This document shows, in pieces, positions 1 through 64,000 of a DNA stretch of 64,000 nt. The stretch comes from Pseudomonadota bacterium. Its GTDB lineage: Bacteria; Desulfobacterota; Desulfovibrionia; Desulfovibrionales; Desulfomicrobiaceae. The notes under the pieces are model-generated. The model had not been told where the DNA came from. It searched no databases and saw only the letters and a program-made list of their open reading frames with translations. The DNA is taken from contig JAHIQM010000007.1 in assembly GCA_018902545.1 (NCBI GenBank), positions 124,001 through 188,000 of the forward strand. Direction: 5' to 3'. A program made the translations under genes and the position numbers. How positions within the stretch are numbered: position 1 is the stretch's first letter; every line of letters starts with the position of its first letter.

Positions 1-1506
1 GAGCTCGGGGCGCGCCCAATGCAGGTTGTCTTTTTTGACCGGGACGGCATCATCGGCAAAGGGACTCGCCGGGATCTCAACTTCCGTCAGCTTCGGCATG
101 ATCCGCCGTACGGTTTCGGCGGAAAAGCCGGTGCCGACCCGTCCGACATAGACCAGCCTCCCGTCGTGATAGACACCGGCCAGCAGTGAACGGAAACGTC
201 CGCCCGAGTTGACCCAGCCTCCGATTACGACCTCCTGCCCGGCGCGACATTTGGCCTTGGTCCAGTTTGCGCCGCGACCGGACGTGTAGGGCGCATCAAG
301 GCGCTTGGAGACAATGCCCTCAAGGTGCATCAGGCAGGCCGACTGAAGCATCGCTTCACCGGGAGTCTCGAAGTGATCGACATAGCGCACTCCCAGAGTC
401 CGCGTCGTCTCGATCAGGCTCTTCAGCCGCTCCTTGCGCTCGCGGAGTGGCAACGCACGCAGGTCCTCGCCGCCAATGAACAAAAGATCGAAGGCGAAGT
501 AGATCAGCCCGCCGGTCGCATTGTCCTTCAAGGCCGTCTGCAGCGCCGCGAAGTCTGGCAGACCCTGCGCGTCCAGCGCCACGACCTCGCCGTCGAGCAA
601 ACAGTCGGGGAGCGCGCTTGCGGCCGTGGCGAGAGTCTCGAACCTGGCGGTCCAGTCGAGCCCTTTGCGCGTATTCAGCTTGCCAACACCGTTTTCCACG
701 CGCAGTTGCATACGATAGCCGTCGAACTTGACCTCGTGCGCCCAGCCCGGGGCGGACGTGGCACGCACGACCAGCGTGCAGAGCTGCGGTTCTATGAAGC
801 CCGGCATGGCCGCCCTGGTTTTCTTCGCTCTCGCGGGTGCGCGTACGGCATCAGGAGCGAGCGTGGCATCGGAACCTGTGGACGTGGCCGTAATGAATGG
901 TTGTGGTTTCTTGCCCTTGCCGGCTGCGATGGTGCCCAGGCTGCGGCCGGAGGCGACGGAGCCGGGCTCCTGCAGAAAGGCATCGCCTTCTGCTTCGAGA
1001 GCATGCTCGTCGCGATGCTTGATCAGCAGCCAGTTGGTGCGCGTGCCGCCCCGGTTGTCTTTCTTCATGCGCACAAGCACCCAGGAGCCCTTGAGGCGCT
1101 CACCCTCCAAGGTGAACTTCAACTCGCCGCGCTCCAAACCGTCATGCGGATCGCCTTCGGCAGTCCAGAATCCCCTGTCCCAGATTTGCACCGTGCCGCC
1201 CCCGTATTGGCCCTTGGGGATGGTGCCTTCGAAATCTCCGTATTCCAAGGGATGGTCCTCGACCTCGACCGCCAGGCGCTTGTCGCGCGGATTGAGCGAC
1301 GGACCGCGCGTCACGGCCCAGGACTTGAAGACGCCGCCCAGCTCCAGCCGTAAATCATAGTGCAGACGCCTGGCGTCGTGGCGCTGGATGACGAAGCGCA
1401 GGCCGGAGGAAGAGGGCAACGCCTCATCCCCGGCCGGTTCTTCGGTCCTGGCAAAATTCCGCTTCCCGCGATATGTGCCCAGGTTTGATTTCGCGCGTGC
1501 CGCCAT
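1..1506 (-). CDS. ligD: ATP-dependent DNA ligase LigD (partial, 3' end beyond window)
   Basis: The product would seal nicks during non-homologous end joining. The minus strand is open from an ATG at 1506 to the window edge, giving 502 residues without a stop. The N-terminal ~170 residues match the LigD 3'-phosphoesterase domain (FVIQRHDARRLHYDLRLE, then WAVTRGPS and GQYGGGTVQIWDRG). The ATP-dependent ligase domain follows, with the adenylation motif EVKFDGYRMQ (Lys nucleophile), LLDGEVVALD and EGIVSKRLDAPY. A GAGGAG ribosome site precedes the ATG. The order phosphoesterase then ligase suggests a polymerase domain beyond the window. No ku gene is visible on the upstream side. Family assignment is certain; full domain make-up is unknown. 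Confidence 0.93.
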   Translation of the reverse strand, partial: MAARAKSNLGTYRGKRNFARTEEPAGDEALPSSSGLRFVIQRHDARRLHYDLRLELGGVFKSWAVTRGPSLNPRDKRLAVEVEDHPLEYGDFEGTIPKGQYGGGTVQIWDRGFWTAEGDPHDGLERGELKFTLEGERLKGSWVLVRMKKDNRGGTRTNWLLIKHRDEHALEAEGDAFLQEPGSVASGRSLGTIAAGKGKKPQPFITATSTGSDATLAPDAVRAPARAKKTRAAMPGFIEPQLCTLVVRATSAPGWAHEVKFDGYRMQLRVENGVGKLNTRKGLDWTARFETLATAASALPDCLLDGEVVALDAQGLPDFAALQTALKDNATGGLIYFAFDLLFIGGEDLRALPLRERKERLKSLIETTRTLGVRYVDHFETPGEAMLQSACLMHLEGIVSKRLDAPYTSGRGANWTKAKCRAGQEVVIGGWVNSGGRFRSLLAGVYHDGRLVYVGRVGTGFSAETVRRIMPKLTEVEIPASPFADDAVPVKKDNLHWARPEL

Positions 1507-1633
1507 TCTCTCCTCACTTCATGCAAAACTGGCCGCCACCCAATGTCGAGGCATGGCAAAGCAGTTATAAGGTCTATCTCAAGGCAACTCCCGTGCCGGA
1601 CGATGCCCGGATGCGCGCTGTTGATTATATTAG

Positions 1634-1870
1634 ATTAATCGGAAAAAGGGAGCAGCCCGGCGCAAGAAGTTCATCACCCGTTCCGCCAAATCCAACATAA
1701 TCGCCCTATATGACGACATCAGTCACCTGCCCAGCAGACCCCGGCAGCGGGTAGGTCGGGAAGCTGTGGCGGGCCAGCAGAGGTTGGATGCCGAGGGCTT
1801 TATCAACGCCACAAATCTGGCAGAAGTCCTGGCCCGACATCCCAATTTGATCCGGCTCGCACAGCACTGA
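1634..1870 (+). pseudogene. Short open frame without start codon, possible gene remnant
   Basis: The 460-bp gap between ligD and the tRNA-Pro islet has no convincing gene. One frame is open after a TAG at 1631-1633 and reads ITRSAKSNIIALYDDISHLP, then DAEGFINATNLAEVLARHPN, ending at a TGA at 1868. It has no ATG or GTG start and no ribosome site. The composition looks coding, but I do not recognise a family. It may be the 3' end of a lost gene. Confidence 0.25.
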
Positions 1871-1921
1871 AATAAATTGAAACAACTCAGGAAGATTACG
1901 GCGAGGATTTGTGCGGGGATG

Positions 1922-1957
1922 AAAAAAGGCTTACAGAATGATTTCCTGTAAGCCTTT
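1922..1957 (-). terminator. Rho-independent terminator at the distal att copy
   Basis: A perfect 12-bp stem (AAAGGCTTACAG / CTGTAAGCCTTT) at 1925-1936 and 1946-1957 is followed on the minus strand by a run of Ts (As at 1922-1927 on plus). It sits just beyond the partial tRNA repeat, in the place expected for the original tRNA-Pro terminator. Confidence 0.75.
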
Positions 1958-1965
1958 GCTTTTCC

Positions 1966-2009
1966 TGGTCGGGGCGACTGGACTCGAACCAGCGGCCCTC
2001 GGTTCCCAA
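1966..2009. repeat. 44-bp direct repeat of the tRNA-Pro 3' half (distal att site)
   Basis: These 44 bases are identical to 4829-4872, the 3' half of the tRNA-Pro gene from the anticodon loop through CCA. Beyond 2009 the sequence no longer fits a tRNA 5' half: no D-arm or acceptor strand can be drawn. It is therefore a partial copy, as left by tRNA-targeting integrases. Confidence 0.85.
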
Positions 2010-2141
2010 GCCGAAGGCTCGTCTGCTCATATAGGCATCGTGGTGTATTGGACGACCACGACTGCTATAAATCCGAAGCCAAGCAGACAAGTTCGACATG
2101 CGGGAATAAGCTGGATAATGGCGTAATGCATCGTATAGAAG

Positions 2142-3071
2142 TCAGCTTACGTCGCTCCATCCTTGATCCGGCCACCACCCATCGGAGAAGGGGATATCCT
2201 TTTGGATAGACTCAATAACCGGAATAACGAAATCCGAGATTGCGCGTACGACCGCGGCAAGATCTCCTGGTTGCATTTCCGATTTCGACTTGCGAATGAA
2301 CGCTGCCCACTGAACCTGTTTCTGGTGATCTTCATAAAAAGCTGACGTAAGCGCGAACGGACGAGAGACAGGAAAGGCCGTGCGACGACGCGCGAAGGTT
2401 TGCGTTATGGCCGTTCGCATCAACTCGCCGTCAAAAGAAAAAATCTTCGATACCACCCAGATGTCGAAAAAATCCTTCATCCGACTGTTCGCCAAGCCGA
2501 GCTTGACCATGGCTTCCAGCTTTTCCGCCACAAGCGTGTACCGAGGATAAGCCTTGAGGACAGGCGGCGGCCCTCCGAAAAGCGTCGGGTATTCGATCAA
2601 CTCTGGAGCGGGACTAACCGCATCCCCGAAACCGATGTCGATCTGAAGAGGAATGCGCGCCTGGTGCAGCAAGCAGTTCAATGTCACGCGCACACCGTCA
2701 TATTCCTGGCCTTCGCGAATCTCTTCAACCTTCAGTGAATCCAGGTCATAATCAATGCCGTCGTCCTCATGGCAACCGATTTCACAGACGGCGCGAAAAA
2801 CACCCAGCAGGCGTTCAGGGTCGGGATCTCCGTATCCGAGCAAATCCACGTCGCGGGTCACCCGATAATTCTGCCCTCTCCAGACAAGAAACAGGCTTGC
2901 CCCTTTCAGGACGAAGCTCTCCCTGAACGGGGAGATGCCAAGCCTGTACATGAAGCGTTCCACGCCGTAGCGGGTCAGAAGAAGGTTGAAGTCATCGCCA
3001 CTCTCCCGTGCCCTGTTCAAAAGACGCTGAAAAACGGAATGTCCACGATTCGTGCGCCCACCGCCGCTCAT
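2142..3071 (-). CDS. AbiEii/AbiGii-family nucleotidyltransferase toxin
   Basis: 309 residues, probably the toxin of a type IV (AbiE) toxin-antitoxin and abortive-infection system. AbiEii toxins are nucleotidyltransferases of the DNA polymerase beta fold. Visible family motifs are KGASLFLVWRG with TRDVDLLGYG (residues ~56-80, metal-binding D-x-D), IPLQIDIGFGD (~143-153), and YTLVAEKLEAMVKLG with RMKDFFDIWVV (~178-205). The start overlaps the antitoxin stop by 4 bp (ATGA), so the two are translationally coupled. The length fits the family and no inactivating change is seen. Confidence 0.88.
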   Translation of the reverse strand: MSGGGRTNRGHSVFQRLLNRARESGDDFNLLLTRYGVERFMYRLGISPFRESFVLKGASLFLVWRGQNYRVTRDVDLLGYGDPDPERLLGVFRAVCEIGCHEDDGIDYDLDSLKVEEIREGQEYDGVRVTLNCLLHQARIPLQIDIGFGDAVSPAPELIEYPTLFGGPPPVLKAYPRYTLVAEKLEAMVKLGLANSRMKDFFDIWVVSKIFSFDGELMRTAITQTFARRRTAFPVSRPFALTSAFYEDHQKQVQWAAFIRKSKSEMQPGDLAAVVRAISDFVIPVIESIQKDIPFSDGWWPDQGWSDVS

Positions 3072-3664
3072 ACGATAACCTCCAGGTACGGACGCATGAC
3101 CTTGGACACCCGGTCAACTTCGGCGGCCTCCATCAGTTCGTCCACGGTCGCCTTTCTGGATCGCCAAACTTCCCGAAGCGCCTCCAGAGCCACGTCCAGC
3201 CCGACCTTGTTGCGAAACTTGAAACAGTCGACGACGGTTTTTGCGGGGCTATATATCCTGACTGCGACGCCGCCCATGACGTACTCCCTGACGCCGAACG
3301 AATACGCCAGACCTGAGACATAGGTGAGATTCAGAGGCGGATACGCGATTCTTGGGCGCCGGGATCCTTTCGGAACGGCGAGCCAGATCTCATGCGGTAT
3401 CTGCGTCGAGAGTCCGTGATACGCCAAGGCGGAAATCAGGCAGATGACGCCCTGAGGGACCCGTTTGGCTACCTCGGCCAGGAGCGAATGTTCCGTGACG
3501 GGGGCATCGGGAAGCGTATATAGCCCGGGAGAGAGCTTCCGCAAAACCCCTGCTCTGTGCATCTCATAGAGATAGTTCCGCGAACAACCGTCCGCTTCGA
3601 CATCCCTGGCCCTGATGATGCCCTTCTCCCTGGCCAGTTCGAGTATATGTGCCCTGCAATCCAA
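3068..3664 (-). CDS. AbiEi-family antitoxin / transcriptional regulator
   Basis: 198 residues. The N-terminal ~50 residues form a winged-helix-like AbiEi_4 region (IIRARDVEADGCSRNYLYEM, then GVLRKLSPGLYTL). The rest resembles the C-terminal antitoxin domain (GVICLISALAYHGLST, AYSFGVREYVMGGVAVRIYS). A TTG start at 3664 is chosen because it follows a strong GGAGGTGA site at about 7 nt. It lies directly upstream of, and overlaps, the toxin gene. AbiEi proteins both neutralise the toxin and repress their own promoter; an inverted repeat overlaps the promoter here. Confidence 0.85.
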   Translation of the reverse strand: MDCRAHILELAREKGIIRARDVEADGCSRNYLYEMHRAGVLRKLSPGLYTLPDAPVTEHSLLAEVAKRVPQGVICLISALAYHGLSTQIPHEIWLAVPKGSRRPRIAYPPLNLTYVSGLAYSFGVREYVMGGVAVRIYSPAKTVVDCFKFRNKVGLDVALEALREVWRSRKATVDELMEAAEVDRVSKVMRPYLEVIV

Positions 3665-3687
3665 TCATCACCTCCAGTGCAAAACGT

Positions 3688-3719
3688 CGTTAGATATACA
3701 TAAGTAACGAATATAAGCA
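3688..3719 (-). promoter_or_regulatory. Candidate AbiEi-repressed promoter with inverted repeat
   Basis: On the minus strand a TTGCTT element is followed after about 16 nt by TATATC, placing a sigma70-like promoter just upstream of the antitoxin ribosome site. The inverted repeat CGTTA-N12-TAACG (3688-3709) lies over the spacer and -10. That position suits negative autoregulation. The arms are short, so this is a candidate only. Confidence 0.45.
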
Positions 3720-3749
3720 ATATTTCTTTTTGAAGCCGCCAGAGCATAA

Positions 3750-4439
3750 AGGGACAAGCAAATTACTCTTTCAAAACGGCCTATGGAGTCAGCGGCGAAT
3801 GCCCACAGCCAAGGCAATGGACAGGATCGTACCGTTCCTGGAAAAGGACGTTCCGCACACCCAGGACTACGGCCGTCTCGTAGATGTCCTCATGGACGCG
3901 GGCCAGTTTGAGAAGGCCCGCCAGTGCTGCATCGAAGGTTTCGGCAAGACCTGCAAGGAATCCCGGGCATCGCCTCTGGACTGCACAAGCGCCTTCGCAG
4001 CCTGGCGGTCTCGTCCGGTATGCCGGAGCTGGCCGCAGCCTATCTGGCCGACACCTTCTTCAAACAGCCGAATATTGCCGGATTGAAGGACTCACGCGAA
4101 GCCTCCGAAAAACTCGGATGCTGGGAGGCGGTGTGGGCATGTCTCTTCAAGCATCTGCAGACGGGAAAGGTCGAGAGCCTCATCGCCCAAGTGAGTACAG
4201 GTAAATTACTTTTTCCTAAACCAGCGCGCCTGAGGCCAATATTATCCGCTGGCATTCTGACCCGGACTTGCTTACGAAAACGAAAGAGAATGCTTGACCA
4301 CTCGGAAGGCCCCAACGTGAGTTCGGGCGCCCCCTTATCTCAACACAGCCAGGACGAACCACTATGCCAACGTGCTGGATAATTGCATTCACCACCAGGA
4401 CTTGTATAATTTGATGCTCGAGGAAGCTGGACTATCATG
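3750..4439 (+). pseudogene. Frameshifted remnant, possibly C-terminal part of a SWIM zinc-finger-family protein
   Basis: Coding-like sequence runs through two frames. One reads MDRIVPFLEKDVPHTQDYGR, then VDVLMDAGQFEKARQCCIEG up to about 3960. The next reads GIASGLHKRLRSLAVSSGMP and LADTFFKQPNIAGLKD, then EKLGCWEAVWACLFKHLQTG to about 4170. A last piece (HYANVLDNCIHHQDLYNLML) ends at a TGA at 4439. The helical pair-repeat pattern resembles the C-terminal half of SWIM zinc-finger-family proteins, recalled from memory only. At least one frameshift and a missing N-terminus make it a pseudogene. Confidence 0.4.
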
Positions 4440-4799
4440 AAAGTAACTCAGGAAGCCCCCTCCAAAGAAAGCATGATCGTGCTGGAATCACTCCGAAAGG
4501 CTGTTGCGCAGGCATTGGACAGGAAGAAACGCCTCGGACAGTATGCGGTCGTCTGGCAGGATAGCAGTGACAACCGACCATCATTGGCGGCGACAAGCCG
4601 GAAACCACCAAACAGCAGGACTGACTTACTCCGAATCCCTGTCGGTGCAAGGCGCGGCCAACGGCTCAATCTCAAAAAACAAAAAAGAGTCCCTGGAAAT
4701 TTGCACTGCCCTTTCATCTGCTTTGTTCCATCGCAATGCAGTCCAAATGTCGGGCATAGTGTTAGTCGGACAATAAAACGAACCGAAAAAAGGGCTTAG
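4437..4799 (+). pseudogene. Small ORF with conserved start and disrupted C-terminus
   Basis: The first ~42 residues (IVLESLRKAVAQALDRKKRL then GQYAVVWQD) resemble a family of short proteins that normally continue a few dozen residues. Here the frame then turns into low-quality sequence (serine, arginine and proline rich) and runs towards the tRNA terminator, which suggests a frameshift or truncation. The ATG overlaps the stop of the preceding remnant. Function unknown. Confidence 0.35.
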
Positions 4800-4817
4800 A
4801 TTTTACATCTAAGCCCT
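4786..4817 (-). terminator. Terminator downstream of tRNA-Pro
   Basis: A 10-bp stem AGGGCTTAGA (4791-4800) / TCTAAGCCCT (4808-4817) is followed on the minus strand by a T run (As at 4786-4790). It lies 12 nt beyond the CCA end of the tRNA. Its sequence differs from the terminator at the distal repeat. Confidence 0.75.
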
Positions 4818-4828
4818 TGTTTTCTTTA

Positions 4829-4905
4829 TGGTCGGGGCGACTGGACTCGAACCAGCGGCCCTCGGTTCCCAAAACCGATGCGCTACCAAACTGCGCTACG
4901 CCCCG
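4829..4905 (-). tRNA. tRNA-Pro (anticodon TGG)
   Basis: A 77-nt cloverleaf can be drawn on the minus strand: acceptor strand CGGGGCG pairs with CGCCCCG, D-arm region AGCGCAGTTTGGTAGCGC, anticodon stem TCGGT/ACCGA enclosing TTTGGGA (anticodon TGG), T-loop GGTTCGAGTCC, and an encoded CCA end. It reads proline codons. Its 3' half is the integration target of the adjacent islet. Confidence 0.97.
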
Positions 4906-4998
4906 AAGAGGGGTGCATGTACACAGGCGCGCTTCACGCTGTCAACAGCTTTCTCCACTACGCTGGACAGCTTGCTGCCTTGGTCGTAGATATCTGTT

Positions 4999-5781
4999 AT
5001 GCGTGCGGTCATTGTTTTACTCACCGATTTCGGCCATCTCGACCCCTACGTGGGGCAGATGAAAGGCGTGCTCCTGCGCGAGGCGCCTGACGCATCCGTG
5101 GTTGACCTCTGTCACGAAGTGGACGCGCACAACGTGATGCAGGCCGCGTTTCTGCTACAAGTCAGTCGTCGGCATTTCCCACCGCAGAGCATTTTTTTGA
5201 ACGTGGTCGATCCAGGCGTCGGCTCAGGGCGCTCCATTGTGCTGGCCAAGCGTGAGAACCAGTTTTTCCTGGCCCCGGACAATGGTCTGCTCTCGTTCCT
5301 GCTTGACGCACCGGCTTTGTGGTGGCGCGTGGACGCGAACTTTCCCACCGCGAGCAGCACCTTTCACGGCCGCGACATTTTCGCGCCCCTCGCCGCCCGG
5401 CTGGCCCTGGGCGCAACGCCGCAATCCATGGGATCGCCAATCGCGCCGGACATGCTCGCGCGTCGCGACATCGTCTGGGCTGCACGTGAAAATGATGAAC
5501 TGGACTGCACGGTCCTCCATGTCGACCGCTTCGGCAACTGCCTGTTGAACCTGCGCGCGGAAAATTTTCCCGTTCAGGGCGAAACCTGGCTCCTCGACGA
5601 CGGCAGGATGGTCGCAAAGGTAAAAACGTATGCGGATCTCGCCCCCGGACAACTCGGCCTGCTGGAAGGCAGCCAGGGGGTGATGGAGCTGGCAGCGAAC
5701 CAGGGCAGTTGCGCCCGCCTCCTCGAACTTCGCCCCGGACACAACATCCGCCTGACCAAAAAGGATACCTCACACCCGTGA
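4999..5781 (+). CDS. SAM hydroxide adenosyltransferase (DUF62 / SAM hydrolase family)
   Basis: 260 residues. The family converts S-adenosylmethionine and hydroxide to adenosine and methionine, and is related to fluorinase and chlorinase. Family features are the N-terminal VLLTDFGHLDPYVGQMKGVL, VDPGVGSGRSIVLA (~72-85), APDNGLLSFLL (~92-102) and FHGRDIFAPLAARLALG (~121-137). The C-terminal barrel contains DRFGNCLLNL. It overlaps the next gene, cobS, by GTGA, indicating co-translation. Confidence 0.9.
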   Translation: MRAVIVLLTDFGHLDPYVGQMKGVLLREAPDASVVDLCHEVDAHNVMQAAFLLQVSRRHFPPQSIFLNVVDPGVGSGRSIVLAKRENQFFLAPDNGLLSFLLDAPALWWRVDANFPTASSTFHGRDIFAPLAARLALGATPQSMGSPIAPDMLARRDIVWAARENDELDCTVLHVDRFGNCLLNLRAENFPVQGETWLLDDGRMVAKVKTYADLAPGQLGLLEGSQGVMELAANQGSCARLLELRPGHNIRLTKKDTSHP

Positions 5782-6503
5782 ACCCGCTGCACGATTTTCA
5801 TGTCGCCCTGACCTTCCTGACTCGTCTGGGCCGCGCCCGTATCACCACCAGCGAAGCCATCAGTCGGTCCATGGCCATGTATCCGATGGTTGGCCTGCTC
5901 ATCGGGCTGATCCTGGCCCTTGCGTCCCGGCTTCCACTCTCCTCATGGACCCTGGCCTGGATGCTGGTCGGGCTGAACCTTTACCTGACCCGTGGCCTGC
6001 ACTGGGACGGCTGGGCCGACTTGTGGGACGGATGGGGCAGCGGGGCGACGGGCGAGCGTTTCTGGGACATTATGAAGGACAGCCGCATCGGTGCCTTCGG
6101 GACCATGGGCCTCGTGCTCGGGATGGGGGTGCAGGCCGCGCTCTTCGAAACCGTAATTTCCGGGGGAGCCTGGGCTGCGCTTGTCTTCGCCCCTGCCTTT
6201 GGCCGCTTCTGCTGCCTGGTCCTGGCCCGCATGAGCCAGCCTCTGGCCCGGCCCGGGCTGGGGCAGAACGCGCTGCTGGGTGCCACCCGCTCCGCCCTGA
6301 TCCTGGGCGGAGGCACAACCCTTCTTGCGGCGTTTCTCCTGACCCCAAGCCATGTGGCCGTCACGCTCCTGCTGGCCCTCGCGCCCCTGGCCGCCCTGCT
6401 GGTCCTGGGTCGCAAGCAGGGCGCCGTGAACGGGGATTTCCTCGGAGCGGCCATCATTGCCGGGGAATTCTGCGCGCTGCTGCCCCTTTCCCTTTCAAGC
6501 TGA
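5778..6503 (+). CDS. cobS: Adenosylcobinamide-GDP ribazoletransferase (cobalamin synthase)
   Basis: 241 residues, a polytopic membrane enzyme joining adenosylcobinamide-GDP and alpha-ribazole in the last steps of cobalamin synthesis. The CobS signatures are FLTRLGRAR, the acidic GLHWDGWADLWDGWGSG (~75-91) and MKDSRIGAFGTMGLVLG (~99-115), followed by hydrophobic helices. The GTG start at 5778 overlaps the upstream TGA (GTGA). No other cob gene lies nearby and no cobalamin riboswitch is visible upstream. Confidence 0.92.
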   Translation: MNPLHDFHVALTFLTRLGRARITTSEAISRSMAMYPMVGLLIGLILALASRLPLSSWTLAWMLVGLNLYLTRGLHWDGWADLWDGWGSGATGERFWDIMKDSRIGAFGTMGLVLGMGVQAALFETVISGGAWAALVFAPAFGRFCCLVLARMSQPLARPGLGQNALLGATRSALILGGGTTLLAAFLLTPSHVAVTLLLALAPLAALLVLGRKQGAVNGDFLGAAIIAGEFCALLPLSLSS

Positions 6504-6713
6504 ACCATCTGGAAAAAACCTGAGCAACCGTTCAAAAGCTACGTACGCGCCTGCTTGCCGCAGGCGTGGAACAAAGCACCGACAGCGCTCGCGGGGCTTC
6601 ATTGACCCCTGTTTTTTTTTGAGTTAGCAGCGCCACAAACGCCTCATTAAGTGGCCACTCAAGATTTTCACAATCAGCCTGGCCACACGGCGCAATCCAT
6701 ACAGGAGAACACA

Positions 6714-7805
6714 ATGGACTTTCCACAACTCAAGATCGGCGATCTTGTTGCAAAAATCCCCATCATACAGGGCGGCATGGGTGTAGGCATCTCCCTATCC
6801 GGACTGGCCTCCGCCGTAGCCAAGGAAGGCGGCATCGGCGTCATCGCCGGAGCCATGATCGGCATGGGTGAGCCGGACATCGGCTCCAACTACCGCGAGG
6901 CAAACATACGTGCGCTGGCGGGCGAACTGCGCAAGGCCCGCGAAAAGACCGACGGCATCCTCGGCGTAAACATCATGGTCGCGCTGACCAATTTCAGTGA
7001 TCTGGTCAAAACCTCCATCAAGGAAGGCGCAGACGTCATCTTTGCCGGAGCGGGCCTGCCCCTGGACCTGCCCTCCTACCTCAAGGACGGAGCCAAGACC
7101 AAGCTGGTGCCCATCATCTCTTCGGCCCGTGCCGCGACAATCATCTGCAAGAAATGGCTGTCCAAATTCGACTATCTGCCCGACGCCTTCGTAGTCGAAG
7201 GCCCCATGGCCGGCGGACATCTTGGCTTCAAGCCCGAACAGATCGATGACCCTGAATTCTCCCTCGAAAAAACCGTACCCGAGGTGGTCGAGGCCGTGCG
7301 CGAATTCGAGGCAAAAGCTGGCCGTCCAATCCCGGTCATCGCCGCTGGCGGAGTCTGGGACGGTGCGGACATCCACAAGTACCTACAGATGGGCGCGGCA
7401 GGGGTACAGATGGGTACCCGTTTCGTGGCCACCCACGAATGCGACGCGGATATTCGCTTCAAGGAGTCCTACGTCAACGCCACGGAAGAGGACATCGAGA
7501 TCATCAAGAGCCCCGTGGGCCTGCCCGGACGGGCAGTCAGAGGGCCTTTCCTCGACGCCGTGAAGAGCGGACTCAAAACACCCTTCAAGTGCCCGTTCCA
7601 TTGCATCAGTTCCTGCGACTACACCAAGAGTCCTTACTGCATCGCGCTCGCCCTGGTGAACGCCAAGAAAGGACTTCTGAAGCACGGCTTCGCCTTCGCC
7701 GGTGCCAACGCCTACAGGGTTAACGCCATTGTCTCCGTCAAGGAACTCATCGAGTCCCTGCGTCAGGGGTACATCGAGGCTGCCACAGCTGACGGCGCGG
7801 CCTAA
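6714..7805 (+). CDS. Nitronate monooxygenase / FabK-like FMN oxidoreductase
   Basis: 363 residues of the NMO/2-nitropropane dioxygenase TIM-barrel family, which binds FMN. Seen are IPIIQGGMGVGISLSGLASA (~16-35), GGIGVIAG, LGVNIMVAL, VVEGPMAGGHLGF (~160-172), IPVIAAGGVWDG and GAAGVQMGTRFVATHECDAD (~229-248). The stretch CPFHCISSCDYTKSPYC (~291-307) is a four-cysteine cluster. Nitronate oxidation is the family activity; in an anaerobe the real substrate is unclear. The ATG at 6714 follows a GGAG site and the gene ends at a strong terminator. Confidence 0.82.
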   Translation: MDFPQLKIGDLVAKIPIIQGGMGVGISLSGLASAVAKEGGIGVIAGAMIGMGEPDIGSNYREANIRALAGELRKAREKTDGILGVNIMVALTNFSDLVKTSIKEGADVIFAGAGLPLDLPSYLKDGAKTKLVPIISSARAATIICKKWLSKFDYLPDAFVVEGPMAGGHLGFKPEQIDDPEFSLEKTVPEVVEAVREFEAKAGRPIPVIAAGGVWDGADIHKYLQMGAAGVQMGTRFVATHECDADIRFKESYVNATEEDIEIIKSPVGLPGRAVRGPFLDAVKSGLKTPFKCPFHCISSCDYTKSPYCIALALVNAKKGLLKHGFAFAGANAYRVNAIVSVKELIESLRQGYIEAATADGAA

Positions 7806-7830
7806 ACCTTTCAGGCATCATGGTCTTGCC

Positions 7831-7857
7831 AGCCCGGCCCCTGTGGCCGGGCTTTTT
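7831..7857 (+). terminator. Rho-independent terminator
   Basis: Stem AGCCCGGCC / GGCCGGGCT with a 5-nt loop, then TTTTTT, 25 bp after the nitronate monooxygenase gene. It separates that gene from the flagellar genes that follow. Confidence 0.88.
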
Positions 7858-7886
7858 TGTGCACGCTTCTTGCTTTAAGCAATGCC

Positions 7887-8330
7887 ATGGCGCGCACCTT
7901 TCATTTCAAACTGGAAAAAATCCTGGAGTACCGCAGGCAACTCGAAGACCAGGCCAAACTGGCCATGAGCATTGCCAAAAAGCAGCTTGCGGAACAAAAT
8001 CAACGCCTTGAAGCGCTGCACCAGGATCTGGAGGCGTGTCTTCTTGAAATGAGCCGGACCAAGCAGATGACCCAGCCGGAGCTGTGGCTCTGGACGGGCT
8101 GGCGAAAGCGTCTGGAACTTGACAAAAGTCAGGCACAGGCAAAGTTGACGGAGCTCAGGCAGTTGGCCGAAACCCGTCGGCTCGAACTGGTGGCAAAAGC
8201 CAAGGACCGCAAACTCCTGGAGAAACTCCGGGCCAAACAGGCAGAAAAACATGTTCAGGAAGAACAGCGAAAAGAGCAGAAGGAATTCGACGAAACAGGC
8301 ACCCTCCGCCACGGGCGCACGCCTTACTAA
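7887..8330 (+). CDS. fliJ: Flagellar export protein FliJ
   Basis: 147 residues, almost entirely coiled coil. FliJ is the soluble chaperone/escort of the flagellar type III export ATPase. The FHFKLEKILEYRRQLEDQAK opening is the family hallmark; heptad-rich Lys/Glu/Gln sequence runs to the end. The ATG at 7887 (MARTFHFKLEK) has only a weak ribosome site. It overlaps the next gene by 80 bp in another frame, typical of a coupled fliJ-motE-like pair. Confidence 0.85.
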   Translation: MARTFHFKLEKILEYRRQLEDQAKLAMSIAKKQLAEQNQRLEALHQDLEACLLEMSRTKQMTQPELWLWTGWRKRLELDKSQAQAKLTELRQLAETRRLELVAKAKDRKLLEKLRAKQAEKHVQEEQRKEQKEFDETGTLRHGRTPY

Positions 8331-8901
8331 GCTGGTCCAGGTGCTCGTCGCCCTGGCCGCCGTCAAGCTGGCAGCCATTTGCCTGCTCTGGATTCCGCCC
8401 ACACTCCCCGAGACCTCGCTTCTGCAACCCGTGGTCATCCGCCCCGCGATTGCAGCATCTCTGGCGCTGGCCCAAGAGCCTGTCGCCTCTCCCGAAGAAG
8501 GGCAGGGCAACGCCACCGAATCCCAGGAGAACATTCAGGATCTCAATGCTCGCGAGCAGGCCTTGGCCCGAAAGGAGGCGGAACTGCGTGACCTTGAAGC
8601 CCAGGTCGATGAAAAGCTGACGAGATTGCGGGAACTTGAGATCCGGATGCAGAACCTGATCGATTCCGCCGGAAGCATCCAGGACGAGAAGATGGCGCAC
8701 CTCATTGACGTCTATTCGAACATGAAACCCAAACAGGCGGCTGTGGTGCTGCAGACCCTGGAAGAACCCATCGCCGTCAGAATCCTGGCAGGGATGAGCG
8801 GGCGCAAGGCCGGTGAGATTCTGTCCTCGGTGCGGGCCGACCGCGCGGCGGAGCTGTCCGCCGCTCTGACCCGGCTGCAGACCGGCGATAACGGGAACTG
8901 A
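8251..8901 (+). CDS. MotE-like protein (MgtE N-domain), flagellar motor chaperone family
   Basis: 216 residues. After a basic N-terminus, a single membrane helix (LVQVLVALAAVKLAAICLLW) is followed by a linker, a coiled coil (LNAREQALARKEAELRDLEA) and a C-terminal MgtE-intracellular-like domain (VYSNMKPKQAAVVLQTLEEP). This layout fits MotE-family periplasmic proteins encoded beside fliJ, which assist stator assembly. The start overlaps fliJ by 80 bp; no internal start gives the membrane helix as well. Confidence 0.8.
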   Translation: MFRKNSEKSRRNSTKQAPSATGARLTKLVQVLVALAAVKLAAICLLWIPPTLPETSLLQPVVIRPAIAASLALAQEPVASPEEGQGNATESQENIQDLNAREQALARKEAELRDLEAQVDEKLTRLRELEIRMQNLIDSAGSIQDEKMAHLIDVYSNMKPKQAAVVLQTLEEPIAVRILAGMSGRKAGEILSSVRADRAAELSAALTRLQTGDNGN

Positions 8902-8903
8902 GC

Positions 8904-9644
8904 ATGCCGCGCATCCGCCTGACCGTGGCCTACGTGGGCACCCGCTACCACGGCTGGCAGGTCCAGGCCACAGGACCGACCATCCAGGGTGCCATAGAGG
9001 ACCGCCTCGCCCGCATCTGCGGCGAACCGGTGCGGCTCCACGGCTCGGGTCGCACGGATTCGGGCGTACACGCCCTGGGGCAGGTGGCCCACTTCGACGC
9101 GCCCGAGTCCAAGAAACATGTCCCTTGGGGACAGGCCTTGAACTCCATGCTGCCGGACGACATAACCATCGTCGACGCGGTGGAGGCACCACTTGATTTC
9201 CACGCGCGTTTTTCGGTGCGCTCCAAGCGCTACGCCTACACGCTCTGGACCGAACCGCGCTTCACTCTGCCGCAGCGCGCGCCCTTTGTCTGGCCCGTGC
9301 GCGGACTTGATTTCGAGGTCATGGACCAGGCCGCCGCGATACTGGGCGGGACTCATGACTTCGCGGCCTTCCAGAACGCCGGTACGGAGATAAAAGGTAC
9401 GGTGCGCACCCTGGAACCCATCGAACGCGCTCCCGGAACGCACCCTGCGGAATGGGTCTTCCGCTTCCAGGCCGACGGATTTTTAAAGCAGATGGTCCGC
9501 AACCTGATGGGCCTTTTGGTCGAAGTGGGGCGCGGAGGGCTTGGGCCTGCGGACGCCCGCGACATCCTCGAAAGGCTGGACCGCCGCAAGGCCCCGGCCA
9601 CCGCGCCGCCGCAGGGACTGACCCTGGAACAGGTTATTTATTAA
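8904..9644 (+). CDS. truA: tRNA pseudouridine(38-40) synthase TruA
   Basis: 246 residues, modifying U38-40 in the anticodon arm. The catalytic Asp lies in GSGRTDSGVHALGQVAHF (~48-65). YHGWQVQ, RYAYTLW, GTHDFAAFQNAG and FLKQMVRNLMGLLVEVGRG are also family motifs. Two bases separate it from the upstream flagellar gene, so it is probably co-transcribed. Confidence 0.95.
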   Translation: MPRIRLTVAYVGTRYHGWQVQATGPTIQGAIEDRLARICGEPVRLHGSGRTDSGVHALGQVAHFDAPESKKHVPWGQALNSMLPDDITIVDAVEAPLDFHARFSVRSKRYAYTLWTEPRFTLPQRAPFVWPVRGLDFEVMDQAAAILGGTHDFAAFQNAGTEIKGTVRTLEPIERAPGTHPAEWVFRFQADGFLKQMVRNLMGLLVEVGRGGLGPADARDILERLDRRKAPATAPPQGLTLEQVIY

Positions 9645-9731
9645 TGACTTTTGAATACCGTCCGATTTGTAAGTAGTGATCCAACGAATTTCGACTGCTT
9701 CGACATCACCAGCGCCTGCGAAGAGGTTTTC

Positions 9732-10577
9732 ATGGCCTTAAGCGATCTGCAGAAACTTTTCGTCGTGTCCACTGCCACACAGATGTGGCAGCAGGACCTG
9801 CTTATGAACGCCTACTTCCAGGGTTCTGCCGTCGGCGCGAACCTGCGCAACATGCTGCTGGGTCACCAGCCCGTCAAACCCCTGACCAGCCCCTTTGACG
9901 AGGCCATCACCGGCCGGTTGCGCTCGGACAGCGCGGCCATCCGCCGGGCTGGCAAAAACGTGCAGGAAGCGTCCTCCATGGTCGGCGTCGCGGCTGGCGC
10001 GGTGGATGCCATCAAAAGCGTGCTGAAAGAAATGCAAAGCCTGGCCCAGCAGATCAAGGACGGCGACCTGACATATTCCGCAGACGTTGCGAACCAGTAT
10101 AACTCCCTGCGCGACAGCATCAAACCGATTATCGAGGGCACCTACCACAACGGTATCGCCTTGCTGGACAAAAACCAGTGGGGCACCGACCAGATCAGCG
10201 GTGACGGAAAAGTCTACATCCAGTCGCTTCTCGGAACCAGGGCGGCGGGCGGGGGCTTTGATGTCGTGTTCCACGAACTGGACAAGGCCGGGCTTGCGGC
10301 CCTTGCAGGAGCGAATCTGGGGAATGTCCCGGCAGGAAGCCTGCAGGCCGAACTCGACAAAGTGTCCGCCTACGTCGGCAACATGGAAAACCTGCAGGAT
10401 ATCTACTCCAAACGCGCCAGTGGACTGCAATACCAGGCCGCGGCCCTTGATTCCCAGGCGGACCTGCTGGACAGGGCCGTGGATGCGCGGCGGCAGACCC
10501 CGGCCCTGTCTCTGGAAGAGATACTGATCCGCCTGTTGCTGCGCCAGACAGGAACCCTGGTGGATGAGACGAGCTGA
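9732..10577 (+). CDS. Flagellin-like protein of unknown function
   Basis: 281 residues. The region ~75-145 resembles the flagellin D0/D1 helix pair: a helical VGVAAGAVDAIKSVLKEMQS, then SLAQQIKDGDLTYSADVANQ, then IIEGTYHNGIALLDKNQWG, the last matching the flagellin FNGxxLLD turn. The C-terminal ~80 residues form a second long helix. There is no variable D2/D3 insert and no signal peptide. The ATG at 9732 follows a GAAGAGG site. It sits after fliJ, motE-like and truA, so secretion by the flagellar export system is plausible but inferred. Confidence 0.5.
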   Translation: MALSDLQKLFVVSTATQMWQQDLLMNAYFQGSAVGANLRNMLLGHQPVKPLTSPFDEAITGRLRSDSAAIRRAGKNVQEASSMVGVAAGAVDAIKSVLKEMQSLAQQIKDGDLTYSADVANQYNSLRDSIKPIIEGTYHNGIALLDKNQWGTDQISGDGKVYIQSLLGTRAAGGGFDVVFHELDKAGLAALAGANLGNVPAGSLQAELDKVSAYVGNMENLQDIYSKRASGLQYQAAALDSQADLLDRAVDARRQTPALSLEEILIRLLLRQTGTLVDETS

Positions 10578-10757
10578 ACCGGGCTCTCGTCTCTGCGCCG
10601 TCTGCTCACCCTTTCCGCAATACCCCGCCCGACTTGCTTCCCTCCATTTTTGCACGTAAAGTACTCATGAAAGCCCCTTTCCACAAAAACGGGACTGCTT
10701 TGGCAGCTGAACGCGCCCAACCGGCCAGCCCAAAGGACCAAACCAACGTAGGTGACA

Positions 10758-11348
10758 ATGAACCTTCCACTTAACATCAAGGCCCTGTGCATCCTGACAG
10801 TTCTGTTCCTTCTTTCCTCTCAGGCCCTGGCCTCCAGGGACGAGAGAAACTTATCGGCCAGCCTTTACGGCGGGGTCATGACCGATGACAACTGGCATCA
10901 GTCCCTATCCGGACAGGCCAGCCCGGTCGATTCGCACATCCTTGTGGGAGCCATGGGCTGGACGTTCTACCGCCCGGCCAACCGGCTGTGGTCACTGGAA
11001 CTTGAAGCCAACGTGGCCCGGCATTTTGGCATCCAGGACAATTTCGAGTTCAATGCGCCGATTCTGACCGTGCGCTGGGACTATTTCCCCTGGGACAAGA
11101 TCCTGGACACTAGTCTGGCCTATGGTCTCGGCCCCTCATACGCCACGAAGCTGCCTGAATACGAACGGCAGAAAAGCGGCGACAGCGAACAATTACTGCT
11201 TTTCTGGCACATCGAGGCCGCCTTCGGCCTGCCCGAATCCAACTGGTCCACAATTTTCCGCCTGCACCATCGCTCCTCCGGTTACGGAATGTTTGCGGAC
11301 AAGGGCGGAAGCAACATCCTGACCATGGGGCTGCGCTACGAATTCTGA
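10758..11348 (+). CDS. PagL-like outer-membrane lipid A deacylase (acyloxyacyl hydrolase)
   Basis: 196 residues with a signal peptide (ALCILTVLFLLSSQALA). The mature part has alternating beta-strand character and ends in an aromatic residue (MGLRYEF), as for an outer-membrane barrel. The motif FRLHHRSSGYGM near residue 170 carries the His-Ser pair typical of PagL-type 3-O-deacylases, followed by GGSNILTMG. PagL removes an acyl chain from lipid A. The ATG at 10758 is preferred over the GTG at 10752 because the AGG site is then properly spaced. Confidence 0.75.
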   Translation: MNLPLNIKALCILTVLFLLSSQALASRDERNLSASLYGGVMTDDNWHQSLSGQASPVDSHILVGAMGWTFYRPANRLWSLELEANVARHFGIQDNFEFNAPILTVRWDYFPWDKILDTSLAYGLGPSYATKLPEYERQKSGDSEQLLLFWHIEAAFGLPESNWSTIFRLHHRSSGYGMFADKGGSNILTMGLRYEF

Positions 11349-11444
11349 TGCGACCAAGGGCTCCGGCACGCGGCCGCGATTCCATTTTTCCCTTGCCGGG
11401 GTTGGCCTGTTTCCGCCCCTGCATCAACCAACGCGGGAGGTCTC

Positions 11445-12197
11445 ATGCCAATACGCCATGACAAAATACGCCTGAATACCGTTTGCGCCCTTGTCGTAGC
11501 GCTTCTGCTCGTGGCCGGTTCAGGCTGGGCCCAGAACAACCTGCTGCAACAGGGACTGGGCCTTTTATCTTCGAGTGGAACCCAGACAGGCTCCCTGTCC
11601 CAGGGCGAAATGGGTGACGGACTCAAAGAAGCCTTGCGGGTAGGCACGGAGGCCGTGGTGTCCCGCCTGGGCAAAACGGACGGGTTCTACGGCGACAAGG
11701 CCATCCACATCCCGCTCCCCGGGCAACTGGCCACGGTGCAAAAAGCCCTCAAGGCGGCAGGATATTCGAGCCTGGTCGACGACCTGGAGCTTCGGCTCAA
11801 CCGTGCTGCGGAACAGGCCACGCCCAAGGCCAAGGCCCTCTTCGTTGACGCCATTTCGGCCATGACCATAAACGACGCGCAGCAAATCTTGAGCGGCCCC
11901 GACGATGCAGCCACCCAGTACTTCCGCAAGGCCATGGGGCCGGGTCTGGCCAACGAGATGGCACCGATTATCGACGCGGCCCTGGCCGATGCGGGCGCGG
12001 TGCAGGCTTATGACGCCATGATGGGGCAATACAAGGCCCTGCCCTTCATGCCCGACGCCAAAGCGAACCTGACGGATTACGTGGTGGACAAGGGTATGGA
12101 CGGCATCTTCCACTACGTTGCCAAGGAAGAGGCCGCCATCCGCACCAACCCGGCCGCAAGAACCACGGACCTGCTGAAAAAGGTTTTCAGCAAATAG
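11445..12197 (+). CDS. DUF4197 domain protein, secreted
   Basis: 250 residues with a signal peptide (LNTVCALVVALLLVAGSGWA). The mature protein is helical and fits the DUF4197 family: GDGLKEALRVGTEAVVSRLG, IPLPGQLATVQKALKAAGYS, and AEQATPKAKALFVDAISAMT followed by INDAQQILSGPDDAATQYF. The function of DUF4197 is unknown. GGGAGG precedes the ATG. Confidence 0.8.
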   Translation: MPIRHDKIRLNTVCALVVALLLVAGSGWAQNNLLQQGLGLLSSSGTQTGSLSQGEMGDGLKEALRVGTEAVVSRLGKTDGFYGDKAIHIPLPGQLATVQKALKAAGYSSLVDDLELRLNRAAEQATPKAKALFVDAISAMTINDAQQILSGPDDAATQYFRKAMGPGLANEMAPIIDAALADAGAVQAYDAMMGQYKALPFMPDAKANLTDYVVDKGMDGIFHYVAKEEAAIRTNPAARTTDLLKKVFSK

Positions 12198-12278
12198 CCA
12201 AAATAACATGAGGACGAAGCCCCCTGGCCTCGCCCTCATCCGCCTTGATCATCCCAAGGTCCATCCCGTCCGGTCCAT

Positions 12279-13631
12279 TCAGTCCATGGCGTCCACAATA
12301 CCCAGAATCTCACGCGTCCTCTCTTCCATGAGCCCCGCGTCCCCCCGCGATTCAACGTTCAGCCGCAACACCGGCTCCGTATTGGAGGAGCGCAGGTTGA
12401 AACGCCAGTCGGCGAATTCCAGGCTCAGGCCGTCGGTCGAGTCCCGGACCAGGGCCTGCGCAGCAAAGCGTTCTTCCACAGCCGCGATGGCCGCGCCTGC
12501 GTCCTTGACCCTGCGGTTGATCTCGCCACTGGCCGGATACGCGGCCATGGCCTCGTCCACCAGTTCGGCCAGAGACTTGCCCGTGCGCGAAATCAGCTCC
12601 GCCACCAGCAGCCACGGGATCATCCCCGAATCGCAATACGCGAAATCGCGGAAATAGTGGTGCGCGCTCATCTCCCCGCCGTAGACAGCGTCTTCCCGGC
12701 GCATGCGTTCCTTGATGAAGGCATGGCCGGTCTTGGACATGATGGGCCTGCCCCCGGCGGCGCTCACGGCGGCGATGGTGTTCCAGGTCAGCCGCGGGTC
12801 GTGGATGATGCCCGCACCGGGGAATTTTCGCGCAAAACTCTCGCCCAGCAGCCCGACCAGATAATAGCCCTCGATGAACCGCCCGCCCCCGTCAAAGAAG
12901 AAGCAGCGGTCGAAATCTCCGTCCCAGGCCAGTCCCATGTCCGCCCCATGCTCGACCACGGCGCGTGCGGTCAGCGCCCGGTTTTCGGGCAGCAAGGGGT
13001 TGGGCACGCCAGCCGGAAAATTGCCGTCCGGCTTGTGCAGCAGCTTGTGGAATCTGAACGGCAGTTTGTGTTCAAGCAGATCGATGATGGCCCCGGCCCC
13101 GCCGTTGCCGGCATTGACCACAAGAGACAGGGGCTTGAGCGTCTTGCGGTCCACATAAGACAGCAGGTGATCAATGTAGCGCGTACGCATTTTCAGTTCG
13201 TGCAACTGGCCAGCCCGCTGGGCGACCTTGAATTCACCGGCCGCTGCCAGGTCGCGGATGGCGAAAAGGCCCGTATCGCCGCTGATGGGCCGGGACTCCT
13301 CGCGCACGAACTTCATCCCGTTGTGGTCCCTGGGATTATGACTGGCGGTGACCATGATGCCACCGTCGAGGCCTTGATCGAAGACAGCAAAATATACTTC
13401 CTCGGTCCCGCACTCGCCTAGAATGCAAACGTCCACGCCGGAATCGCGCAAACCCTGGGTCACGGCCTCAGCCATGGACGGGCTTGAAATACGGATGTCG
13501 TGCCCGACCACCACTCGGTCAGGATTCAAAAACGCAGCATAGGCGCGGCCGATGCGATACGCCAGAGCATCGTCCAGCTCGTCCGGAACGCGTCCGCGAA
13601 TGTCGTAGGCTTTGAAACAGGAAAGACTCAT
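12279..13631 (-). CDS. Phosphomannomutase/phosphoglucomutase
   Basis: 450 residues of the alpha-D-phosphohexomutase family, interconverting hexose 1- and 6-phosphates for LPS or exopolysaccharide precursors. Visible are the [14 protein letters not shown] opening, the phosphoserine loop [16 protein letters not shown] (~98-113), the metal loop [13 protein letters not shown] (~238-250), the sugar loop [10 protein letters not shown], and the phosphate loop [15 protein letters not shown] near the C-terminus. The ATG at 13631 is chosen because of AGGAG 8 nt upstream. Confidence 0.93.
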
Positions 13632-13892
13632 GATTTGTAACTCCTGGAAGAGGCGTACGTGGGAGACCATCGAGGGCGGCAAAACCAAAATTCCGAACCT
13701 GCCGCCCGCCACAGCTGGTTATGCCCTGCGGCCGGTCATGTCGATACACGGATGGCGAGGGTTAGACAATTTCTTGTAAAAATTCACAATCCGAACGCCG
13801 CTTGCCAGATCACTTGCTCCGCCTTGAGCGTTCAAGCCTAACCGGGCTGCTGATGGCGAAAAGCATGACGCAGGACGCAAAAAAGATTATGC

Positions 13893-13921
13893 TTGTCGGA
13901 ATCAGCCTCTTCAAATATCGT
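13893..13921 (+). promoter_or_regulatory. Candidate sigma70 promoter for the D-lactate dehydrogenase gene
   Basis: The 326-bp gap between the divergent mutase and dehydrogenase genes contains TTGTCG, a 17-bp spacer and TATCGT, ending 36 bp before the ATG at 13958. The match to consensus is partial. No operator stands out in the rest of the gap. Confidence 0.3.
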
Positions 13922-13957
13922 TAATAGTATCCTTTACCAAGAACTCAGGAGCTGCCC

Positions 13958-16771
13958 ATGCTTGACCCGCAATACCGCGCTTTCCATGACTCCGTAGCCG
14001 CCTTTGTCCCTGCGGCACGCATCATCACCGATCCCCTGCGGCTGCTCGCCTACGGCACGGACGCCAGTTTCTACCGGCTTGTGCCCAAGCTCGTCATCAA
14101 TGTGGAAACCGAGGACGAGGTGGCCCGCATCCTGCGCCTGGCATACAAGAGCCGCATCCCCGTGACCTTCCGCGCCGCCGGCACGAGCCTTTCCGGCCAG
14201 GCCGTGACCGACTCGGTCCTCCTGCGCCTGGGCGAAGGCTGGCAGGGCTGCCGCGTGTGGGACCAGGCCCGGCGCATCGACCTCGAACCCGGCATCATCG
14301 GCGCCCACGCCAACCGCACCCTGGCCCCCTTCGGCAAAAAGATCGGCCCGGACCCGGCCTCCATCGACAGTTGCAAGATCGGCGGCATCCTGGCCAATAA
14401 CGCCAGCGGCATGTGCTGCGGCGTGGCGGAGAACAGCTATCAGACTCTCGAAGAACTGCGGCTCATCTTTGTCGACGGCACGATCCTCGACACCGGCGAC
14501 GACGACTCCAAACGCAGGTTCCGGGAAAAGCATCCGGAAATCATAGAAGGACTGGCGGATTTGCGCCGCCAAGTCATAAGCGCCCCGGAACTTGAGGCGC
14601 GCATCCGCCACAAATTCAAGATCAAGAACACCACGGGTTACAGCCTGAACGCCCTGGTCGATTTCGAGGATCCGTTTGATATCCTCAAGCATCTTCTTGT
14701 CGGTTCCGAAGGGACCCTGGCCTTCATCTCCAAGGTCACCTATCGCACCGTGACCGAGCATGCGCACAAAGCCTCGGCGCTGATGCTCTTCCCGGACATC
14801 CGCACCGCCTGCGAGGCGACCATCATCCTGAAAAAACAGCCCGTGGCCGCCGTGGAGCTCATGGATCGCCCGGCCCTGCGCTCGGTCCAGGACAAAGACG
14901 GCATGCCGCCCTATCTGAAGGAACTGAGCGACACTGCCGCCGCCCTGCTGGTGGAGACCCGCGCCGAGGACAAAGCCGGGCTCGACGCAAAGATAGAGGC
15001 TATCAAGGCGGCCCTGGCCGCTGTGACCATGCTCCGCGACATCGAGTTCACGCCTGTACCCCAGGAATTCGCCAAGCTGTGGAACATCCGCAAGGGCCTC
15101 TTCCCGGCGGTGGGCTCGGTGCGCGCCACGGGTACCACGGTCATCATCGAGGACGTGGCCTTCCCCATCGAGCGCCTGGCTGACGCGACCCTGGAACTGC
15201 AAGGGCTGCTCGAAAAATACGGCTACTCCGAAGCCATCATTTTCGGCCACGCGCTGGAAGGGAACCTGCACTTCGTCTTTACACAGGATTTCGGCGACCC
15301 GAAGGAAATCGAGCGCTACAGCAACCTCATGGACGACGTGACCGTCATGGTCGTGGAAAAATACGACGGGTCGCTTAAGGCCGAGCACGGCACAGGCCGC
15401 AACATGGCCCCCTTTGTGGAGATGGAATGGGGCCACGACGCGTACCGGCTCATGCAGGACATCAAGCGCATCTTCGACCCGCTGACGCTCCTTAATCCCG
15501 GCGTCATCCTCAACACGGACCCCAAGGCCCACTTAAAAGACTTAAAACCCCTGCCCGCGGCCCACGAACTGGTGGACAAATGCATCGAGTGCGGGTTCTG
15601 CGAGCCCATCTGCCCCTCCAAGCACATCAGCCTGACCCCGCGCCAGCGCATCACGGCCTGGCGCGAAATCCAGCGTCTCAAGGACAAGCCCGAACATACC
15701 CAGGAGCAGGCCAAGCTCTTGAAAGCCTACGGCTACCAGGGCGACGGCACCTGCGCCACGGACGGGCTGTGCGGCACGCGCTGCCCGGTGGGCATCGACA
15801 CGGGCAAGATGACCAAGGCGTTGCGGGCCGAACACGCCACATTGCGCCAGAAGAAGGCCGCCGACTGGGTAGGTGGGCATTTCGAGGGTGTGGCCCGCAC
15901 GGTCTCGGCGGTGCTCAGCACCGTGGACACGGTGCACGCCATGACCGGCACCCGCTTCATGGACGCCTCTTCCGAAGCCTTGCACCGCGCGTCTTTCAGA
16001 CGCATTCCGCGCTGGAATGCGCAGATGCCCGCAGGCTCGCCGCGCATCCGCCCGCAGGCCATAAACGAGGACAATCCCCTCAAGGTTGTCTATTTCCCGA
16101 GCTGCATCGCCCGCAACATGGGGCCTTCTCGGTGCGAGAAAACCCGCCCTCTGCCCGAGGTCACGGCAAGGGTGCTGCGCAAGGCCGGATATGAAGTGAT
16201 CTTCCCCCGGGGGATTGGCGGGCTGTGCTGCGGCCAGGCGTTTGAGAGTAAGGGCTTCGTGGTCCAGGCCGATGCCAAGAGCGCCGAACTTGAGGAGGCG
16301 CTGCTCATCGCCACCAGAAACGGAGAGCTGCCCGTACTGTGCGACACCAGCCCGTGTATGAAGCGCATGCAGGAGGTGCTCGACCCGCGCCTCAAGATCT
16401 ATGATCCGAGCCTCTTTGTACTGGAGTTCCTGCAGGACAAGCTGACCTTCACCCGTGCGGACAAGCGCGTGGCCCTGCACGTGACCTGCACGGCCCGCAA
16501 GATGGGCCTGGACGGCAAGCTCCTGGAGCTGGCCGGAAAATGCGCCAGCCATGTGGTCGTGCCGGAAGACATCTTCTGCTGCGGTTTCGCCGGGGACAAG
16601 GGTTTTTCCGTGCCGGAACTGAACGCCTCGGCCTTAAAAAGCCTGGCCGACAAGGTCCAGGACTGCACGGAAGGCTATTCCACCAGCCGCACCTGCGAAG
16701 TCGGCCTGGCCCTGCACGGCGGCATCCCCTATCGCAACATCCTCTATCTGGTGGACGAATGCACGGCCTGA
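13958..16771 (+). CDS. FAD/Fe-S D-lactate dehydrogenase (respiratory type)
   Basis: 937 residues. The N-terminal half is a PCMH-type FAD domain (PVTFRAAGTSLSGQAVTDSV, CKIGGILANNASGMCCG) with an FAD-linked oxidase C domain (HGTGRN region). From ~540 there is a ferredoxin-like segment (CIECGFCEPICPS, then CATDGLCGTRCPVGIDTG). The C-terminal domain has two CCG motifs (GLCCGQAFESKG, FCCGFAGDKGF). This architecture oxidises D-lactate to pyruvate and passes electrons to the membrane pool. It stands alone, without a permease neighbour. Glycolate or another 2-hydroxyacid is a possible alternative substrate. Confidence 0.85.
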   Translation: MLDPQYRAFHDSVAAFVPAARIITDPLRLLAYGTDASFYRLVPKLVINVETEDEVARILRLAYKSRIPVTFRAAGTSLSGQAVTDSVLLRLGEGWQGCRVWDQARRIDLEPGIIGAHANRTLAPFGKKIGPDPASIDSCKIGGILANNASGMCCGVAENSYQTLEELRLIFVDGTILDTGDDDSKRRFREKHPEIIEGLADLRRQVISAPELEARIRHKFKIKNTTGYSLNALVDFEDPFDILKHLLVGSEGTLAFISKVTYRTVTEHAHKASALMLFPDIRTACEATIILKKQPVAAVELMDRPALRSVQDKDGMPPYLKELSDTAAALLVETRAEDKAGLDAKIEAIKAALAAVTMLRDIEFTPVPQEFAKLWNIRKGLFPAVGSVRATGTTVIIEDVAFPIERLADATLELQGLLEKYGYSEAIIFGHALEGNLHFVFTQDFGDPKEIERYSNLMDDVTVMVVEKYDGSLKAEHGTGRNMAPFVEMEWGHDAYRLMQDIKRIFDPLTLLNPGVILNTDPKAHLKDLKPLPAAHELVDKCIECGFCEPICPSKHISLTPRQRITAWREIQRLKDKPEHTQEQAKLLKAYGYQGDGTCATDGLCGTRCPVGIDTGKMTKALRAEHATLRQKKAADWVGGHFEGVARTVSAVLSTVDTVHAMTGTRFMDASSEALHRASFRRIPRWNAQMPAGSPRIRPQAINEDNPLKVVYFPSCIARNMGPSRCEKTRPLPEVTARVLRKAGYEVIFPRGIGGLCCGQAFESKGFVVQADAKSAELEEALLIATRNGELPVLCDTSPCMKRMQEVLDPRLKIYDPSLFVLEFLQDKLTFTRADKRVALHVTCTARKMGLDGKLLELAGKCASHVVVPEDIFCCGFAGDKGFSVPELNASALKSLADKVQDCTEGYSTSRTCEVGLALHGGIPYRNILYLVDECTA

Positions 16772-16819
16772 GGCAATCCGGATCATTGCTTAATAAACGG
16801 AACAATCGTATTATCGTTT

Positions 16820-16847
16820 CTGCGCCCCGGCAAGGCCCGGGGCGCAG
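16820..16847 (+). terminator. GC-rich hairpin after the dehydrogenase gene
   Basis: The stem GCGCCCCGG / CCGGGGCGC lies about 50 bp after the stop. A T-rich stretch follows only after a further ~16 nt, so it is a weak terminator or a 3'-end stabiliser. Confidence 0.45.
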
Positions 16848-16892
16848 CGTGTCATGTGATCTTTTTTCATGCACCCTTTCGCGGAGGCTCTC

Positions 16893-17081
16893 ATGTTTGG
16901 AATAGGCGTTCAGGAACTGCTCATCATTCTGGTCATTGTGTTGATTGTCTTCGGTGCAAAAAACCTTCCGATTCTCGGCAGTAACATGGGCCGGGCCATC
17001 TCGAATTTTAAAAGAGGGCTAACCGAACCAGAAGTGATCGACATCAAACCCGAACAGAAATCCAAGAGCGCACAGTCCTGA
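16893..17081 (+). CDS. tatA: Sec-independent translocase TatA/E component
   Basis: 62 residues: an N-terminal membrane helix ([20 protein letters not shown]), the [20 protein letters not shown] amphipathic helix, and a charged tail. It forms the pore of the twin-arginine protein export system. The ATG at 16893 follows GCGGAGG. No tatB or tatC is nearby. A second in-frame start upstream would add residues before the membrane helix and is less likely. Confidence 0.9.
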
Positions 17082-17167
17082 CGGAAATTTTGCCATCGCG
17101 CTCCACGGACATGCACACATGATCCGATGAGGGCCGTGGGCCAAGCCCGTCCCCCGTCTGAAAATAT

Positions 17168-17196
17168 CCCCGCCGACACTCTGCCGGCGGGGTTTT
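17168..17196 (+). terminator. Rho-independent terminator after tatA
   Basis: Stem CCCCGCCG / CGGCGGGG around a short loop, followed by TTTT. It ends the tatA transcript before the redoxin pair. Confidence 0.8.
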
Positions 17197-17356
17197 GCGT
17201 ATTTTGAGCGGTGCACAAGTCTGAGCAATAGAAAGTCATTTGCCGCCTGCTCCCGCGCTTGCTAGAATTCAACCAAATTTGAGGCGCAAATTTCGGCGCT
17301 TCATTCCCCAGAAGACAACCAGTCCCTGGCCATAGAATCCTATCCAAGGAGCCTCC

Positions 17357-17938
17357 ATGCGCATCACGCTGATTTCCATCGCATTCTTCCTTTTTGTACT
17401 GTGTACCAACGCCCCGGCAATGCAGGCCTCGGACAACGCAGCCTCCCATCCCCTGCCCGTGGGCAGCCTCATGCCGGACCTGCTCCTGCGCGGAGAACTG
17501 AGCCCTGAGCACATAAGCCACCTGGGACTCAAGGGCTCCGCGCCGCGTCGTCTCTCCGAAATCAAGGCCGACACCGTCATCCTCGTGGCCTTCAGCATGT
17601 ATTGCCCTCACTGCCAGCGCGAAGCCCCGGCCCTCAACGAACTGCACGCGCTCATCGAAAGTCGCGGGCTTGCGGATAACGTCAAGCTCATCGGAGTTGG
17701 CATCGGGAACTCGGACTTCGAGGTGCAGGTGTTCCGCGACAAGTACGCCACCACATTCCCGCTCTTTTCGGACCCTGATTTTACGGTCAACAAGGAGATC
17801 GGCGAAGTCGGGACTCCGTTCTTCTACGTGCTGGCCATGAACCCGGAGAAAAAGGAAATCCGTGTCGTCAAGACGCTGCTTGGCCGCATGGAATCTGCGG
17901 AGACTTTTTTTGACCAGGCCATGAAGGCCGGAGAATAG
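17357..17938 (+). CDS. TlpA-like periplasmic thioredoxin-fold protein
   Basis: 193 residues with a signal peptide (ISIAFFLFVLCTNAPAMQA). The thioredoxin fold has the active site SMYCPHCQREAPALNEL (CPHC, ~80) and a cis-Pro turn at VGTPFFYVLA. It likely reduces or isomerises periplasmic thiols. A second secreted redoxin starts 10 bp downstream, so both share an operon. The ribosome site is AAGGAG. Confidence 0.8.
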   Translation: MRITLISIAFFLFVLCTNAPAMQASDNAASHPLPVGSLMPDLLLRGELSPEHISHLGLKGSAPRRLSEIKADTVILVAFSMYCPHCQREAPALNELHALIESRGLADNVKLIGVGIGNSDFEVQVFRDKYATTFPLFSDPDFTVNKEIGEVGTPFFYVLAMNPEKKEIRVVKTLLGRMESAETFFDQAMKAGE

Positions 17939-17947
17939 GGGATAAAA

Positions 17948-18547
17948 ATGATACGCATTCTGCCCGCCAGTCTGTTCATCGTCGCCCTGCTGCTTTTCCT
18001 GCCGGCCAGGCTTCCGGCCCAGGAAGCATCAATCCCCGCAGAGCGGATCTATGATGTAGGCCAGCTCAAACCGTTGGACAGCACGCTCAAGGTCACGGTC
18101 GGAGACCCGGCCCCGGATTTCTCACTGCCTACCATAAGCGGCGAGAAGATCACCCTGGCCCAGTTCCGTGGCAGCAAGAACGTGGTGCTGTCCTTTATCC
18201 CGGCCGCCTGGACTCCGGTCTGTTCCGGCCAGTGGCCCGGCTACAACATCGTGCAGGACATGTTCGAGCAGACCGACACCCTGCTCATTGGCGTCAGTGC
18301 CGACAACGTGCCAACCCTGAACGCATGGGTGCAGGAGATGGGCGGAGTCTGGTTTCCCGTGGCCTCGGACTTCTACCCCCACGGCCAGCTGGCTGAGGCC
18401 CTGGGCATCCTGCGATCATCGGGAGAAACGGAGCGCGCCCTTTTTCTCATCGATAAAGAGGGCATCATCCGGTACATAGACGTGCACGACATCAACTCGC
18501 GCCCGGATCTTGGACCGCTGGTCAAGGCCATGCAGGAACTCCAGTAG
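17948..18547 (+). CDS. Secreted AhpC/TSA-family peroxiredoxin-like protein
   Basis: 199 residues with a signal peptide (LFIVALLLFLPARLPAQ). The redoxin domain has the peroxidatic segment VVLSFIPAAWTPVCSGQWPG (Cys ~93, after a Thr) and the family opening VGDPAPDFSLPTISGEKITL. The C-terminal half lacks an obvious resolving cysteine, suggesting a 1-Cys enzyme. The preceding TlpA-like protein is a plausible reductant. Peroxide detoxification in the periplasm is inferred. Confidence 0.78.
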   Translation: MIRILPASLFIVALLLFLPARLPAQEASIPAERIYDVGQLKPLDSTLKVTVGDPAPDFSLPTISGEKITLAQFRGSKNVVLSFIPAAWTPVCSGQWPGYNIVQDMFEQTDTLLIGVSADNVPTLNAWVQEMGGVWFPVASDFYPHGQLAEALGILRSSGETERALFLIDKEGIIRYIDVHDINSRPDLGPLVKAMQELQ

Positions 18548-18652
18548 GGCCAGTAGCAGGCATTTTCCTTGGCATATCCGGTGGCAATGCTTACTTATGC
18601 GTGATGTCCGACTTCATGGGCATCACGCAACCAGCAACCCGGAGAGAACGCC

Positions 18653-19171
18653 ATGGAACTCCTCGACGCCATCCATACCCGTCGTAGCATCCGCAAATAC
18701 CTGTCCAAGACCGTCCCGGAGGAGATGATCGAGATCATCCTCAAGGCTGGCATGGCCGCCCCGTCGGCCGGCAACCAGCAGCCGTGGCATTTCATCGTGA
18801 TCACCGATCGCGCCAGTCTGGACGCCATTCCCGGCTTCCACCCCTACAGCAAGATGGTCCTGCAGGCCCCGGCCGCCATCCTGGTCTGCGGCGACCCGAA
18901 CGGCAAGAAGTGGCCGACCTTCTGGGATCAGGACGTAAGCGCCGCCACCCAGAACATACTCCTGGCCGCACGGGACCTTGGTCTGGGCACGGTCTGGGTC
19001 GGAATCTATCCCGAAAAGGACCGCATGGACGGCTTCCGCAAACTCTTCGCCCTCCCGGACCACATCATCCCCTTCGCCCTCATCCCCGTGGGCTGGCCCG
19101 ACGGTGGGTTCGATGCCGTGAATCGCTTCCGGCCGGAATTGATCCACCAGGAGCGGTGGCAGAGCAAATAA
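18653..19171 (+). CDS. Nitroreductase-family FMN protein
   Basis: 172 residues. The family opening ELLDAIHTRRSIRKYLSK, the AAPSAGNQQPWHFIVI FMN-binding loop (~36-51) and AARDLGLGTVWVGIYPEKDR (~109-128) are clear. The length is normal for the short nitroreductase class. The true substrate is unknown. GGAGAG precedes the ATG. Confidence 0.88.
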   Translation: MELLDAIHTRRSIRKYLSKTVPEEMIEIILKAGMAAPSAGNQQPWHFIVITDRASLDAIPGFHPYSKMVLQAPAAILVCGDPNGKKWPTFWDQDVSAATQNILLAARDLGLGTVWVGIYPEKDRMDGFRKLFALPDHIIPFALIPVGWPDGGFDAVNRFRPELIHQERWQSK

Positions 19172-19177
19172 TCAGAC

Positions 19178-19217
19178 AGCCCCGTTTCATGCCTCTTTCA
19201 AAGCATGAAACGGGGCT
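19178..19217. terminator. Long hairpin after nitroreductase gene
   Basis: A 15-bp perfect stem, AGCCCCGTTTCATGC / GCATGAAACGGGGCT, starts 7 bp after the stop. No T run follows, so it may act in either direction or protect the 3' end. Confidence 0.6.
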
Positions 19218-19303
19218 TCAAACTGCGGAAACGATCAGAACTCCAGGCCCACGCTGAACACCGCCGTAAAGGCGCGCCCACATAATAGATGTCACAGCAT
19301 AAC

Positions 19304-19376
19304 GTCGTCATTCCCGCGAAGAAGGGAGTCCATTCATTAAATACCTGATGGATTCCCGCCTTGGCGGGAACGACGC
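19304..19376. repeat. REP-like palindromic intergenic repeat, copy 1
   Basis: Opposed arms read CGTCATTCCCGCGAAG on the left and GATTCCCGCC-TTGGCGGGAA followed by CGACG on the right. A related copy lies at 32709-32788. Its intergenic position and internal palindromes fit a REP/MITE-like element. The rest of the 19172-19538 gap shows no gene. Confidence 0.6.
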
Positions 19377-19538
19377 TCAGACTCTCTCGCGACTTTTGGC
19401 AGTAACATCATAACAGGACGCGCCGCCTTCACGCGTGTCGTCCGCAACGCTGATCACAGACACGTGCTCAGCCCCTCGGCAACGACACGTCACGAGACAG
19501 CCTCAAAAAAGGCGGACCCAAGGGCCCGCCATCAAGTG

Positions 19539-20150
19539 TTAGATTTTCTGTTCAACCAGCTGGAAACACGGAATGCACATCGTCGCCCCGGCGAAGCGGC
19601 GGGTGCGCGATTCCATAGTCTTCTCGCCGCAGCGTTCGCAGGCCAGACTCTCAAGGATCCGGGGCGGCCGGGGCGCGCCCTGGTCCACCTTTGTCACCTG
19701 GAACATCTCGTCCAGGGGCAGGGTCATGAAGCGGTCCTGCAGGGTGGCGCGCAGTTCTCCCATCCTCATCTTCTCGGCATCGGTGGCCTTGCCGCTGCCG
19801 GTTTTCTTCATCAGTTCGGCCATCTCGTCGTCCATGCCGCCACGAGCATCCGGGCTCAGCATGGCCCGGAAACCCTGCCCCGTCTCGCGCCGGAAAAACG
19901 AAAAAGCCATCTTGCCGTGGTCGCGGTGGATGAGATTGCCCTTGCCCATGGTCGTGCCGAGCAGAAACTGCAAGGCATCAACGCCGCACATGTCCGTCTC
20001 GACCACGGCCACGATCTCGGTGTCCTTGGGGCTGTCCAGTTCACGCAAGGCCAGTTCGGCGGCGCGGATGCCGATGGCGAGGCCCGGGCAACTGTGGCCG
20101 TGAAAGGAAATGGTGGCGTCGATACGTTCCCGGGGAAGCTGACAAGACAT
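19539..20150 (-). CDS. FmdE-family protein with C-terminal zinc ribbon
   Basis: 203 residues. The FmdE core has SFHGHSCPGLAIGIRAAELA (~15-34, His/Cys metal ligands), VETDMCGVDALQFLLG (~50-65) and GKMAFSFFRRETGQGF. A C-terminal ribbon CERCGEKTMESRTRRFAGAT continues with MCIPCF (four Cys). FmdE was named from a molybdenum formylmethanofuran dehydrogenase operon; its biochemical role is not settled. It is last in an uptake operon with a FecCD-type ABC transporter, suggesting a role in handling the imported metal or cofactor. Confidence 0.82.
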   Translation of the reverse strand: MSCQLPRERIDATISFHGHSCPGLAIGIRAAELALRELDSPKDTEIVAVVETDMCGVDALQFLLGTTMGKGNLIHRDHGKMAFSFFRRETGQGFRAMLSPDARGGMDDEMAELMKKTGSGKATDAEKMRMGELRATLQDRFMTLPLDEMFQVTKVDQGAPRPPRILESLACERCGEKTMESRTRRFAGATMCIPCFQLVEQKI

Positions 20151-20161
20151 AGAACTCTCCT

Positions 20162-20917
20162 TCAGATTTGGGGGATGATCACGGGTTGGCCGCCCAGGCG
20201 ATGAATCTCCACCGGCAACCCGTACACGTCGTTGATGATGTCCGCGGTCACGTCATGGGGCGAAGTCATGGCGTGGATGCCGCCGTTTTTGAGAAAAATG
20301 GCCTTGTCCGCATGGCGCAGGGCCATGTTCAGGTCGTGCATGCTCATGACCGCAGCGATGCGGTGCTCGTCCACCACACGGCGGATAAGGTTCATGATCT
20401 CGACCTGATTTTTAAGGTCCAGGGCGCTGGTCGGCTCGTCCAGGAGCAGCAGCGCCGGCTCCTGGACCAGGGCCCGGGCGATGCAGACCTTCTGCAATTC
20501 CCCGCCGCTTAAGGTGTCGATGTAACGCATGGTCATGGATGACAGGCCAAGGGTGTGGATGATGGCCTCGGTCTTGCCCAGGTCTACTTCACTGGTGCGC
20601 CAGCGGATGTGCGGGGCGCGGCCCATGAGCACGGCGTCGAAGACCGTCAGCCGCGTGGTTTCGCTTTTCTGGGACACGTAGGCCACGTCGCGGGCGATCT
20701 CGGACGCAGACAGGGTCAGGATGTCGCGCTCCTCCACCAACACTGCGCCTCCGCTCGGGCGAAGGATGGCGTTCATGCATTTAAGGAGCGTGGTCTTGCC
20801 CACCCCGTTGGGGCCGAGGATGGCCAGCAGCTCGCCCCGATCCAGGCGGAAATCCACATCGCTCAGCACGGGGCGGCCGTTGTAGGAAAAACGGACGCCA
20901 CACACGGAAAGCATCAT
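20162..20917 (-). CDS. ABC transporter ATP-binding protein (iron/cobalamin/molybdate class)
   Basis: 251 residues of the FepC/BtuD type. Walker A GPNGVGKTTLL (~35), signature LSGGELQKVCIARAL (~136), Walker B ALLLLDEPTSALD (~155) and the switch His in MSMHDLNMAL. The start overlaps the permease stop by 4 bp (ATGA). It energises uptake through the adjacent permease. Confidence 0.92.
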   Translation of the reverse strand: MMLSVCGVRFSYNGRPVLSDVDFRLDRGELLAILGPNGVGKTTLLKCMNAILRPSGGAVLVEERDILTLSASEIARDVAYVSQKSETTRLTVFDAVLMGRAPHIRWRTSEVDLGKTEAIIHTLGLSSMTMRYIDTLSGGELQKVCIARALVQEPALLLLDEPTSALDLKNQVEIMNLIRRVVDEHRIAAVMSMHDLNMALRHADKAIFLKNGGIHAMTSPHDVTADIINDVYGLPVEIHRLGGQPVIIPQI

Positions 20918-21981
20918 GACCGTTTCCCCCGGATGATGAGATACAGAAACGTCGGTGCGCCGAGGAAAGCCGTCAGCACGGACACGGGCAAAAGGTGCGG
21001 GGCCAGGATCAGGCGGGCCACGGTGTCCGACGCCAGGAGCAGCAGGGCTCCGCCGACCAGAGAGGCGGGCAGGAGAAAGCGGTGGTCCGCGCCGATGATG
21101 CGCCGGAACATGTGCGGCACCACCAGCCCCACAAAACCGATGATGCCCAGGAAGGAGATAAGCACGGCCGTGACCAGGCTGGACAGGAGCATCCCGGCCA
21201 TGCGTACCCGCTCCACGCGCACCCCCAGGCCCCTGGCCGTCTCGTCCCCGGCGTCCATGGCGTTGTAACTCCAGCTCTTGGCCCAGAAATAGAAAAACCC
21301 CGGCACCACGACCACGGCCATGAGGCCCAGCTCGCCCCAGGTGGCCCGGGCCGTGTCCCCGAAGGTCCAGAAGACCATGGCCGCAAGCTGCACGTCAGTG
21401 GCAAAGTACTGCAGAAACATGGTCGCGGCCGTGAACAGAGCCCCCAGAGCCACACCGGTGAGGACCATTGTTTCCGGTCTGGCCCCGCGCAGGCGGGAGA
21501 TGGCCACGATGATGCCCGACGCCAGGAGGCTGGCCGCGAAAGCGGCCAGGGTGGTCAAATAGGGGTTGGTGATGGTCACGGCGGTTCGCCCCGAGGTCAT
21601 GAGCCCCGAGCCCAAGGCCATGACCGCAAAGGCCGCGCCAAAGGCAGCAGCGTGGGAGATGCCGAGGGTAAAGGGCGAGCCCAGGGGATTGCGCAGGATG
21701 GCCTGCATGACCGCCCCGGACACGGCCAGCCCGCCGCCCGCGACCATGGCCGCCAGGGCCTGGGGCAGGCGGATGCCGCGCACGATGGTGTCCGTGCGGG
21801 GATTGTCGGAGGTCCCGGTCAGGCTGGCCAGCACATCGGCCGCGGACAGGCCGGCCGGGCCCACTCCAAGGGCCACCACCAGGCAGACGCCCAGGGCGAC
21901 GGAGGTCAGGACGACCACCCCGAGCTTCCAGGCGAGGTAGCGCCGGTATTCTTCGGGCACATGTCCGTGATCGGCATGCAT
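20914..21981 (-). CDS. FecCD-family ABC transporter permease
   Basis: 355 residues with about ten membrane helices. Family landmarks include RLPQALAAMVAGGGLAVSGA (~70-89), QAILRNPLGSPFTLGIS and the C-terminal FLGIIGFVGLVVPHMFRRII. It overlaps the ATPase gene by 4 bp and the binding-protein stop by 1 bp (shared base at 21981). The BtuCD-like class carries Fe-siderophore, haem, cobalamin or molybdate. Confidence 0.92.
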   Translation of the reverse strand: MHADHGHVPEEYRRYLAWKLGVVVLTSVALGVCLVVALGVGPAGLSAADVLASLTGTSDNPRTDTIVRGIRLPQALAAMVAGGGLAVSGAVMQAILRNPLGSPFTLGISHAAAFGAAFAVMALGSGLMTSGRTAVTITNPYLTTLAAFAASLLASGIIVAISRLRGARPETMVLTGVALGALFTAATMFLQYFATDVQLAAMVFWTFGDTARATWGELGLMAVVVVPGFFYFWAKSWSYNAMDAGDETARGLGVRVERVRMAGMLLSSLVTAVLISFLGIIGFVGLVVPHMFRRIIGADHRFLLPASLVGGALLLLASDTVARLILAPHLLPVSVLTAFLGAPTFLYLIIRGKRS

Positions 21982-23078
21982 CAGCGCACCGCGAGCCTGG
22001 TATAGGCCAGGTCGCCAAAGGTTTCGTTCATGGCCTGGAACACGGGCTTGCCGACAATGAAGGAATAGATCTCGTCGGCCTTCACTGCGGGGTCGATGTC
22101 TGCAAAGTGGTCAGGGTACAGGACTTTGCCGATGAAATAGGCGTTGGCCAGGATGGATTCGTAGTTCTGGGAGTACCAGTTGTACGGCAGCACCCCGAAG
22201 ACCCGTCCCTCGCGCACGGCCGTCAGGGTCGCATAGGCCGGGTCCGTGCGCAGCTCGTGCAGTCCCCCGGCTCCATCACCCATCTGCTGGGTGGAGAGGT
22301 CCACAAAGAGATAATCGGGGTCCCAGGCCACGATCTGTTCCTTGGCCACGCTGGTGTTGCTGACATCCTTGGCCGCCCCGCCCTGCTCGTGGGCCAGGTT
22401 GCGTGCTTTGACAAAGACGAAAGGCGGATAGCCAGGCTCCGTGGACTGGAATCCGTGCGGTCCCTTGTAGGCCACGCCGCCCAGGTAGGCCGAGGGCCTG
22501 TCCGTCTCGGGGATGCCTGCGGTGCGGGCTGCGAGGTCGGCGATGACCGCTTCGAAATAGGCGATGAGTTCCTCGGCCCGCTCGGACTTGCCCGTCACTT
22601 CGCCCATGAGGCGCAGGGAGGAGTAGAAGCGCTCCCGCTGCGGCCCGAGATTGCCCACGTCGAGGACGACCACGGGGATGCCGGTCTTGGCCTGCAGTTC
22701 GACCGGGTCGTGGCCCATGGTGGCGAAGGTCTTAAAGATAAGCTGGGGCTGGGGGTCAAGGGTGAGGATAAGTTCGGGATTGTCCTGGCCGCGAAACTGC
22801 CCGAAAATGGGCATGTCCTTAAACTGCGGGTTGGCCAGGGCATAGGGGCGCGAATCGAAGCGGTTGCGTTTGGACTCGATGTCGTCCACGGCCACAGCCA
22901 GATTCTGGGCCTGCAGGTAAGTCAAGAGGCGCAGGCAGCCGGAGCCGGAGCAGATGACCCGCTCGACCTTGTCCGGGACATCGATGGAGCGCCCGATGGC
23001 GTCGGTGACATTCATGGCCGGTGCTAAAGACGCCAGGCTCAAAACCAGACAAAAGGACCAGAACATGCGAAACAGCAT
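21981..23078 (-). CDS. Periplasmic binding protein of FecB/BtuF type
   Basis: 365 residues. The signal peptide MFRMFWSFCLVLSLASLAPA is followed by the class III binding-protein fold: VTDAIGRSIDVPDKVERVIC, ILTLDPQPQLIFK, GIPVVVLDVGN and, near the end, a helix-rich lobe. The ATG at 23078 is chosen because GGAGGAG lies 5 nt upstream; a longer frame reaches 23201 but has no site and no export signal. Genetic linkage to FmdE makes molybdate, tungstate or a cofactor as likely as iron. Confidence 0.85.
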   Translation of the reverse strand: MLFRMFWSFCLVLSLASLAPAMNVTDAIGRSIDVPDKVERVICSGSGCLRLLTYLQAQNLAVAVDDIESKRNRFDSRPYALANPQFKDMPIFGQFRGQDNPELILTLDPQPQLIFKTFATMGHDPVELQAKTGIPVVVLDVGNLGPQRERFYSSLRLMGEVTGKSERAEELIAYFEAVIADLAARTAGIPETDRPSAYLGGVAYKGPHGFQSTEPGYPPFVFVKARNLAHEQGGAAKDVSNTSVAKEQIVAWDPDYLFVDLSTQQMGDGAGGLHELRTDPAYATLTAVREGRVFGVLPYNWYSQNYESILANAYFIGKVLYPDHFADIDPAVKADEIYSFIVGKPVFQAMNETFGDLAYTRLAVR

Positions 23079-23477
23079 CGATCTCCTCCGACAGACACCT
23101 CCGTCTTCGTAGACCGAAGGCGGAAGCGGATCACTCCGACACAGTGCCAATTCCGGCACTTCAAGACTGACAGGATCAACAATCCCGACCTTTTTGATCA
23201 TAATTACATGAATCGTAAAATTTATGGGACGGTTTTTTCAATAACCAATCCCTATCGTGTAATCAACTCAAAAAACGTGTTACTCGTATATATCTGCCTC
23301 CATATCTTCAAAGGTGTATCCCGCATCGCAAATCTGCCAGAGCACGACCCCTATGCGATCGGCAAAATTTTGCCGCACAAATTCAGGCGACCCTTTTGAG
23401 ACGCAGACTTCACCATGCCCTGCCAGCAAGCGCCAGGAGACTCTCGATCACACGGAAAACGGGGATATAAAAATGGA
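23079..23477 (-). other. Intergenic leader of the uptake operon, two stem-loops, no gene
   Basis: 400 bp without a credible gene. On the operon's 5' side lie a hairpin GTGCC-aattcc-GGCAC (23144-23159) and a second stem CTTCG-tagac-CGAAG flanked by CCG/CGG (23101-23122), both before the ribosome site. I cannot match this to a known riboswitch; the conserved boxes of cobalamin elements are not evident. The A/T-rich part at 23200-23330 probably holds promoters. Confidence 0.4.
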
Positions 23478-24554
23478 TCAGGTCAGCTTCAGCTCGTATT
23501 CAGCCAGCTTGTAACGCAGGGTGCGTGGGCTCACGGACAGGATTTCGGCCAGCCGGGCCTTGCTGCCTGCGGCCTCGGCCCAGGCGCGGACAATGGCCGC
23601 TACTTCGGCTTCGCGCACGGCGGCCTCCAGGGTCATGACGCCGCGGTTGCCATCCATGGAGGGCAGGCCTGTGGCCAGTCGCATCTCCAAAGGCAGATGC
23701 GCAGGCTCGATGACGGCTTCGGCGCACAAGAGGACCAGACGCTCCGTCAGATTGCGCAACTCACGCACGTTGCCCGGCCAGGAGTAGTCGCAGAGCGTTT
23801 CAAGCGTGGCCGGGGCCAGACGCACGTCGGGCTTGTGGTAACGGTGGCGGTACATGGCCAGGAAGTATTCAGCCAGAGGAGGGATGTCGTCGATGCGTTC
23901 GCGCAGAGGCGGCAAGGTCACAGGGATGACGTTCAATCGGTAGTAGAGATCGGCCCGGAATTCCCCGGCGACGACCATCCTGTGCAGCACCCGGTTGGTG
24001 GCGGCCACGATGCGGGCGGCAAAGGGTTGCGTCTTTTCCCCACCCAGACGACGGAAAGTCTTCTCTTCCAAAACGCGCAGGAAATCCACCTGATTGGGTG
24101 CGGGAATCTCCCCCACCTCATCCAGAAACAGCGTGCCGTCTCCCGCCATCTCGAAGCTGCCCTTGCGCTGACGTTGGGCCCCGGTGAATGCGCCGGACTC
24201 GTGTCCGAAGAACTTGTCGGCAAAAAGCTCACCCTTGAGCACCCCGCAATTGACGGGGATGAAAGGCTTGGCCCTGCGTCCGGACAGCTGGTGAACAAGG
24301 CGAGCGAAAAGCTCCTTGCCCGTGCCGGACTCTCCGTAGACGAGAATGGTCGCATCCGAGCCCGCGACCTGGGTAGCCAGACGATACAGGTCACGCATGG
24401 TCCGGGACTGGATAACGAACTTGCCCAGCCCCTCCTCGGTTCCCAGGTCCAGAATTTCAACGCCGGGCTCCTGCGTACTGATCGGCAATTTTTTGCCAAC
24501 TCGCGCAACACTGCCCCCACGTTTTTTTCTACGGCCATCCTTCTGAAATTCCAT
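23478..24554 (-). CDS. Sigma54-dependent transcriptional activator without receiver (PspF-like)
   Basis: 358 residues. After ~45 N-terminal residues the AAA+ domain has Walker A YGESGTGKELFARL, the sigma54-contact loop GHESGAFTGAQRQRKG, Walker B GTLFLDEVGE, and the R-finger region EFRADLYYRLNVIPV. A Fis-like helix-turn-helix (SKARLAEILSVSPRTLRYKL) ends the protein. No phosphorylatable receiver or PAS domain is present, so control is probably by a partner protein. The ATG at 24554 has GAGAGGGG about 10 nt upstream. It is divergent from a TSUP operon that has a -24/-12 promoter. Confidence 0.92.
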   Translation of the reverse strand: MEFQKDGRRKKRGGSVARVGKKLPISTQEPGVEILDLGTEEGLGKFVIQSRTMRDLYRLATQVAGSDATILVYGESGTGKELFARLVHQLSGRRAKPFIPVNCGVLKGELFADKFFGHESGAFTGAQRQRKGSFEMAGDGTLFLDEVGEIPAPNQVDFLRVLEEKTFRRLGGEKTQPFAARIVAATNRVLHRMVVAGEFRADLYYRLNVIPVTLPPLRERIDDIPPLAEYFLAMYRHRYHKPDVRLAPATLETLCDYSWPGNVRELRNLTERLVLLCAEAVIEPAHLPLEMRLATGLPSMDGNRGVMTLEAAVREAEVAAIVRAWAEAAGSKARLAEILSVSPRTLRYKLAEYELKLT

Positions 24555-24634
24555 TAATTTACAACCCCTCTCGTCCATAAGACGCAAACAACGCCGCGCC
24601 CCCCTCGATTTCCCACCACTCCAAACCGACTCTT

Positions 24635-24678
24635 CGGCAAAAAGGCGCAATCTTGCCGCTTTCGGCAATATCTTGCCG
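24635..24678. promoter_or_regulatory. Candidate upstream activator sites (paired TTGCCG inverted repeats)
   Basis: Two inverted repeats share the arms CGGCAA / TTGCCG. One spans 24635-24658 with a 12-bp spacer; the other, CGGCAATATCTTGCCG, spans 24663-24678. The TTGCCGCT half-sites are 20 bp apart, about two helical turns. They lie 55-100 bp upstream of the -24 element, a usual place for activator sites, and between the activator gene and its likely target operon. Confidence 0.7.
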
Positions 24679-24731
24679 CTTACTCCATGCGCTAAACCCC
24701 GTCAACACAGAACAGGCCTTGCTTTCCGCAC

Positions 24732-24747
24732 TGGCATGCTCCTTGCG
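24732..24747 (+). promoter_or_regulatory. Sigma54 (-24/-12) promoter of the TSUP signalling operon
   Basis: TGGCATG-N4-TTGCG matches the TGGCACR-N4-TTGCW consensus with the invariant GG and GC at the correct distance. The start of transcription would fall near 24758, 75 bp before the ATG at 24834. Confidence 0.85.
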
Positions 24748-24833
24748 ATATTAGAATTTCGGATGCGCTGTGCATCATGACGCCAACATCGAAATATTGC
24801 TTGAGGAAACGTGTAAACGGGAGCGAAACAGGA

Positions 24834-25823
24834 ATGAAACTGAACACGAAGTGGATTCGAATTCTGGGAGGGGCCGCCTTGAGCGCACTCCTGTTGGTCA
24901 CTTTGGCCTGGGCCGGAAACAACCCCGAAATCGCCAACGAGGCGGCCAGACAACTGGCGGAAGCCACGGGCGCGGCATCGGTCCTGCCCTGGTGGGCCTG
25001 GCCTACGATTTTACTCTTCTTCTGCTTCGTCATGGGCGTCATTGCCGTATTGGCAGGCGTCGGCGGGGCCGTTCTCTTCGTGCCTCTGGTCAGTGGCTTC
25101 TTTCCCTTCCATCTGGATTTTGTGCGCGGAACCGGCCTGCTGGTCGCCCTGGCCGGAGCGCTGGCTGCAGGCCCCGGCTTGCTCAAACGCAATCTGGCCA
25201 GCCTGCGCCTGGCGCTGCCCGTCGCGCTCATCGCGTCGACCTGCTCCATCGGCGGCGCCTTCCTGGGCCTGGCCTTGCCCGCCGATGTCATCCAGATCTG
25301 CCTGGGCGGCACCATCATCTTCATTGCGGTGCTGCTGCTGACATCCAAAAACACCGCCCGCCCCGTGGTCACCAAGCAGGACGCGCTGAGTCTGGCCCTG
25401 GGCATGAACGGCGCCTATATCGAACCCGCCACCGGCGAAATCATCGAATGGAAGACCCATCGCACCATCCCCGGCCTGCTGCTTTTCATCATTATCGGCA
25501 CCATGGCGGGCATGTTTGGCCTTGGCGCCGGTTGGGCGAACGTCCCGGTTCTGAACCTGCTCATGGGCGCACCCCTCAAGGTTGCCGTCGGCACCAGTAA
25601 ATTCCTGCTCTCCATCACCGACACCTCCGCCGCATGGGTGTACCTGAACAAGGGGTGTGTCATTCCGCTGATGGCCATCCCCTCAATCATCGGCCTCATG
25701 ATGGGCTCATTTGTCGGAGTGCGGCTACTCGCAAAGGCCAAGCCGACCTTCATCCGCTACATGGTTATCGGCGTTCTGGCTTTCGCGGGCGGCAAAGCCC
25801 TGCTCAAAGGACTGGGAATCTAA
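24834..25823 (+). CDS. TSUP-family (TauE/SafE) anion transporter, copy 1
   Basis: 329 residues. After a signal-like first helix (LGGAALSALLLVTLAWAG) there are about eight further membrane segments with the two TSUP repeats: MGVIAVLAGVGGAVLFVPLV (~63) and GTMAGMFGLGAGWANVPVLN (~222). Family members export or import sulfite, sulfonates or other organic anions. A ~40-residue soluble insert (RPVVTKQDALSLALGMNG on) separates the halves. The ATG at 24834 follows GGGAG; the -24/-12 promoter lies upstream. Confidence 0.85.
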   Translation: MKLNTKWIRILGGAALSALLLVTLAWAGNNPEIANEAARQLAEATGAASVLPWWAWPTILLFFCFVMGVIAVLAGVGGAVLFVPLVSGFFPFHLDFVRGTGLLVALAGALAAGPGLLKRNLASLRLALPVALIASTCSIGGAFLGLALPADVIQICLGGTIIFIAVLLLTSKNTARPVVTKQDALSLALGMNGAYIEPATGEIIEWKTHRTIPGLLLFIIIGTMAGMFGLGAGWANVPVLNLLMGAPLKVAVGTSKFLLSITDTSAAWVYLNKGCVIPLMAIPSIIGLMMGSFVGVRLLAKAKPTFIRYMVIGVLAFAGGKALLKGLGI

Positions 25824-25850
25824 CTTTATGAGAATTCAAGGAGTACCACT

Positions 25851-26270
25851 ATGAACAAACCTGATACCAATGCCCCGGCAGAGCAGATTGCCTACGCCAA
25901 TATCCTCTTTTATGGATGTTGGGGCGGGCTCGCGCTCATGCTTGTCACCTATTGCCTGTATGTTTTCGGTATCATGGATCCCTATGTGCCCACGGAGATC
26001 CTGACCAAGTCCTGGTCGCGGCCGGTCCAAGAATACCTCTCGGAAAACAATGTGCCTGTCGGCTGGGGTTGGGCAACGCTGCTCGCCAAAGGCGACTTCA
26101 TCAACTTCCTGGGAATCGCACTTCTGGCCAGCCTGACCGTTGTTGGCTATATTCCGCTCATATTTGCCTATCTGAAAAAGAAAGACATGGCCTTCGCACT
26201 CATCAGCATAGCCGAAGTCATCGTGCTTTGCGTCGCCGCATCCGGCATCTTTGGAAGTGGTGGGCATTAA
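25851..26270 (+). CDS. Small membrane protein linked to TSUP transporter
   Basis: 139 residues with three membrane helices: ILFYGCWGGLALMLVTYCLY (~18-37), FINFLGIALLASLTVVGYIP (~83-102) and FALISIAEVIVLCVAASGIF (~115-134). A soluble loop with VPTEILTKSWSRPVQEYL separates the first two. It follows the transporter by 27 bp with a GGAG site. It may be a transporter subunit, like the DUF1634 proteins paired with other TSUP carriers, but I cannot confirm the family. Confidence 0.65.
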   Translation: MNKPDTNAPAEQIAYANILFYGCWGGLALMLVTYCLYVFGIMDPYVPTEILTKSWSRPVQEYLSENNVPVGWGWATLLAKGDFINFLGIALLASLTVVGYIPLIFAYLKKKDMAFALISIAEVIVLCVAASGIFGSGGH

Positions 26271-26281
26271 GGGAGAATAAC

Positions 26282-27514
26282 GTGCTCAAACGGATTGAAG
26301 AACTGATCGGAAACGACTGCCCGGACCTGCCGAGCCTCTTGGACGGACTGCCTGTGGGCGTCGCCCTTCTGGACGACGCGGGCCGAGTCCTCATGCTCAA
26401 CAAGGCGCTGGAGGCCCTGACCGGCTACAGTCGGGACGAGGTGCGAGGGATGCCCTGCCGCCATGTCTTGCGCAGCCGGGCCTGCGTCCAGGGCTGTCCT
26501 CACGGACGTGACGACCTGCCGGGAGCAGGCGTCGAAACCGATTGCATCAACCGTCACCGCCGCAAGATCCCTGTCCGCATAACCCCTGTGCGGGTGTCCG
26601 ACGGCAACAACCGCCCGGTCTGCGTCCTGGACGTGGTCGAGGATCTGACCGCCATGCGGGAAATAGAAGCCCGCCTGTCCCAGGCCACCGGGCAGGGACA
26701 GATTGTCGGCCGCAGCCCGATCATGGAGAAGCTCCTGCGCCTTGTGCCGGTCATCGCCCAGCATGACACGCCGGTGCTCATCACCGGCGAAACCGGCACG
26801 GGCAAGGATCTTTTGGCCGAATCAACGCACAAGGCATCACCCAGATCGCGCGAGCCGTTCGTGCGCTTCAGTTGCGGGCCCATGCCGCCGGAACTCCTGG
26901 ACGCCGAACTGTTCGGGCGCATGCTGGACGGCACAGCGGAGTTCAAGCCCGGCAGATTCCAGCAGGCTCAGGGCGGAACGCTGTACCTGTCGGAGATTGC
27001 CGATCTTCCCTTGCCCCAGCAAATGAGCCTGGTCCGCTTCCTGGATGAGGGCGTGGTGCTCCCGCTCGGTGCGAGCAAGACAGTGCGGGTCAATGTCCGA
27101 CTCATGGCCTCCACGGCCGAATCTCCGGAAAGGCTGGTGCGGGCCGGGCAGCTGCGCGAAGATCTCTTTCACCGCATCGCGGCCATTCGCCTGCATCTGC
27201 CTCGCCTCAAGGAACGGGGGGAGGATCTCGGGTTCCTGCTGCACCATTACCTGAACCATTATGCGGCGCGCTTCAAAAAGAACATCAAGGGTATCAGCCC
27301 CGAGGCGCTGCGCCTGCTCTGCAGCCACGACTTTCCCGGCAATGTGCGGGAGCTCAAAAACATCATGGAATTCGCGGCCATGGTCTGCACCGACGACAAC
27401 ATCGGAATCGGGCATCTTCCTGGGCACCTGCCCGGCCTGCTCGAATCCGCCCCGGCCAAGTCCCGCGCCGCGACAGGTCGCAAGTCAGGCCGCAAGCACA
27501 CGGAGGAGCGCTAG
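26282..27514 (+). CDS. PAS-AAA+ protein of sigma54-activator family lacking the GAFTGA loop
   Basis: 410 residues. A PAS domain (~18-125) contains a cysteine set in MPCRHVLRSRACVQGCPHG. The AAA+ module has an intact Walker A (LITGETGTGKDLLAES), but the region that should read GAFTGA is GRMLDGTAEFKPGRF and Walker B is GTLYLSEIAD, with Ser for Asp. The R-finger segment (LREDLFHRIAAIRL) is kept. No helix-turn-helix follows; the tail is a basic KSRAATGRKSGRKH. It probably cannot open sigma54 promoters and may instead sense or regulate. The GTG at 26282 follows GGGAG. Confidence 0.85.
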   Translation: MLKRIEELIGNDCPDLPSLLDGLPVGVALLDDAGRVLMLNKALEALTGYSRDEVRGMPCRHVLRSRACVQGCPHGRDDLPGAGVETDCINRHRRKIPVRITPVRVSDGNNRPVCVLDVVEDLTAMREIEARLSQATGQGQIVGRSPIMEKLLRLVPVIAQHDTPVLITGETGTGKDLLAESTHKASPRSREPFVRFSCGPMPPELLDAELFGRMLDGTAEFKPGRFQQAQGGTLYLSEIADLPLPQQMSLVRFLDEGVVLPLGASKTVRVNVRLMASTAESPERLVRAGQLREDLFHRIAAIRLHLPRLKERGEDLGFLLHHYLNHYAARFKKNIKGISPEALRLLCSHDFPGNVRELKNIMEFAAMVCTDDNIGIGHLPGHLPGLLESAPAKSRAATGRKSGRKHTEER

Positions 27515-27515
27515 C

Positions 27516-27869
27516 ATGGAACGCCGCGTACTGATCACCGTTGCCCGGGACGAGATAGCGCCCCGTTTCGACCTGGCCACCGAAGCCCTGCTCCTGAACA
27601 TTTCCGAGGGCGGAGAAATCCTGCAGCGCAAGAGCTTTCTCCTGGCCCACGCATCGGGAGACGAACTGTGCGACCTGGCATTGTCCCGCGACATAGGTGT
27701 CATCGTCTGCGGCGGCATTGAAGAGGAATACTACCACTACCTGCGCTGGAAGCGCATCGACGTCATCGACGCGATCATGGGCCCTCTTGAGCGTGTCGTT
27801 CAACGTTTGGCGGATAACCGCCTCCGGTCCGGCGACATCCTTTACGATCGGGAAGCGGAGCACTCATGA
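27516..27869 (+). CDS. NifX-like (dinitrogenase FeMo-cofactor binding fold) small protein
   Basis: 117 residues. The N-terminus RVLITVARDEIAPRFDLATE matches the NifX/NafY/NifB-C fold, as does ALSRDIGVIVCGGIEEEYYH (~58-77). The cysteine and histidine of typical cofactor carriers are few. It starts 1 bp after the degenerate AAA+ gene and overlaps the kinase start by 4 bp, so it belongs to the signalling operon. It may bind a metal-sulfur cluster as an input. Function unproven. Confidence 0.65.
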   Translation: MERRVLITVARDEIAPRFDLATEALLLNISEGGEILQRKSFLLAHASGDELCDLALSRDIGVIVCGGIEEEYYHYLRWKRIDVIDAIMGPLERVVQRLADNRLRSGDILYDREAEHS

Positions 27870-29584
27870 AAAGCGTGCTGTCCGGCACCATGGACCTCAA
27901 AACCGACCTGGCCACGGAGATCAATTCCCCACGGCGATATCAGCTCCTGCGCCGCAAGATCGTCTCCCTCATGGCCCTGGTCACCATTCTGCCGCTCTTG
28001 TCCCTGGCCGGGATCAACTACTACGAGCATCAGAACACCATGGCCTCCGAAATCCAGGCTCCGCTGCGCGCGCTGGTAGGCAAGGCCAAGCATTCCTTCG
28101 AGCTGTTCCTGGCCGAGCGGACCTCTGCGGTCAGTTTCATCGCCTCGGCCTACACCTTCGATGAACTCTCCAGCGACACGAATCTGCAGCGCATCTTCCA
28201 GGTAATGCGCCGGGAATTCACCGGTTTTGTGGACCTCGGGCTCATTGACACCGCTGGCAACCAGATCAGCTACGCCGGTCCTTACGACCTCAAGGACCGC
28301 AACTACACCTCGCAGGACTGGTTTCACCAAGTGCAGTTCAAAGGCACGTATGTCAGCGACGTGTTCCTGGGATTCCGTAAGTTTCCACATGTTGTCATCG
28401 CCGTGCGGCACACCACCGAAAGCGGTCAGTCCTGGATTCTGCGGGCCACTCTCGACACCATGCATTTCGACCGCATCATCGCGGCCATGGGGCTTGAGCC
28501 CGGCAGCGACGCGTTCCTGCTCAACCGCGGCGGAATCCTGCAGACCGAATCACGCCGCTACGGCAAGGTGCTGGGCATGTTGCCCTTCGCCCTGCCGCCC
28601 ACCAATTTCGAGTCCAACGTCCAGGCCCTGCGCGACGATCAGAACCGGGAAATCTTCCTGGCCTCGGCCTTCATCGCAAACACGGATTTCGCCCTGGCGG
28701 CCATCAAGCCAAGGCCGACCGTGTTCAGCACCTGGTATACTGTCCGCGCCGACCTGCTCTTCATCTTCGTCAGCGGCGTCATTGTCATCTTCCTGGCTGT
28801 CTACCGCCTGACCAGTGCGCTCATCAACCGACTGCAACACAGCGACGAACAACGCATGGGCGCCATCCACCAGATGGAGCACTCGCAGAAGCTGTCCTCC
28901 ATCGGCAGACTGGCTGCGGGAGTGGCCCACGAGATCAACAACCCCCTGGCCATCATCAACGAGAAGGCAGGCCTCATGCGCGACATCATGGACCTGCGCC
29001 CCGAGTTCCCGGACAAGGACAAATTTTCCAGACAGATCGACTCCATTCTCCGTTCCGTGGACCGCTGTCGGGGCATCACCCATCGCATGCTCGGCTTCGC
29101 CAAGCGCATGGATGTCAAAATCGAGACCCTGGATCTGAACTCCGTGCTGGAGGAAACCCTGGGCTTTCTGGAACGTGAGGCGCAGTATCGCAATGTGGAA
29201 ATCCGCCGCAACCTCGTCCCGGACATGCCGAGCATTCCCACGGATCACGGTCAGATCCAGCAGGTGTTTTTAAACATCCTCAACAACGCCCTGGCCGCCG
29301 TTCCAGATGGAGGACGCATCACCCTGACGACCTGGGACGTGGACGAAAATTTTGTGGGCGTCTCCATCGAAGACAATGGCTGCGGCATGTCAGAAGAAAC
29401 GGCCAAGAACATGTTCGAACCCTTCTTCACCACCAAGAAGGAAAAGGGGACGGGACTTGGCATGTCCATCACCTACGGCATCGTCAAGCGCCTGGGCGGC
29501 GAACTTAAGGTCCAGAGTAAATTGAACGAGGGCACCACGATGACCATCCTGCTGCCCAAAAAATCCACGGAAGGACAAGCATGA
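27866..29584 (+). CDS. Membrane sensor histidine kinase (extracytoplasmic Cache-like sensor)
   Basis: 572 residues. Membrane helices at ~31-52 and ~294-313 enclose a ~240-residue periplasmic sensor with Cache-like features (DRNYTSQDWFHQVQ, GTYVSDVFLGFRKFPHVVIA). No HAMP is clear. The dimerisation helix has GRLAAGVAHEINNPLAIINE (His ~355). The ATPase domain has NILNNALAAV (N box), EDNGCGMSEE (G1), FEPFFTTKKEKGTGLGMS (F/G2). It overlaps the receiver gene by 4 bp and likely phosphorylates one or more of the downstream receivers. Confidence 0.93.
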   Translation: MKSVLSGTMDLKTDLATEINSPRRYQLLRRKIVSLMALVTILPLLSLAGINYYEHQNTMASEIQAPLRALVGKAKHSFELFLAERTSAVSFIASAYTFDELSSDTNLQRIFQVMRREFTGFVDLGLIDTAGNQISYAGPYDLKDRNYTSQDWFHQVQFKGTYVSDVFLGFRKFPHVVIAVRHTTESGQSWILRATLDTMHFDRIIAAMGLEPGSDAFLLNRGGILQTESRRYGKVLGMLPFALPPTNFESNVQALRDDQNREIFLASAFIANTDFALAAIKPRPTVFSTWYTVRADLLFIFVSGVIVIFLAVYRLTSALINRLQHSDEQRMGAIHQMEHSQKLSSIGRLAAGVAHEINNPLAIINEKAGLMRDIMDLRPEFPDKDKFSRQIDSILRSVDRCRGITHRMLGFAKRMDVKIETLDLNSVLEETLGFLEREAQYRNVEIRRNLVPDMPSIPTDHGQIQQVFLNILNNALAAVPDGGRITLTTWDVDENFVGVSIEDNGCGMSEETAKNMFEPFFTTKKEKGTGLGMSITYGIVKRLGGELKVQSKLNEGTTMTILLPKKSTEGQA

Positions 29585-29973
29585 ACACAAGCGCGTGGAA
29601 CATCCTGCTGGTCGACGACGAAGTCGAATTCGTAAGCACCCTGGCCGAACGGCTGGAGTTGCGGGGCATTAACGCCAGGGTCGCCTATGACGGCGAATCA
29701 GCCCTCAAAGCCGTGGCGGAAAATGAGCCGCAGGTCATGGTGCTTGATGTCATGATGCCGGGAATCAAGGGCCTCGACGTACTGCAGCGGGTCAGGGAGG
29801 AACGCCCCGAGGTGCGGGTCATCCTGCTCACGGGGCAAGGCAAGACCCGCGACGGCATCGAGGGCATGCGCTACGGTGCCTTCGCCTACATGATGAAACC
29901 CCTCGACCTCGAAGAGCTCATCCGCACCCTGCGCGAGGCGATGAGCGCACACGAAGGAACACCAGATGCCTGA
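29581..29973 (+). CDS. Single-domain response regulator
   Basis: 130 residues, receiver only. The acidic pair is VDDE (~13), the phospho-acceptor Asp is in VMVLDVMMPGIKG (~55), Thr is in VILLTGQGK and Lys is in MMKPLDLEEL. No output domain. It overlaps the kinase upstream and the next gene downstream by 4 and 8 bp. Confidence 0.92.
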   Translation: MNTSAWNILLVDDEVEFVSTLAERLELRGINARVAYDGESALKAVAENEPQVMVLDVMMPGIKGLDVLQRVREERPEVRVILLTGQGKTRDGIEGMRYGAFAYMMKPLDLEELIRTLREAMSAHEGTPDA

Positions 29974-30598
29974 AGTTGCGCAAGAAGCCCGCTTCATGGG
30001 CGCTGTCACGGCCCTCTCCATGCACGAAATGCAAAACATCCTGGCCATCATCCGCGAGTCGGCCGGCCTTATGGGTGACATTTTGAAGGTCAACGCCCGG
30101 GTCGATTTCAAGCACCGCTCCAACATGGAGCGCACCCTCGAGCACATCTCTACCCATGTGGACCGGGGCAAGGGACTGCTGGAAGCCACCAGCCGTCTGG
30201 CCCACTCCCCTGACGACGACTTGCTCGAAGGATGCGACCTGACCGTGTATGCCCGCACCGTGGCGCTTTTGTCCGAGCGCCTGGTCCGCCTCAAGGGCGC
30301 GGCCGTCAACCTCAGCGGGCCGTCCACCGCTCTGCCCGTGGCCGTGGGTGCCCTGCGGGTGCTCATGACCGGCTACAAAGCCGTGCAGTGGGCCGTGGGC
30401 GGAGGAGTCAAGGACGGAGTTGTCGGCCTGCAAATCGAAGGTGGCCAGGATTTTCATGTGCTGAGCGTGCGCCCGCCGCAAGGGGTCAGCCCCGATCTGG
30501 AGGGGGTCGCCTTCCTGGGCGCGCTGCTCGATGACGGCAAGGTCGAATGGGACGGAACTCGGTTGCGCATCCTTTTGCCCGCACGGCGTCAGGGGTAA
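29966..30598 (+). CDS. Histidine-kinase-like protein lacking a catalytic ATPase domain
   Basis: 210 residues. The N-terminal helix TALSMHEMQNILAIIRESAG (~14-33) resembles the HisKA H-box (compare AGVAHEINNPLAIINEKAG in the kinase at 27866) and keeps His-Glu followed by an Asn. A second helix follows. The C-terminal half shows some fold similarity to a HATPase (LRVLMTGYKAVQWAV) but has no N, G1 or G2 motif. It could be a phosphotransfer protein or pseudokinase between receivers. Confidence 0.6.
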   Translation: MPEVAQEARFMGAVTALSMHEMQNILAIIRESAGLMGDILKVNARVDFKHRSNMERTLEHISTHVDRGKGLLEATSRLAHSPDDDLLEGCDLTVYARTVALLSERLVRLKGAAVNLSGPSTALPVAVGALRVLMTGYKAVQWAVGGGVKDGVVGLQIEGGQDFHVLSVRPPQGVSPDLEGVAFLGALLDDGKVEWDGTRLRILLPARRQG

Positions 30599-30603
30599 GG
30601 TTC

Positions 30604-30984
30604 ATGACTGAAAAAAGCATCCTGCTCATCGACGACGAGGAAGCCTTTGTGACCACGTTGCAGGAACGCCTCGAAATGCGGGGCTTTTCATGCCGCACCA
30701 CCCTAAGCGGCGAAGCAGGCCTGGGAATGATCGCCGCGCAACCCCCGGACGTGGTCGTGCTGGATTTGCGCATGCCGGGCATGGGCGGGGTCGAGGTGCT
30801 GCGCCGCATCCGCAGGCAGTGGCCAGGCCTGCCGGTGATCATGCTCAGCGGGCACGGCTCGGACCAGGATTTCGAGACCTGCCTGAGCCTTGGCGCCGCT
30901 CTGTACCACAAGAAACCTCTGGACATCGGCGACCTGCTGGAAAGCATCCGCGCCGTGACCCAGGGCAGTGGCTCACGGGGGTAG
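30604..30984 (+). CDS. Single-domain response regulator
   Basis: 126 residues. Receiver landmarks are ILLIDDEEAFVTTLQERLEM, Asp in VVVLDLRMPGMGG, Ser in VIMLSGHGSD, and Lys in YHKKPLDIGDLL. The ATG at 30604 follows AGGGGTAAGG. No output domain. It lies 5 bp after the kinase-like gene. Confidence 0.92.
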   Translation: MTEKSILLIDDEEAFVTTLQERLEMRGFSCRTTLSGEAGLGMIAAQPPDVVVLDLRMPGMGGVEVLRRIRRQWPGLPVIMLSGHGSDQDFETCLSLGAALYHKKPLDIGDLLESIRAVTQGSGSRG

Positions 30985-30990
30985 GTGCCC

Positions 30991-32154
30991 ATGATCCGTG
31001 TATTGGTGGTCGATGACGAACGCGATTTTGCGGACCTTCTTGCCGAGCGCCTGCGAACCAGGGGCATGGAAGTGCATACCGCCTACAGCGGCCCGGAAGC
31101 CCTGGAGGCTGTCCAGGCAACCACGCCGGAGGTGGTCGTACTCGACATCAGCATGCCGGGCATGAGCGGGCTCGAGACTCTGCAAGCGGTGAAGGCCGAA
31201 AAACCAAGCCCGGAGGTCATCCTGCTTACAGCGGATTCGACCCTGAGCACGGCGGTTGCCGGGATGAAAGGCGGGGCCAGGGATTATATCACCAAGCCCA
31301 TGGACATCGACATCCTTGTCGCGGCCATAGGCGAAGCCGAAGGCCGTCACCTGGAAGCCCTGTCTCGGCAGCGCATGGCCCAGACGGCGAAGCTGGCGGC
31401 TCTGGGCGAACTGGCTACGGGGGTGGCCCATGAGATCAACAACCCCCTGCAGGTCGTACTCAACGAAGTCGGCTGGATCGAGGAACTCGTCATGGAAGCA
31501 CAGGTGGATGAAAACCGCCAAAATGAGATCATGAGTTCCCTCGAACTGCTCCGCAGCCAGGCCGCGCGGTGCAAGGGCATCACCGCCAAGCTCCTGACCC
31601 TGCGCTGCACCCTGGACCGACGCGGCACGACCGCGTGTCTGCCGGAGTTGGCCCGGACCCTGCTCCATACGCGAAGGGAGCGCATAAAGGCCCTTGGCGT
31701 CAGAGTCGATGAGAACTGGTCACAGGATCTGCACGCAGCCCCGGTTTCCACCACGGAGTGGGAGCAGGTGCTGGCTAACATCATCGACAACGCGCTCGAT
31801 GCCATGGAGGCGATTCTGGTGGAGATCGGGACAGAGCAGAAAATGACGCTGACGCTGCGCGGGCATCTTGCCGATACGGGCTTTGAAGTGTCGGTGCGAG
31901 ATTCGGGCTGCGGCATCGAGGATCATCTGCTGACGCGAATTTTCGACCCCTTTTTCTCCACCAAGGAGGTGGGCAAGGGGATTGGACTGGGACTGGCCAT
32001 TTGCCACGGCATCATCGAGGCCATGGGTGGGAGCATCACCGTGCGCAGCACTCCCGAGCACGGATCGACCTTCACCATCAGGGCACCCATGGCCGTGCAT
32101 GCGCACAAGGTATACAACCGGCCGGATGATCCGGCATCTGCCAAGGAGGAATGA
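30991..32154 (+). CDS. Hybrid protein: N-terminal receiver fused to histidine kinase
   Basis: 387 residues, soluble. The receiver (~1-118) has VVDDERDFADLLAERL, Asp in VVVLDISMPGMSGLE, and Lys in YITKPMDI. The kinase follows with GELATGVAHEINNPLQVVLN (His ~147), NIIDNALDAMEAI, RDSGCGIEDH and FDPFFSTKEVGKGIGLGLA. A receiver in front of a kinase core suggests that phosphorylation by the membrane kinase regulates this second kinase. The ATG at 30991 is preferred; a GTG at 30985 is also possible. Confidence 0.9.
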   Translation: MIRVLVVDDERDFADLLAERLRTRGMEVHTAYSGPEALEAVQATTPEVVVLDISMPGMSGLETLQAVKAEKPSPEVILLTADSTLSTAVAGMKGGARDYITKPMDIDILVAAIGEAEGRHLEALSRQRMAQTAKLAALGELATGVAHEINNPLQVVLNEVGWIEELVMEAQVDENRQNEIMSSLELLRSQAARCKGITAKLLTLRCTLDRRGTTACLPELARTLLHTRRERIKALGVRVDENWSQDLHAAPVSTTEWEQVLANIIDNALDAMEAILVEIGTEQKMTLTLRGHLADTGFEVSVRDSGCGIEDHLLTRIFDPFFSTKEVGKGIGLGLAICHGIIEAMGGSITVRSTPEHGSTFTIRAPMAVHAHKVYNRPDDPASAKEE

Positions 32155-32156
32155 AC

Positions 32157-32576
32157 ATGAACAAGATGAAGCTTCTGATCGTGGACGACGAGAAGGATCT
32201 GTGCCGCATTCTCGCCGACCGCCTCAATATCCTGTACGGCATCTCGCCGGACGTGGCCCACACCGGCGACGAAGCCCTGGAAATGGTCAAAAAGGGGAAC
32301 TACGACGTCGTGGTCCTGGACATCGAAATGCCCGGCATCGACGGTATCGAGACGCTCAAGCGCATCAAGGAGATCAACTCCAAGATCCAGGTCGTGCTCT
32401 TCACCGGTCATGGCAGCGAAGAAACTCGCCGCATGGGCGAAGTGCTGGGGGCCTTCAGCTACGTGGACAAGATCGACGGCCTGCCCAAGCTGGCACCCAT
32501 GATCGAGGGCGCATTTCGCTTACGCAAGGTGCTTGAAGACACCTACGCCGACGCGGCCTTGAATGAGTACAACTAA
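32157..32576 (+). CDS. Single-domain response regulator, last gene of the signalling operon
   Basis: 139 residues. The receiver has LLIVDDEKDLCRILADRL, Asp in VVVLDIEMPGIDG and Thr in VVLFTGHGSEE. The position of the usual Lys is YVDKIDGLPKL. The ATG at 32157 has GGAGGA at good spacing; the ATG at 32151 is too close. A terminator follows, closing the operon that began at 24834. Confidence 0.9.
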   Translation: MNKMKLLIVDDEKDLCRILADRLNILYGISPDVAHTGDEALEMVKKGNYDVVVLDIEMPGIDGIETLKRIKEINSKIQVVLFTGHGSEETRRMGEVLGAFSYVDKIDGLPKLAPMIEGAFRLRKVLEDTYADAALNEYN

Positions 32577-32596
32577 GGTTTTGCGGCAGGCGAAAG

Positions 32597-32631
32597 AAAA
32601 GGGGACTGTTCAGCAGGACGGTCCCCTTTTT
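32597..32631 (+). terminator. Rho-independent terminator of signalling locus 1
   Basis: Stem AAAAGGGGACTG / CGGTCCCCTTTT with a GT wobble and a 10-nt loop, ending in five Ts. It lies 21 bp after the last receiver gene. Confidence 0.85.
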
Positions 32632-32708
32632 CATAATTCGGGCATTGCCCTGGTTACATGCCTGTCCCGGCATGCGCACCGTAATACCAGCATGCGCGTC
32701 GCCTCGAA

Positions 32709-32788
32709 GTCATCCCCGCGAAGGCGGGGATCCATGGTTTTCAACAGTTGCAACTCGCAAGATGGATTCCCGCCTTCGCGGGAATGAC
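32709..32788. repeat. REP-like palindromic intergenic repeat, copy 2
   Basis: Left arm GTCATCCCCGCGAAGGCGGG, right arm CCCGCCTTCGCGGGAATGAC; the outer ends are inverted and each arm is itself palindromic. Related to the element at 19304-19376. It lies between convergent transcription units. The remaining bases to 32861 hold nothing recognisable. Confidence 0.65.
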
Positions 32789-32861
32789 ATCAAGCGGTAC
32801 GGACTGACGAGCTGAACACGTAGGAACGAAGCCCCGACACAGAATGCCGTCTGCCTACGAC

Positions 32862-33221
32862 CTAACCCAGCCCCAGCACCAGGCAAAGCCTGTCCATAAC
32901 CTTGACCCCGCTTTCGCGTCCGGGATTCCCCGGCACGGTACAGAGCACTCCCAGCCCTTCGCTGTCTTCGTGGAACGCTTCCTCGTCCATGTCCGTGATG
33001 ACCACGGTGCTCAGCATGGCGTTCACGCGCAAGAGATCTATCAGAAAAGTCTTGTACTGCATGCCCGGCATCATCGCGTCGACAACGACGAGCTGCCACG
33101 GAGGGGTCTTTGCCCTGCTCAAAACGTCTTCGGCGGCCGTCGCCCATTCGACATCGCCCCCCAAACCCTGGGCTAATTCGAGCAACGATTCTTTTCGATC
33201 GGTGAGAATGACCACGTGCAT
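32862..33221 (-). CDS. Receiver-like protein with degenerate active site
   Basis: 119 residues with a receiver fold: MHVVILTDRKESLLELAQGL, a central strand VVVDAMMPGMQYKTFLIDLL (Asp retained) and VVITDMDEEAF (Thr). The usual acidic pair after strand 1 is TDR, and the strand-5 Lys is not obvious, so phosphorylation is doubtful. It follows the ORP-like operon but is separated from it by a strong terminator. Confidence 0.65.
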   Translation of the reverse strand: MHVVILTDRKESLLELAQGLGGDVEWATAAEDVLSRAKTPPWQLVVVDAMMPGMQYKTFLIDLLRVNAMLSTVVITDMDEEAFHEDSEGLGVLCTVPGNPGRESGVKVMDRLCLVLGLG

Positions 33222-33243
33222 GTCGACCTCCTACAGGCGTCGT

Positions 33244-33284
33244 AAAAAAGGCCGGACGGTTTCAATCGGCGAAACCGTCCGGCC
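33244..33284 (-). terminator. Strong terminator between NifX-like gene and receiver-like gene
   Basis: On the minus strand the 14-bp stem GGCCGGACGGTTTC / GAAACCGTCCGGCC encloses GCCGATT and is followed by six Ts. Transcription of the ORP-like operon should mostly stop here. Confidence 0.9.
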
Positions 33285-33294
33285 GGGAGGATGG

Positions 33295-33672
33295 CTAGTG
33301 TCCACCGCCGCAGGTGTATTCCTGGGTGAAGCGCACCAGGGTGCCTTTCAGGAGGGCGTCCACGGCAGTGCCCACGCTCGGCGCGCCGGCTCCGTAAAAC
33401 ACATCGATACCCATCTGGTTGAAACCCATGAGCGGGCGCATGCCCATGCCGCCGGCGATGAGCGTATTGACGCCGTTACCGGCCAGATGCTGGACCGGGG
33501 CCATGCAGCCGCCCTGCTGGTGCGGCACGTTGGGCAGGGTGCTGACCGCCGTGACGGCACCGTTTTCCACATCGATGATGGTGTAGAGGTCACAATGCCC
33601 GAAATGAGCGCCGACTTCCGCTTCCAGGCCCCCGGGAACAGTCGAAGGGACCGCGATTCTCGCCTTTTCCAT
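33295..33672 (-). CDS. NifX/NifB-C family protein (dinitrogenase FeMo-cofactor biosynthesis fold)
   Basis: 125 residues. IAVPSTVPGGLEAEVGAHFG, then HCDLYTIIDVENG, matches the fold, as does GVNTLIAGGMGMRPLMGFNQ. The Cys in QQGGCMAPVQHLA and the C-terminal YTCGGGH give possible metal ligands. Such proteins carry Mo/Fe-sulfur clusters; the orange protein of Desulfovibrio (DVU2108 type) has the same fold. It is last in an operon with two MinD-type ATPases. Confidence 0.85.
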   Translation of the reverse strand: MEKARIAVPSTVPGGLEAEVGAHFGHCDLYTIIDVENGAVTAVSTLPNVPHQQGGCMAPVQHLAGNGVNTLIAGGMGMRPLMGFNQMGIDVFYGAGAPSVGTAVDALLKGTLVRFTQEYTCGGGH

Positions 33673-33692
33673 ACTCTCTCCTTGTTTGCGAA

Positions 33693-34565
33693 TTATGTAT
33701 TCAAAAGACCTTGGATGGTCGTCCAGGCATGACGCACATGGAGACCGAAATCTGTATCACCGCCTTCCGTCACGGCCTGACAACGGACCATGGCCCTGGT
33801 CACCTCGTTGTCGTGGGGCAAGCGGCCGGCCAGGGTGTAGCCCTTTTCCCGGCACAAAACCTCGATGCGGGCTGTGTGGTCGGCGTTGAGGTCGTACTTG
33901 TTGACTATCACCGCAACCTTGATGCGGAAATGATCACACAGGGTGGCCACGCGCTCCAGATCGTGCACGCCCGACGGCGTCGGCTCCGTGACGATTACGG
34001 CCAGGGTGGCCTGGGACAGGGAGCTGATGACCGGACAACCGATGCCCGGCGAGCCGTCGCACAGGATCAAGTCATGGCCGCCCGCCTCGGCCAACCGCCG
34101 CGCCTCCTTCTTGAGCACGCTGACCAAACGCCCGGAATTTTCCTGGCCCGGAAAAAGCTGGGCATGAACCATGGGCCCGAAGCGTGTGTCGCTCACATAC
34201 CATGCGCCGCAATGGCGGGACGGAAAATCGATGGCCTGCTCCGGGCAAAAGGCCACACAGACCTTGCACCCCTCGCAGCGCGTAGGATCGATCCGGTACG
34301 TGTCGCCGCCGGCAACCACGGCGTCGAAACGGCACATGTCCAGACAGGTCCCGCAGCCGGAGCAGCGGTCGGCGTTGATTACGGCCTCGTGTCCCGAATG
34401 AAACGCCTCCTCGCGCACCACCTTGGGGGCAAGGAGCAGATGCAGGTCCGGGGCGTCTACATCGAGGTCGCAGATGACCTTGCTTTCGGCCAGGTGGGCG
34501 AAGGCCGCCGTGAGGGAAGTCTTGCCCGTGCCGCCTTTGCCGCTGATGACGACAATCTCATGCAT
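33693..34565 (-). CDS. MinD/Mrp-type P-loop ATPase with two 4Fe-4S motifs (ORP-complex type)
   Basis: 290 residues. The deviant Walker A is VISGKGGTGKTSLTAAFAHL at the N-terminus, with CDLDVDAPDLHLLL. An inserted ferredoxin (~65-110) has CSGCGTCLDMCRFDAV and CEGCKVCVAFCPEQAI. The C-terminal half has DGSPGIGCPVISSLSQA and VIVTEPTPSGVHDLERV. The ATG at 34565 overlaps the stop of the second ATPase by 8 bp. Homologues form the anaerobe-specific orange-protein complex. Confidence 0.9.
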   Translation of the reverse strand: MHEIVVISGKGGTGKTSLTAAFAHLAESKVICDLDVDAPDLHLLLAPKVVREEAFHSGHEAVINADRCSGCGTCLDMCRFDAVVAGGDTYRIDPTRCEGCKVCVAFCPEQAIDFPSRHCGAWYVSDTRFGPMVHAQLFPGQENSGRLVSVLKKEARRLAEAGGHDLILCDGSPGIGCPVISSLSQATLAVIVTEPTPSGVHDLERVATLCDHFRIKVAVIVNKYDLNADHTARIEVLCREKGYTLAGRLPHDNEVTRAMVRCQAVTEGGDTDFGLHVRHAWTTIQGLLNT

Positions 34566-35427
34566 GATCCCTCTCCTTGGCCAGGCTCGCCAGGGTGCGG
34601 CACAGACCTGCGAACTGCTCCTTAAGGCCCTCGTCAAGCTCGGCCAGAACGAGACCCTTGGAATAATGTTCCGCGATGTCGCGGCGGTACGGGATCTCGG
34701 CCACGACCGGCAGACCGTGCTCCCGGCAGAAGTCGTAGACCCGCCCGTCGCCCAGCCCGGCGCGATTGACGACCACGGCCATGGGCTTGCCGAGCGGCGA
34801 AAACGCCTCCCATGCCAGGGTGAAATCATAGAAGCCGAAAGGTGTGGGCTCGGTGACCAGCACAATGACGTCGCTGTCGGCCACGGCGCTCATGGCCGGG
34901 CAACTCACGCCTGGAGGGGCATCGATGAGGATGTCCGCACCTTGAAGCTCCGCCTCGGCCGTCATGCGCGCCCGCACATGGCGCATGAGCGGCGGGCTCA
35001 TGGCTTCGCCGATCCTGAGCCGCCCGGTCAGGCAGGCGACCCGGCCCCTGGCCGTTCCCCGCTCCATGACGCCAAGCTCCCGCGTGGTCACGCCGATGGC
35101 CCCTTCGGGACAGATCGCCATGCACCCGCCGCAGCCGTGGCACATCTCTGGAAAGGTCAGGATGGCCTTGCCCATGACCGCGATGGCCTTGAACTGGCAA
35201 AGCTCGGCGCAAGCGCGGCAGAAGGTGCACTTGGTCTCGTCCACCTCCGGAACTTCCAGAGTCACAGTTTCGATTTCCGTGATCTGCGGTTTCAAAAACA
35301 GATGCAGATTTGGCTCGTCCACATCAAGATCCACGGCCATCACGGCTCTCGGCCACGACACGGCCAGGGAGGCCGCGACCGTGGTCTTGCCCGTACCGCC
35401 CTTGCCGCTGGCGACTGCTACAATCAT
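34558..35427 (-). CDS. MinD/Mrp-type P-loop ATPase with two 4Fe-4S motifs, paralogue
   Basis: 289 residues, similar in plan to its neighbour: VASGKGGTGKTTVAASLAVS, VDLDVDEPNLHLFL, an inserted ferredoxin with CTFCRACAELCQFKAI and CHGCGGCMAICPEGAI (~70-115), then DAPPGVSCPAMSAVADSDVI. The pair probably acts as a heterodimer, as do the two ATPases of the Desulfovibrio ORP system. It follows the DUF134-NifX fusion gene by 9 bp. Confidence 0.9.
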   Translation of the reverse strand: MIVAVASGKGGTGKTTVAASLAVSWPRAVMAVDLDVDEPNLHLFLKPQITEIETVTLEVPEVDETKCTFCRACAELCQFKAIAVMGKAILTFPEMCHGCGGCMAICPEGAIGVTTRELGVMERGTARGRVACLTGRLRIGEAMSPPLMRHVRARMTAEAELQGADILIDAPPGVSCPAMSAVADSDVIVLVTEPTPFGFYDFTLAWEAFSPLGKPMAVVVNRAGLGDGRVYDFCREHGLPVVAEIPYRRDIAEHYSKGLVLAELDEGLKEQFAGLCRTLASLAKERDHA

Positions 35428-35436
35428 GAGCGCATC

Positions 35437-36129
35437 CTATTTGTTCGGGGCATCGGCGAATTCGACCTTGCCGGCGTTGTAGAGGTCTACGGCCTCGGCC
35501 ACGGTCATGTTGTCCAGATTCTGGCCGATCTTGACCCCGCCGGCCTTGAGAGCGGCGAAAGCCTTGGGGCCGACATATCCGGTCAGCAGCACTCCGGCCC
35601 CGGCATTGACAATGTTCTCGGCGGCCTGAATGCCCGCTCCATGGCTCATGGCCTGGGAGGCGCCGTTGTCCACGTAGCTCGAAGCCATGGTCTCCACGTC
35701 CACCACGACAAAACCACCAGCCCGGCCAAAACGGGGATCAACGCGATCGGTCAAGTTCGGGCCTTCGCTGGTTACTGCGATCCTGGTCATACAAAGCTCC
35801 TTGTTGTGGGCCGCCATGCGGTCCGGATACAGTTGTGCGCAGGACAGTCCTGAGTCATTGGCGATATATAAAGCCAATCCCTCCACCAGCGCCCTGGCGA
35901 CTGTGCGCCGGGCATCCGCGAGGATGCGCCCGAACGTGTGCCGGGATACATGCATGCGCTCCGCGCCGTCCTCCATGCCCAGCCCCTCGTAGTCGGACAG
36001 GCGCAGGGCCTCGAAGCCGTCCATGGGCATGTACACTTCCGTCAGTTCGCGCAGGGGAATCCCGTGCGGCTTGAAAAAAAGCGCCCTGGGGCATCCTTCG
36101 ATGCGGCGACATTTCCTGGGTCGTGGCAT
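35437..36129 (-). CDS. Fusion of DUF134 helix-turn-helix regulator and NifX-like domain
   Basis: 230 residues. The N-terminal ~105 residues are a DUF134 regulator (MPRPRKCRRIEGCPRALFFK, then LTEVYMPMDGFEALRLSDYE, HTH HVSRHTFGRILADARRTVAR). From ~118 a NifX/NifB-C domain follows (RIAVTSEGPNLTDRVDPRFG, then GFVVVDVETM, NAGAGVLLTGYVGPKAFAAL). This couples a DNA-binding head to a metal-cluster-binding fold, so it may be a cofactor-responsive regulator of its own operon. The ATG at 36129 (MPRPRK) is the family start. Confidence 0.85.
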   Translation of the reverse strand: MPRPRKCRRIEGCPRALFFKPHGIPLRELTEVYMPMDGFEALRLSDYEGLGMEDGAERMHVSRHTFGRILADARRTVARALVEGLALYIANDSGLSCAQLYPDRMAAHNKELCMTRIAVTSEGPNLTDRVDPRFGRAGGFVVVDVETMASSYVDNGASQAMSHGAGIQAAENIVNAGAGVLLTGYVGPKAFAALKAGGVKIGQNLDNMTVAEAVDLYNAGKVEFADAPNK

Positions 36130-36157
36130 GGCAACTCCGTTTTGCTCAAATGAGCGT

Positions 36158-36424
36158 TTATTCCTGTGATTTTTCCTTGTCAATCCCTGCCGGAACCGAT
36201 TCCGATACCGCAGGATCGCTCACGCAGGATCCGTCCCGGCGTTTGCGCCCCTGACCAGGCCCGGCCTGACCGGCATCTACAACTCCCGGCCCGGCGCCTG
36301 TTCGCCGTCCTCGACATCCTCCGCCCTGACCTCCCTGCCCCTGGCCACCCTGGCCACCCTGACCTCGCCCGCCTCGCGCACCCTGTCCGGCTTGTCCGGT
36401 TCGTCCGCTTTGTCCTGTTCGCAT
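36158..36424 (-). CDS. Possible overlapping gene for a Gly/Gln-rich 88-residue protein
   Basis: An 88-codon frame starts at an ATG with AGAGAGG 6 nt upstream. It reads MRTGQSGRTGQAGQGARGG, then mostly Gly, Gln and Arg, ending in a normal acidic/basic tail (VPAGIDKEKSQE). It overlaps the 3' end of the DUF134 gene in another frame by ~148 bp and stops before the fusion gene. Short Gly-rich proteins are common beside NifX/DUF134 genes. Alternatively a frameshift makes it the true tail of the DUF134 protein. Confidence 0.4.
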   Translation of the reverse strand: MRTGQSGRTGQAGQGARGGRGQGGQGGQGQGGQGGGCRGRRTGAGPGVVDAGQAGPGQGRKRRDGSCVSDPAVSESVPAGIDKEKSQE

Positions 36425-36807
36425 AATCGCCTCTCTTGTTTTTGGCCCCCATCACCAGCGCAGCCTTGTGCGCGCCGGCAATACGGAGCCATGTTTTCTT
36501 CACCATTTACACGTGTCACCGTATGCTCCCCATCCACTTCGATCCGGATGGCCCAGCCTCGCGACAGAGCCCGCGCTACCTGGGTGCGTGCCTCGGCCAG
36601 AATGCGACACAGGGTAGGCCTTGAGACCTGCATTAAACTTGCGGCCTCTTCCTGGCTCAGTCCTTCGCCGTCTACCAGGCGCATCGCCTCAAACCCGTCC
36701 AGACCGAGCACCACTCCGTAGAGTTGCCCCATGGGCACCCCCTGCGGCTTGAACACCGTCACCGCAGGCACATCGGCGACAAACCTGCATTTTCTTCTGC
36801 GTCCCAC
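36277..36807 (-). CDS. DUF134 helix-turn-helix regulator
   Basis: 176 residues. The first ~100 are a clear DUF134 domain: MGRRRKCRFVADVPAVTVFK, VVLGLDGFEAMRLVDGEGLS, and the HTH EAASLMQVSRPTLCRILAEA. The C-terminal ~70 residues are charged and low-complexity, and overlap another open frame, so the end is uncertain. The GTG start at 36807 has AAGGAGG 5 nt upstream. First gene of the ORP-like operon; probably its regulator. Confidence 0.8.
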   Translation of the reverse strand: MGRRRKCRFVADVPAVTVFKPQGVPMGQLYGVVLGLDGFEAMRLVDGEGLSQEEAASLMQVSRPTLCRILAEARTQVARALSRGWAIRIEVDGEHTVTRVNGEENMAPYCRRAQGCAGDGGQKQERRLCEQDKADEPDKPDRVREAGEVRVARVARGREVRAEDVEDGEQAPGREL

Positions 36808-37068
36808 GAGCCCTCCTTGTTATGAAACTATGTTCAAAATAATACCCGTACTCCCATCTGTCAACCAACGTATTCTTTCTGGTGCCACTTATTTTGCTAC
36901 TGCAACTTTAATTGCTTTCAGCTTTTTCCTTGCTCACGCCCTCCCCAGGGGTGGACCACAAATTTTTGTCAATTTTAATTGCAAAATCGCGCCCCAGGCC
37001 ACGTGGTGAGCCATTCCGAGCCGGCCTGGAGCCCGCCTTTGACCAAACGAAATACTTTCCTCAACACA

Positions 37069-37091
37069 TTGAATTTAAATATTAAATTCAA
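37069..37091. promoter_or_regulatory. Perfect palindromic operator candidate
   Basis: Two 10-bp arms, TTGAATTTAA and TTAAATTCAA, flank ATA. The symmetry is exact. It lies 45 bp upstream of the -24-like element of the transport operon, a fit for a dimeric regulator. Confidence 0.6.
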
Positions 37092-37135
37092 AAAAAATGC
37101 GCCGTCGCAAAACATGAGCCCATACAGTGTCGTTC

Positions 37136-37151
37136 TGGCACGATCTTTCCT
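37136..37151 (+). promoter_or_regulatory. Sigma54-like promoter with imperfect -12
   Basis: TGGCACG-N4-TTCCT: the -24 half is a perfect consensus, but the -12 half has TTCC where TTGC is expected. It is 48 bp upstream of the first gene. The operon encodes its own sigma54 activator, which supports the call, but the missing G at -12 weakens it. Confidence 0.45.
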
Positions 37152-37198
37152 TAAGTATCTAAATAAAAACCTGTTCACCCCGTGAAAAAGGAGCAACC

Positions 37199-37852
37199 AT
37201 GTTTGTCGGGCTCAAGATGCTCAAGAATTTCATATCAATGCCCCCGGACGCCCTGGCCGAGGACGCGCAACGCCTCATGGACGAGCAGCGGCTGTGGATG
37301 CTGTTCGTGGTCAAGGAAGGAAAGCTGGTCGGGTATGTGCGCACCGAGGATATCAGCGCGGCCATGCCTTCGCTGATGACCGGACTGGACAAGCACGAGA
37401 TCAACTATCTCCTGTCCAAGCTGACCGTGGGCCGCATCATGCGCAAGGATATCACCTCCGTCTCCCCGGAGACGGAGATCGAGACTGCGGCCATGCTCAT
37501 GCACACCAAGAACCTGGCCGGTCTGGCCGTGGTCAACCTCGAGGGCGACCTTATCGGCTACATCAACCGCACGGTCATGCTCGAAGTGCTGGCCGAGGAG
37601 ATGGGGTACGGACAGGGCGGCTCGCGCATCGTCTTCGCGGTCGTGGACCGGCCCGGAGTGCTCAAAGAGGTTTCGGGCATCATCGACGCCATGGGCTACT
37701 CCATCATTTCCACCGGAACTTTCACCCACGGGGCGCGGCGCATGGTCGTCATCCGCGTGGACACGCCCAACCCGTCCTCCATCGCCGCAGCGTTGCAGAA
37801 AGCCGGTTACGACGTGGTCGGGCCCGAGGATTTCAAGCATGAATGGCAGTAG
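37199..37852 (+). CDS. CBS-pair and ACT domain protein
   Basis: 217 residues. A CBS pair occupies ~8-135 (LVGYVRTEDISAAMPSLMTG, VGRIMRKDITSVSPETEIET, then GLAVVNLEGDLIGYINR). An ACT domain follows from ~145 (IVFAVVDRPGVLKEVSGIID). CBS domains bind adenosyl ligands and ACT domains bind amino acids, so this is likely a small-molecule sensor. It is first in the operon and overlaps the next gene by 14 bp. GGAG precedes the ATG. Confidence 0.85.
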   Translation: MFVGLKMLKNFISMPPDALAEDAQRLMDEQRLWMLFVVKEGKLVGYVRTEDISAAMPSLMTGLDKHEINYLLSKLTVGRIMRKDITSVSPETEIETAAMLMHTKNLAGLAVVNLEGDLIGYINRTVMLEVLAEEMGYGQGGSRIVFAVVDRPGVLKEVSGIIDAMGYSIISTGTFTHGARRMVVIRVDTPNPSSIAAALQKAGYDVVGPEDFKHEWQ

Positions 37853-38633
37853 TCCCCTGCTCGAAGTCCAGGAGGTCAGCCTGACCTTCAAGAACGTGGC
37901 GGCCCTCTCCCGGGTCTCATGCAGTGTACAGAAGGGCAGCATCACCTCGCTCATCGGCCCCAACGGCGCGGGCAAGACCAGCATGCTCAACTGCATCTCC
38001 GGCCGCTACACCCCGACCAAGGGCAAAATCAACATGAGCGGCCGGGAGCTGTCCGGCGTGGCCGCGCACAAGCGCACGGGCTTCGGTCTGGCCCGCACCT
38101 TCCAGAACATCGCCCTGTTCCGCGGCCTGTCGGTCCTCGACAACCTCATGGTCGGCCGCCACTCGCGCCTTGATTACGGCCTGCTGGCCGCCATCTTCTA
38201 CCTCGGCAAGGCCCGCGCCGAGGAGGACCGCCACAGGCACCGGGTGGAGGAGATCATCGATTTCTTGAACCTCTCACCCTACCGCCACCAGATCGCCGGA
38301 CACCTGCCCTACGGGGTGCAGAAGAAGGTCGAGCTGGGCCGCGCCCTGGCCGCCGAGCCCGAACTGCTGCTCCTCGACGAGCCCATGGCGGGCATGAACC
38401 TGGAAGAGACCGAGGACATGGCCCGCTCCATCCTCGACATCAACGAGGAGTGGGGCGTGACCGTCTTTCTGGTAGAGCACGACATGGGCGTGGTCATGGA
38501 CCTGTCCGACCATGTCGTCGTGCTCGACTTCGGCCGGGTGCTGGCCAGCGGAACGCCGGAAGCCATCCAGAACAATCCCAAGGTCATCAGCGCCTACCTC
38601 GGCGACGATGACGCGCTTTACAAGGGACGCTAA
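37839..38633 (+). CDS. livG: Liv-type ABC transporter ATP-binding protein LivG
   Basis: 264 residues: Walker A GPNGAGKTSMLNCISG (~39), RTFQNIALFRGLSVLDNLMV, the signature-position PYGVQKKVELGRALA (LSGG is replaced by LPYG), Walker B LLLLDEPMAGMN and a switch His in VEHDMGVVM. It has the long LivG insert. With livF, livH, livM and the binding protein it completes a branched-chain amino-acid-type importer. Adjacent CoA ligases suggest a carboxylate substrate. Confidence 0.92.
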   Translation: MNGSSPLLEVQEVSLTFKNVAALSRVSCSVQKGSITSLIGPNGAGKTSMLNCISGRYTPTKGKINMSGRELSGVAAHKRTGFGLARTFQNIALFRGLSVLDNLMVGRHSRLDYGLLAAIFYLGKARAEEDRHRHRVEEIIDFLNLSPYRHQIAGHLPYGVQKKVELGRALAAEPELLLLDEPMAGMNLEETEDMARSILDINEEWGVTVFLVEHDMGVVMDLSDHVVVLDFGRVLASGTPEAIQNNPKVISAYLGDDDALYKGR

Positions 38634-40529
38634 ATGACCGCTCCGTACGAAACCACCCTGCCCCGGCTGCTCCTTGATAACAGCCGCAAGCGCCCCGAAA
38701 GCACCGCCCTGCGCGAAAAAAGCTTCGGCATCTGGCAGCCCTTTTCCTATTCGAAGTACTGGGCCATCACCGCCGAGTTCGCGGCTGGCCTCAAATCCCT
38801 GGGCCTGGGCCGGGGAGACATCATCGTCATCATCGGCGACAACCGCCCCGAGTGGCTTTGGGCGCAACTGGCCATCCAGGGTCTGGGCGGCGTGTCGCTT
38901 GGGCTGTATCAGGACTCCCCAGGGGAGGAGATCAGCTATGTTTTCGAACTTTCGAAGGCCCGCCTGGTCGTTGCCGAGGACCAGGAACAGGTCGACAAGA
39001 TCCTGTCCATCCGCGACGCCCTGCCCCTCCTTGAATACATCATCCATCACGACTCCAAGGGCCTGATCGGATACGACGCGCCGGGGCTCAAATCCTTCGA
39101 CGAAATTCGCGCCCTGGGCAAAGACCGGGCGCACGAATTCGAGCGCTGGGTCGATGAAGTTTCCCCCGACGACACGGCCCTCATCGCCACCACATCCGGC
39201 TCCACCGGACGGCCCAAACTGGCCACGCTCTCGCACAAGAATCTTCTGTCCATGGCCTGGAACCTCGGCCTGGCCGACCCCAAGCGCGACTCCGACGAGT
39301 TTGTCTCCTTCCTGCCCCTGGCCTGGATGGGCGAACAGATGATGGCCGTGTCCTCGGCCCTTCTGTTCGGATTTTGCGTCAATTTCCCCGAAGAACCGGA
39401 CACGGTGCTGGAAAACATCCGCGAAATCGGTCCGCACCTCATTTTCTCCCCCCCCAGGGTCTGGGAGAACATGGCCGCCAAGGTCCGGGTGCGCATCATG
39501 GAGACCACCCGCTTCAAGCGCGTCCTCTTCAACATCTTCATGCCCATCGGCCTCAAATACGCAAGCGCGGTCCTGCGCGGCGAGACGCCCTCGGCTGGTC
39601 TGCGCCTGGCCAACAAACTGGCCGACTGGGGACTTTTCCGGGCCCTGCGCGACCGGCTCGGCTTTTCGCGGGTGCGCTCGGCGTCAACAGGCGGCGCGCC
39701 GCTCGGGCCTGACACCTTCACCTTATTCCACGCCATGGGCGTGAACTTAAAACAGATCTACGGCCAGACCGAGATCGCAGGTATCTCCTGCATCCACCGC
39801 GACAACGCAGTCAGCTTCGAGACCGTGGGCGAGCCCATCGCCGGAACCGAAATCCGCATCTCCGAAGAAGGCGAAATCCTGTCCAGGAGCGATGCCGTGT
39901 TCAAGGGCTACCTCGGCAACGATACCGCCACCGCCGAAACCATCACCGATGGCTGGCTGCATTCCGGCGACGCGGGGTTCTTCAAGGACAACGGCCAACT
40001 GGTCATCATCGACCGCCTGTCCGACGTCATGACCACCGGCAGTGGCGTGCGCTTCTCCCCCCAGTTCATCGAGAACAAGCTCAAGTTCTCGACCTACGTG
40101 CAGGAAGCCGTGGTCATCGGAAACGGGCGCGAGTTCATCACCGCCATCATCTGCCTGGACGGCGACATTGCCGGGCGATGGGCCGAGTCCAGGGGGCTGA
40201 CCTACACCACCTATCAGGATCTGGCGGCCAAGCCCGAACTCTACGACCTCATCGAGTCCGAAATCCGGGGTATCAATCCCTCCCTGCAGCCCGGCACCGA
40301 GGTGACGCGCTTTGCCCTGCTCTTCAAGGAACTCGACGCCGACGACGGCGAACTGACCCGCACAAGAAAGATCCGGCGCAAGGTCATTGGCGAACGCTAC
40401 GTGGAACTGATCGCCGCGCTGTACGACGGCACGGACAACACGGACCTGTGCATCGCCATCACCTACCAGGACGGCTCGCACCGCGAGATGACAGGCGCCA
40501 TCTGCATCCGCGACGTCCAGCAACAGTAA
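38634..40529 (+). CDS. Long-chain acyl-CoA synthetase-like AMP-forming ligase
   Basis: 631 residues. The P-loop motif is TSGSTGRPKLATLSHKNLLS (~190). Others are LKQIYGQTEIAGISC, DGWLHSGDAGFFKDNGQLVI followed by IDRLSDVMTTGSG, and a C-terminal TRTRKIRRKVIGERY carrying the likely catalytic Lys. It would convert an imported fatty or aryl acid to its CoA ester. The gene begins directly after the livG stop. Confidence 0.9.
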   Translation: MTAPYETTLPRLLLDNSRKRPESTALREKSFGIWQPFSYSKYWAITAEFAAGLKSLGLGRGDIIVIIGDNRPEWLWAQLAIQGLGGVSLGLYQDSPGEEISYVFELSKARLVVAEDQEQVDKILSIRDALPLLEYIIHHDSKGLIGYDAPGLKSFDEIRALGKDRAHEFERWVDEVSPDDTALIATTSGSTGRPKLATLSHKNLLSMAWNLGLADPKRDSDEFVSFLPLAWMGEQMMAVSSALLFGFCVNFPEEPDTVLENIREIGPHLIFSPPRVWENMAAKVRVRIMETTRFKRVLFNIFMPIGLKYASAVLRGETPSAGLRLANKLADWGLFRALRDRLGFSRVRSASTGGAPLGPDTFTLFHAMGVNLKQIYGQTEIAGISCIHRDNAVSFETVGEPIAGTEIRISEEGEILSRSDAVFKGYLGNDTATAETITDGWLHSGDAGFFKDNGQLVIIDRLSDVMTTGSGVRFSPQFIENKLKFSTYVQEAVVIGNGREFITAIICLDGDIAGRWAESRGLTYTTYQDLAAKPELYDLIESEIRGINPSLQPGTEVTRFALLFKELDADDGELTRTRKIRRKVIGERYVELIAALYDGTDNTDLCIAITYQDGSHREMTGAICIRDVQQQ

Positions 40530-40539
40530 GGAACACAGC

Positions 40540-41427
40540 ATGGAATATTACCTCCAACTCATCATCAACGGCCTGGTGGTCGGGTCCATCTACAGCCTGG
40601 TGGCCCTGGGTTTTGTCATCATTTTCAAGGCCACCAAGGTCGTCAATTTCGCCCAGGGCGAACTGGTCATGGTCGGAGCCTACGTCTGCTTTGCCCTGAC
40701 CGTTCAGTACCAGCTGCCCTTTCTGGTCTCGTTCTTCCTGACCCTGGTCTTCTCCGTGATCCTGGCCATTCTCGTGGAGCGTCTGGTTCTGCGACCGCTT
40801 ATCGGCGAGCCGATCATCTCCGTGATCATGGTCACCATCGGGCTCTCGTCCATGCTCAAATCCTTTGTGCAGATGACCTGGGGCACGCAGATCCAGGTCT
40901 TTCCGCCCATCCTGCCGCAGGAGCCGTACATGCTCATGGGCCTGCCCATCGCACCGGTCTACATCGCCGCTTTTGGCCTCTCGCTGCTGCTTTTCGGAGT
41001 ATTCTCCCTCTTCTTCAAATATTCGTCCTTAGGCATCGCCATGCGCGCCACGGCTTTCGACCAGCAGGCGGCGCAGTCCATGGGCATCGGCATCAAATCC
41101 ATCTTCGCCCTGTCCTGGTGCATCGCGGCCGTGGTTTCGAGCATCGGCGGCATCATTCTCGGCAACATCAACGGCATCAACGCCCAACTCGGCCAACTGG
41201 GCCTCAAGGTCTTTCCGGCGGTGATCCTGGGGGGCCTCGACAGTCTGCTCGGCGCGGCCCTGGGCGGGCTGATCATCGGAGTGCTCGAGAACATCTGCGA
41301 AGGCGCGGCCAAGGACCTCTTCGGCCTGGGTGGATTCAAGGAAGTGGCGTCCTTTGTCGTCCTGGTCATCATCCTCATGATCAAGCCCCACGGACTGTTC
41401 GGAACCAAGGAGATTGAACGGGTATGA
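40540..41427 (+). CDS. livH: Liv-type ABC transporter permease LivH
   Basis: 295 residues, about eight membrane helices. Family marks are GLVVGSIYSLVALGFVIIFK, FAQGELVMVGAYV, RATAFDQQAAQSMGIGI (the cytoplasmic coupling loop) and LGLKVFPAVILGGLDSLLGA. Its stop overlaps livM by ATGA. Confidence 0.93.
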   Translation: MEYYLQLIINGLVVGSIYSLVALGFVIIFKATKVVNFAQGELVMVGAYVCFALTVQYQLPFLVSFFLTLVFSVILAILVERLVLRPLIGEPIISVIMVTIGLSSMLKSFVQMTWGTQIQVFPPILPQEPYMLMGLPIAPVYIAAFGLSLLLFGVFSLFFKYSSLGIAMRATAFDQQAAQSMGIGIKSIFALSWCIAAVVSSIGGIILGNINGINAQLGQLGLKVFPAVILGGLDSLLGAALGGLIIGVLENICEGAAKDLFGLGGFKEVASFVVLVIILMIKPHGLFGTKEIERV

Positions 41428-42473
41428 GCATGCAAAAATGCGGACTTTTCTACACGACCTACGGCCGCGAGGACGGTCTTTTTCCATCCAGGTTCCAGAA
41501 GATCTGCCTGGCCCTTTTCTTCGCGGTGTTGCTGATCTGCCCGCAGTTTATGAACTCCTACGTCATGTCGATCATGAACCTGATCCTCATCGCGATCATC
41601 GGGGCGGTCTCACTCAACCTTCTGACCGGCGTCTGCGGGCAGATGTCGCTCGGGCATGGGGCCTTTCTCGGTGTTGGGGCATACGGCGCGGCGGTGTTCT
41701 CCAACATGGGCGCACCCTTTTTCCTGGCCCTTCTCGGCGGCGGGGCCGTGTCGGCCATGATCGGCATGATCTTCGGCATCCCATCGCTGCGCCTCAAGGG
41801 CATCTATCTGGCCATCTCCACCCTGGCCGCCCAACTTATCCTCGAATACGTGTTCCTGCACGCAGGCGGGCTGACCGGCGGAGCCAACGGGCTGCCTGTC
41901 GATGCCCCGGAAATCATGGGCTATTCCTTTGATACCGACTCCAAGATCTTCTACCTGATCCTGTTTGTAACCGTATTGTGCGTACTGGTCGTGACCAACG
42001 TCATCCGCAGCCGCCCGGGCCGGGCCTTCGTGGCCATCCGCGACTATCACCAATCCGCCGAGAACGTGGGCGTGAACCTGTTCGCCTTCAAGTTGCAGGC
42101 CTTCGGACTGAGCTCCTTTCTCGCTGGCGTGGCCGGAGGGCTGTGGGCGCACTACACCATGTACATCACCCCGGAACAGTTCTCCATGGGGCTGTCCATC
42201 AGCTACCTGGCCATGATCATCATCGGCGGCATGGGATCGGTCCTCGGATCCATCTTCGGGGCGATCTTCATCACCCTGCTGCCTGAAATGCTCAATCTGC
42301 TGACCTCGTCCTTAAGCGGCGTCGCTCCAGACCTGAGCGCCATCATCGTGCCCATGAAGGAAGGGGTCTTCGGGCTGATGCTGGTGCTCTTCCTCATCTT
42401 CGAACCCGAGGGCCTGGTCCGCAAATGGCGGCTGACCAAGGCCTACTGGAAACTCTACCCCTTTGCATATTAA
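41424..42473 (+). CDS. livM: Liv-type ABC transporter permease LivM
   Basis: 349 residues with about ten membrane helices. LNLLTGVCGQMSLGHGAFLG, LRLKGIYLAISTLAAQLILE, RAFVAIRDYHQSAENVGVNL and IIIGGMGSVLGSIFGAIFIT are LivM landmarks. It overlaps livH by 4 bp. Confidence 0.93.
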   Translation: MSMQKCGLFYTTYGREDGLFPSRFQKICLALFFAVLLICPQFMNSYVMSIMNLILIAIIGAVSLNLLTGVCGQMSLGHGAFLGVGAYGAAVFSNMGAPFFLALLGGGAVSAMIGMIFGIPSLRLKGIYLAISTLAAQLILEYVFLHAGGLTGGANGLPVDAPEIMGYSFDTDSKIFYLILFVTVLCVLVVTNVIRSRPGRAFVAIRDYHQSAENVGVNLFAFKLQAFGLSSFLAGVAGGLWAHYTMYITPEQFSMGLSISYLAMIIIGGMGSVLGSIFGAIFITLLPEMLNLLTSSLSGVAPDLSAIIVPMKEGVFGLMLVLFLIFEPEGLVRKWRLTKAYWKLYPFAY

Positions 42474-42524
42474 CGGTCCGGCCCTTTTAAAGCCGGGAAA
42501 CCTTTTGCCGCATCCGGAGACACC

Positions 42525-43682
42525 ATGAAAAAGCTTCTTGTTCTGACCATTCTGGTCCTGATCGCAAGCATCGGCACAGCCGCGGCCGCTTACAAGGTCG
42601 GAGTCCTGTCCGACCTGACCGGCCCGACTTCCAGCGTGGGCGCGCCTTACGCAGACGGCATCAAGGCCTATGTGTCCTGGCTCAACGACAACGGCGGCAT
42701 CGACGGCAAGCCCGTGGAACTGATTCAGGTCGACTACGCCTACAACGTGCAGCAGGCTCTGGCCGCCTACAAGCGCTTCACCTCCAGCGGCATCGTGGCC
42801 ATGCAGGGATGGGGCACGGGCGACACCGAGGCCCTGGTCAAGTTCGTGGCCAAAGACAAAATCCCGGTCTTCTCGGCCTCCTACTCCGCCCACCTGATGG
42901 ACCCGGCCAAGGCCCCCTACAATTTCACCGCCGCCGCCGACTATTCCACCCAGGGCCGGGCCGGACTTAAATACCTGCGCGAATCCTGGAAAGAAGAGCG
43001 CGCCCCGAAGCTGGCCTTTATTTTCCCGGACAACCCATACGGCACCGTGCCCATCCCGGCCATGAAGGAATATGCCGTGGAGCTTGGCTTTGAGGTCGTG
43101 GGGCAGGAAAACGTGGATTTGAAAGCCATCGACGCCACCCCGCAGCTTTTAAGCCTCAAGAAAGTCGCGCCGGACTTCGTCTGGACCGGCGGCACCACGC
43201 CGTCCACGGCCGTGATCATGAAAGACGCCCAGAAGCTGGGCATAAAATGCACCTTCCTGACCAACATCTGGAGCAGCGACGAAAACATCTTCAAGCTGGC
43301 CGGTGAGGCCGCGACCGGCCATTTCGGTCTGCAGGGCGGAGTCATCTACGGCCAGGACGTGCCGGGCATGGCCACCATCCTTGAAGTGACCAAGAACGAA
43401 CCGCAGATGACCCACTTTGTTCGCGGATACGTCTCCGCCATGGTCATGTGCGAAGGCATGAAAATGGCTGCGGCGAAAGGCGAAGTGACCGGCGAGAGCA
43501 TCAAGGAGGCCCTTGAAACCATGCGCGACTTCGACCCCATGGGACTGGCCCCGGCCATCAGCTACTTCCCTGACGACCATCGCCCGAACATGTCCGTGAA
43601 CATCAACACCTTCAGGGACGGCAAGCTCGAATTCGTCAAGACCGAAACCCTGGAACGCAAAAAGGAATGGCTGGGCCTTTGA
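42525..43682 (+). CDS. Periplasmic ligand-binding protein of Liv-type ABC transporter
   Basis: 385 residues: signal peptide LLVLTILVLIASIGTAAAA, then the type I periplasmic binding fold (YKVGVLSDLTGPTSSVGAPY, YAYNVQQALAAYKRFTSSGI, then VAMQGWGTGDTEALVKF). The ligand may be a branched-chain amino acid or, given the CoA ligases, an aliphatic or aromatic carboxylate. A 10-bp stem-loop follows the stop. Confidence 0.9.
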   Translation: MKKLLVLTILVLIASIGTAAAAYKVGVLSDLTGPTSSVGAPYADGIKAYVSWLNDNGGIDGKPVELIQVDYAYNVQQALAAYKRFTSSGIVAMQGWGTGDTEALVKFVAKDKIPVFSASYSAHLMDPAKAPYNFTAAADYSTQGRAGLKYLRESWKEERAPKLAFIFPDNPYGTVPIPAMKEYAVELGFEVVGQENVDLKAIDATPQLLSLKKVAPDFVWTGGTTPSTAVIMKDAQKLGIKCTFLTNIWSSDENIFKLAGEAATGHFGLQGGVIYGQDVPGMATILEVTKNEPQMTHFVRGYVSAMVMCEGMKMAAAKGEVTGESIKEALETMRDFDPMGLAPAISYFPDDHRPNMSVNINTFRDGKLEFVKTETLERKKEWLGL

Positions 43683-43691
43683 TCGGCAATG

Positions 43692-43724
43692 GGAGGGCGG
43701 CAGGGAGATGCTCCGCCGCCCTCC
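43692..43724 (+). terminator. GC-rich stem-loop between binding-protein gene and livF
   Basis: Perfect stem GGAGGGCGGC / GCCGCCCTCC, no T run. In transporter operons such a hairpin often protects the upstream binding-protein mRNA and lowers expression of what follows, instead of stopping transcription. Confidence 0.6.
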
Positions 43725-43775
43725 GCAAAATAATTCCAGCATCCTGATTTCAATCAATTCTTTGAGAAGAGCATA

Positions 43776-44573
43776 ATGAACATCCTTCAAGTCATGAACC
43801 TGGAAGTGGTCTACAACGATGTCGTCCTGGTCCTTAAAGGCCTGTCCCTCGACGTGGCCACGGGCAGCATCACCACGCTGCTGGGTGCCAACGGGGCGGG
43901 CAAGTCCACCACTTTGAAGGCCATCTCCGGCCTCCTGGCCGGGGAAAATGGCAAGGTCACCTCCGGCTCCATTCTCTACGACGGATTGGAAACCGTGCGT
44001 CTGCTACCCGAAAAGCTGGTCCGCGCCGGAGTGTTCCAGGTCATGGAGGGACGGCGCATTTTCGAGGACCTCACCGTGGAGGAAAATCTGCGCTGCGGAG
44101 GTTACACTCAGCCCTCGCGACTTTTTGCGCACAACGCGGAAAAAGTGTACGCGTATTTCCCGAGGCTGAAAGAGCGGCGCACCCAGCTCGCGGGCTACAT
44201 GTCCGGCGGCGAGCAGCAGATGCTGGCCATCGGACGCGCGGTCATGGCAAACCCCAAGCTGCTGCTCCTCGATGAACCATCCCTTGGCCTTGCGCCTTTG
44301 CTGGTCGAGGAAATCTTCGACATCGTGCGCCGCATCAACAAGACCGAAGGGGTCAGCGTATTGCTGGTGGAGCAGAACGCGCGCATGGCCCTGACCCTGG
44401 CCGACTATGGCTACATCATGGAGAACGGGCGCATCGTCATGGACGGAAAGGGCGAGGAGCTGCTGCAGAACCCTGATGTGCAGGAATTCTACCTCGGGCT
44501 CGGACACAGCGGGGAAAAGCGCAGCTACCACGACGTGAAGCATTACAGACGAAGAAAACGCTGGCTCGGGTAA
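43776..44573 (+). CDS. livF: Liv-type ABC transporter ATP-binding protein LivF
   Basis: 265 residues: Walker A GANGAGKSTTLKAISG (~39), VFQVMEGRRIFEDLTVEENL, signature YMSGGEQQMLAIGRAVM and Walker B LLLLDEPSLGLAP, then VEQNARMALTLADYGYIMEN. The C-terminus has an unusual basic tail (HDVKHYRRRKRWLG). Confidence 0.93.
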   Translation: MNILQVMNLEVVYNDVVLVLKGLSLDVATGSITTLLGANGAGKSTTLKAISGLLAGENGKVTSGSILYDGLETVRLLPEKLVRAGVFQVMEGRRIFEDLTVEENLRCGGYTQPSRLFAHNAEKVYAYFPRLKERRTQLAGYMSGGEQQMLAIGRAVMANPKLLLLDEPSLGLAPLLVEEIFDIVRRINKTEGVSVLLVEQNARMALTLADYGYIMENGRIVMDGKGEELLQNPDVQEFYLGLGHSGEKRSYHDVKHYRRRKRWLG

Positions 44574-44648
44574 GGCTGCCGCCCTTGCCGTGCCTTGATT
44601 TTGTGTCTTCTTACAACCAACACCAACCTTCACTTGACCGGAGCGTTC

Positions 44649-45905
44649 ATGGACAGAACACAGGGCTTCCATCACGACCTTGAAACACAATCCCCATCCG
44701 CAAGGTCCTCCAGACAATGGCATGCCATCCAGACCTTGGTGGAAAAGGCCTTGTCCTTCGAGGGGGAGTTTCGAGAACGCCTTTCTTCGGCGGGGATCGT
44801 GGCGGACGAACTCCGCTCCCTGGACGACTTCACCTCCATACCCGTGCTGCGCAAAAAGGAACTGTCGCGTCTGCAGCGCGAAAAGGGGCTGTCCTGGTTC
44901 CTGTCCTGCCTGCCCGGACAGCTTTCGCGCATCTATCAGTCCCCCGGTCCCATCTACGATCCCGAAGGCCGGGGAGCGGACTACTGGGGCTGGGCCGAAG
45001 CCTTCCACGCGGCGGGCTTCAGGTGTGGGGATCTGGCGCAGATGACCTTCAGCTACCATCTCACCCCGGCCGGGCTGATGCTTGAAGAACCCCTGCGCGC
45101 CCTGGGCTGCGCCGTGGTCCCGGCGGGCCCCGGCAATTCCTCCGTGCAGTTGCAGCTGATGCAGGAGCTGCCCGTGACCGCCTTTGTGGGCATGACCAGT
45201 TTTCTCAAATCCCTGGGCGAGAAGGCCAGGGACAAGGGACTCGATCCGAAAAAGGATTTTGGCCTCAAGGTGGCCTTTGTCGCGGCTGAGCGCCTGCCCG
45301 AAAGTCTGCGCACGGAAGTGCAGGACATGTTCGGCATAATCATCCGCCAGGGCTACGGCACGGCCGACGTGGGCTGCATCGCCTACGAATGCCCGGACCT
45401 GGGCGGCATGCATCTCTCCAGTCGGTGTTTCGTTGAAATCTGCGACCCGGTCACGGGTCTTCCCGTACCCGCGGGCGAACTGGGCGAGGTGGTGATCACG
45501 CCCTTCACTCCGGACTACCCCCTGATCCGCCTGGCCACGGGCGACCTGTCGCGACTGTCCGAGGAACCCTGCGCCTGCGGCAGGACTGCGCCCAAGCTTA
45601 TGGGCATCCTCGGCCGCGTCGACGACACGGCCAAGGTGCGCGGCCAGTTCATCTACCCCGCCCAGGTCGCGCAGGCCATGAGCCGCTTCCCGCAGATCCT
45701 GCGCCATCAGGTGGTGGTCGAAAATGCTGGCGGTAAGGAATCTCTGACCCTGCGCATCGAGACGAGCGGTCCGGCGGACCCGAGCGTCGTGGGCGCAGCT
45801 TTCCAGGAAGTGGTCAAATTGCGACCGGTGGTGGTCACTTTGGGCCTTGGGGAAATCATCCCCGAAGGGGCTCCGGCACTTGTTGACGAACGCACATACG
45901 ACTAG
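44649..45905 (+). CDS. PaaK-like phenylacetate-CoA-ligase-family protein without canonical P-loop
   Basis: 418 residues. It aligns with PaaK in GDLAQMTFSYHLTPAGLMLE, GMTSFLKSLGEKARDKG, GYGTADVGCIAYEC, then PAGELGEVVITPFTPDYPLI and RLATGDLS. The usual SSGTTGKP nucleotide loop is replaced by IYQSPGPIYDPEGRG (~95-109). The protein ends in VDERTYD, shorter than PaaK, which may also lack the C-terminal Lys. It may use an altered loop or be a binding relative. The ATG at 44649 has CGGAG 6 nt upstream. Confidence 0.75.
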   Translation: MDRTQGFHHDLETQSPSARSSRQWHAIQTLVEKALSFEGEFRERLSSAGIVADELRSLDDFTSIPVLRKKELSRLQREKGLSWFLSCLPGQLSRIYQSPGPIYDPEGRGADYWGWAEAFHAAGFRCGDLAQMTFSYHLTPAGLMLEEPLRALGCAVVPAGPGNSSVQLQLMQELPVTAFVGMTSFLKSLGEKARDKGLDPKKDFGLKVAFVAAERLPESLRTEVQDMFGIIIRQGYGTADVGCIAYECPDLGGMHLSSRCFVEICDPVTGLPVPAGELGEVVITPFTPDYPLIRLATGDLSRLSEEPCACGRTAPKLMGILGRVDDTAKVRGQFIYPAQVAQAMSRFPQILRHQVVVENAGGKESLTLRIETSGPADPSVVGAAFQEVVKLRPVVVTLGLGEIIPEGAPALVDERTYD

Positions 45906-45914
45906 GGAACATCC

Positions 45915-47327
45915 ATGACCAAATTTCCCTCCTATCCCGTCCTGCTCGTCGATGACGAGGACACGTGGCTGCGATCCTTTTCGCTGGCGCTCAAATCCCA
46001 CGGCATCGACAACATCATCAGCTGCAACGACAGCACCCGGGTGCCTGAAATCCTGGCCACGACGCAGGTCGAGGTCATGGCCGTGGACCTGGCCATGCCC
46101 GGCATGTCCGGACAGGAGATCATCGACCTCGTGTCCGCCACAAACCCGGACATCCCCATCCTGGTCATCACCGGCATGAGCCAGGTCGAGACGGCGGTGC
46201 AGTGCATCAAGCGCGGGGCTTTTGATTTCTTCGTCAAGACCAACGACAAGAGCAGCCTGGTTTCGGGCATCCGGCATGCCATCGAGATCCGCGAACTCAA
46301 GCGCGAAAACAGCAGCCTGCGCACCCGCTTCCTGCAGGACACTCTCGACCACCCGGAGGCCTTCGCGCCCATCATCACCTGCTCCAAGGCCATGCGCTCC
46401 ATCTTTCAGTATATCGAAGCCATCGCGCGCAGCACCCAGCCCGTGCTCATCACCGGCGAGTCAGGCGTGGGCAAGGAGCTGGTGGCCAAGGTCATCCACG
46501 ATTTGAGCGGTCGTCAGGGGGACTTTGTGCCTGTCAACGTGGCCGGCCTTGATGACAACATCTTCGCCGACACCCTGTTCGGGCACAAGAAAGGCGCTTT
46601 CACCGGCGCGGACAGGGCAAGGCCCGGCCTGGTCGAGAACGCCAAGGCCGGCACCCTTTTTCTCGATGAAATCGGTGATCTGCCACAGGCCTCGCAGGTC
46701 AAGCTCTTGCGTCTGGTGCAGGAGCGCGAGTACCTGCCCATCGGGTCCGATGTGACGCGCAAGACCGACGCCCGCATCATCGCAGCCACCAACGTGGACC
46801 CGCTCGTGCTGGGCGAGACGGAGCGGTTCCGCTCCGACCTGTACTACCGGCTGCGCGCCCATCACGTGCACCTGCCGCCCTTGCGCGAACGCCGCGAGGA
46901 TCTGCCCCTGCTGGTCGACCACTTCCTGCGCCAGGGCTGCCAACAGCGCAAGCGCCCCGCAGTGCCGGCCCAGCTGCTGCCACTGCTGTCTGGCTACGAT
47001 TTTCCCGGTAACATCCGTGAACTGCAGTTTCTGATTCTGGACGCCTTAAGCTGCTCCGGGGACGACGAACTGGACATGGATCGCATCAGAAGACACGTGG
47101 ACAAGCACCCCGCCGCCACGCGCAGAATCCTGCCCAAAGAGGGCTCGCGCCTGCAGTTCGGCCCAGAACTGCCGACCCTCAAGCACGTCTGCGCCGAACT
47201 GGTGCGGGAATCCATGCGCCGCACCGCAGGCAACCAGGCCATGGCCGCGAGCATGCTCGGCGTGTCGCGGCAGGCGCTGAACAAGCGCCTGAACAAGCTG
47301 CTCCTAAGCGAGGCCGACGACGAATGA
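45915..47327 (+). CDS. NtrC-type sigma54-dependent response regulator
   Basis: 470 residues. The receiver (~1-125) has LLVDDEDTWLRSFSLALKS, Asp in MAVDLAMPGMSG and Lys in FFVKTNDKSS. The AAA+ domain has LITGESGVGKELVAKV, GHKKGAFTGADRARPG, GTLFLDEIGDLPQ and the DLYYRLRAHHVHLPPLRERR segment. A Fis-type HTH (NQAMAASMLGVSRQALNKRL) ends it. Its stop overlaps the kinase start by 4 bp. It likely activates this operon from the -24-like site at 37136. Confidence 0.93.
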   Translation: MTKFPSYPVLLVDDEDTWLRSFSLALKSHGIDNIISCNDSTRVPEILATTQVEVMAVDLAMPGMSGQEIIDLVSATNPDIPILVITGMSQVETAVQCIKRGAFDFFVKTNDKSSLVSGIRHAIEIRELKRENSSLRTRFLQDTLDHPEAFAPIITCSKAMRSIFQYIEAIARSTQPVLITGESGVGKELVAKVIHDLSGRQGDFVPVNVAGLDDNIFADTLFGHKKGAFTGADRARPGLVENAKAGTLFLDEIGDLPQASQVKLLRLVQEREYLPIGSDVTRKTDARIIAATNVDPLVLGETERFRSDLYYRLRAHHVHLPPLRERREDLPLLVDHFLRQGCQQRKRPAVPAQLLPLLSGYDFPGNIRELQFLILDALSCSGDDELDMDRIRRHVDKHPAATRRILPKEGSRLQFGPELPTLKHVCAELVRESMRRTAGNQAMAASMLGVSRQALNKRLNKLLLSEADDE

Positions 47328-48934
47328 CCGCCGGACGGGAGGATCTGCTGCACAGGCTGCGCGAACTGGAACGCGCCAACCGCCATCTGTCCCGCGAGTT
47401 GCAGGATCTGCGCGCCCTGGTCGACACGCCCCTTAATGTCATGCTCTTTTCCTTCGACCTGAACTACAACTACATCTCCTTCAACCAGGCCCATCGGGAA
47501 TTCGTCAAACACAACTGGAACCTGGACATTCATCCCGGCCTGCATGTGTTCGACATCCTCGCCGACGCCGAAGAGCGCGCCGCGTCCCGACGCAACTTTG
47601 ACCGCGTCCTGGCCGGGGAATCCTACATCCTGCGACGTAAGTACCGCAAACCCAGAGGGGAAATCGGCTTCTACCAGAACACCTACGTGCCACTGGTCAG
47701 AGGCGGGGAGATCCTTGGGGCGGTGGTCTTTGCCCACGACATTACCGAATGGAGCGAACGCGAAGAGGAAGGCAAGAAGTATCGGGCCATCTTCGAAAAG
47801 GCGCTGGAAGGCATCTACCGCTCCACCGCGGCGGGCCAGTTCATGGAGGCCAACCGCGAGATGGCCCGCATCCTGGGCTACGATTCCCCCCAGGACCTCA
47901 TGTCCTTTATCACCGATATCAGCAGGCAGCTGTACTGCGACCCGCAAGACAGGGAACTGGTCTTTTCCATTCTGCGCCGCGACGGGGTGGTCAAGGACTT
48001 CGAGACACGCATGCGCCGCAAGGACGGCACGCAAATCTGGGTGGAGTTCAACGCCAGAAGCGAAAAGGATGACGAGGGGCGTACGGTGTTCATCGAGGGC
48101 AAGCTGACCGACATCACCACCCGCAAGGAGGCCGAGCGCAAGGCCGAACTGCGCGGGCAAAAGATGATTCAGGCCGACAAGATGTCTTCGCTAGGGGTCC
48201 TGGTGGCGGGCGTGGCCCACGAGATCAACAACCCCAACAGTTTTCTGACGCTGAACCTGCCGCTTCTGCGCGACGTGTGGGCCGACGCCCTGCACGTGCT
48301 GGACGAGTACCAGGATGAACATGGGGATTTCGTGCTCGGCGGGCTTGAATATTCGGAGCTCAGGCAACAGATGCCGCTCCTGCTGCAGGGCATGGTCGAC
48401 GGGTCGGAGCGCATCAAGGACATCGTCTCAAGGCTCAAGGACTATTCCCGCCAGCGCCCCGAAGGTGAACGAGAAGCCACGGACGTCAACAACGTCGTGA
48501 CCGGGGCCCTGGCTTTCGTGCGGCACAAGCTCAAGAGCGCGGCGCCGAACTATCTGGTGCGCATGGCTCCGGAAGCGGTCCTGGTGGAAGCCGACCTGCA
48601 ACGCCTCATCCAGGTGCTCATCAACCTGCTGGTCAACGCCTGCGAAGCCGTGCCCGCCAAGGGCGGCGAGATCACTTTGCAGGTATTGTCCGGGTATGGG
48701 GAGGACAGGGCCTGGGCCGGGGTGGAAGTGCGCGACAACGGCTGCGGCATCTTAGCCCACGACCTCAAGTACATTCAGGACCCGTTCTTCACCACCAAGC
48801 GCGAAATGGGCGGAACCGGGCTTGGGCTTTCCATCTCCTCGGCCATCATGCGCGACCACGGCGGACGTCTGGAATTCGCCTCCCGGCCCGGCCAGGGCAC
48901 CACCGTGCGCATGCTCCTGCCTATGACACGGTGA
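47324..48934 (+). CDS. Soluble PAS-PAS histidine kinase
   Basis: 536 residues: an N-terminal coiled coil, PAS 1 (~35-145), PAS 2 with PAC (~150-275, EGIYRSTAAGQFMEANREMA), then the H-box GVLVAGVAHEINNPNSFLTL (His ~300) and ATPase motifs INLLVNACEAVPAKGG, RDNGCGILAHDLK, then DPFFTTKREMGGTGLGLS. It lacks membrane helices, so it senses a cytoplasmic signal. It is the partner of the preceding activator. Confidence 0.92.
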   Translation: MTAGREDLLHRLRELERANRHLSRELQDLRALVDTPLNVMLFSFDLNYNYISFNQAHREFVKHNWNLDIHPGLHVFDILADAEERAASRRNFDRVLAGESYILRRKYRKPRGEIGFYQNTYVPLVRGGEILGAVVFAHDITEWSEREEEGKKYRAIFEKALEGIYRSTAAGQFMEANREMARILGYDSPQDLMSFITDISRQLYCDPQDRELVFSILRRDGVVKDFETRMRRKDGTQIWVEFNARSEKDDEGRTVFIEGKLTDITTRKEAERKAELRGQKMIQADKMSSLGVLVAGVAHEINNPNSFLTLNLPLLRDVWADALHVLDEYQDEHGDFVLGGLEYSELRQQMPLLLQGMVDGSERIKDIVSRLKDYSRQRPEGEREATDVNNVVTGALAFVRHKLKSAAPNYLVRMAPEAVLVEADLQRLIQVLINLLVNACEAVPAKGGEITLQVLSGYGEDRAWAGVEVRDNGCGILAHDLKYIQDPFFTTKREMGGTGLGLSISSAIMRDHGGRLEFASRPGQGTTVRMLLPMTR

Positions 48935-49019
48935 TTGGTGAATAGTGAGTGGAAAAAACATGTTGGAGGCAGGAGCGCTGCTCTTTTCCGTCCAATCACC
49001 ATTCACCAATCACCATTCA
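48930..49019. repeat. Inverted repeat plus 14-bp tandem duplication between convergent genes
   Basis: GGTGATTGGTGAAT (48930-48943, overlapping the kinase stop) is exactly inverted at 49001-49014. On the right side the unit CCAATCACCATTCA occurs twice in tandem (48992-49005 and 49006-49019). The structure could act as a terminator between the kinase gene and the convergent small membrane protein gene. Confidence 0.6.
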
Positions 49020-49026
49020 CTACCTG

Positions 49027-49263
49027 CTAAGGAGTCTTCTCAATCGCCCTTTCCTTCACTATGGCGCTGTCCATGGCGAAGTCGATGATTCCCAAAACAA
49101 GATAGCCCAGGGCCACAAGCACAAGCAGTATCAGCACAAGCTTCATGGTCTGGCGGGGCTGTTTCCAGAACAAGAACGCGGCCACCGCTAAAATACCCAA
49201 CCCGATCAATGGATTGGTTGCAATCCAGGTCCAGAGTCCCGTGATGAAGGCGTGCATGCGCAC
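49027..49263 (-). CDS. Small two-helix membrane protein
   Basis: 78 residues with helices ATNPLIGLGILAVAAFLFW (~15-33) and LVLILLVLVALGYLVLGIID (~42-61), joined by a KQPRQTMK loop. No family recognised. It follows yajQ by 6 bp, so it is probably co-transcribed. Confidence 0.65.
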   Translation of the reverse strand: MRMHAFITGLWTWIATNPLIGLGILAVAAFLFWKQPRQTMKLVLILLVLVALGYLVLGIIDFAMDSAIVKERAIEKTP

Positions 49264-49269
49264 CTCCGG

Positions 49270-49761
49270 CTATTTTTTCATATTCACGAACTGCAGCGGC
49301 AGTTCGAATTTCGATTCCCGCAAGAGCGCCATTACCGCCTGCAGGTCGTCGATCTGTTTGCCTGAAACGCGCACCTGCTCGTCCTGAATGGCGGCCTGGA
49401 CTTTGAGTTTACTGTCCTTGATCATCTTGACCAGCTTGCGGGCGGCGTCCTTGTCGATACCGTCATGCAGCTTGATCTCCTGTTTGAGCTGACCTCGGGA
49501 AGTACTCTCCGGTTCGCCGAATTCCAGGGCCTTGGGATCGACCTTGCGGCGTACAAAATGGGAGATGAGCATGTCCCGGATGGCCCGTATCTTCATCTCG
49601 TCTCCAGTGACCAGAGACAGAATCTTTGTCTTGCGGTTGAACTCCATTTCGGTGATCACGCCCTTGAAGTCGTAGCGAGTCTCAACTTCCTTGCGCACAT
49701 TGTTCACCGCATTATCAACTTCCTGCAGATCGATTTCATTCACAATATCAAACGTTGGCAT
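49270..49761 (-). CDS. YajQ-family nucleotide-binding protein
   Basis: 163 residues: [80 protein letters not shown]. YajQ proteins bind nucleotides, in some species cyclic di-GMP. The ATG at 49761 follows AGGAGG; a GTG three bases earlier is less likely. Confidence 0.95.
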
Positions 49762-49970
49762 CACTCCTCCTTTTCGTCTTGCCGTCTATCGCAATATGGG
49801 CGCAGCTGACCCCAAAACCCCATCGCCGTCAAGCTTCCCGGCCAAATGTATTCATGGAAGCAGGCACATAGATGCTCGAAAATACACACCTCCCGCATCC
49901 GATTTAAGGCACGTTCACAAATTATTTTCAAACAAATCAAACTTCGCATAAAAGATTATTCACAAAGCAT

Positions 49971-49998
49971 TTGACATTCCATAATTCTCTACTATGAA
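49971..49998 (+). promoter_or_regulatory. Sigma70 promoter of the MucR-like gene
   Basis: TTGACA, a 16-bp spacer and TATGAA lie about 65 bp upstream of the ATG at 50063. The surrounding 49765-50062 gap is A/T-rich and has no gene. Confidence 0.55.
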
Positions 49999-50062
49999 AT
50001 AAGCTACTTTCTTTGATGGACTGCATCGTCATCACCGACCCTATTATAGCTACGGAGTAAAA

Positions 50063-50467
50063 ATGGAAGACTATCTGAAACAAGCAATTGAAATCGTGAA
50101 GGCCCAGGCCTCTGTTCGCAACATGAACGAAGAGGAAATCACCTCTATGATCCGCGCTCTGGCGCAGAGCATCCGCAGCGTCGCCGAAGGCACAGTCCCT
50201 GTTGCCGACGTCGAACCTGCCGTGGACCCCAAGAACGCCATTCGCGAAAAAAGCGTCATCTGCTGCGAATGCGGCAAATCCTTCAAGGTCCTGACCAAGC
50301 GCCATCTGGCCACGCACGGTCTGACTCCCGAAGAATACCGCGAAAAATTCGGCTACAAGAAGGGCACCTCCCTGGTGGCCAAGTCCCTGGCGCGCGACCG
50401 CCGCAAGACCATGCAGGGCATGAAGCTCTGGGAAAAGCGCAAGAAAGCGGTCAAAACACCGGAATAA
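50063..50467 (+). CDS. Ros/MucR-family zinc-finger transcriptional regulator
   Basis: 134 residues. The C-terminal half holds the zinc finger ICCECGKSFKVLTKRHLATH followed by GLTPEEYREKFGYKKGTSLV. The N-terminal helical part (YLKQAIEIVKAQASVRNMNE) likely oligomerises. In other proteobacteria MucR proteins silence A/T-rich genes for surface and motility functions; the targets here are unknown. It is transcribed from a sigma70-like promoter and ends at a bidirectional terminator. Confidence 0.92.
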   Translation: MEDYLKQAIEIVKAQASVRNMNEEEITSMIRALAQSIRSVAEGTVPVADVEPAVDPKNAIREKSVICCECGKSFKVLTKRHLATHGLTPEEYREKFGYKKGTSLVAKSLARDRRKTMQGMKLWEKRKKAVKTPE

Positions 50468-50471
50468 ATAA

Positions 50472-50497
50472 AAAAACCCTCAATGAGGGTTTTTTTA
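50472..50497. terminator. Bidirectional terminator
   Basis: Stem ACCCTC-aat-GAGGGT is flanked by an A run on the left and a T run on the right, between the convergent MucR-like and receiver genes. Confidence 0.85.
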
Positions 50498-50518
50498 TTT
50501 CCGGGCCTCAGGAGAACT

Positions 50519-50917
50519 TCAGGCCCTGCGTCGTTCAATGAGCCTGTCGTTGAGCAGGTCGATGCTCTCCAAAAGATCTTCCACGGCACAGGGTTTGAGC
50601 AAAAAATCGTTGGCCCCGGCCCGCATGGCCTCCATGGCAATATCCGTGTGAGCATGACCGGAAAGGATGATCACGCCGAAATCATCGCCTTTGAGTTCGC
50701 GCATTCTGCGCAACACGTCCACACCATTCACGTCAGGCATCTTGACGTCAAGGACGACCATGTCCACGCAATTGTCGGCGAACCAGTCGAGGGCGGCCTG
50801 GCCGGAATTTGCCGTGACCACACTGAGTTTCTTGCGCCGCAAGTATTTGGTCAATGTGGCCAAAAAATCCTCTTCATCATCCACAAACAGAAGCCTGCAG
50901 TTTTCAAGAGAACTCAT
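50519..50917 (-). CDS. Single-domain response regulator, last gene of signalling locus 2
   Basis: 132 residues: LLFVDDEEDFLATLTKYL, Asp in MVVLDVKMPDVNGVDVL, Ser in VIILSGHAHTD, Lys in FLLKPCAVEDLL. Receiver only. It follows a membrane protein gene by 15 bp and ends the second TSUP operon. Confidence 0.92.
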   Translation of the reverse strand: MSSLENCRLLFVDDEEDFLATLTKYLRRKKLSVVTANSGQAALDWFADNCVDMVVLDVKMPDVNGVDVLRRMRELKGDDFGVIILSGHAHTDIAMEAMRAGANDFLLKPCAVEDLLESIDLLNDRLIERRRA

Positions 50918-50932
50918 GATCCCTCCATTAAT

Positions 50933-51733
50933 TCAGACATTTATGGGACAGGCAATATCCCCGAGCCTGATCGGAACATCGGTCGCAACCTGTATCGTGA
51001 TCTCGCCATCATCACACGCAACGACCAGGCCCTGACCAATGTTTCCGCGCCGAGGGTGCGTGAATCTGTATGCGGCGCCGACCACGACGGGCGGACAGCG
51101 TCTCAAGTCAACGCCAGCTTCATAATAGCCATTGACCTGTTTCAATCGGAATATTTCTCCGCACTTAAGATCAGCAAGCATGGCATGCCATTTTATTCCC
51201 AGTAGAAAATTAATTCCGGCCATCAAGAGACCGGTCAGGCCAAAAAATGCTGCCAGCAAAAAAGGTTCGATTCCTGTCCAGCGCATGACCGCTGAAGGAG
51301 AATGAGCCCGGCGATCCTCGGAATCGGCAAAGACGCGCAAGGTAAAAACCAGCGCCGGATTCTGCTTCTCGCCAAATTTGTCCCGGACCTTGAACACGTA
51401 CTCGCCGGGTTTGGGATGGGAGTTTACCAGAATGTGCCCACGCCACATCCCGCCGCCGAACATGTAGCCCGTAAACACGCCGTCAGGCACGATGCGAACG
51501 GAGCCGTCAGCCACAGCGCCCTCGATGATAAAATCCTCGATGCGGTCGGTCTTCGGCGGCATGGGACCGCTTATGGCATACCGCTCTCCGGGGATCAGGC
51601 GCACATGCCCGGAACCGCCGAAAATCCCGCCGCGCAGGCCGTCGAAAAGAATCATCAAGGCCAATGCCAGCAGAATCATCGCCGCAGTGCCGCTTGCACG
51701 CTGAAAGCGCCAAATGCGTTCGGCTCGGATCAC
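50933..51733 (-). CDS. Membrane protein of unknown function
   Basis: 266 residues. Helix 1 (TAAMILLALALMILFDGL) near the N-terminus and helix 2 (PFLLAAFFGLTGLLMAGINF, ~155-175) flank a ~125-residue extracytoplasmic domain rich in beta strands (HVRLIPGERYAISGPMPP, FKVRDKFGEKQNPALVFTLR). A ~85-residue cytoplasmic tail follows. The GTG at 51733 overlaps the upstream TGA (GTGA), so the pair is coupled. No family recognised; the plan resembles a sensor or transporter accessory. Confidence 0.65.
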   Translation of the reverse strand: MIRAERIWRFQRASGTAAMILLALALMILFDGLRGGIFGGSGHVRLIPGERYAISGPMPPKTDRIEDFIIEGAVADGSVRIVPDGVFTGYMFGGGMWRGHILVNSHPKPGEYVFKVRDKFGEKQNPALVFTLRVFADSEDRRAHSPSAVMRWTGIEPFLLAAFFGLTGLLMAGINFLLGIKWHAMLADLKCGEIFRLKQVNGYYEAGVDLRRCPPVVVGAAYRFTHPRRGNIGQGLVVACDDGEITIQVATDVPIRLGDIACPINV

Positions 51734-51963
51734 GCCGTGTCTCCGCACATGGAGTCAAAGCTGCGGCGCAGCCAGCGCTTGGCCACGAATCCCACAACCA
51801 TGATGGGCAAAAGCATCCCACCAAAAACCTTGAGGAAGACCATGGTGAATTCGTCAGGTCGTCCGGAGGCTACATACATGGCAACGGTCAGCGCCCCTAG
51901 AACCAGAACGTTGATGGAAAGGACAATAATCTTGTGCAGTAGAAAGAATTTGTATTCGCTCAT
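51730..51963 (-). CDS. Small two-helix membrane protein
   Basis: 77 residues with helices IIVLSINVLVLGALTVAMYV and LKVFGGMLLPIMVVGFVAKR. It overlaps the following membrane protein by 4 bp. No family recognised; probably a subunit of the same complex. Confidence 0.65.
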   Translation of the reverse strand: MSEYKFFLLHKIIVLSINVLVLGALTVAMYVASGRPDEFTMVFLKVFGGMLLPIMVVGFVAKRWLRRSFDSMCGDTA

Positions 51964-51986
51964 CTCGGCACTCCTTGAATGAGGAC

Positions 51987-52015
51987 GGGGCGGTCAGGAG
52001 TAGACTGACCGCCCC
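51987..52015 (-). terminator. Intra-operon stem-loop
   Basis: Perfect 10-bp stem GGGGCGGTCA / TGACCGCCCC between the lipoprotein gene and the small membrane protein gene, without a T run. It may set differential expression within the operon. Confidence 0.55.
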
Positions 52016-52031
52016 CGATGTCCTCGAGGTA

Positions 52032-52643
52032 TTACTTCTTGAAGATGTCCGTCTTTGAGATGTTCATGAAGCGGATGGCCTTGCCTTTTTCCTTCCAGTA
52101 GATGCGCACTTCGTCGCCGGCATCCCACGTGTATTCCGGGAAGTTGAAATACTCCTCGGGTACGCTGAATGTCACAAGCAACTTCTGACGACCGGAATAG
52201 ATCGTGATGGCCTTCTTGTCCTTGTCGACCACGGGGAACTTCTTGGCTTTATTTTCGCCTTTGTCGAATACCAGGGGATGGTCCTTGGCGATGTCTTTTT
52301 GCGCATCAACGATGGTGATGGGCAAATCTTCAATCACCTGGGTGCTCGGGTTGAAGATCTTGATGATCTTGGCGTCAACATCGATCTTCATGCGCAGTCC
52401 GACCTTGGGGTCGGCGCCGCGCTCTGCCGGATCAGTGGGCATCGTGTAGGTATGCGGAGGCAGGATCGCATAGTCGGGATTCTGGGAATCCATGTTCTTG
52501 TCTTCAATGACGGTCACGGTCTGTTTGTCCATGTCGAACGCGATGACCCGTCCCTGATCGACTTTGCCATATTCATCGCAACCCAAAACCCCGAAGGTCA
52601 GTACTGCGACCATGAGCATGAAGAGAGTTCGTTTGATATTCAT
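52032..52643 (-). CDS. DUF4881-type lipoprotein
   Basis: 203 residues. A lipoprotein signal (LMVAVLTFGVLGC) puts the lipidated Cys at residue 22. The mature domain is beta-rich: GRVIAFDMDKQTVTVIEDKN, PHTYTMPTDPAERGADPKVG, VPEEYFNFPEYTWDAGDEVR. I assign DUF4881 from memory of such proteins in Desulfovibrionales; function unknown. It follows the TSUP gene by 25 bp. Confidence 0.72.
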   Translation of the reverse strand: MNIKRTLFMLMVAVLTFGVLGCDEYGKVDQGRVIAFDMDKQTVTVIEDKNMDSQNPDYAILPPHTYTMPTDPAERGADPKVGLRMKIDVDAKIIKIFNPSTQVIEDLPITIVDAQKDIAKDHPLVFDKGENKAKKFPVVDKDKKAITIYSGRQKLLVTFSVPEEYFNFPEYTWDAGDEVRIYWKEKGKAIRFMNISKTDIFKK

Positions 52644-52668
52644 GTGTCTGCTCCTTGTTCCTTGCGCT

Positions 52669-53724
52669 CTAGCTCTTACGGTTCTTCGAAGCCAATTCCA
52701 TCTTCACTCCCTGGACCATGCGCACGAATATGTACGAGGACATGGCCACAACCAACCCGAGAACCAGGACCGTCGAAGCGGTATTGAGAAGGTCCTTGTA
52801 GGCGGGCAGCCAAGGCTGGACCAATTTCAGCAGAATGGACAACATGCAACCGATGACGGCCAGACCGAAGGCGATGCGGATGCCGTAGCCCTTGATGTAC
52901 TTGGTCGCAACCGCGCCGACCTGAGCGCCCATGGCCGCGCCAACAAGCATGATCATGGCCGCGACCAGCTCGGTCCGACCCTTCCAGGTGTAGGTGGCCG
53001 CACCATACAGGCCGGAGATGGCCACTTCAAAAAGGTCTGTGCCCACCGCAACGTGAGTCGGGCAACCAATCATGTAGATCAGGGCGGGCATACGGATCAG
53101 ACCGCCGCCGATACCGAGAATACCAGCGAGCCAGCCGGTGAAGAAGCTGACGAAAATAGGCAGCCAGGCGGAGCAGTATATGCCGGCTTCCTTCAGGTGG
53201 ACCATTGGGGGAATCTTGATCTTGTGCAGGGTCTTGTGCCACTCGACGCCAGTCTCAAGGCCGGTCAGCTTTTCACCACGGGCGAGGGCGGCTTTTTCCT
53301 TGGCCCTGCGCTTGGCGACATCATGAAAAACCATCCAGGCGATGAAAGCCAGTAGCCCAATGTAGATCCAGCGCACGACCTTCTCTACACTGCCGATTCG
53401 CTCCAGCCACATGACCATCTGGGCCCCGGCCTCGAAGCCGACCACCGTACCGACCAGCATGATCATACCAAGTTTGTAGTCCACGTTTCCGAACTTGCCG
53501 TGACGCATGGTTGAAATAAGCGACTTGCCGGCCATGTGCGCGATATCCGTGCCAATGGCGAAGGCCATGGGGAAGCCGAGGATGTTGAGACCGGGGGTCA
53601 CCATCCAGGCCCCGCCCATTCCAAAAAAACCGCCGATGATGCCGACACCTACGCCAAGAATGATCAGGCCGGGCCAGAAAATTTTAACGCCTGCGATGGG
53701 CATGAGGACATAGAGCCATTCCAT
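52669..53724 (-). CDS. TSUP-family (TauE/SafE) anion transporter, copy 2
   Basis: 351 residues with about eight membrane helices. The repeats read GVGIIGGFFGMGGAWMVTPG (~27-46) and FFTGWLAGILGIGGGLIRMP (~195-214). A cytoplasmic stretch of ~45 residues (KRRAKEKAALARGEKLTGLE) separates the halves, as in copy 1. The substrate may be sulfite, a sulfonate or another small anion. It follows the 99-residue membrane protein by 27 bp. Confidence 0.87.
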   Translation of the reverse strand: MEWLYVLMPIAGVKIFWPGLIILGVGVGIIGGFFGMGGAWMVTPGLNILGFPMAFAIGTDIAHMAGKSLISTMRHGKFGNVDYKLGMIMLVGTVVGFEAGAQMVMWLERIGSVEKVVRWIYIGLLAFIAWMVFHDVAKRRAKEKAALARGEKLTGLETGVEWHKTLHKIKIPPMVHLKEAGIYCSAWLPIFVSFFTGWLAGILGIGGGLIRMPALIYMIGCPTHVAVGTDLFEVAISGLYGAATYTWKGRTELVAAMIMLVGAAMGAQVGAVATKYIKGYGIRIAFGLAVIGCMLSILLKLVQPWLPAYKDLLNTASTVLVLGLVVAMSSYIFVRMVQGVKMELASKNRKS

Positions 53725-53751
53725 GGTTTATCTCCTTAACTTGTGTACGGT

Positions 53752-54051
53752 TTAGTGTTCTGCCAGATCACGGGACTTCAGATCGATTCCGATCCAGCTC
53801 ATGATAATGTCGGCGATGACGCCGAAGATCACGCCGGTGACAGGAATCAGAATGATTGTCAGGATCATGAACTGGAAATGGCTCTCGTTGTACAAGTTTG
53901 CCCACCAAGCGAGTATCCCGGTCAACTTGCGCGTGTCCGCCACCAGCACGATGGGAGCCGCACCACCACCGCCAGCGGCGAGGGCGAAGCTCGGACACAG
54001 CACGATCATTGCCATCAATGACCACCACAGCTTGCTTAATCTTGCTTTCAT
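53752..54051 (-). CDS. Small membrane protein, first gene of second TSUP operon
   Basis: 99 residues: an N-terminal signal-like helix (LWWSLMAMIVLCPSFALAA), a glycine stretch GGGGAAP, and a membrane helix FMILTIILIPVTGVIFGVIA. The ATG at 54051 has GGAGG 9 nt upstream. Its role is probably as a partner of the TSUP carrier, parallel to the 139-residue protein of locus 1, but the sequences look unrelated. Confidence 0.68.
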   Translation of the reverse strand: MKARLSKLWWSLMAMIVLCPSFALAAGGGGAAPIVLVADTRKLTGILAWWANLYNESHFQFMILTIILIPVTGVIFGVIADIIMSWIGIDLKSRDLAEH

Positions 54052-54181
54052 CTTAACCTCCAGAGTTGTTTGCTTCCCACTTCCGGCCTTCTGCGCAGCC
54101 AGCCTTGCCTCTTTCAAACCTACCCCGGCTATCGGAGTGTTTCCCGCAACGCTCGAAATCACGCATTGCTATCGCCACTTT

Positions 54182-54197
54182 GGCAAGGAATGTGCCA
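54182..54197 (-). promoter_or_regulatory. Sigma54 (-24/-12) promoter of the second TSUP operon
   Basis: On the minus strand TGGCACA-N4-TTGCC matches the consensus with correct GG-GC spacing. The predicted start near 54170 leaves a ~120-nt leader before the ATG at 54051. The divergent gene encodes a sigma54-activator-family protein. Confidence 0.82.
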
Positions 54198-54328
54198 GGC
54201 CCATCGCGCACTTTTTTCGCCTTTTATTCTGGAGTATTAGAGATAATAATTGCGCAATATTTCGAAGCATGTTAAAAAATGCACAAAATATTTCGCATTT
54301 CAGCAGTCTTCCCAGCCAAGGAGTTCGC

Positions 54329-56932
54329 ATGCGCTACTCGTATCCGCCCATTCTGAACCCGGTCATCAACCTGGAGAAACCCATCAAGGAGTGGAGCTTC
54401 ACGCGCCTGCTGCTCCTGGTCGGCACCCCTCTGGTCGCTGCGGTCATGCTGATCATGACCGTGTCCACATACCGCATCGCCTCCCACTACCTGAACCGGG
54501 CCTATGCGAGGAACGCCCATACCAGGGCCCTGGCCCAGGCCCATGAAATCCAGCAACTCCTCGTCGAGGCCCGCTACGAAGTCCTGAACCTCGGTCACGC
54601 TGACCTGACGGTCGAGTCCATTCAAGCTTACATGATGGGCAAGCCCGCGACGAAAAGGAACCGCTACGCCGAGATAGCCTTCCATGCCGTGGATCCGGAC
54701 AAGAACTTCCTGCTCCTGAACACAGGGGAACACCTCTGGCGGGTACCGAACGACAAGGCTTCAGAAATCAAGTTTGGGACATTCACCAGAAAGGAGAAAG
54801 TCGAGGGAAAGCTGGAAGATTTCGTGCAGATCGAACCGCCAGTCCAAGTCTACTACACATCCATCCCGTACCTCGGTTCCGTAGAGAACATGGAATTTTC
54901 AGTCATTCGACTGAGTACTCCGGTCATGGACCGGGACAAGACATTCATGGGCTACCTGACGCTCTCAGTGGACATTGTCGAAATCCAGCGCGTCATGACA
55001 CTTTTCTCATCAAGGCAGTCGCCCCTGTACATCTTCCCTCAGGAAAGGGAGCGCGCCAGAAGTTTCTTCTTCGACGCCGCAGGCTGGCTCATCTGCGAGA
55101 CGGGGCCCGCGGCCACGGGACGGGCCCATATCTCCATTGACGCCATTCGCACCGGACTGCAGGGGGACATGGGCCGACCCGGCTTCGACAGCGCGTTCCG
55201 CCCCAATCCACAGTATGAAAAATACTGGGCCGCGGTCTCAGCTGTGCAGTCAGGCAAAGATGGGGAAATCGACTTTTCGAACTTTTTGAACGATCCGGCG
55301 AACACGGCCAAAGACCACTTCCTGTATTACGTGCCTATCCGGTTTCAGGAGGAGGCGGGCCGCGACCCGGCCATCCTCGGAGGCATCGGGTGCGTCGACA
55401 GCAGTTTCATGCTCAAGTCCTCGCGCTACGAGATTGCCCTGGCTCTGACCATTTCCTGGCTCGGCGCGCTTCTCCTGACCCTGGGAGCCTTCTTCTACCT
55501 CAACCGCAGGATCAGCAAACCCCTCAATATCCTCACCGTCGCCGCCGAAAAGCTGGCCCTCGGTGACGAGACGTCCACTCTCGACCTCTCTCCGCTTCCC
55601 AAGGAATTGCGCCATCTCCAGCACGCCATGAACGTTCTGCTGCTGCAGTTGCAGGCTGCGCGCAACGAGACAACACTCCGTCAAAACAAAGTTTTTGATG
55701 AAATGCAGCGTCAGCCGGTCTGTCTCGACTCCATGGTCGACGCGCTCCGCACGGAAAAATACCAGGACAATGGGGTCACATCCGGAATTGTCGGTGCCAG
55801 CCATGCCATGCGCGAACTCAATGCCATGATCCACAAGGCTTCCCAGGTCATGGCCGACGTGCTCATCATCGGGGAGACGGGGACCGGCAAGGAGCTCACG
55901 GCCGAGGCCATCCACCGCGGCAGCGCCCGAGCCAGCGGACCTTTCATTTCCATTAATTGCGGAGCTCTGGACGAAAACCTTCTGATGGATGCCCTGTTCG
56001 GCCACGTTAAAGGAGCCTTTTCCGAGGCCAAGACCGACCGCAAGGGCGCTTTTCTGGCCGCGTCGGGAGGCACACTGCACCTCGACGAGATCGGCAACGC
56101 TTCGCCCAAGGTCCAGCAGGCCATGCTTCGCGCCCTCGCGGCGCGGGTCATCCGCCCCCTTGGCAGCGACCAGGAGCAGCCCTTTGACGCGCGGGTCATC
56201 TCGGCGACCAACGTCGACCTGCTCGAATGCTCACAAAGCGGAACGTTTCGTGAAGACCTCTACTACCGTCTGGCAGTCATCACCATCACCACACCGCCTT
56301 TGCGCGACCGCAAAGAGGACATCCCCGCCCTTGTGCGCACGTTCCTCGCCGACGAGGCCCAGGGCACGGGCAAGAACCCGCCCGATCTGAGCCGGGGGGC
56401 CCTGGACAAGCTTCTGCAGTACGACTGGCCCGGCAACATTCGTGAACTGAAGAACTGCATCACCCGGGCAATGACCTTTGCCGAAGGCCAGATTCTTCTG
56501 GCTGACCACCTCGCCTTCGGCCAAACCAAGTCGTTGTCGCGCGACACCGAACTCGCACCGGTAATCCCCATTCAAAAGGGAGCAAGCGCCCCGGCCTGTT
56601 CCGACGTGGCCGCGGAGACGGAAACCCAGCCTTCGGGCATGCATCGGGACAGATCACGGCAAACCAAGACTCAATTGCGCTCGACCGCTTCCGACGATCT
56701 GCGGGGCCTCGACCTCAACCATCGGCAAAAAAAAGCCTGGCCTTCGATTGTCGCATCCGGTGGCACGAACCGTGCTTTGTATCAAAGCGCCCTTGGGGAG
56801 GAAATCTCGGTGCGCACTGCGCAATACGACTTGCAGGACATGGTCAACAAGGGCCTGTTGATCAAATCCGGCAAGGGACCTTCATCACGATATGTCGTAG
56901 CCGCTTTGAGTAATCTGCATCAGCGAGAATGA
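54329..56932 (+). CDS. Membrane-anchored sensor fused to sigma54-activator AAA+ domain (GAFSEA variant)
   Basis: 867 residues. Helix 1 (~27-48) and helix 2 (~369-390) enclose a ~320-residue extracytoplasmic sensor; a HAMP-like segment (LNRRISKPLNILTVAAEKLA) follows. The AAA+ domain has IIGETGTGKELTAEA (~512), GHVKGAFSEAKTDRKG, GTLHLDEIGNASP and FREDLYYRLAVITI. GAFSEA replaces GAFTGA. The C-terminus is a winged-helix-like RALYQSALGEEISVRTAQYD followed by LQDMVNKGLL, not a Fis-type HTH. The ATG at 54329 has AAGGAG 5 nt upstream. Signal sensing and activation appear to be combined in one protein. Confidence 0.85.
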   Translation: MRYSYPPILNPVINLEKPIKEWSFTRLLLLVGTPLVAAVMLIMTVSTYRIASHYLNRAYARNAHTRALAQAHEIQQLLVEARYEVLNLGHADLTVESIQAYMMGKPATKRNRYAEIAFHAVDPDKNFLLLNTGEHLWRVPNDKASEIKFGTFTRKEKVEGKLEDFVQIEPPVQVYYTSIPYLGSVENMEFSVIRLSTPVMDRDKTFMGYLTLSVDIVEIQRVMTLFSSRQSPLYIFPQERERARSFFFDAAGWLICETGPAATGRAHISIDAIRTGLQGDMGRPGFDSAFRPNPQYEKYWAAVSAVQSGKDGEIDFSNFLNDPANTAKDHFLYYVPIRFQEEAGRDPAILGGIGCVDSSFMLKSSRYEIALALTISWLGALLLTLGAFFYLNRRISKPLNILTVAAEKLALGDETSTLDLSPLPKELRHLQHAMNVLLLQLQAARNETTLRQNKVFDEMQRQPVCLDSMVDALRTEKYQDNGVTSGIVGASHAMRELNAMIHKASQVMADVLIIGETGTGKELTAEAIHRGSARASGPFISINCGALDENLLMDALFGHVKGAFSEAKTDRKGAFLAASGGTLHLDEIGNASPKVQQAMLRALAARVIRPLGSDQEQPFDARVISATNVDLLECSQSGTFREDLYYRLAVITITTPPLRDRKEDIPALVRTFLADEAQGTGKNPPDLSRGALDKLLQYDWPGNIRELKNCITRAMTFAEGQILLADHLAFGQTKSLSRDTELAPVIPIQKGASAPACSDVAAETETQPSGMHRDRSRQTKTQLRSTASDDLRGLDLNHRQKKAWPSIVASGGTNRALYQSALGEEISVRTAQYDLQDMVNKGLLIKSGKGPSSRYVVAALSNLHQRE

Positions 56933-56935
56933 TCC

Positions 56936-59494
56936 ATGGGATTCCGTAACTGGCTTGACGCTATTCTCACCAAAGGGCTGCCCAGGCACGATCACGATAC
57001 CGTGCTGAAATCTTTTCGCATTCAATATACGCATTTCAAGGATCTACTCCTGTCCAATGCTGAATTGGGCACGCTAATGGCCGAAATAGACGAAAAGCTT
57101 AAAGGATCCGCGTTGTTCGGCACAAGCGAAATCCGCGCACTGGCGACTCGGAGCGTCTTTCACACCATGCGCATGGTCACGGCACTGAACGTCATCTCCG
57201 GAAATCGCTACGGCATCCTTCAGGAAATGGTGGAACACATCAACGGGCGCATCTCAGGCATTCTCGACAGCAAACCTCAGCCCATCGTGGACGTCTTCAC
57301 ATATCCCCTCTCTGCGGTGGATAGAAGTCTTCTCGATATCGTCGGAGGAAAATGCGCAAACCTTGGCGAAATCCATAATCACGCAAACATTTCCACACCG
57401 GCAGGTTTCGCGATAACCACTGCCGCTTATGACGCTTTCCTGCAAACCGCAGGCTTGCGCGATGAAATCCTCAAACTTCTTCGCGAGGCGAAGCGGGAGG
57501 ATCCAGCAACCGTTGTCTCAGTGTCGGAATCCATTTTCAAGACAATCGACCAGGTCCACGTCCCCGAGCATGTCCTGCGCGCGCTGCTCGGCGAATGGGA
57601 TTCAACCTTTCACAATCCCATGTCGGTTCGGGCCGCATTGCGTTCCAGCGCCATCAGCGAAGATGGAATCCTCTCCTTTTCCGGCCAATATCGGACCATC
57701 CTCGGTGTCACCAGACAATCCTTGGAGAGCGCTTTTCGCGAAGTGCTGGCCAGCCTTTTCTCTCCCCGGGCCATCACCTACCGCATTCATCATGGCGTAT
57801 CCTTCGAGCAATGCGCCATGGGCATGGCCTGCATTGAAATGGTCGATGCCGTGGCCAGCGGGATCATTTTCTCCCGCCACCCCGTCAATCCGCTCTCCGA
57901 TGAAATGGTCCTGAACGCCATCTGGGGCCTGGGCGCCTATGCCGTGGATGGAATCATCGAACCAGACACGTGGCAGATCAAACCAACTCCTGTACCGACG
58001 ATCTCTTCGCAGCATGTTGCCTACAAACGAGTAAAACTGATTTCCGACGCCAAGGGCAAACATGAGGAGGCGGTGCCGGAAGCAATGCGAGCCGTGCCGT
58101 GTCTGAAAACAGAACAGGTTCTGGAGCTGGCGGCAATCGCAGCCAGGCTCGAAGCGCATTACCATCACCCCCAGGACATCGAATGGGCTCTGAATACGAA
58201 AGGTCAGATCATGATCCTGCAAAGCAGGCCCATGCGACTCGCGAGCGTCCATCACGACGGCCTGGCGACGACGGCCATCGAAGGCGCCGAACTCCTGCTT
58301 GAAAATGCCGACATCGCCTGTTCCGGCATCGGCACGGGACAAGCGGTCCTGGCCACCGTTCTGAAGGATCTCTCCGATTTTCCCGAAAACGGCATTCTGG
58401 TCGCGCCGCACTCCCTGCCCAACTATGTCCTGGTCATGAACAGGGCGCAGGCCATAGTCACCGAGGCAGGCAGCATCACCGGCCACATGGCCTCTCTGGC
58501 CCGCGAATTCAACGTCCCGACAATACTCAATGCCAAGCATGCAACGACGCGCATCACCAATGGCCAGACTCTGACCGTGGACGCCATCACAGGCCGGGTC
58601 TATGCTGGCATGGTCGAGGAGCTCATGGCTTTCAAATCCGCGAACACATTCAAGATCGCCGACACGCCCGTGCATGCCACCCTTCGGCAGGTCGCGGACC
58701 AGATCATCCCCTTGCACCTGCTCGACCCCAAGTCTGCCCTGTTTCGCCCGGAATCCTGCACCACGCTGCATGATGTCATGCGATTCGTGCATGAACTTTG
58801 TTACACGGAAATGTTCCGCCTCAGCGACCGCGCTTCCGATGCCGGATCCGTGTCCTGCCAGCTCAAGGCCAAACTGCCCATCGACCTGCATCTCATCGAC
58901 TTAGGCGGAGGGCTGAAAGATGCCGACGGCCCCTATGCATATCCCGAGCAGATCACTTCGGAGCCCCTGTCCGCGCTGCTGTCCGGCATGCTGCGCCCTG
59001 AAGTGCATGTGCGAGGCCCCAGACCGATCAACGTGGGAGGCTTTCTCTCCGTCATGAGCCAGCACTTGCTCGAACCGCCCACGGTCCAGGCGCAACGATT
59101 CGGTGAACGCAGTTATGGCATCATCTCCGACAAATACCTCAATTTCAGCTCCCGCGTCGGCTATCATTACAGTGTAATCGATGCCTATTGCGGAGAAACC
59201 GTTTCCAAAAATTACATCACGTTCCAATTCAAGGGCGGCGCGGCGGACGAAATCCGCCGCGAACGCCGAGTCCGCTGCATCGCTGAAATTCTCGGTCGCC
59301 TGGGTTTTGTCACCGATGTTCGCGGAGACATGGCACAGGCCAGATTCCAGAAGTACGCACGGGAAGAGATCCGCGATCGTCTGGACCAACTGGGCCGACT
59401 GCTCATCGTCACCCGGCAGATGGACATGCTCATGACCAGCGAAACCGCTGTAAAGACCATGGCCGACAATTTCATGGCCGGAGACTATCATTAG
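56936..59494 (+). CDS. PEP-synthase/PPDK-like protein lacking the C-terminal PEP/pyruvate barrel
   Basis: 852 residues. After a ~120-residue N-terminal helical part, an ATP-grasp region of the PPDK N-domain type is seen: VGGKCANLGEIHNHANISTP (~138), then VRAALRSSAISEDGILSFSG and IIFSRHPVNPLSDEMVLNAI. The swivelling phosphohistidine domain has TEAGSITGHMASLAREFNVP (~510-529, with His). The last ~290 residues do not resemble the TIM barrel of PEP synthase. It may phosphorylate another substrate, as rifampin phosphotransferase-like proteins do. It starts 3 bp after the activator gene. Confidence 0.78.
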   Translation: MGFRNWLDAILTKGLPRHDHDTVLKSFRIQYTHFKDLLLSNAELGTLMAEIDEKLKGSALFGTSEIRALATRSVFHTMRMVTALNVISGNRYGILQEMVEHINGRISGILDSKPQPIVDVFTYPLSAVDRSLLDIVGGKCANLGEIHNHANISTPAGFAITTAAYDAFLQTAGLRDEILKLLREAKREDPATVVSVSESIFKTIDQVHVPEHVLRALLGEWDSTFHNPMSVRAALRSSAISEDGILSFSGQYRTILGVTRQSLESAFREVLASLFSPRAITYRIHHGVSFEQCAMGMACIEMVDAVASGIIFSRHPVNPLSDEMVLNAIWGLGAYAVDGIIEPDTWQIKPTPVPTISSQHVAYKRVKLISDAKGKHEEAVPEAMRAVPCLKTEQVLELAAIAARLEAHYHHPQDIEWALNTKGQIMILQSRPMRLASVHHDGLATTAIEGAELLLENADIACSGIGTGQAVLATVLKDLSDFPENGILVAPHSLPNYVLVMNRAQAIVTEAGSITGHMASLAREFNVPTILNAKHATTRITNGQTLTVDAITGRVYAGMVEELMAFKSANTFKIADTPVHATLRQVADQIIPLHLLDPKSALFRPESCTTLHDVMRFVHELCYTEMFRLSDRASDAGSVSCQLKAKLPIDLHLIDLGGGLKDADGPYAYPEQITSEPLSALLSGMLRPEVHVRGPRPINVGGFLSVMSQHLLEPPTVQAQRFGERSYGIISDKYLNFSSRVGYHYSVIDAYCGETVSKNYITFQFKGGAADEIRRERRVRCIAEILGRLGFVTDVRGDMAQARFQKYAREEIRDRLDQLGRLLIVTRQMDMLMTSETAVKTMADNFMAGDYH

Positions 59495-59856
59495 GCACCT
59501 TTCCCACCAGATTTGCGAACTATAAATCGCCAGCGACCTTCATACACGGCGCTTGCGATTTCTCTCCTTGCGCACCGAATGACTCCTGCACATATTCCGG
59601 GCAAAATTCCCAAAATACGTGACTTATTCCCGCCTGCCCGTTCTAAAATGACCAGGAAAAGGGGATGCAATCCTATCGACACAACCGCGGTCCAAACATA
59701 GATAATCTATTGAATTTCTCCATGATCCACCGTTGACCGCCTGCGACAACATACGCGTGCCGATACGTTGCGCCACCACGGATACCTTGCCCGTCTCTTT
59801 GGTGGCGACCTGCGTTTTGGAGAAACAATACTCAAATTTCCACACGGGAGACTGAA
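59495..59856 (+). other. Intergenic region before the glutamate-synthase-like gene
   Basis: 360 bp without a credible gene. A possible stem CCACCA (59770s) / TGGTGG (about 59799) lies in the leader, about 60 bp before the ATG. I see no clear promoter or riboswitch. Confidence 0.4.
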
Positions 59857-61494
59857 ATGATCCAATGGCCCAAAAGCAATGATGTTCTCGGCACAACCAA
59901 CCGCGGCAACCCGGCCGAATCCGGTCTGTGCACCCTGTGCCGCTCCGACTGCGCCGGCAAGTGCGAAACCTGGATGTCCTGCCTGAAAGGGCGGCACATG
60001 CTCTATCCCAGAGATTTCGGTTCCGTCACGGCCGGTAGCGCCAACACCTGCCATGTCGGCGTGAGCTACAACTCCCTGCGTATCCAGGGCTACAGCTACG
60101 GTGCCCAGGGTGTGGCCGCCGGGCGCACCACCAGCCCCGATGACTGTCTGTTCACCAACGTCTCCCTGGAAACCTCCTTCGGCGCGACCGAAAAGACCAA
60201 GGTCCGCATGCCGCTCATGACCGGCGCCCTGGGTTCGACCTTCATCGCCGCCAAGTACTGGGACTCCTTTGCCGCTGGCTGCGCCCTGGTTGGTATTCCC
60301 ATCGTGGTCGGCGAGAACGTGGTCGGCGTGGACCGCGCGTCCAGCATGGCGAACGGACGCATCGAAAAGTCCCCCGAACTGGACCGCCGCATCGAGATCT
60401 ACAATCGCTACTCCGACGGCTACGGCACCATGATCGTGCAGCTCAACGTCGAGGACGCGCGCAACGGCGTGGCCGAATACGTCATCGAGAAATACGGCAA
60501 CAAGGTCTGCATTGAACTCAAATGGGGCCAGGGCGCAAAGAATATCGGCGGCGAGATCGAGGTCACGAGCCTGGATTACGCAATGTTCCTGAAAAAACGC
60601 GGTTACCTGGTCGATCCCGACCCCGAACTTCCCGAGGTGCAGGAATCCTTCAAAGCCGGCGGCATCAAGGGCTTCGCCCGCCACAGCCGCCTGGGCTACA
60701 CGGACCTGCCCTCCGCAGGCGCCGTGCACCAGAACTTCATGGACACCGTGGCTTACCTGCGTAAGCTCGGCTACACCAAAATCTCCCTCAAAACCGGGTC
60801 CTACGGCATGGAAGCCCTGGCCATGGCCATCAAGTACGCCACCGAGGCGGGCCTTGACCTGTTGACCATCGACGGCTCCGGCGGCGGCACGGGTATGAGC
60901 CCGTGGAACATGATGGAGACCTGGGGCGTGCCGTCGATCCTGCTGCACTCCAAGGCTGTGGAATACGGCAACATCCTGGCCGCCAAAGGCCAGCGCGTCG
61001 TGGACATGTCCTTTGCCGGCGGCCTTGCTCGCGAAGACCATATCTTCAAGGCCCTGGCGCTTGGTGCGCCCTTCGTCAAACTGATCTGCATGGGCCGCAC
61101 CCTGATGATCCCCGGCTTCCTGGGCTCCAACATCGAAGGCGCCCTGAACCCCGAGCGCAAGGAAAAGATTTCCGGCAACTGGGACAGCCTGCCCAAGACC
61201 GTCAGGGACATCGGCGAAAGTCCGGAACAGATCTTCGCCGGGTACGAAAGCCTGAAGTCTAAGATCGGCGCGGCCGAGATGAAGACCGTACCCTTTGGCG
61301 CCATCGCCGCCTGGACCCTGGCCGACAAACTCGGCGCGGGCCTGCAGCAACTCCTGGCCGGTGCGCGCAAGTTCGCCGTCACGGAGATTTCCCGAGCCGA
61401 CATCGTCTCCGCCAACCGCGAAACCGCGCAGGAGACCGGCATCCGGTTCATCACCGACGTGCAGGACGAGATCGCCCGCAAGATCCTGTCCTAG
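59857..61494 (+). CDS. FMN-binding glutamate-synthase-family protein (GltB2-like)
   Basis: 545 residues. The N-terminus has clustered cysteines (LCTLCRSDCAGKCETWMSC, ~23-41). The synthase barrel has GQGAKNIGGEIEVTSLDYA, the FMN loop TIDGSGGGTGMSPWNMMETW (~340) and VDMSFAGGLAREDHIFKALA. This archaeal-type large-subunit core lacks the amidotransferase domain. It could form glutamate with separate partners or act on another substrate. GGGAG precedes the ATG. Confidence 0.85.
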   Translation: MIQWPKSNDVLGTTNRGNPAESGLCTLCRSDCAGKCETWMSCLKGRHMLYPRDFGSVTAGSANTCHVGVSYNSLRIQGYSYGAQGVAAGRTTSPDDCLFTNVSLETSFGATEKTKVRMPLMTGALGSTFIAAKYWDSFAAGCALVGIPIVVGENVVGVDRASSMANGRIEKSPELDRRIEIYNRYSDGYGTMIVQLNVEDARNGVAEYVIEKYGNKVCIELKWGQGAKNIGGEIEVTSLDYAMFLKKRGYLVDPDPELPEVQESFKAGGIKGFARHSRLGYTDLPSAGAVHQNFMDTVAYLRKLGYTKISLKTGSYGMEALAMAIKYATEAGLDLLTIDGSGGGTGMSPWNMMETWGVPSILLHSKAVEYGNILAAKGQRVVDMSFAGGLAREDHIFKALALGAPFVKLICMGRTLMIPGFLGSNIEGALNPERKEKISGNWDSLPKTVRDIGESPEQIFAGYESLKSKIGAAEMKTVPFGAIAAWTLADKLGAGLQQLLAGARKFAVTEISRADIVSANRETAQETGIRFITDVQDEIARKILS

Positions 61495-61602
61495 ACTGCA
61501 ATTCCCCAGGGGTGGGACCGGCTTCATGCCGTTTCCACCCCTGGCACCCCGCCCTATCCTGTGCTACACGGCCAACGCGCCCACCGCCCAGGAGAAACGC
61601 TC

Positions 61603-62748
61603 ATGACCACCCGCCCAGACAACACCGAACAATTCCCCACCTCGTCCCAAGAATGGCGAGATTTCGTGGCCTGCAGTCGCAAGACGCAGCACGATCTGCT
61701 TGAACGCATTAAAGAGCTCAACTGCCTCTATGGCATCTCCCGTCTGGCCCAGCGCAGCGACCAGCCCCTGCCGGCCCTGCTGACGGACATCGCCGAACTC
61801 ATTCGCTCTTCATGGCAGTATCCGGACATCGCCTGCGCTTCCATCCGCCTGGGAGACGCGCGGCACAACTCCGGCAATTTTACGCAGACCCGCTGGTGCC
61901 AGACCTCGCCCATCACCATCGGCACGGACGAATGCGGCTCGGTGGAGGTTTGCTACCTGGAGAATCGGCCCGAGTGCGACGAGGGCCCGTTCCTGCACGA
62001 GGAACGCAGCCTCATCGATGCCGTGGCAGGCCAAATCGGGCGCATCGTGGCCCAGCGCCGGGTCGAGGAACAGATGCGCGCCCTGTCCCAGGAACTGATC
62101 ATGGCCCAGGAGAACGAACGCCAGCGCATCGCCCGTGAACTGCACGATCATCTGGCCCAGGATCTTTCCCTGGCCAGGGCGGATCTGGAGCGCATCAGCG
62201 GCAGCCTGCCGGAAAACGGCTCCTGGCGTACCCAGGCAGGGGCCATCGCCGAGCGCCTCGGTACGGCCATCCGCTCCATCCGCGATCTGGCCTACGGCCT
62301 GCTCCCGCCCGGCCTGACCGAGCTCGGGCTGGTCGAAACCGTGCTCGCGCACTGCGAGGATTTTTCCCTGCGCCACGGCATTGCCGTGGATGTCTTTGCC
62401 GACGGACTGGGCGGCGTGGACTTCGATTTCGACACCCAGATCAACATCTACCGTCTCATCCAGGAAGCGCTGAACAACGTGCGCAAGCACGCCAAGGCCA
62501 GTCGCGTGACCATCCGCCTGTTGGGGTCCTACCCGAGCCTCTTGGTACGCATCGAGGACGATGGCTGCGGGATGGACATGGACCAGTGCCTGGCCCAGGC
62601 TGGACGCGCCAAGCGCATGGGACTGTGGAGCATGCGCGAGCGGGTCAAGTTGCTGGGCGGCAAGATCAGCTTCAAGTCCAAACCGGGGCAGGGCCTGCAC
62701 ATCCGCATCGAAACCCCGCTCAACAGGAGCAGCCATGAGCGCCCCTAA
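61603..62748 (+). CDS. NarX/DegS-type histidine kinase with GAF-like domain
   Basis: 381 residues, soluble. A GAF-like domain (~30-165) with HNSGNFTQTRWCQTSPITIG precedes the HisKA_3 motif ERQRIARELHDHLAQDLSLA (~183, His) and an ATPase domain with NIYRLIQEALNNVRKHAKAS and EDDGCGMDMDQ, ending with GLWSMRERVKLLGGKISFKS. The ATG at 61603 has GGAG upstream. It overlaps the regulator gene by 14 bp. Confidence 0.92.
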   Translation: MTTRPDNTEQFPTSSQEWRDFVACSRKTQHDLLERIKELNCLYGISRLAQRSDQPLPALLTDIAELIRSSWQYPDIACASIRLGDARHNSGNFTQTRWCQTSPITIGTDECGSVEVCYLENRPECDEGPFLHEERSLIDAVAGQIGRIVAQRRVEEQMRALSQELIMAQENERQRIARELHDHLAQDLSLARADLERISGSLPENGSWRTQAGAIAERLGTAIRSIRDLAYGLLPPGLTELGLVETVLAHCEDFSLRHGIAVDVFADGLGGVDFDFDTQINIYRLIQEALNNVRKHAKASRVTIRLLGSYPSLLVRIEDDGCGMDMDQCLAQAGRAKRMGLWSMRERVKLLGGKISFKSKPGQGLHIRIETPLNRSSHERP

Positions 62749-63403
62749 ACGCATCCTCATCATCGACGACCATCCCCTCTACCGCGACGGTCTCAAGGCC
62801 AGGCTGACAGGCAGATCCGACTTCAGCGTCGTCGGCGAGGCCGGGACCTGCGCCGAGGGGTTGCGCCTGGCCCAGACCATGTCCCCGGACCTGGCGGTCA
62901 TCGACATCTCCCTGCCCGACGGCAGCGGCATCGAACTGACCCGGGAAATACGGCTCTCCCAGCCCGATATGCCCGTGCTCATCGTCAGCATGCACGCCAA
63001 GCTCGACTTCATCGCCGCCGCCTTCCAGGCCGGGGCCAGTGGCTACATGTCCAAGGAATCAGGAGGAGAGGGGATTTTGCAGGCCATCGGCACCGTGCTC
63101 TCTGGAGGGCAGTATCTGGACGGTTCCCTGTCGCCTTCGGTGCTGCGCAGATTAAGCGACATGTCCGGGCGCAAGGCCAAGAACGTGGATGCGTCCTACG
63201 GCAGCCTGTCCCTACGTGAACAGCAGGTCATGCGCCTTTTGGCCGAAGGCCTGACCCCGGAGGAGATCGCGGCCAAGCTCTTCGTGTCCCGCAAAACAGT
63301 CTTAAACCATCGGTATTCCATCATGACCAAACTCGGCATCAAGAGCCCCGTGGCCTTCGTGCGCCACGCCGCCCGTCTCGGGTTGATCGAAATCGACGAC
63401 TGA
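62735..63403 (+). CDS. NarL/FixJ-type response regulator
   Basis: 222 residues. The receiver has ILIIDDHPLYRDGLKARL, Asp in LAVIDISLPDGSGIEL, Ser in VLIVSMHAKLD and Lys in YMSKESGG. The LuxR-type HTH is SLREQQVMRLLAEGLTPEEI, then AAKLFVSRKTVLNHRYSIMT. Partner of the preceding kinase. Confidence 0.93.
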   Translation: MSAPKRILIIDDHPLYRDGLKARLTGRSDFSVVGEAGTCAEGLRLAQTMSPDLAVIDISLPDGSGIELTREIRLSQPDMPVLIVSMHAKLDFIAAAFQAGASGYMSKESGGEGILQAIGTVLSGGQYLDGSLSPSVLRRLSDMSGRKAKNVDASYGSLSLREQQVMRLLAEGLTPEEIAAKLFVSRKTVLNHRYSIMTKLGIKSPVAFVRHAARLGLIEIDD

Positions 63404-63526
63404 GCCCGCCAATTTCGGATGCACCCCATTTGCCACTTTACCCAGACCGCAGAGCGCTGTTAGGAGAAGCAGTGCGCGGCCGACTGCGGCACACGCCCGA
63501 CACGTCCGTTTCATCAAGGATCTTCC

Positions 63527-64000
63527 ATGCTCGGCTCTTTACTGTACCTGCTCCTGGTCGCCTTTCTCGTCCTGGCCAACGGCTTTTTCGTGGCCTCGGA
63601 GTTCTCCCTGGTGGGAGTACGACGCTCCCGTGTCGCCATCCTGGCCGCCGACGGCAACAAAAGGGCCGGACGCCTGCTGCGGCTCATCGACAACTTAAAC
63701 GCTTACATCTCCGCCACCCAATTAGGCATCACACTGTCCTCCCTGGGTCTGGGCTGGATCGGCGAACCCGCCGTGGCCGACCTCTTGCGGCCTCTGCTCG
63801 AAGGCCTCGTGCCACCGGCGGTGCTGCACTCCCTCTCGTTTGCCATCGCCTTCAGCCTGATCACTTTTCTGCACATCGTCATCGGCGAACTCGCGCCCAA
63901 GACCATCGCCCTGGATCGGGCCGAAAAAACGGCCATGGCCATCGCCCTGCCCATGGAAATTTTCTACCGCATCTTCTACTGGCCCATCCGCCTGCTGGAC
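63527..64000 (+). CDS. CNNM/CorC (HlyC) family membrane protein, partial
   Basis: 158 residues to the window edge. The DUF21/CNNM domain is clear: VAFLVLANGFFVASEFSLVG, LIDNLNAYISATQLGITLSS, LGLGWIGEP, and LHIVIGELAPKTIALDRAEK. Family members transport or sense divalent cations. CBS and CorC domains would follow outside the window. Confidence 0.9.
   Translation, partial: MLGSLLYLLLVAFLVLANGFFVASEFSLVGVRRSRVAILAADGNKRAGRLLRLIDNLNAYISATQLGITLSSLGLGWIGEPAVADLLRPLLEGLVPPAVLHSLSFAIAFSLITFLHIVIGELAPKTIALDRAEKTAMAIALPMEIFYRIFYWPIRLLD

Follow-up and report, generated by a model that had tools for sequence, protein, structure and literature searches.

The gene at 54329..56932 on the plus strand of the window (the whole 64-kb stretch of DNA analyzed here) was identified by its ORF, Pfam matches and homologues as encoding a one-component sigma54 activator of the DVU0151 family with a length of 867 aa. 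The protein probably acts as a one-component sigma54 activator that is tethered to the membrane, gated by a ligand and directed at the divergently oriented TSUP operon (rough probability 0.77). This reading builds on the observed architecture, a conserved loop, intact ATPase residues, a conserved promoter, enriched candidate sites and conserved synteny.

The start codon was assigned to the ATG at 54329, which has an AAGGAG motif approximately 5 nt on its 5′ side, and the stop codon is the TGA at 56930-56932. A longer mechanical ORF opens at 53801; the methionine at 54329 is the start in the homologues. The domain order was found to be a transmembrane (TM) helix, an extracytoplasmic dCache-type domain of about 320 aa, a second TM helix, a HAMP linker, an AAA+ domain and a winged helix. 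An earlier note on this DNA had read sensor, HAMP, AAA+ with GAFSEA and winged helix as parts of one chain, which was borne out by Pfam, hydropathy and an AlphaFold model. Among plasmid relatives, the best cover 33-43% of the activator length, over the AAA+ part, and none covers more than 80%. A search for viral relatives of the activator returned none.

For the loop, residue and topology counts, 60 family members were read together with their surroundings. The two TM helices were predicted by hydropathy at aa 27-45 (54407..54463, plus strand) and aa 369-387 (55433..55489, plus strand); both are kept in homologues and the pair is present in 58 of the 60. Given these positions, about 323 residues would lie outside the membrane, which agrees with the extracytoplasmic sensor of ~320 residues proposed before. 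From hydropathy, the activator is thus predicted to be an integral inner-membrane protein with the two helices flanking the sensor.

The extracytoplasmic region (aa 46-368; 54464..55432, plus strand) was analyzed by Pfam and Foldseek. Pfam dCache_1 matched 9 of 15 divergent family members scanned, with a best E value of 4.1e-9; the score of the window protein itself (E 0.012-0.04) was under the cut-off. The AlphaFold model of the sensor (four sequences) had a mean pLDDT of 51, half 1 being better and half 2 poor. Using this model, the best PDB matches in Foldseek were the dCache-type sensors TlpA, CqsR and KinD; a PDB profile search with the sensor gave nothing meaningful, so that the helpful result came from the fold search. 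Based on the homologue matches and Foldseek, the domain can be assigned to the dCache type with fair, not full, confidence. TlpA, CqsR and KinD are chemoreceptors or kinases, which share the extracytoplasmic fold but carry a chemotaxis domain or kinase output instead of an AAA+ activator. The HAMP linker (aa 391-442; 55499..55654, plus strand) matched Pfam PF00672 over the cut-off (E 2.3e-7).

The sigma54 AAA+ domain (Pfam PF00158, Sigma54_activat, E 1.3e-58) was located at aa 487-653 (55787..56287, plus strand), followed by the AAA+ lid (Pfam PF25601) at aa 659-731 (56303..56521, plus strand). The Walker A lysine, the switch asparagine, the Walker B Asp-Glu, both arginine fingers and the sensor-II arginine were kept in all 60 homologues. 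Residue positions are given in PspF numbering, for which the PspF sequence was verified against 2vii. PspF of Escherichia coli has the AAA+ domain in common with the window protein, with identical ATPase residues at the checked positions, whereas it has no sensor domain, carries GAFTGA and possesses E97 and R131, whose counterparts in the DVU0151 family are mostly hydrophobic and proline, respectively. Position 95 is alanine in 60 of 60 members, and position 97 is mostly leucine or valine and never glutamate, the residue mostly found in other activators. Position 125 is serine or alanine compared to glutamine or glutamate elsewhere, and position 131 is proline in 60 of 60 members and never arginine, while other activators have arginine or proline. 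Judged from sequence, these family changes map to the base of L1 and to the L2 region. A nucleotide-dependent contact between E97 and R131 of PspF has been described in work on NorR (PMC2941729).

The L1 loop GAFSEA was found at aa 562-567 (56012..56029, plus strand) and the family consensus is GA[FY][ST][ED]A. The variants were GAFTEA (31 homologues), GAFSEA (25), GAFSDA (2) and GAYTEA (2), whereas 78 of 88 other sigma54 activators have glycine as the fifth loop residue and none has glutamate. The parsed activators of the own genome (a few were not parsed) are nearly all without TM helices, and mostly have GAFTGA-like loops and Fis-like ends. In NorR, the loop glycine was replaced by each of the 19 other residues; the Asp and Asn variants were fully constitutive and the protein with Glu at the fifth position was non-functional (PMC2941729). 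Since Glu at the same position kills NorR, activity of the GAFSEA loop cannot be assumed.

At the C-terminus, a winged helix was determined at aa 790-862 (56696..56914, plus strand). Its AlphaFold model had a pLDDT of 86 with the order H-H-H-E-E, and its structural neighbours are winged helices, including the Fic protein C-terminal domain and DIP2311. No Fis-type HTH was found in the activator, and the winged-helix, non-Fis end read from the sequence before is in agreement with both the model and its neighbours.

The closest published counterpart is DVU0151 of Desulfovibrio vulgaris Hildenborough, which has been described as a single-component regulator with GAFSEA and without a Fis domain (Kazakov and others 2015, PMC4641369). 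Its target, assigned by comparative genomics, is the divergent sigma54-dependent DVU0150-DVU0146 operon with the function "transmembrane transport", and a winged-helix match was reported for DVU0151 orthologues of other Desulfovibrionales, among them Dbac_2039 (PMC4641369), which belongs to Desulfomicrobium baculatum by its tag. For the N-terminus, a long conserved region possibly holding unknown sensing domains was described; the main text mentions neither TM helices nor dCache or HAMP for DVU0151 (PMC4641369). The window protein shows the GAF[ST]EA loop, the C-terminal winged helix and the divergent DVU0150-TSUP operon of the family; it is likewise a one-component protein with GAFSEA and differs from DVU0151 in species. 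From synteny and the shared features, it is apparently an orthologue of DVU0151. Since these features were published in 2015, the system is known and the window protein adds one more member to a family already in the literature. The unusual loop and non-Fis end pointed out in the earlier note are real, but neither is new (PMC4641369). The statement of the note that activators mostly depend on a separate kinase was overstated, as 15 of 37 sigma54 activators of D. vulgaris are one-component (PMC4641369). Like the window protein, NorR of E. coli is a sigma54 activator of the one-component type whose gene is divergent from the operon it controls, but it has a GAF sensor and GAFTGA and is not membrane-bound. 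No membrane-bound sigma54 activator was evident from titles in the open-licence literature.

Among the 297 genomes of the class, 100 contain a match to the window protein with an E value of 1e-150 or lower; in the phylum at large, family members are sparser. The DVU0150 gene is also present in 95 of these 100 genomes (uncorrected for relatedness). A further 39 genomes have DVU0150 without a strong activator match; a weaker family member was found in 26 of them, many adjoining DVU0150.

The divergent operon on the minus strand starts with a DVU0150-family small membrane protein (53752..54051; NCBIfam NF040783), followed by a TSUP (TauE/SafE) anion transporter (52669..53724; Pfam PF01925, E 4.7e-42), a DUF4881 lipoprotein (DVU0147-like, 52032..52643; Pfam PF16222) and a DVU0146-like membrane protein (50933..51748), which was assigned by position and homologues and has no Pfam match. 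A stand-alone response-regulator receiver protein (DVU0145-like, 50519-50917) lies at the far end of the operon. The divergent DVU0150-family, TSUP and DUF4881 genes are conserved in most of the 60 loci read. In genome G146 (locus L190), a chemoreceptor gene is divergent to the activator gene and lies between it and the DVU0150-TSUP genes.

For this operon, a −24/−12 sigma54 promoter with perfect consensus, TGGCACATTCCTTGC, was identified on the minus strand at 54183..54197. It is conserved in homologous loci and is the only perfect sigma54 match within the 64-kb window, which upholds the promoter and the sigma54 link suggested before. Of the 60 loci, 57 have a divergent site that matches 9-10 of the 10 consensus bases and two others reach 8 of 10, whereas shuffled sequence attains 9 consensus bases in 0.7%. 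The distance of this site to the activator gene start ranges between 40 and 420 bp with a median of 131 bp.

A candidate activator site, the palindrome TTGCGCAA, was found at 54250..54257, about 58 bp upstream of the −24 element. A second putative site, TGCACAAAATATTTCGCAT, was read directly from the sequence at 54280..54298; it contains AATATTTCG (54287-54295), which repeats a copy at 54256-54264, 31 bp apart. Between activator gene and promoter, TTGCGCAA-type sites are approximately sevenfold enriched: TTGCGC/GCGCAA was observed 134 times compared to 19.8 expected from dinucleotide shuffles (largest shuffle 33), and the palindrome occurs in 22 of 59 intergenic regions compared to 0.97 expected, with the loci being related and the counts not independent. 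In the window taken as a whole, TTGCGCAA shows no enrichment, and the assignment as an activator site therefore rests on the comparison of loci. The upstream sequences of three loci (L154, L159 and L168) contain TTTGCCGTTAT, which suggests a different operator there.

Several loci differ in the genes around the activator. In L151 and L161 (likewise L159 and L168 by position), the family member faces a dCache histidine kinase and not the TSUP operon; loci of this type keep the conserved sigma54 site. In Desulfobulbus elongatus (L011), the activator is 48% identical and the divergent TSUP operon is present with an 88% identical TSUP protein; no clear sigma54 site was found at the same place as elsewhere, and a horizontal transfer of this activator/TSUP locus is possible. 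The own genome holds a paralogue in L180 (G000:C12:82000-96000, about L180:4682-7267), which is 37% identical, has the loop GAFTDG and is the only other protein of the same architecture among the parsed activators. Its gene faces those of a CBS protein and a Na/sulfate-type symporter in divergent orientation; the surroundings also include two receiver proteins and a dCache histidine kinase.

In the proposed mechanism, a small ligand would bind to the extracytoplasmic dCache domain of the inner-membrane-anchored activator, and the signal would run via TM helix 2 and the HAMP linker to the cytoplasmic AAA+ domains, which could then assemble into an active ring. The winged helix would hold the activator at TTGCGCAA-type sites, most of which are located upstream of the divergent −24/−12 promoter at a distance of 40-120 bp. 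At the promoter, the ring with its GAFSEA loop would remodel the sigma54-RNA polymerase and turn on the operon that encodes the small membrane protein, TSUP transporter and lipoprotein. The membrane location, the ligand gating, the DNA binding at these sites and the activation itself are predictions of this scheme. ToxR/CadC-type regulators combine a membrane sensor and a DNA-binding domain in one chain, without an AAA+ ring and without working through sigma54. The earlier note raised the fair question of how sigma54 is contacted from a membrane-bound ring. Comparable to the ToxR/CadC-type regulators, the winged helix together with the variable linker of ~55 residues after the lid could bring the DNA to the membrane.

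The main competing explanation is that the loop glutamate has uncoupled the ring from sigma54, so that the protein, bound to the intergenic DNA, would repress or regulate independently of sigma54, with the promoter being driven by another activator. The dead NorR Glu variant (PMC2941729), the failure of most GAFTGA mutants and the alterations at the L1 base and in the L2 region of the family all fit this explanation. It nevertheless appears unlikely, as all ATPase and R-finger residues are kept in 60 of 60 members, unlike in decayed activators, and the rest of the loop varies among these 60 only by the conservative F/Y and S/T exchanges. In addition, nearly all loci combine the gene with a near-perfect sigma54 promoter, also where paralogues have other targets, and GAFSEA was judged compatible with activation by the authors of the 2015 study, natural loop variants being accepted (PMC4641369).

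Still less probable is a sigma54 activator with the downstream gene or its own operon as main target. The co-directional PEP-synthase-like gene (56936..59494, plus strand; Pfam PPDK_N and PEP-utilizers) starts 3 nt past the activator stop and adjoins the activator gene in most loci, which speaks for such a target. Most loci, however, are without a strong sense-orientation sigma54 site upstream of the activator, and the 8-of-10 matches in the window and in one relative (L009) are the divergent site itself, read from its palindromic back. The encoded protein has ATP-binding and phospho-histidine domains and long extra ends with no match for the PEP/pyruvate domain, and may phosphorylate another substrate. 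The idea that the loop is a sequencing error, which the earlier note had tied to homologues all having GAFTGA, or a chance variant of one genome, is refuted and has a negligible probability, as GAFTGA was found in 0 of 60 homologues across many genera, the fifth residue is Glu in 58 and Asp in 2, and no supporting point was found.

The activation of the TSUP operon by a membrane-tethered activator is thus the favored reading, and it leaves a conflict concerning the loop. Since the glutamate fixed in the family inactivates NorR, either the surrounding changes compensate for it or activation differs. A rather doubtful, though conceivable, extension is that the DVU0151 family forms a distinct membrane-tethered class, in which the Glu would work only with the family L1/L2 residues, the sigma54 contact would be modified and the DNA sites would be membrane-held. 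Beyond the 2015 study, this analysis adds the membrane topology and the dCache assignment, shows that the acidic loop residue is invariant across the family and goes along with further changes, and brings out the disagreement with the NorR mutant. The loop Glu alongside a sigma54 promoter is a testable question and not a demonstrated novelty.

Few replacements are tolerated at the second glycine of GAFTGA. A large family keeping Glu at this position beside a near-perfect sigma54 promoter is a natural test of the L1-sigma54 contact and of compensating residues. Furthermore, the DVU0151 family appears to couple a ligand on the outer side of the membrane straight to a sigma54 ring within the cell, without a kinase.
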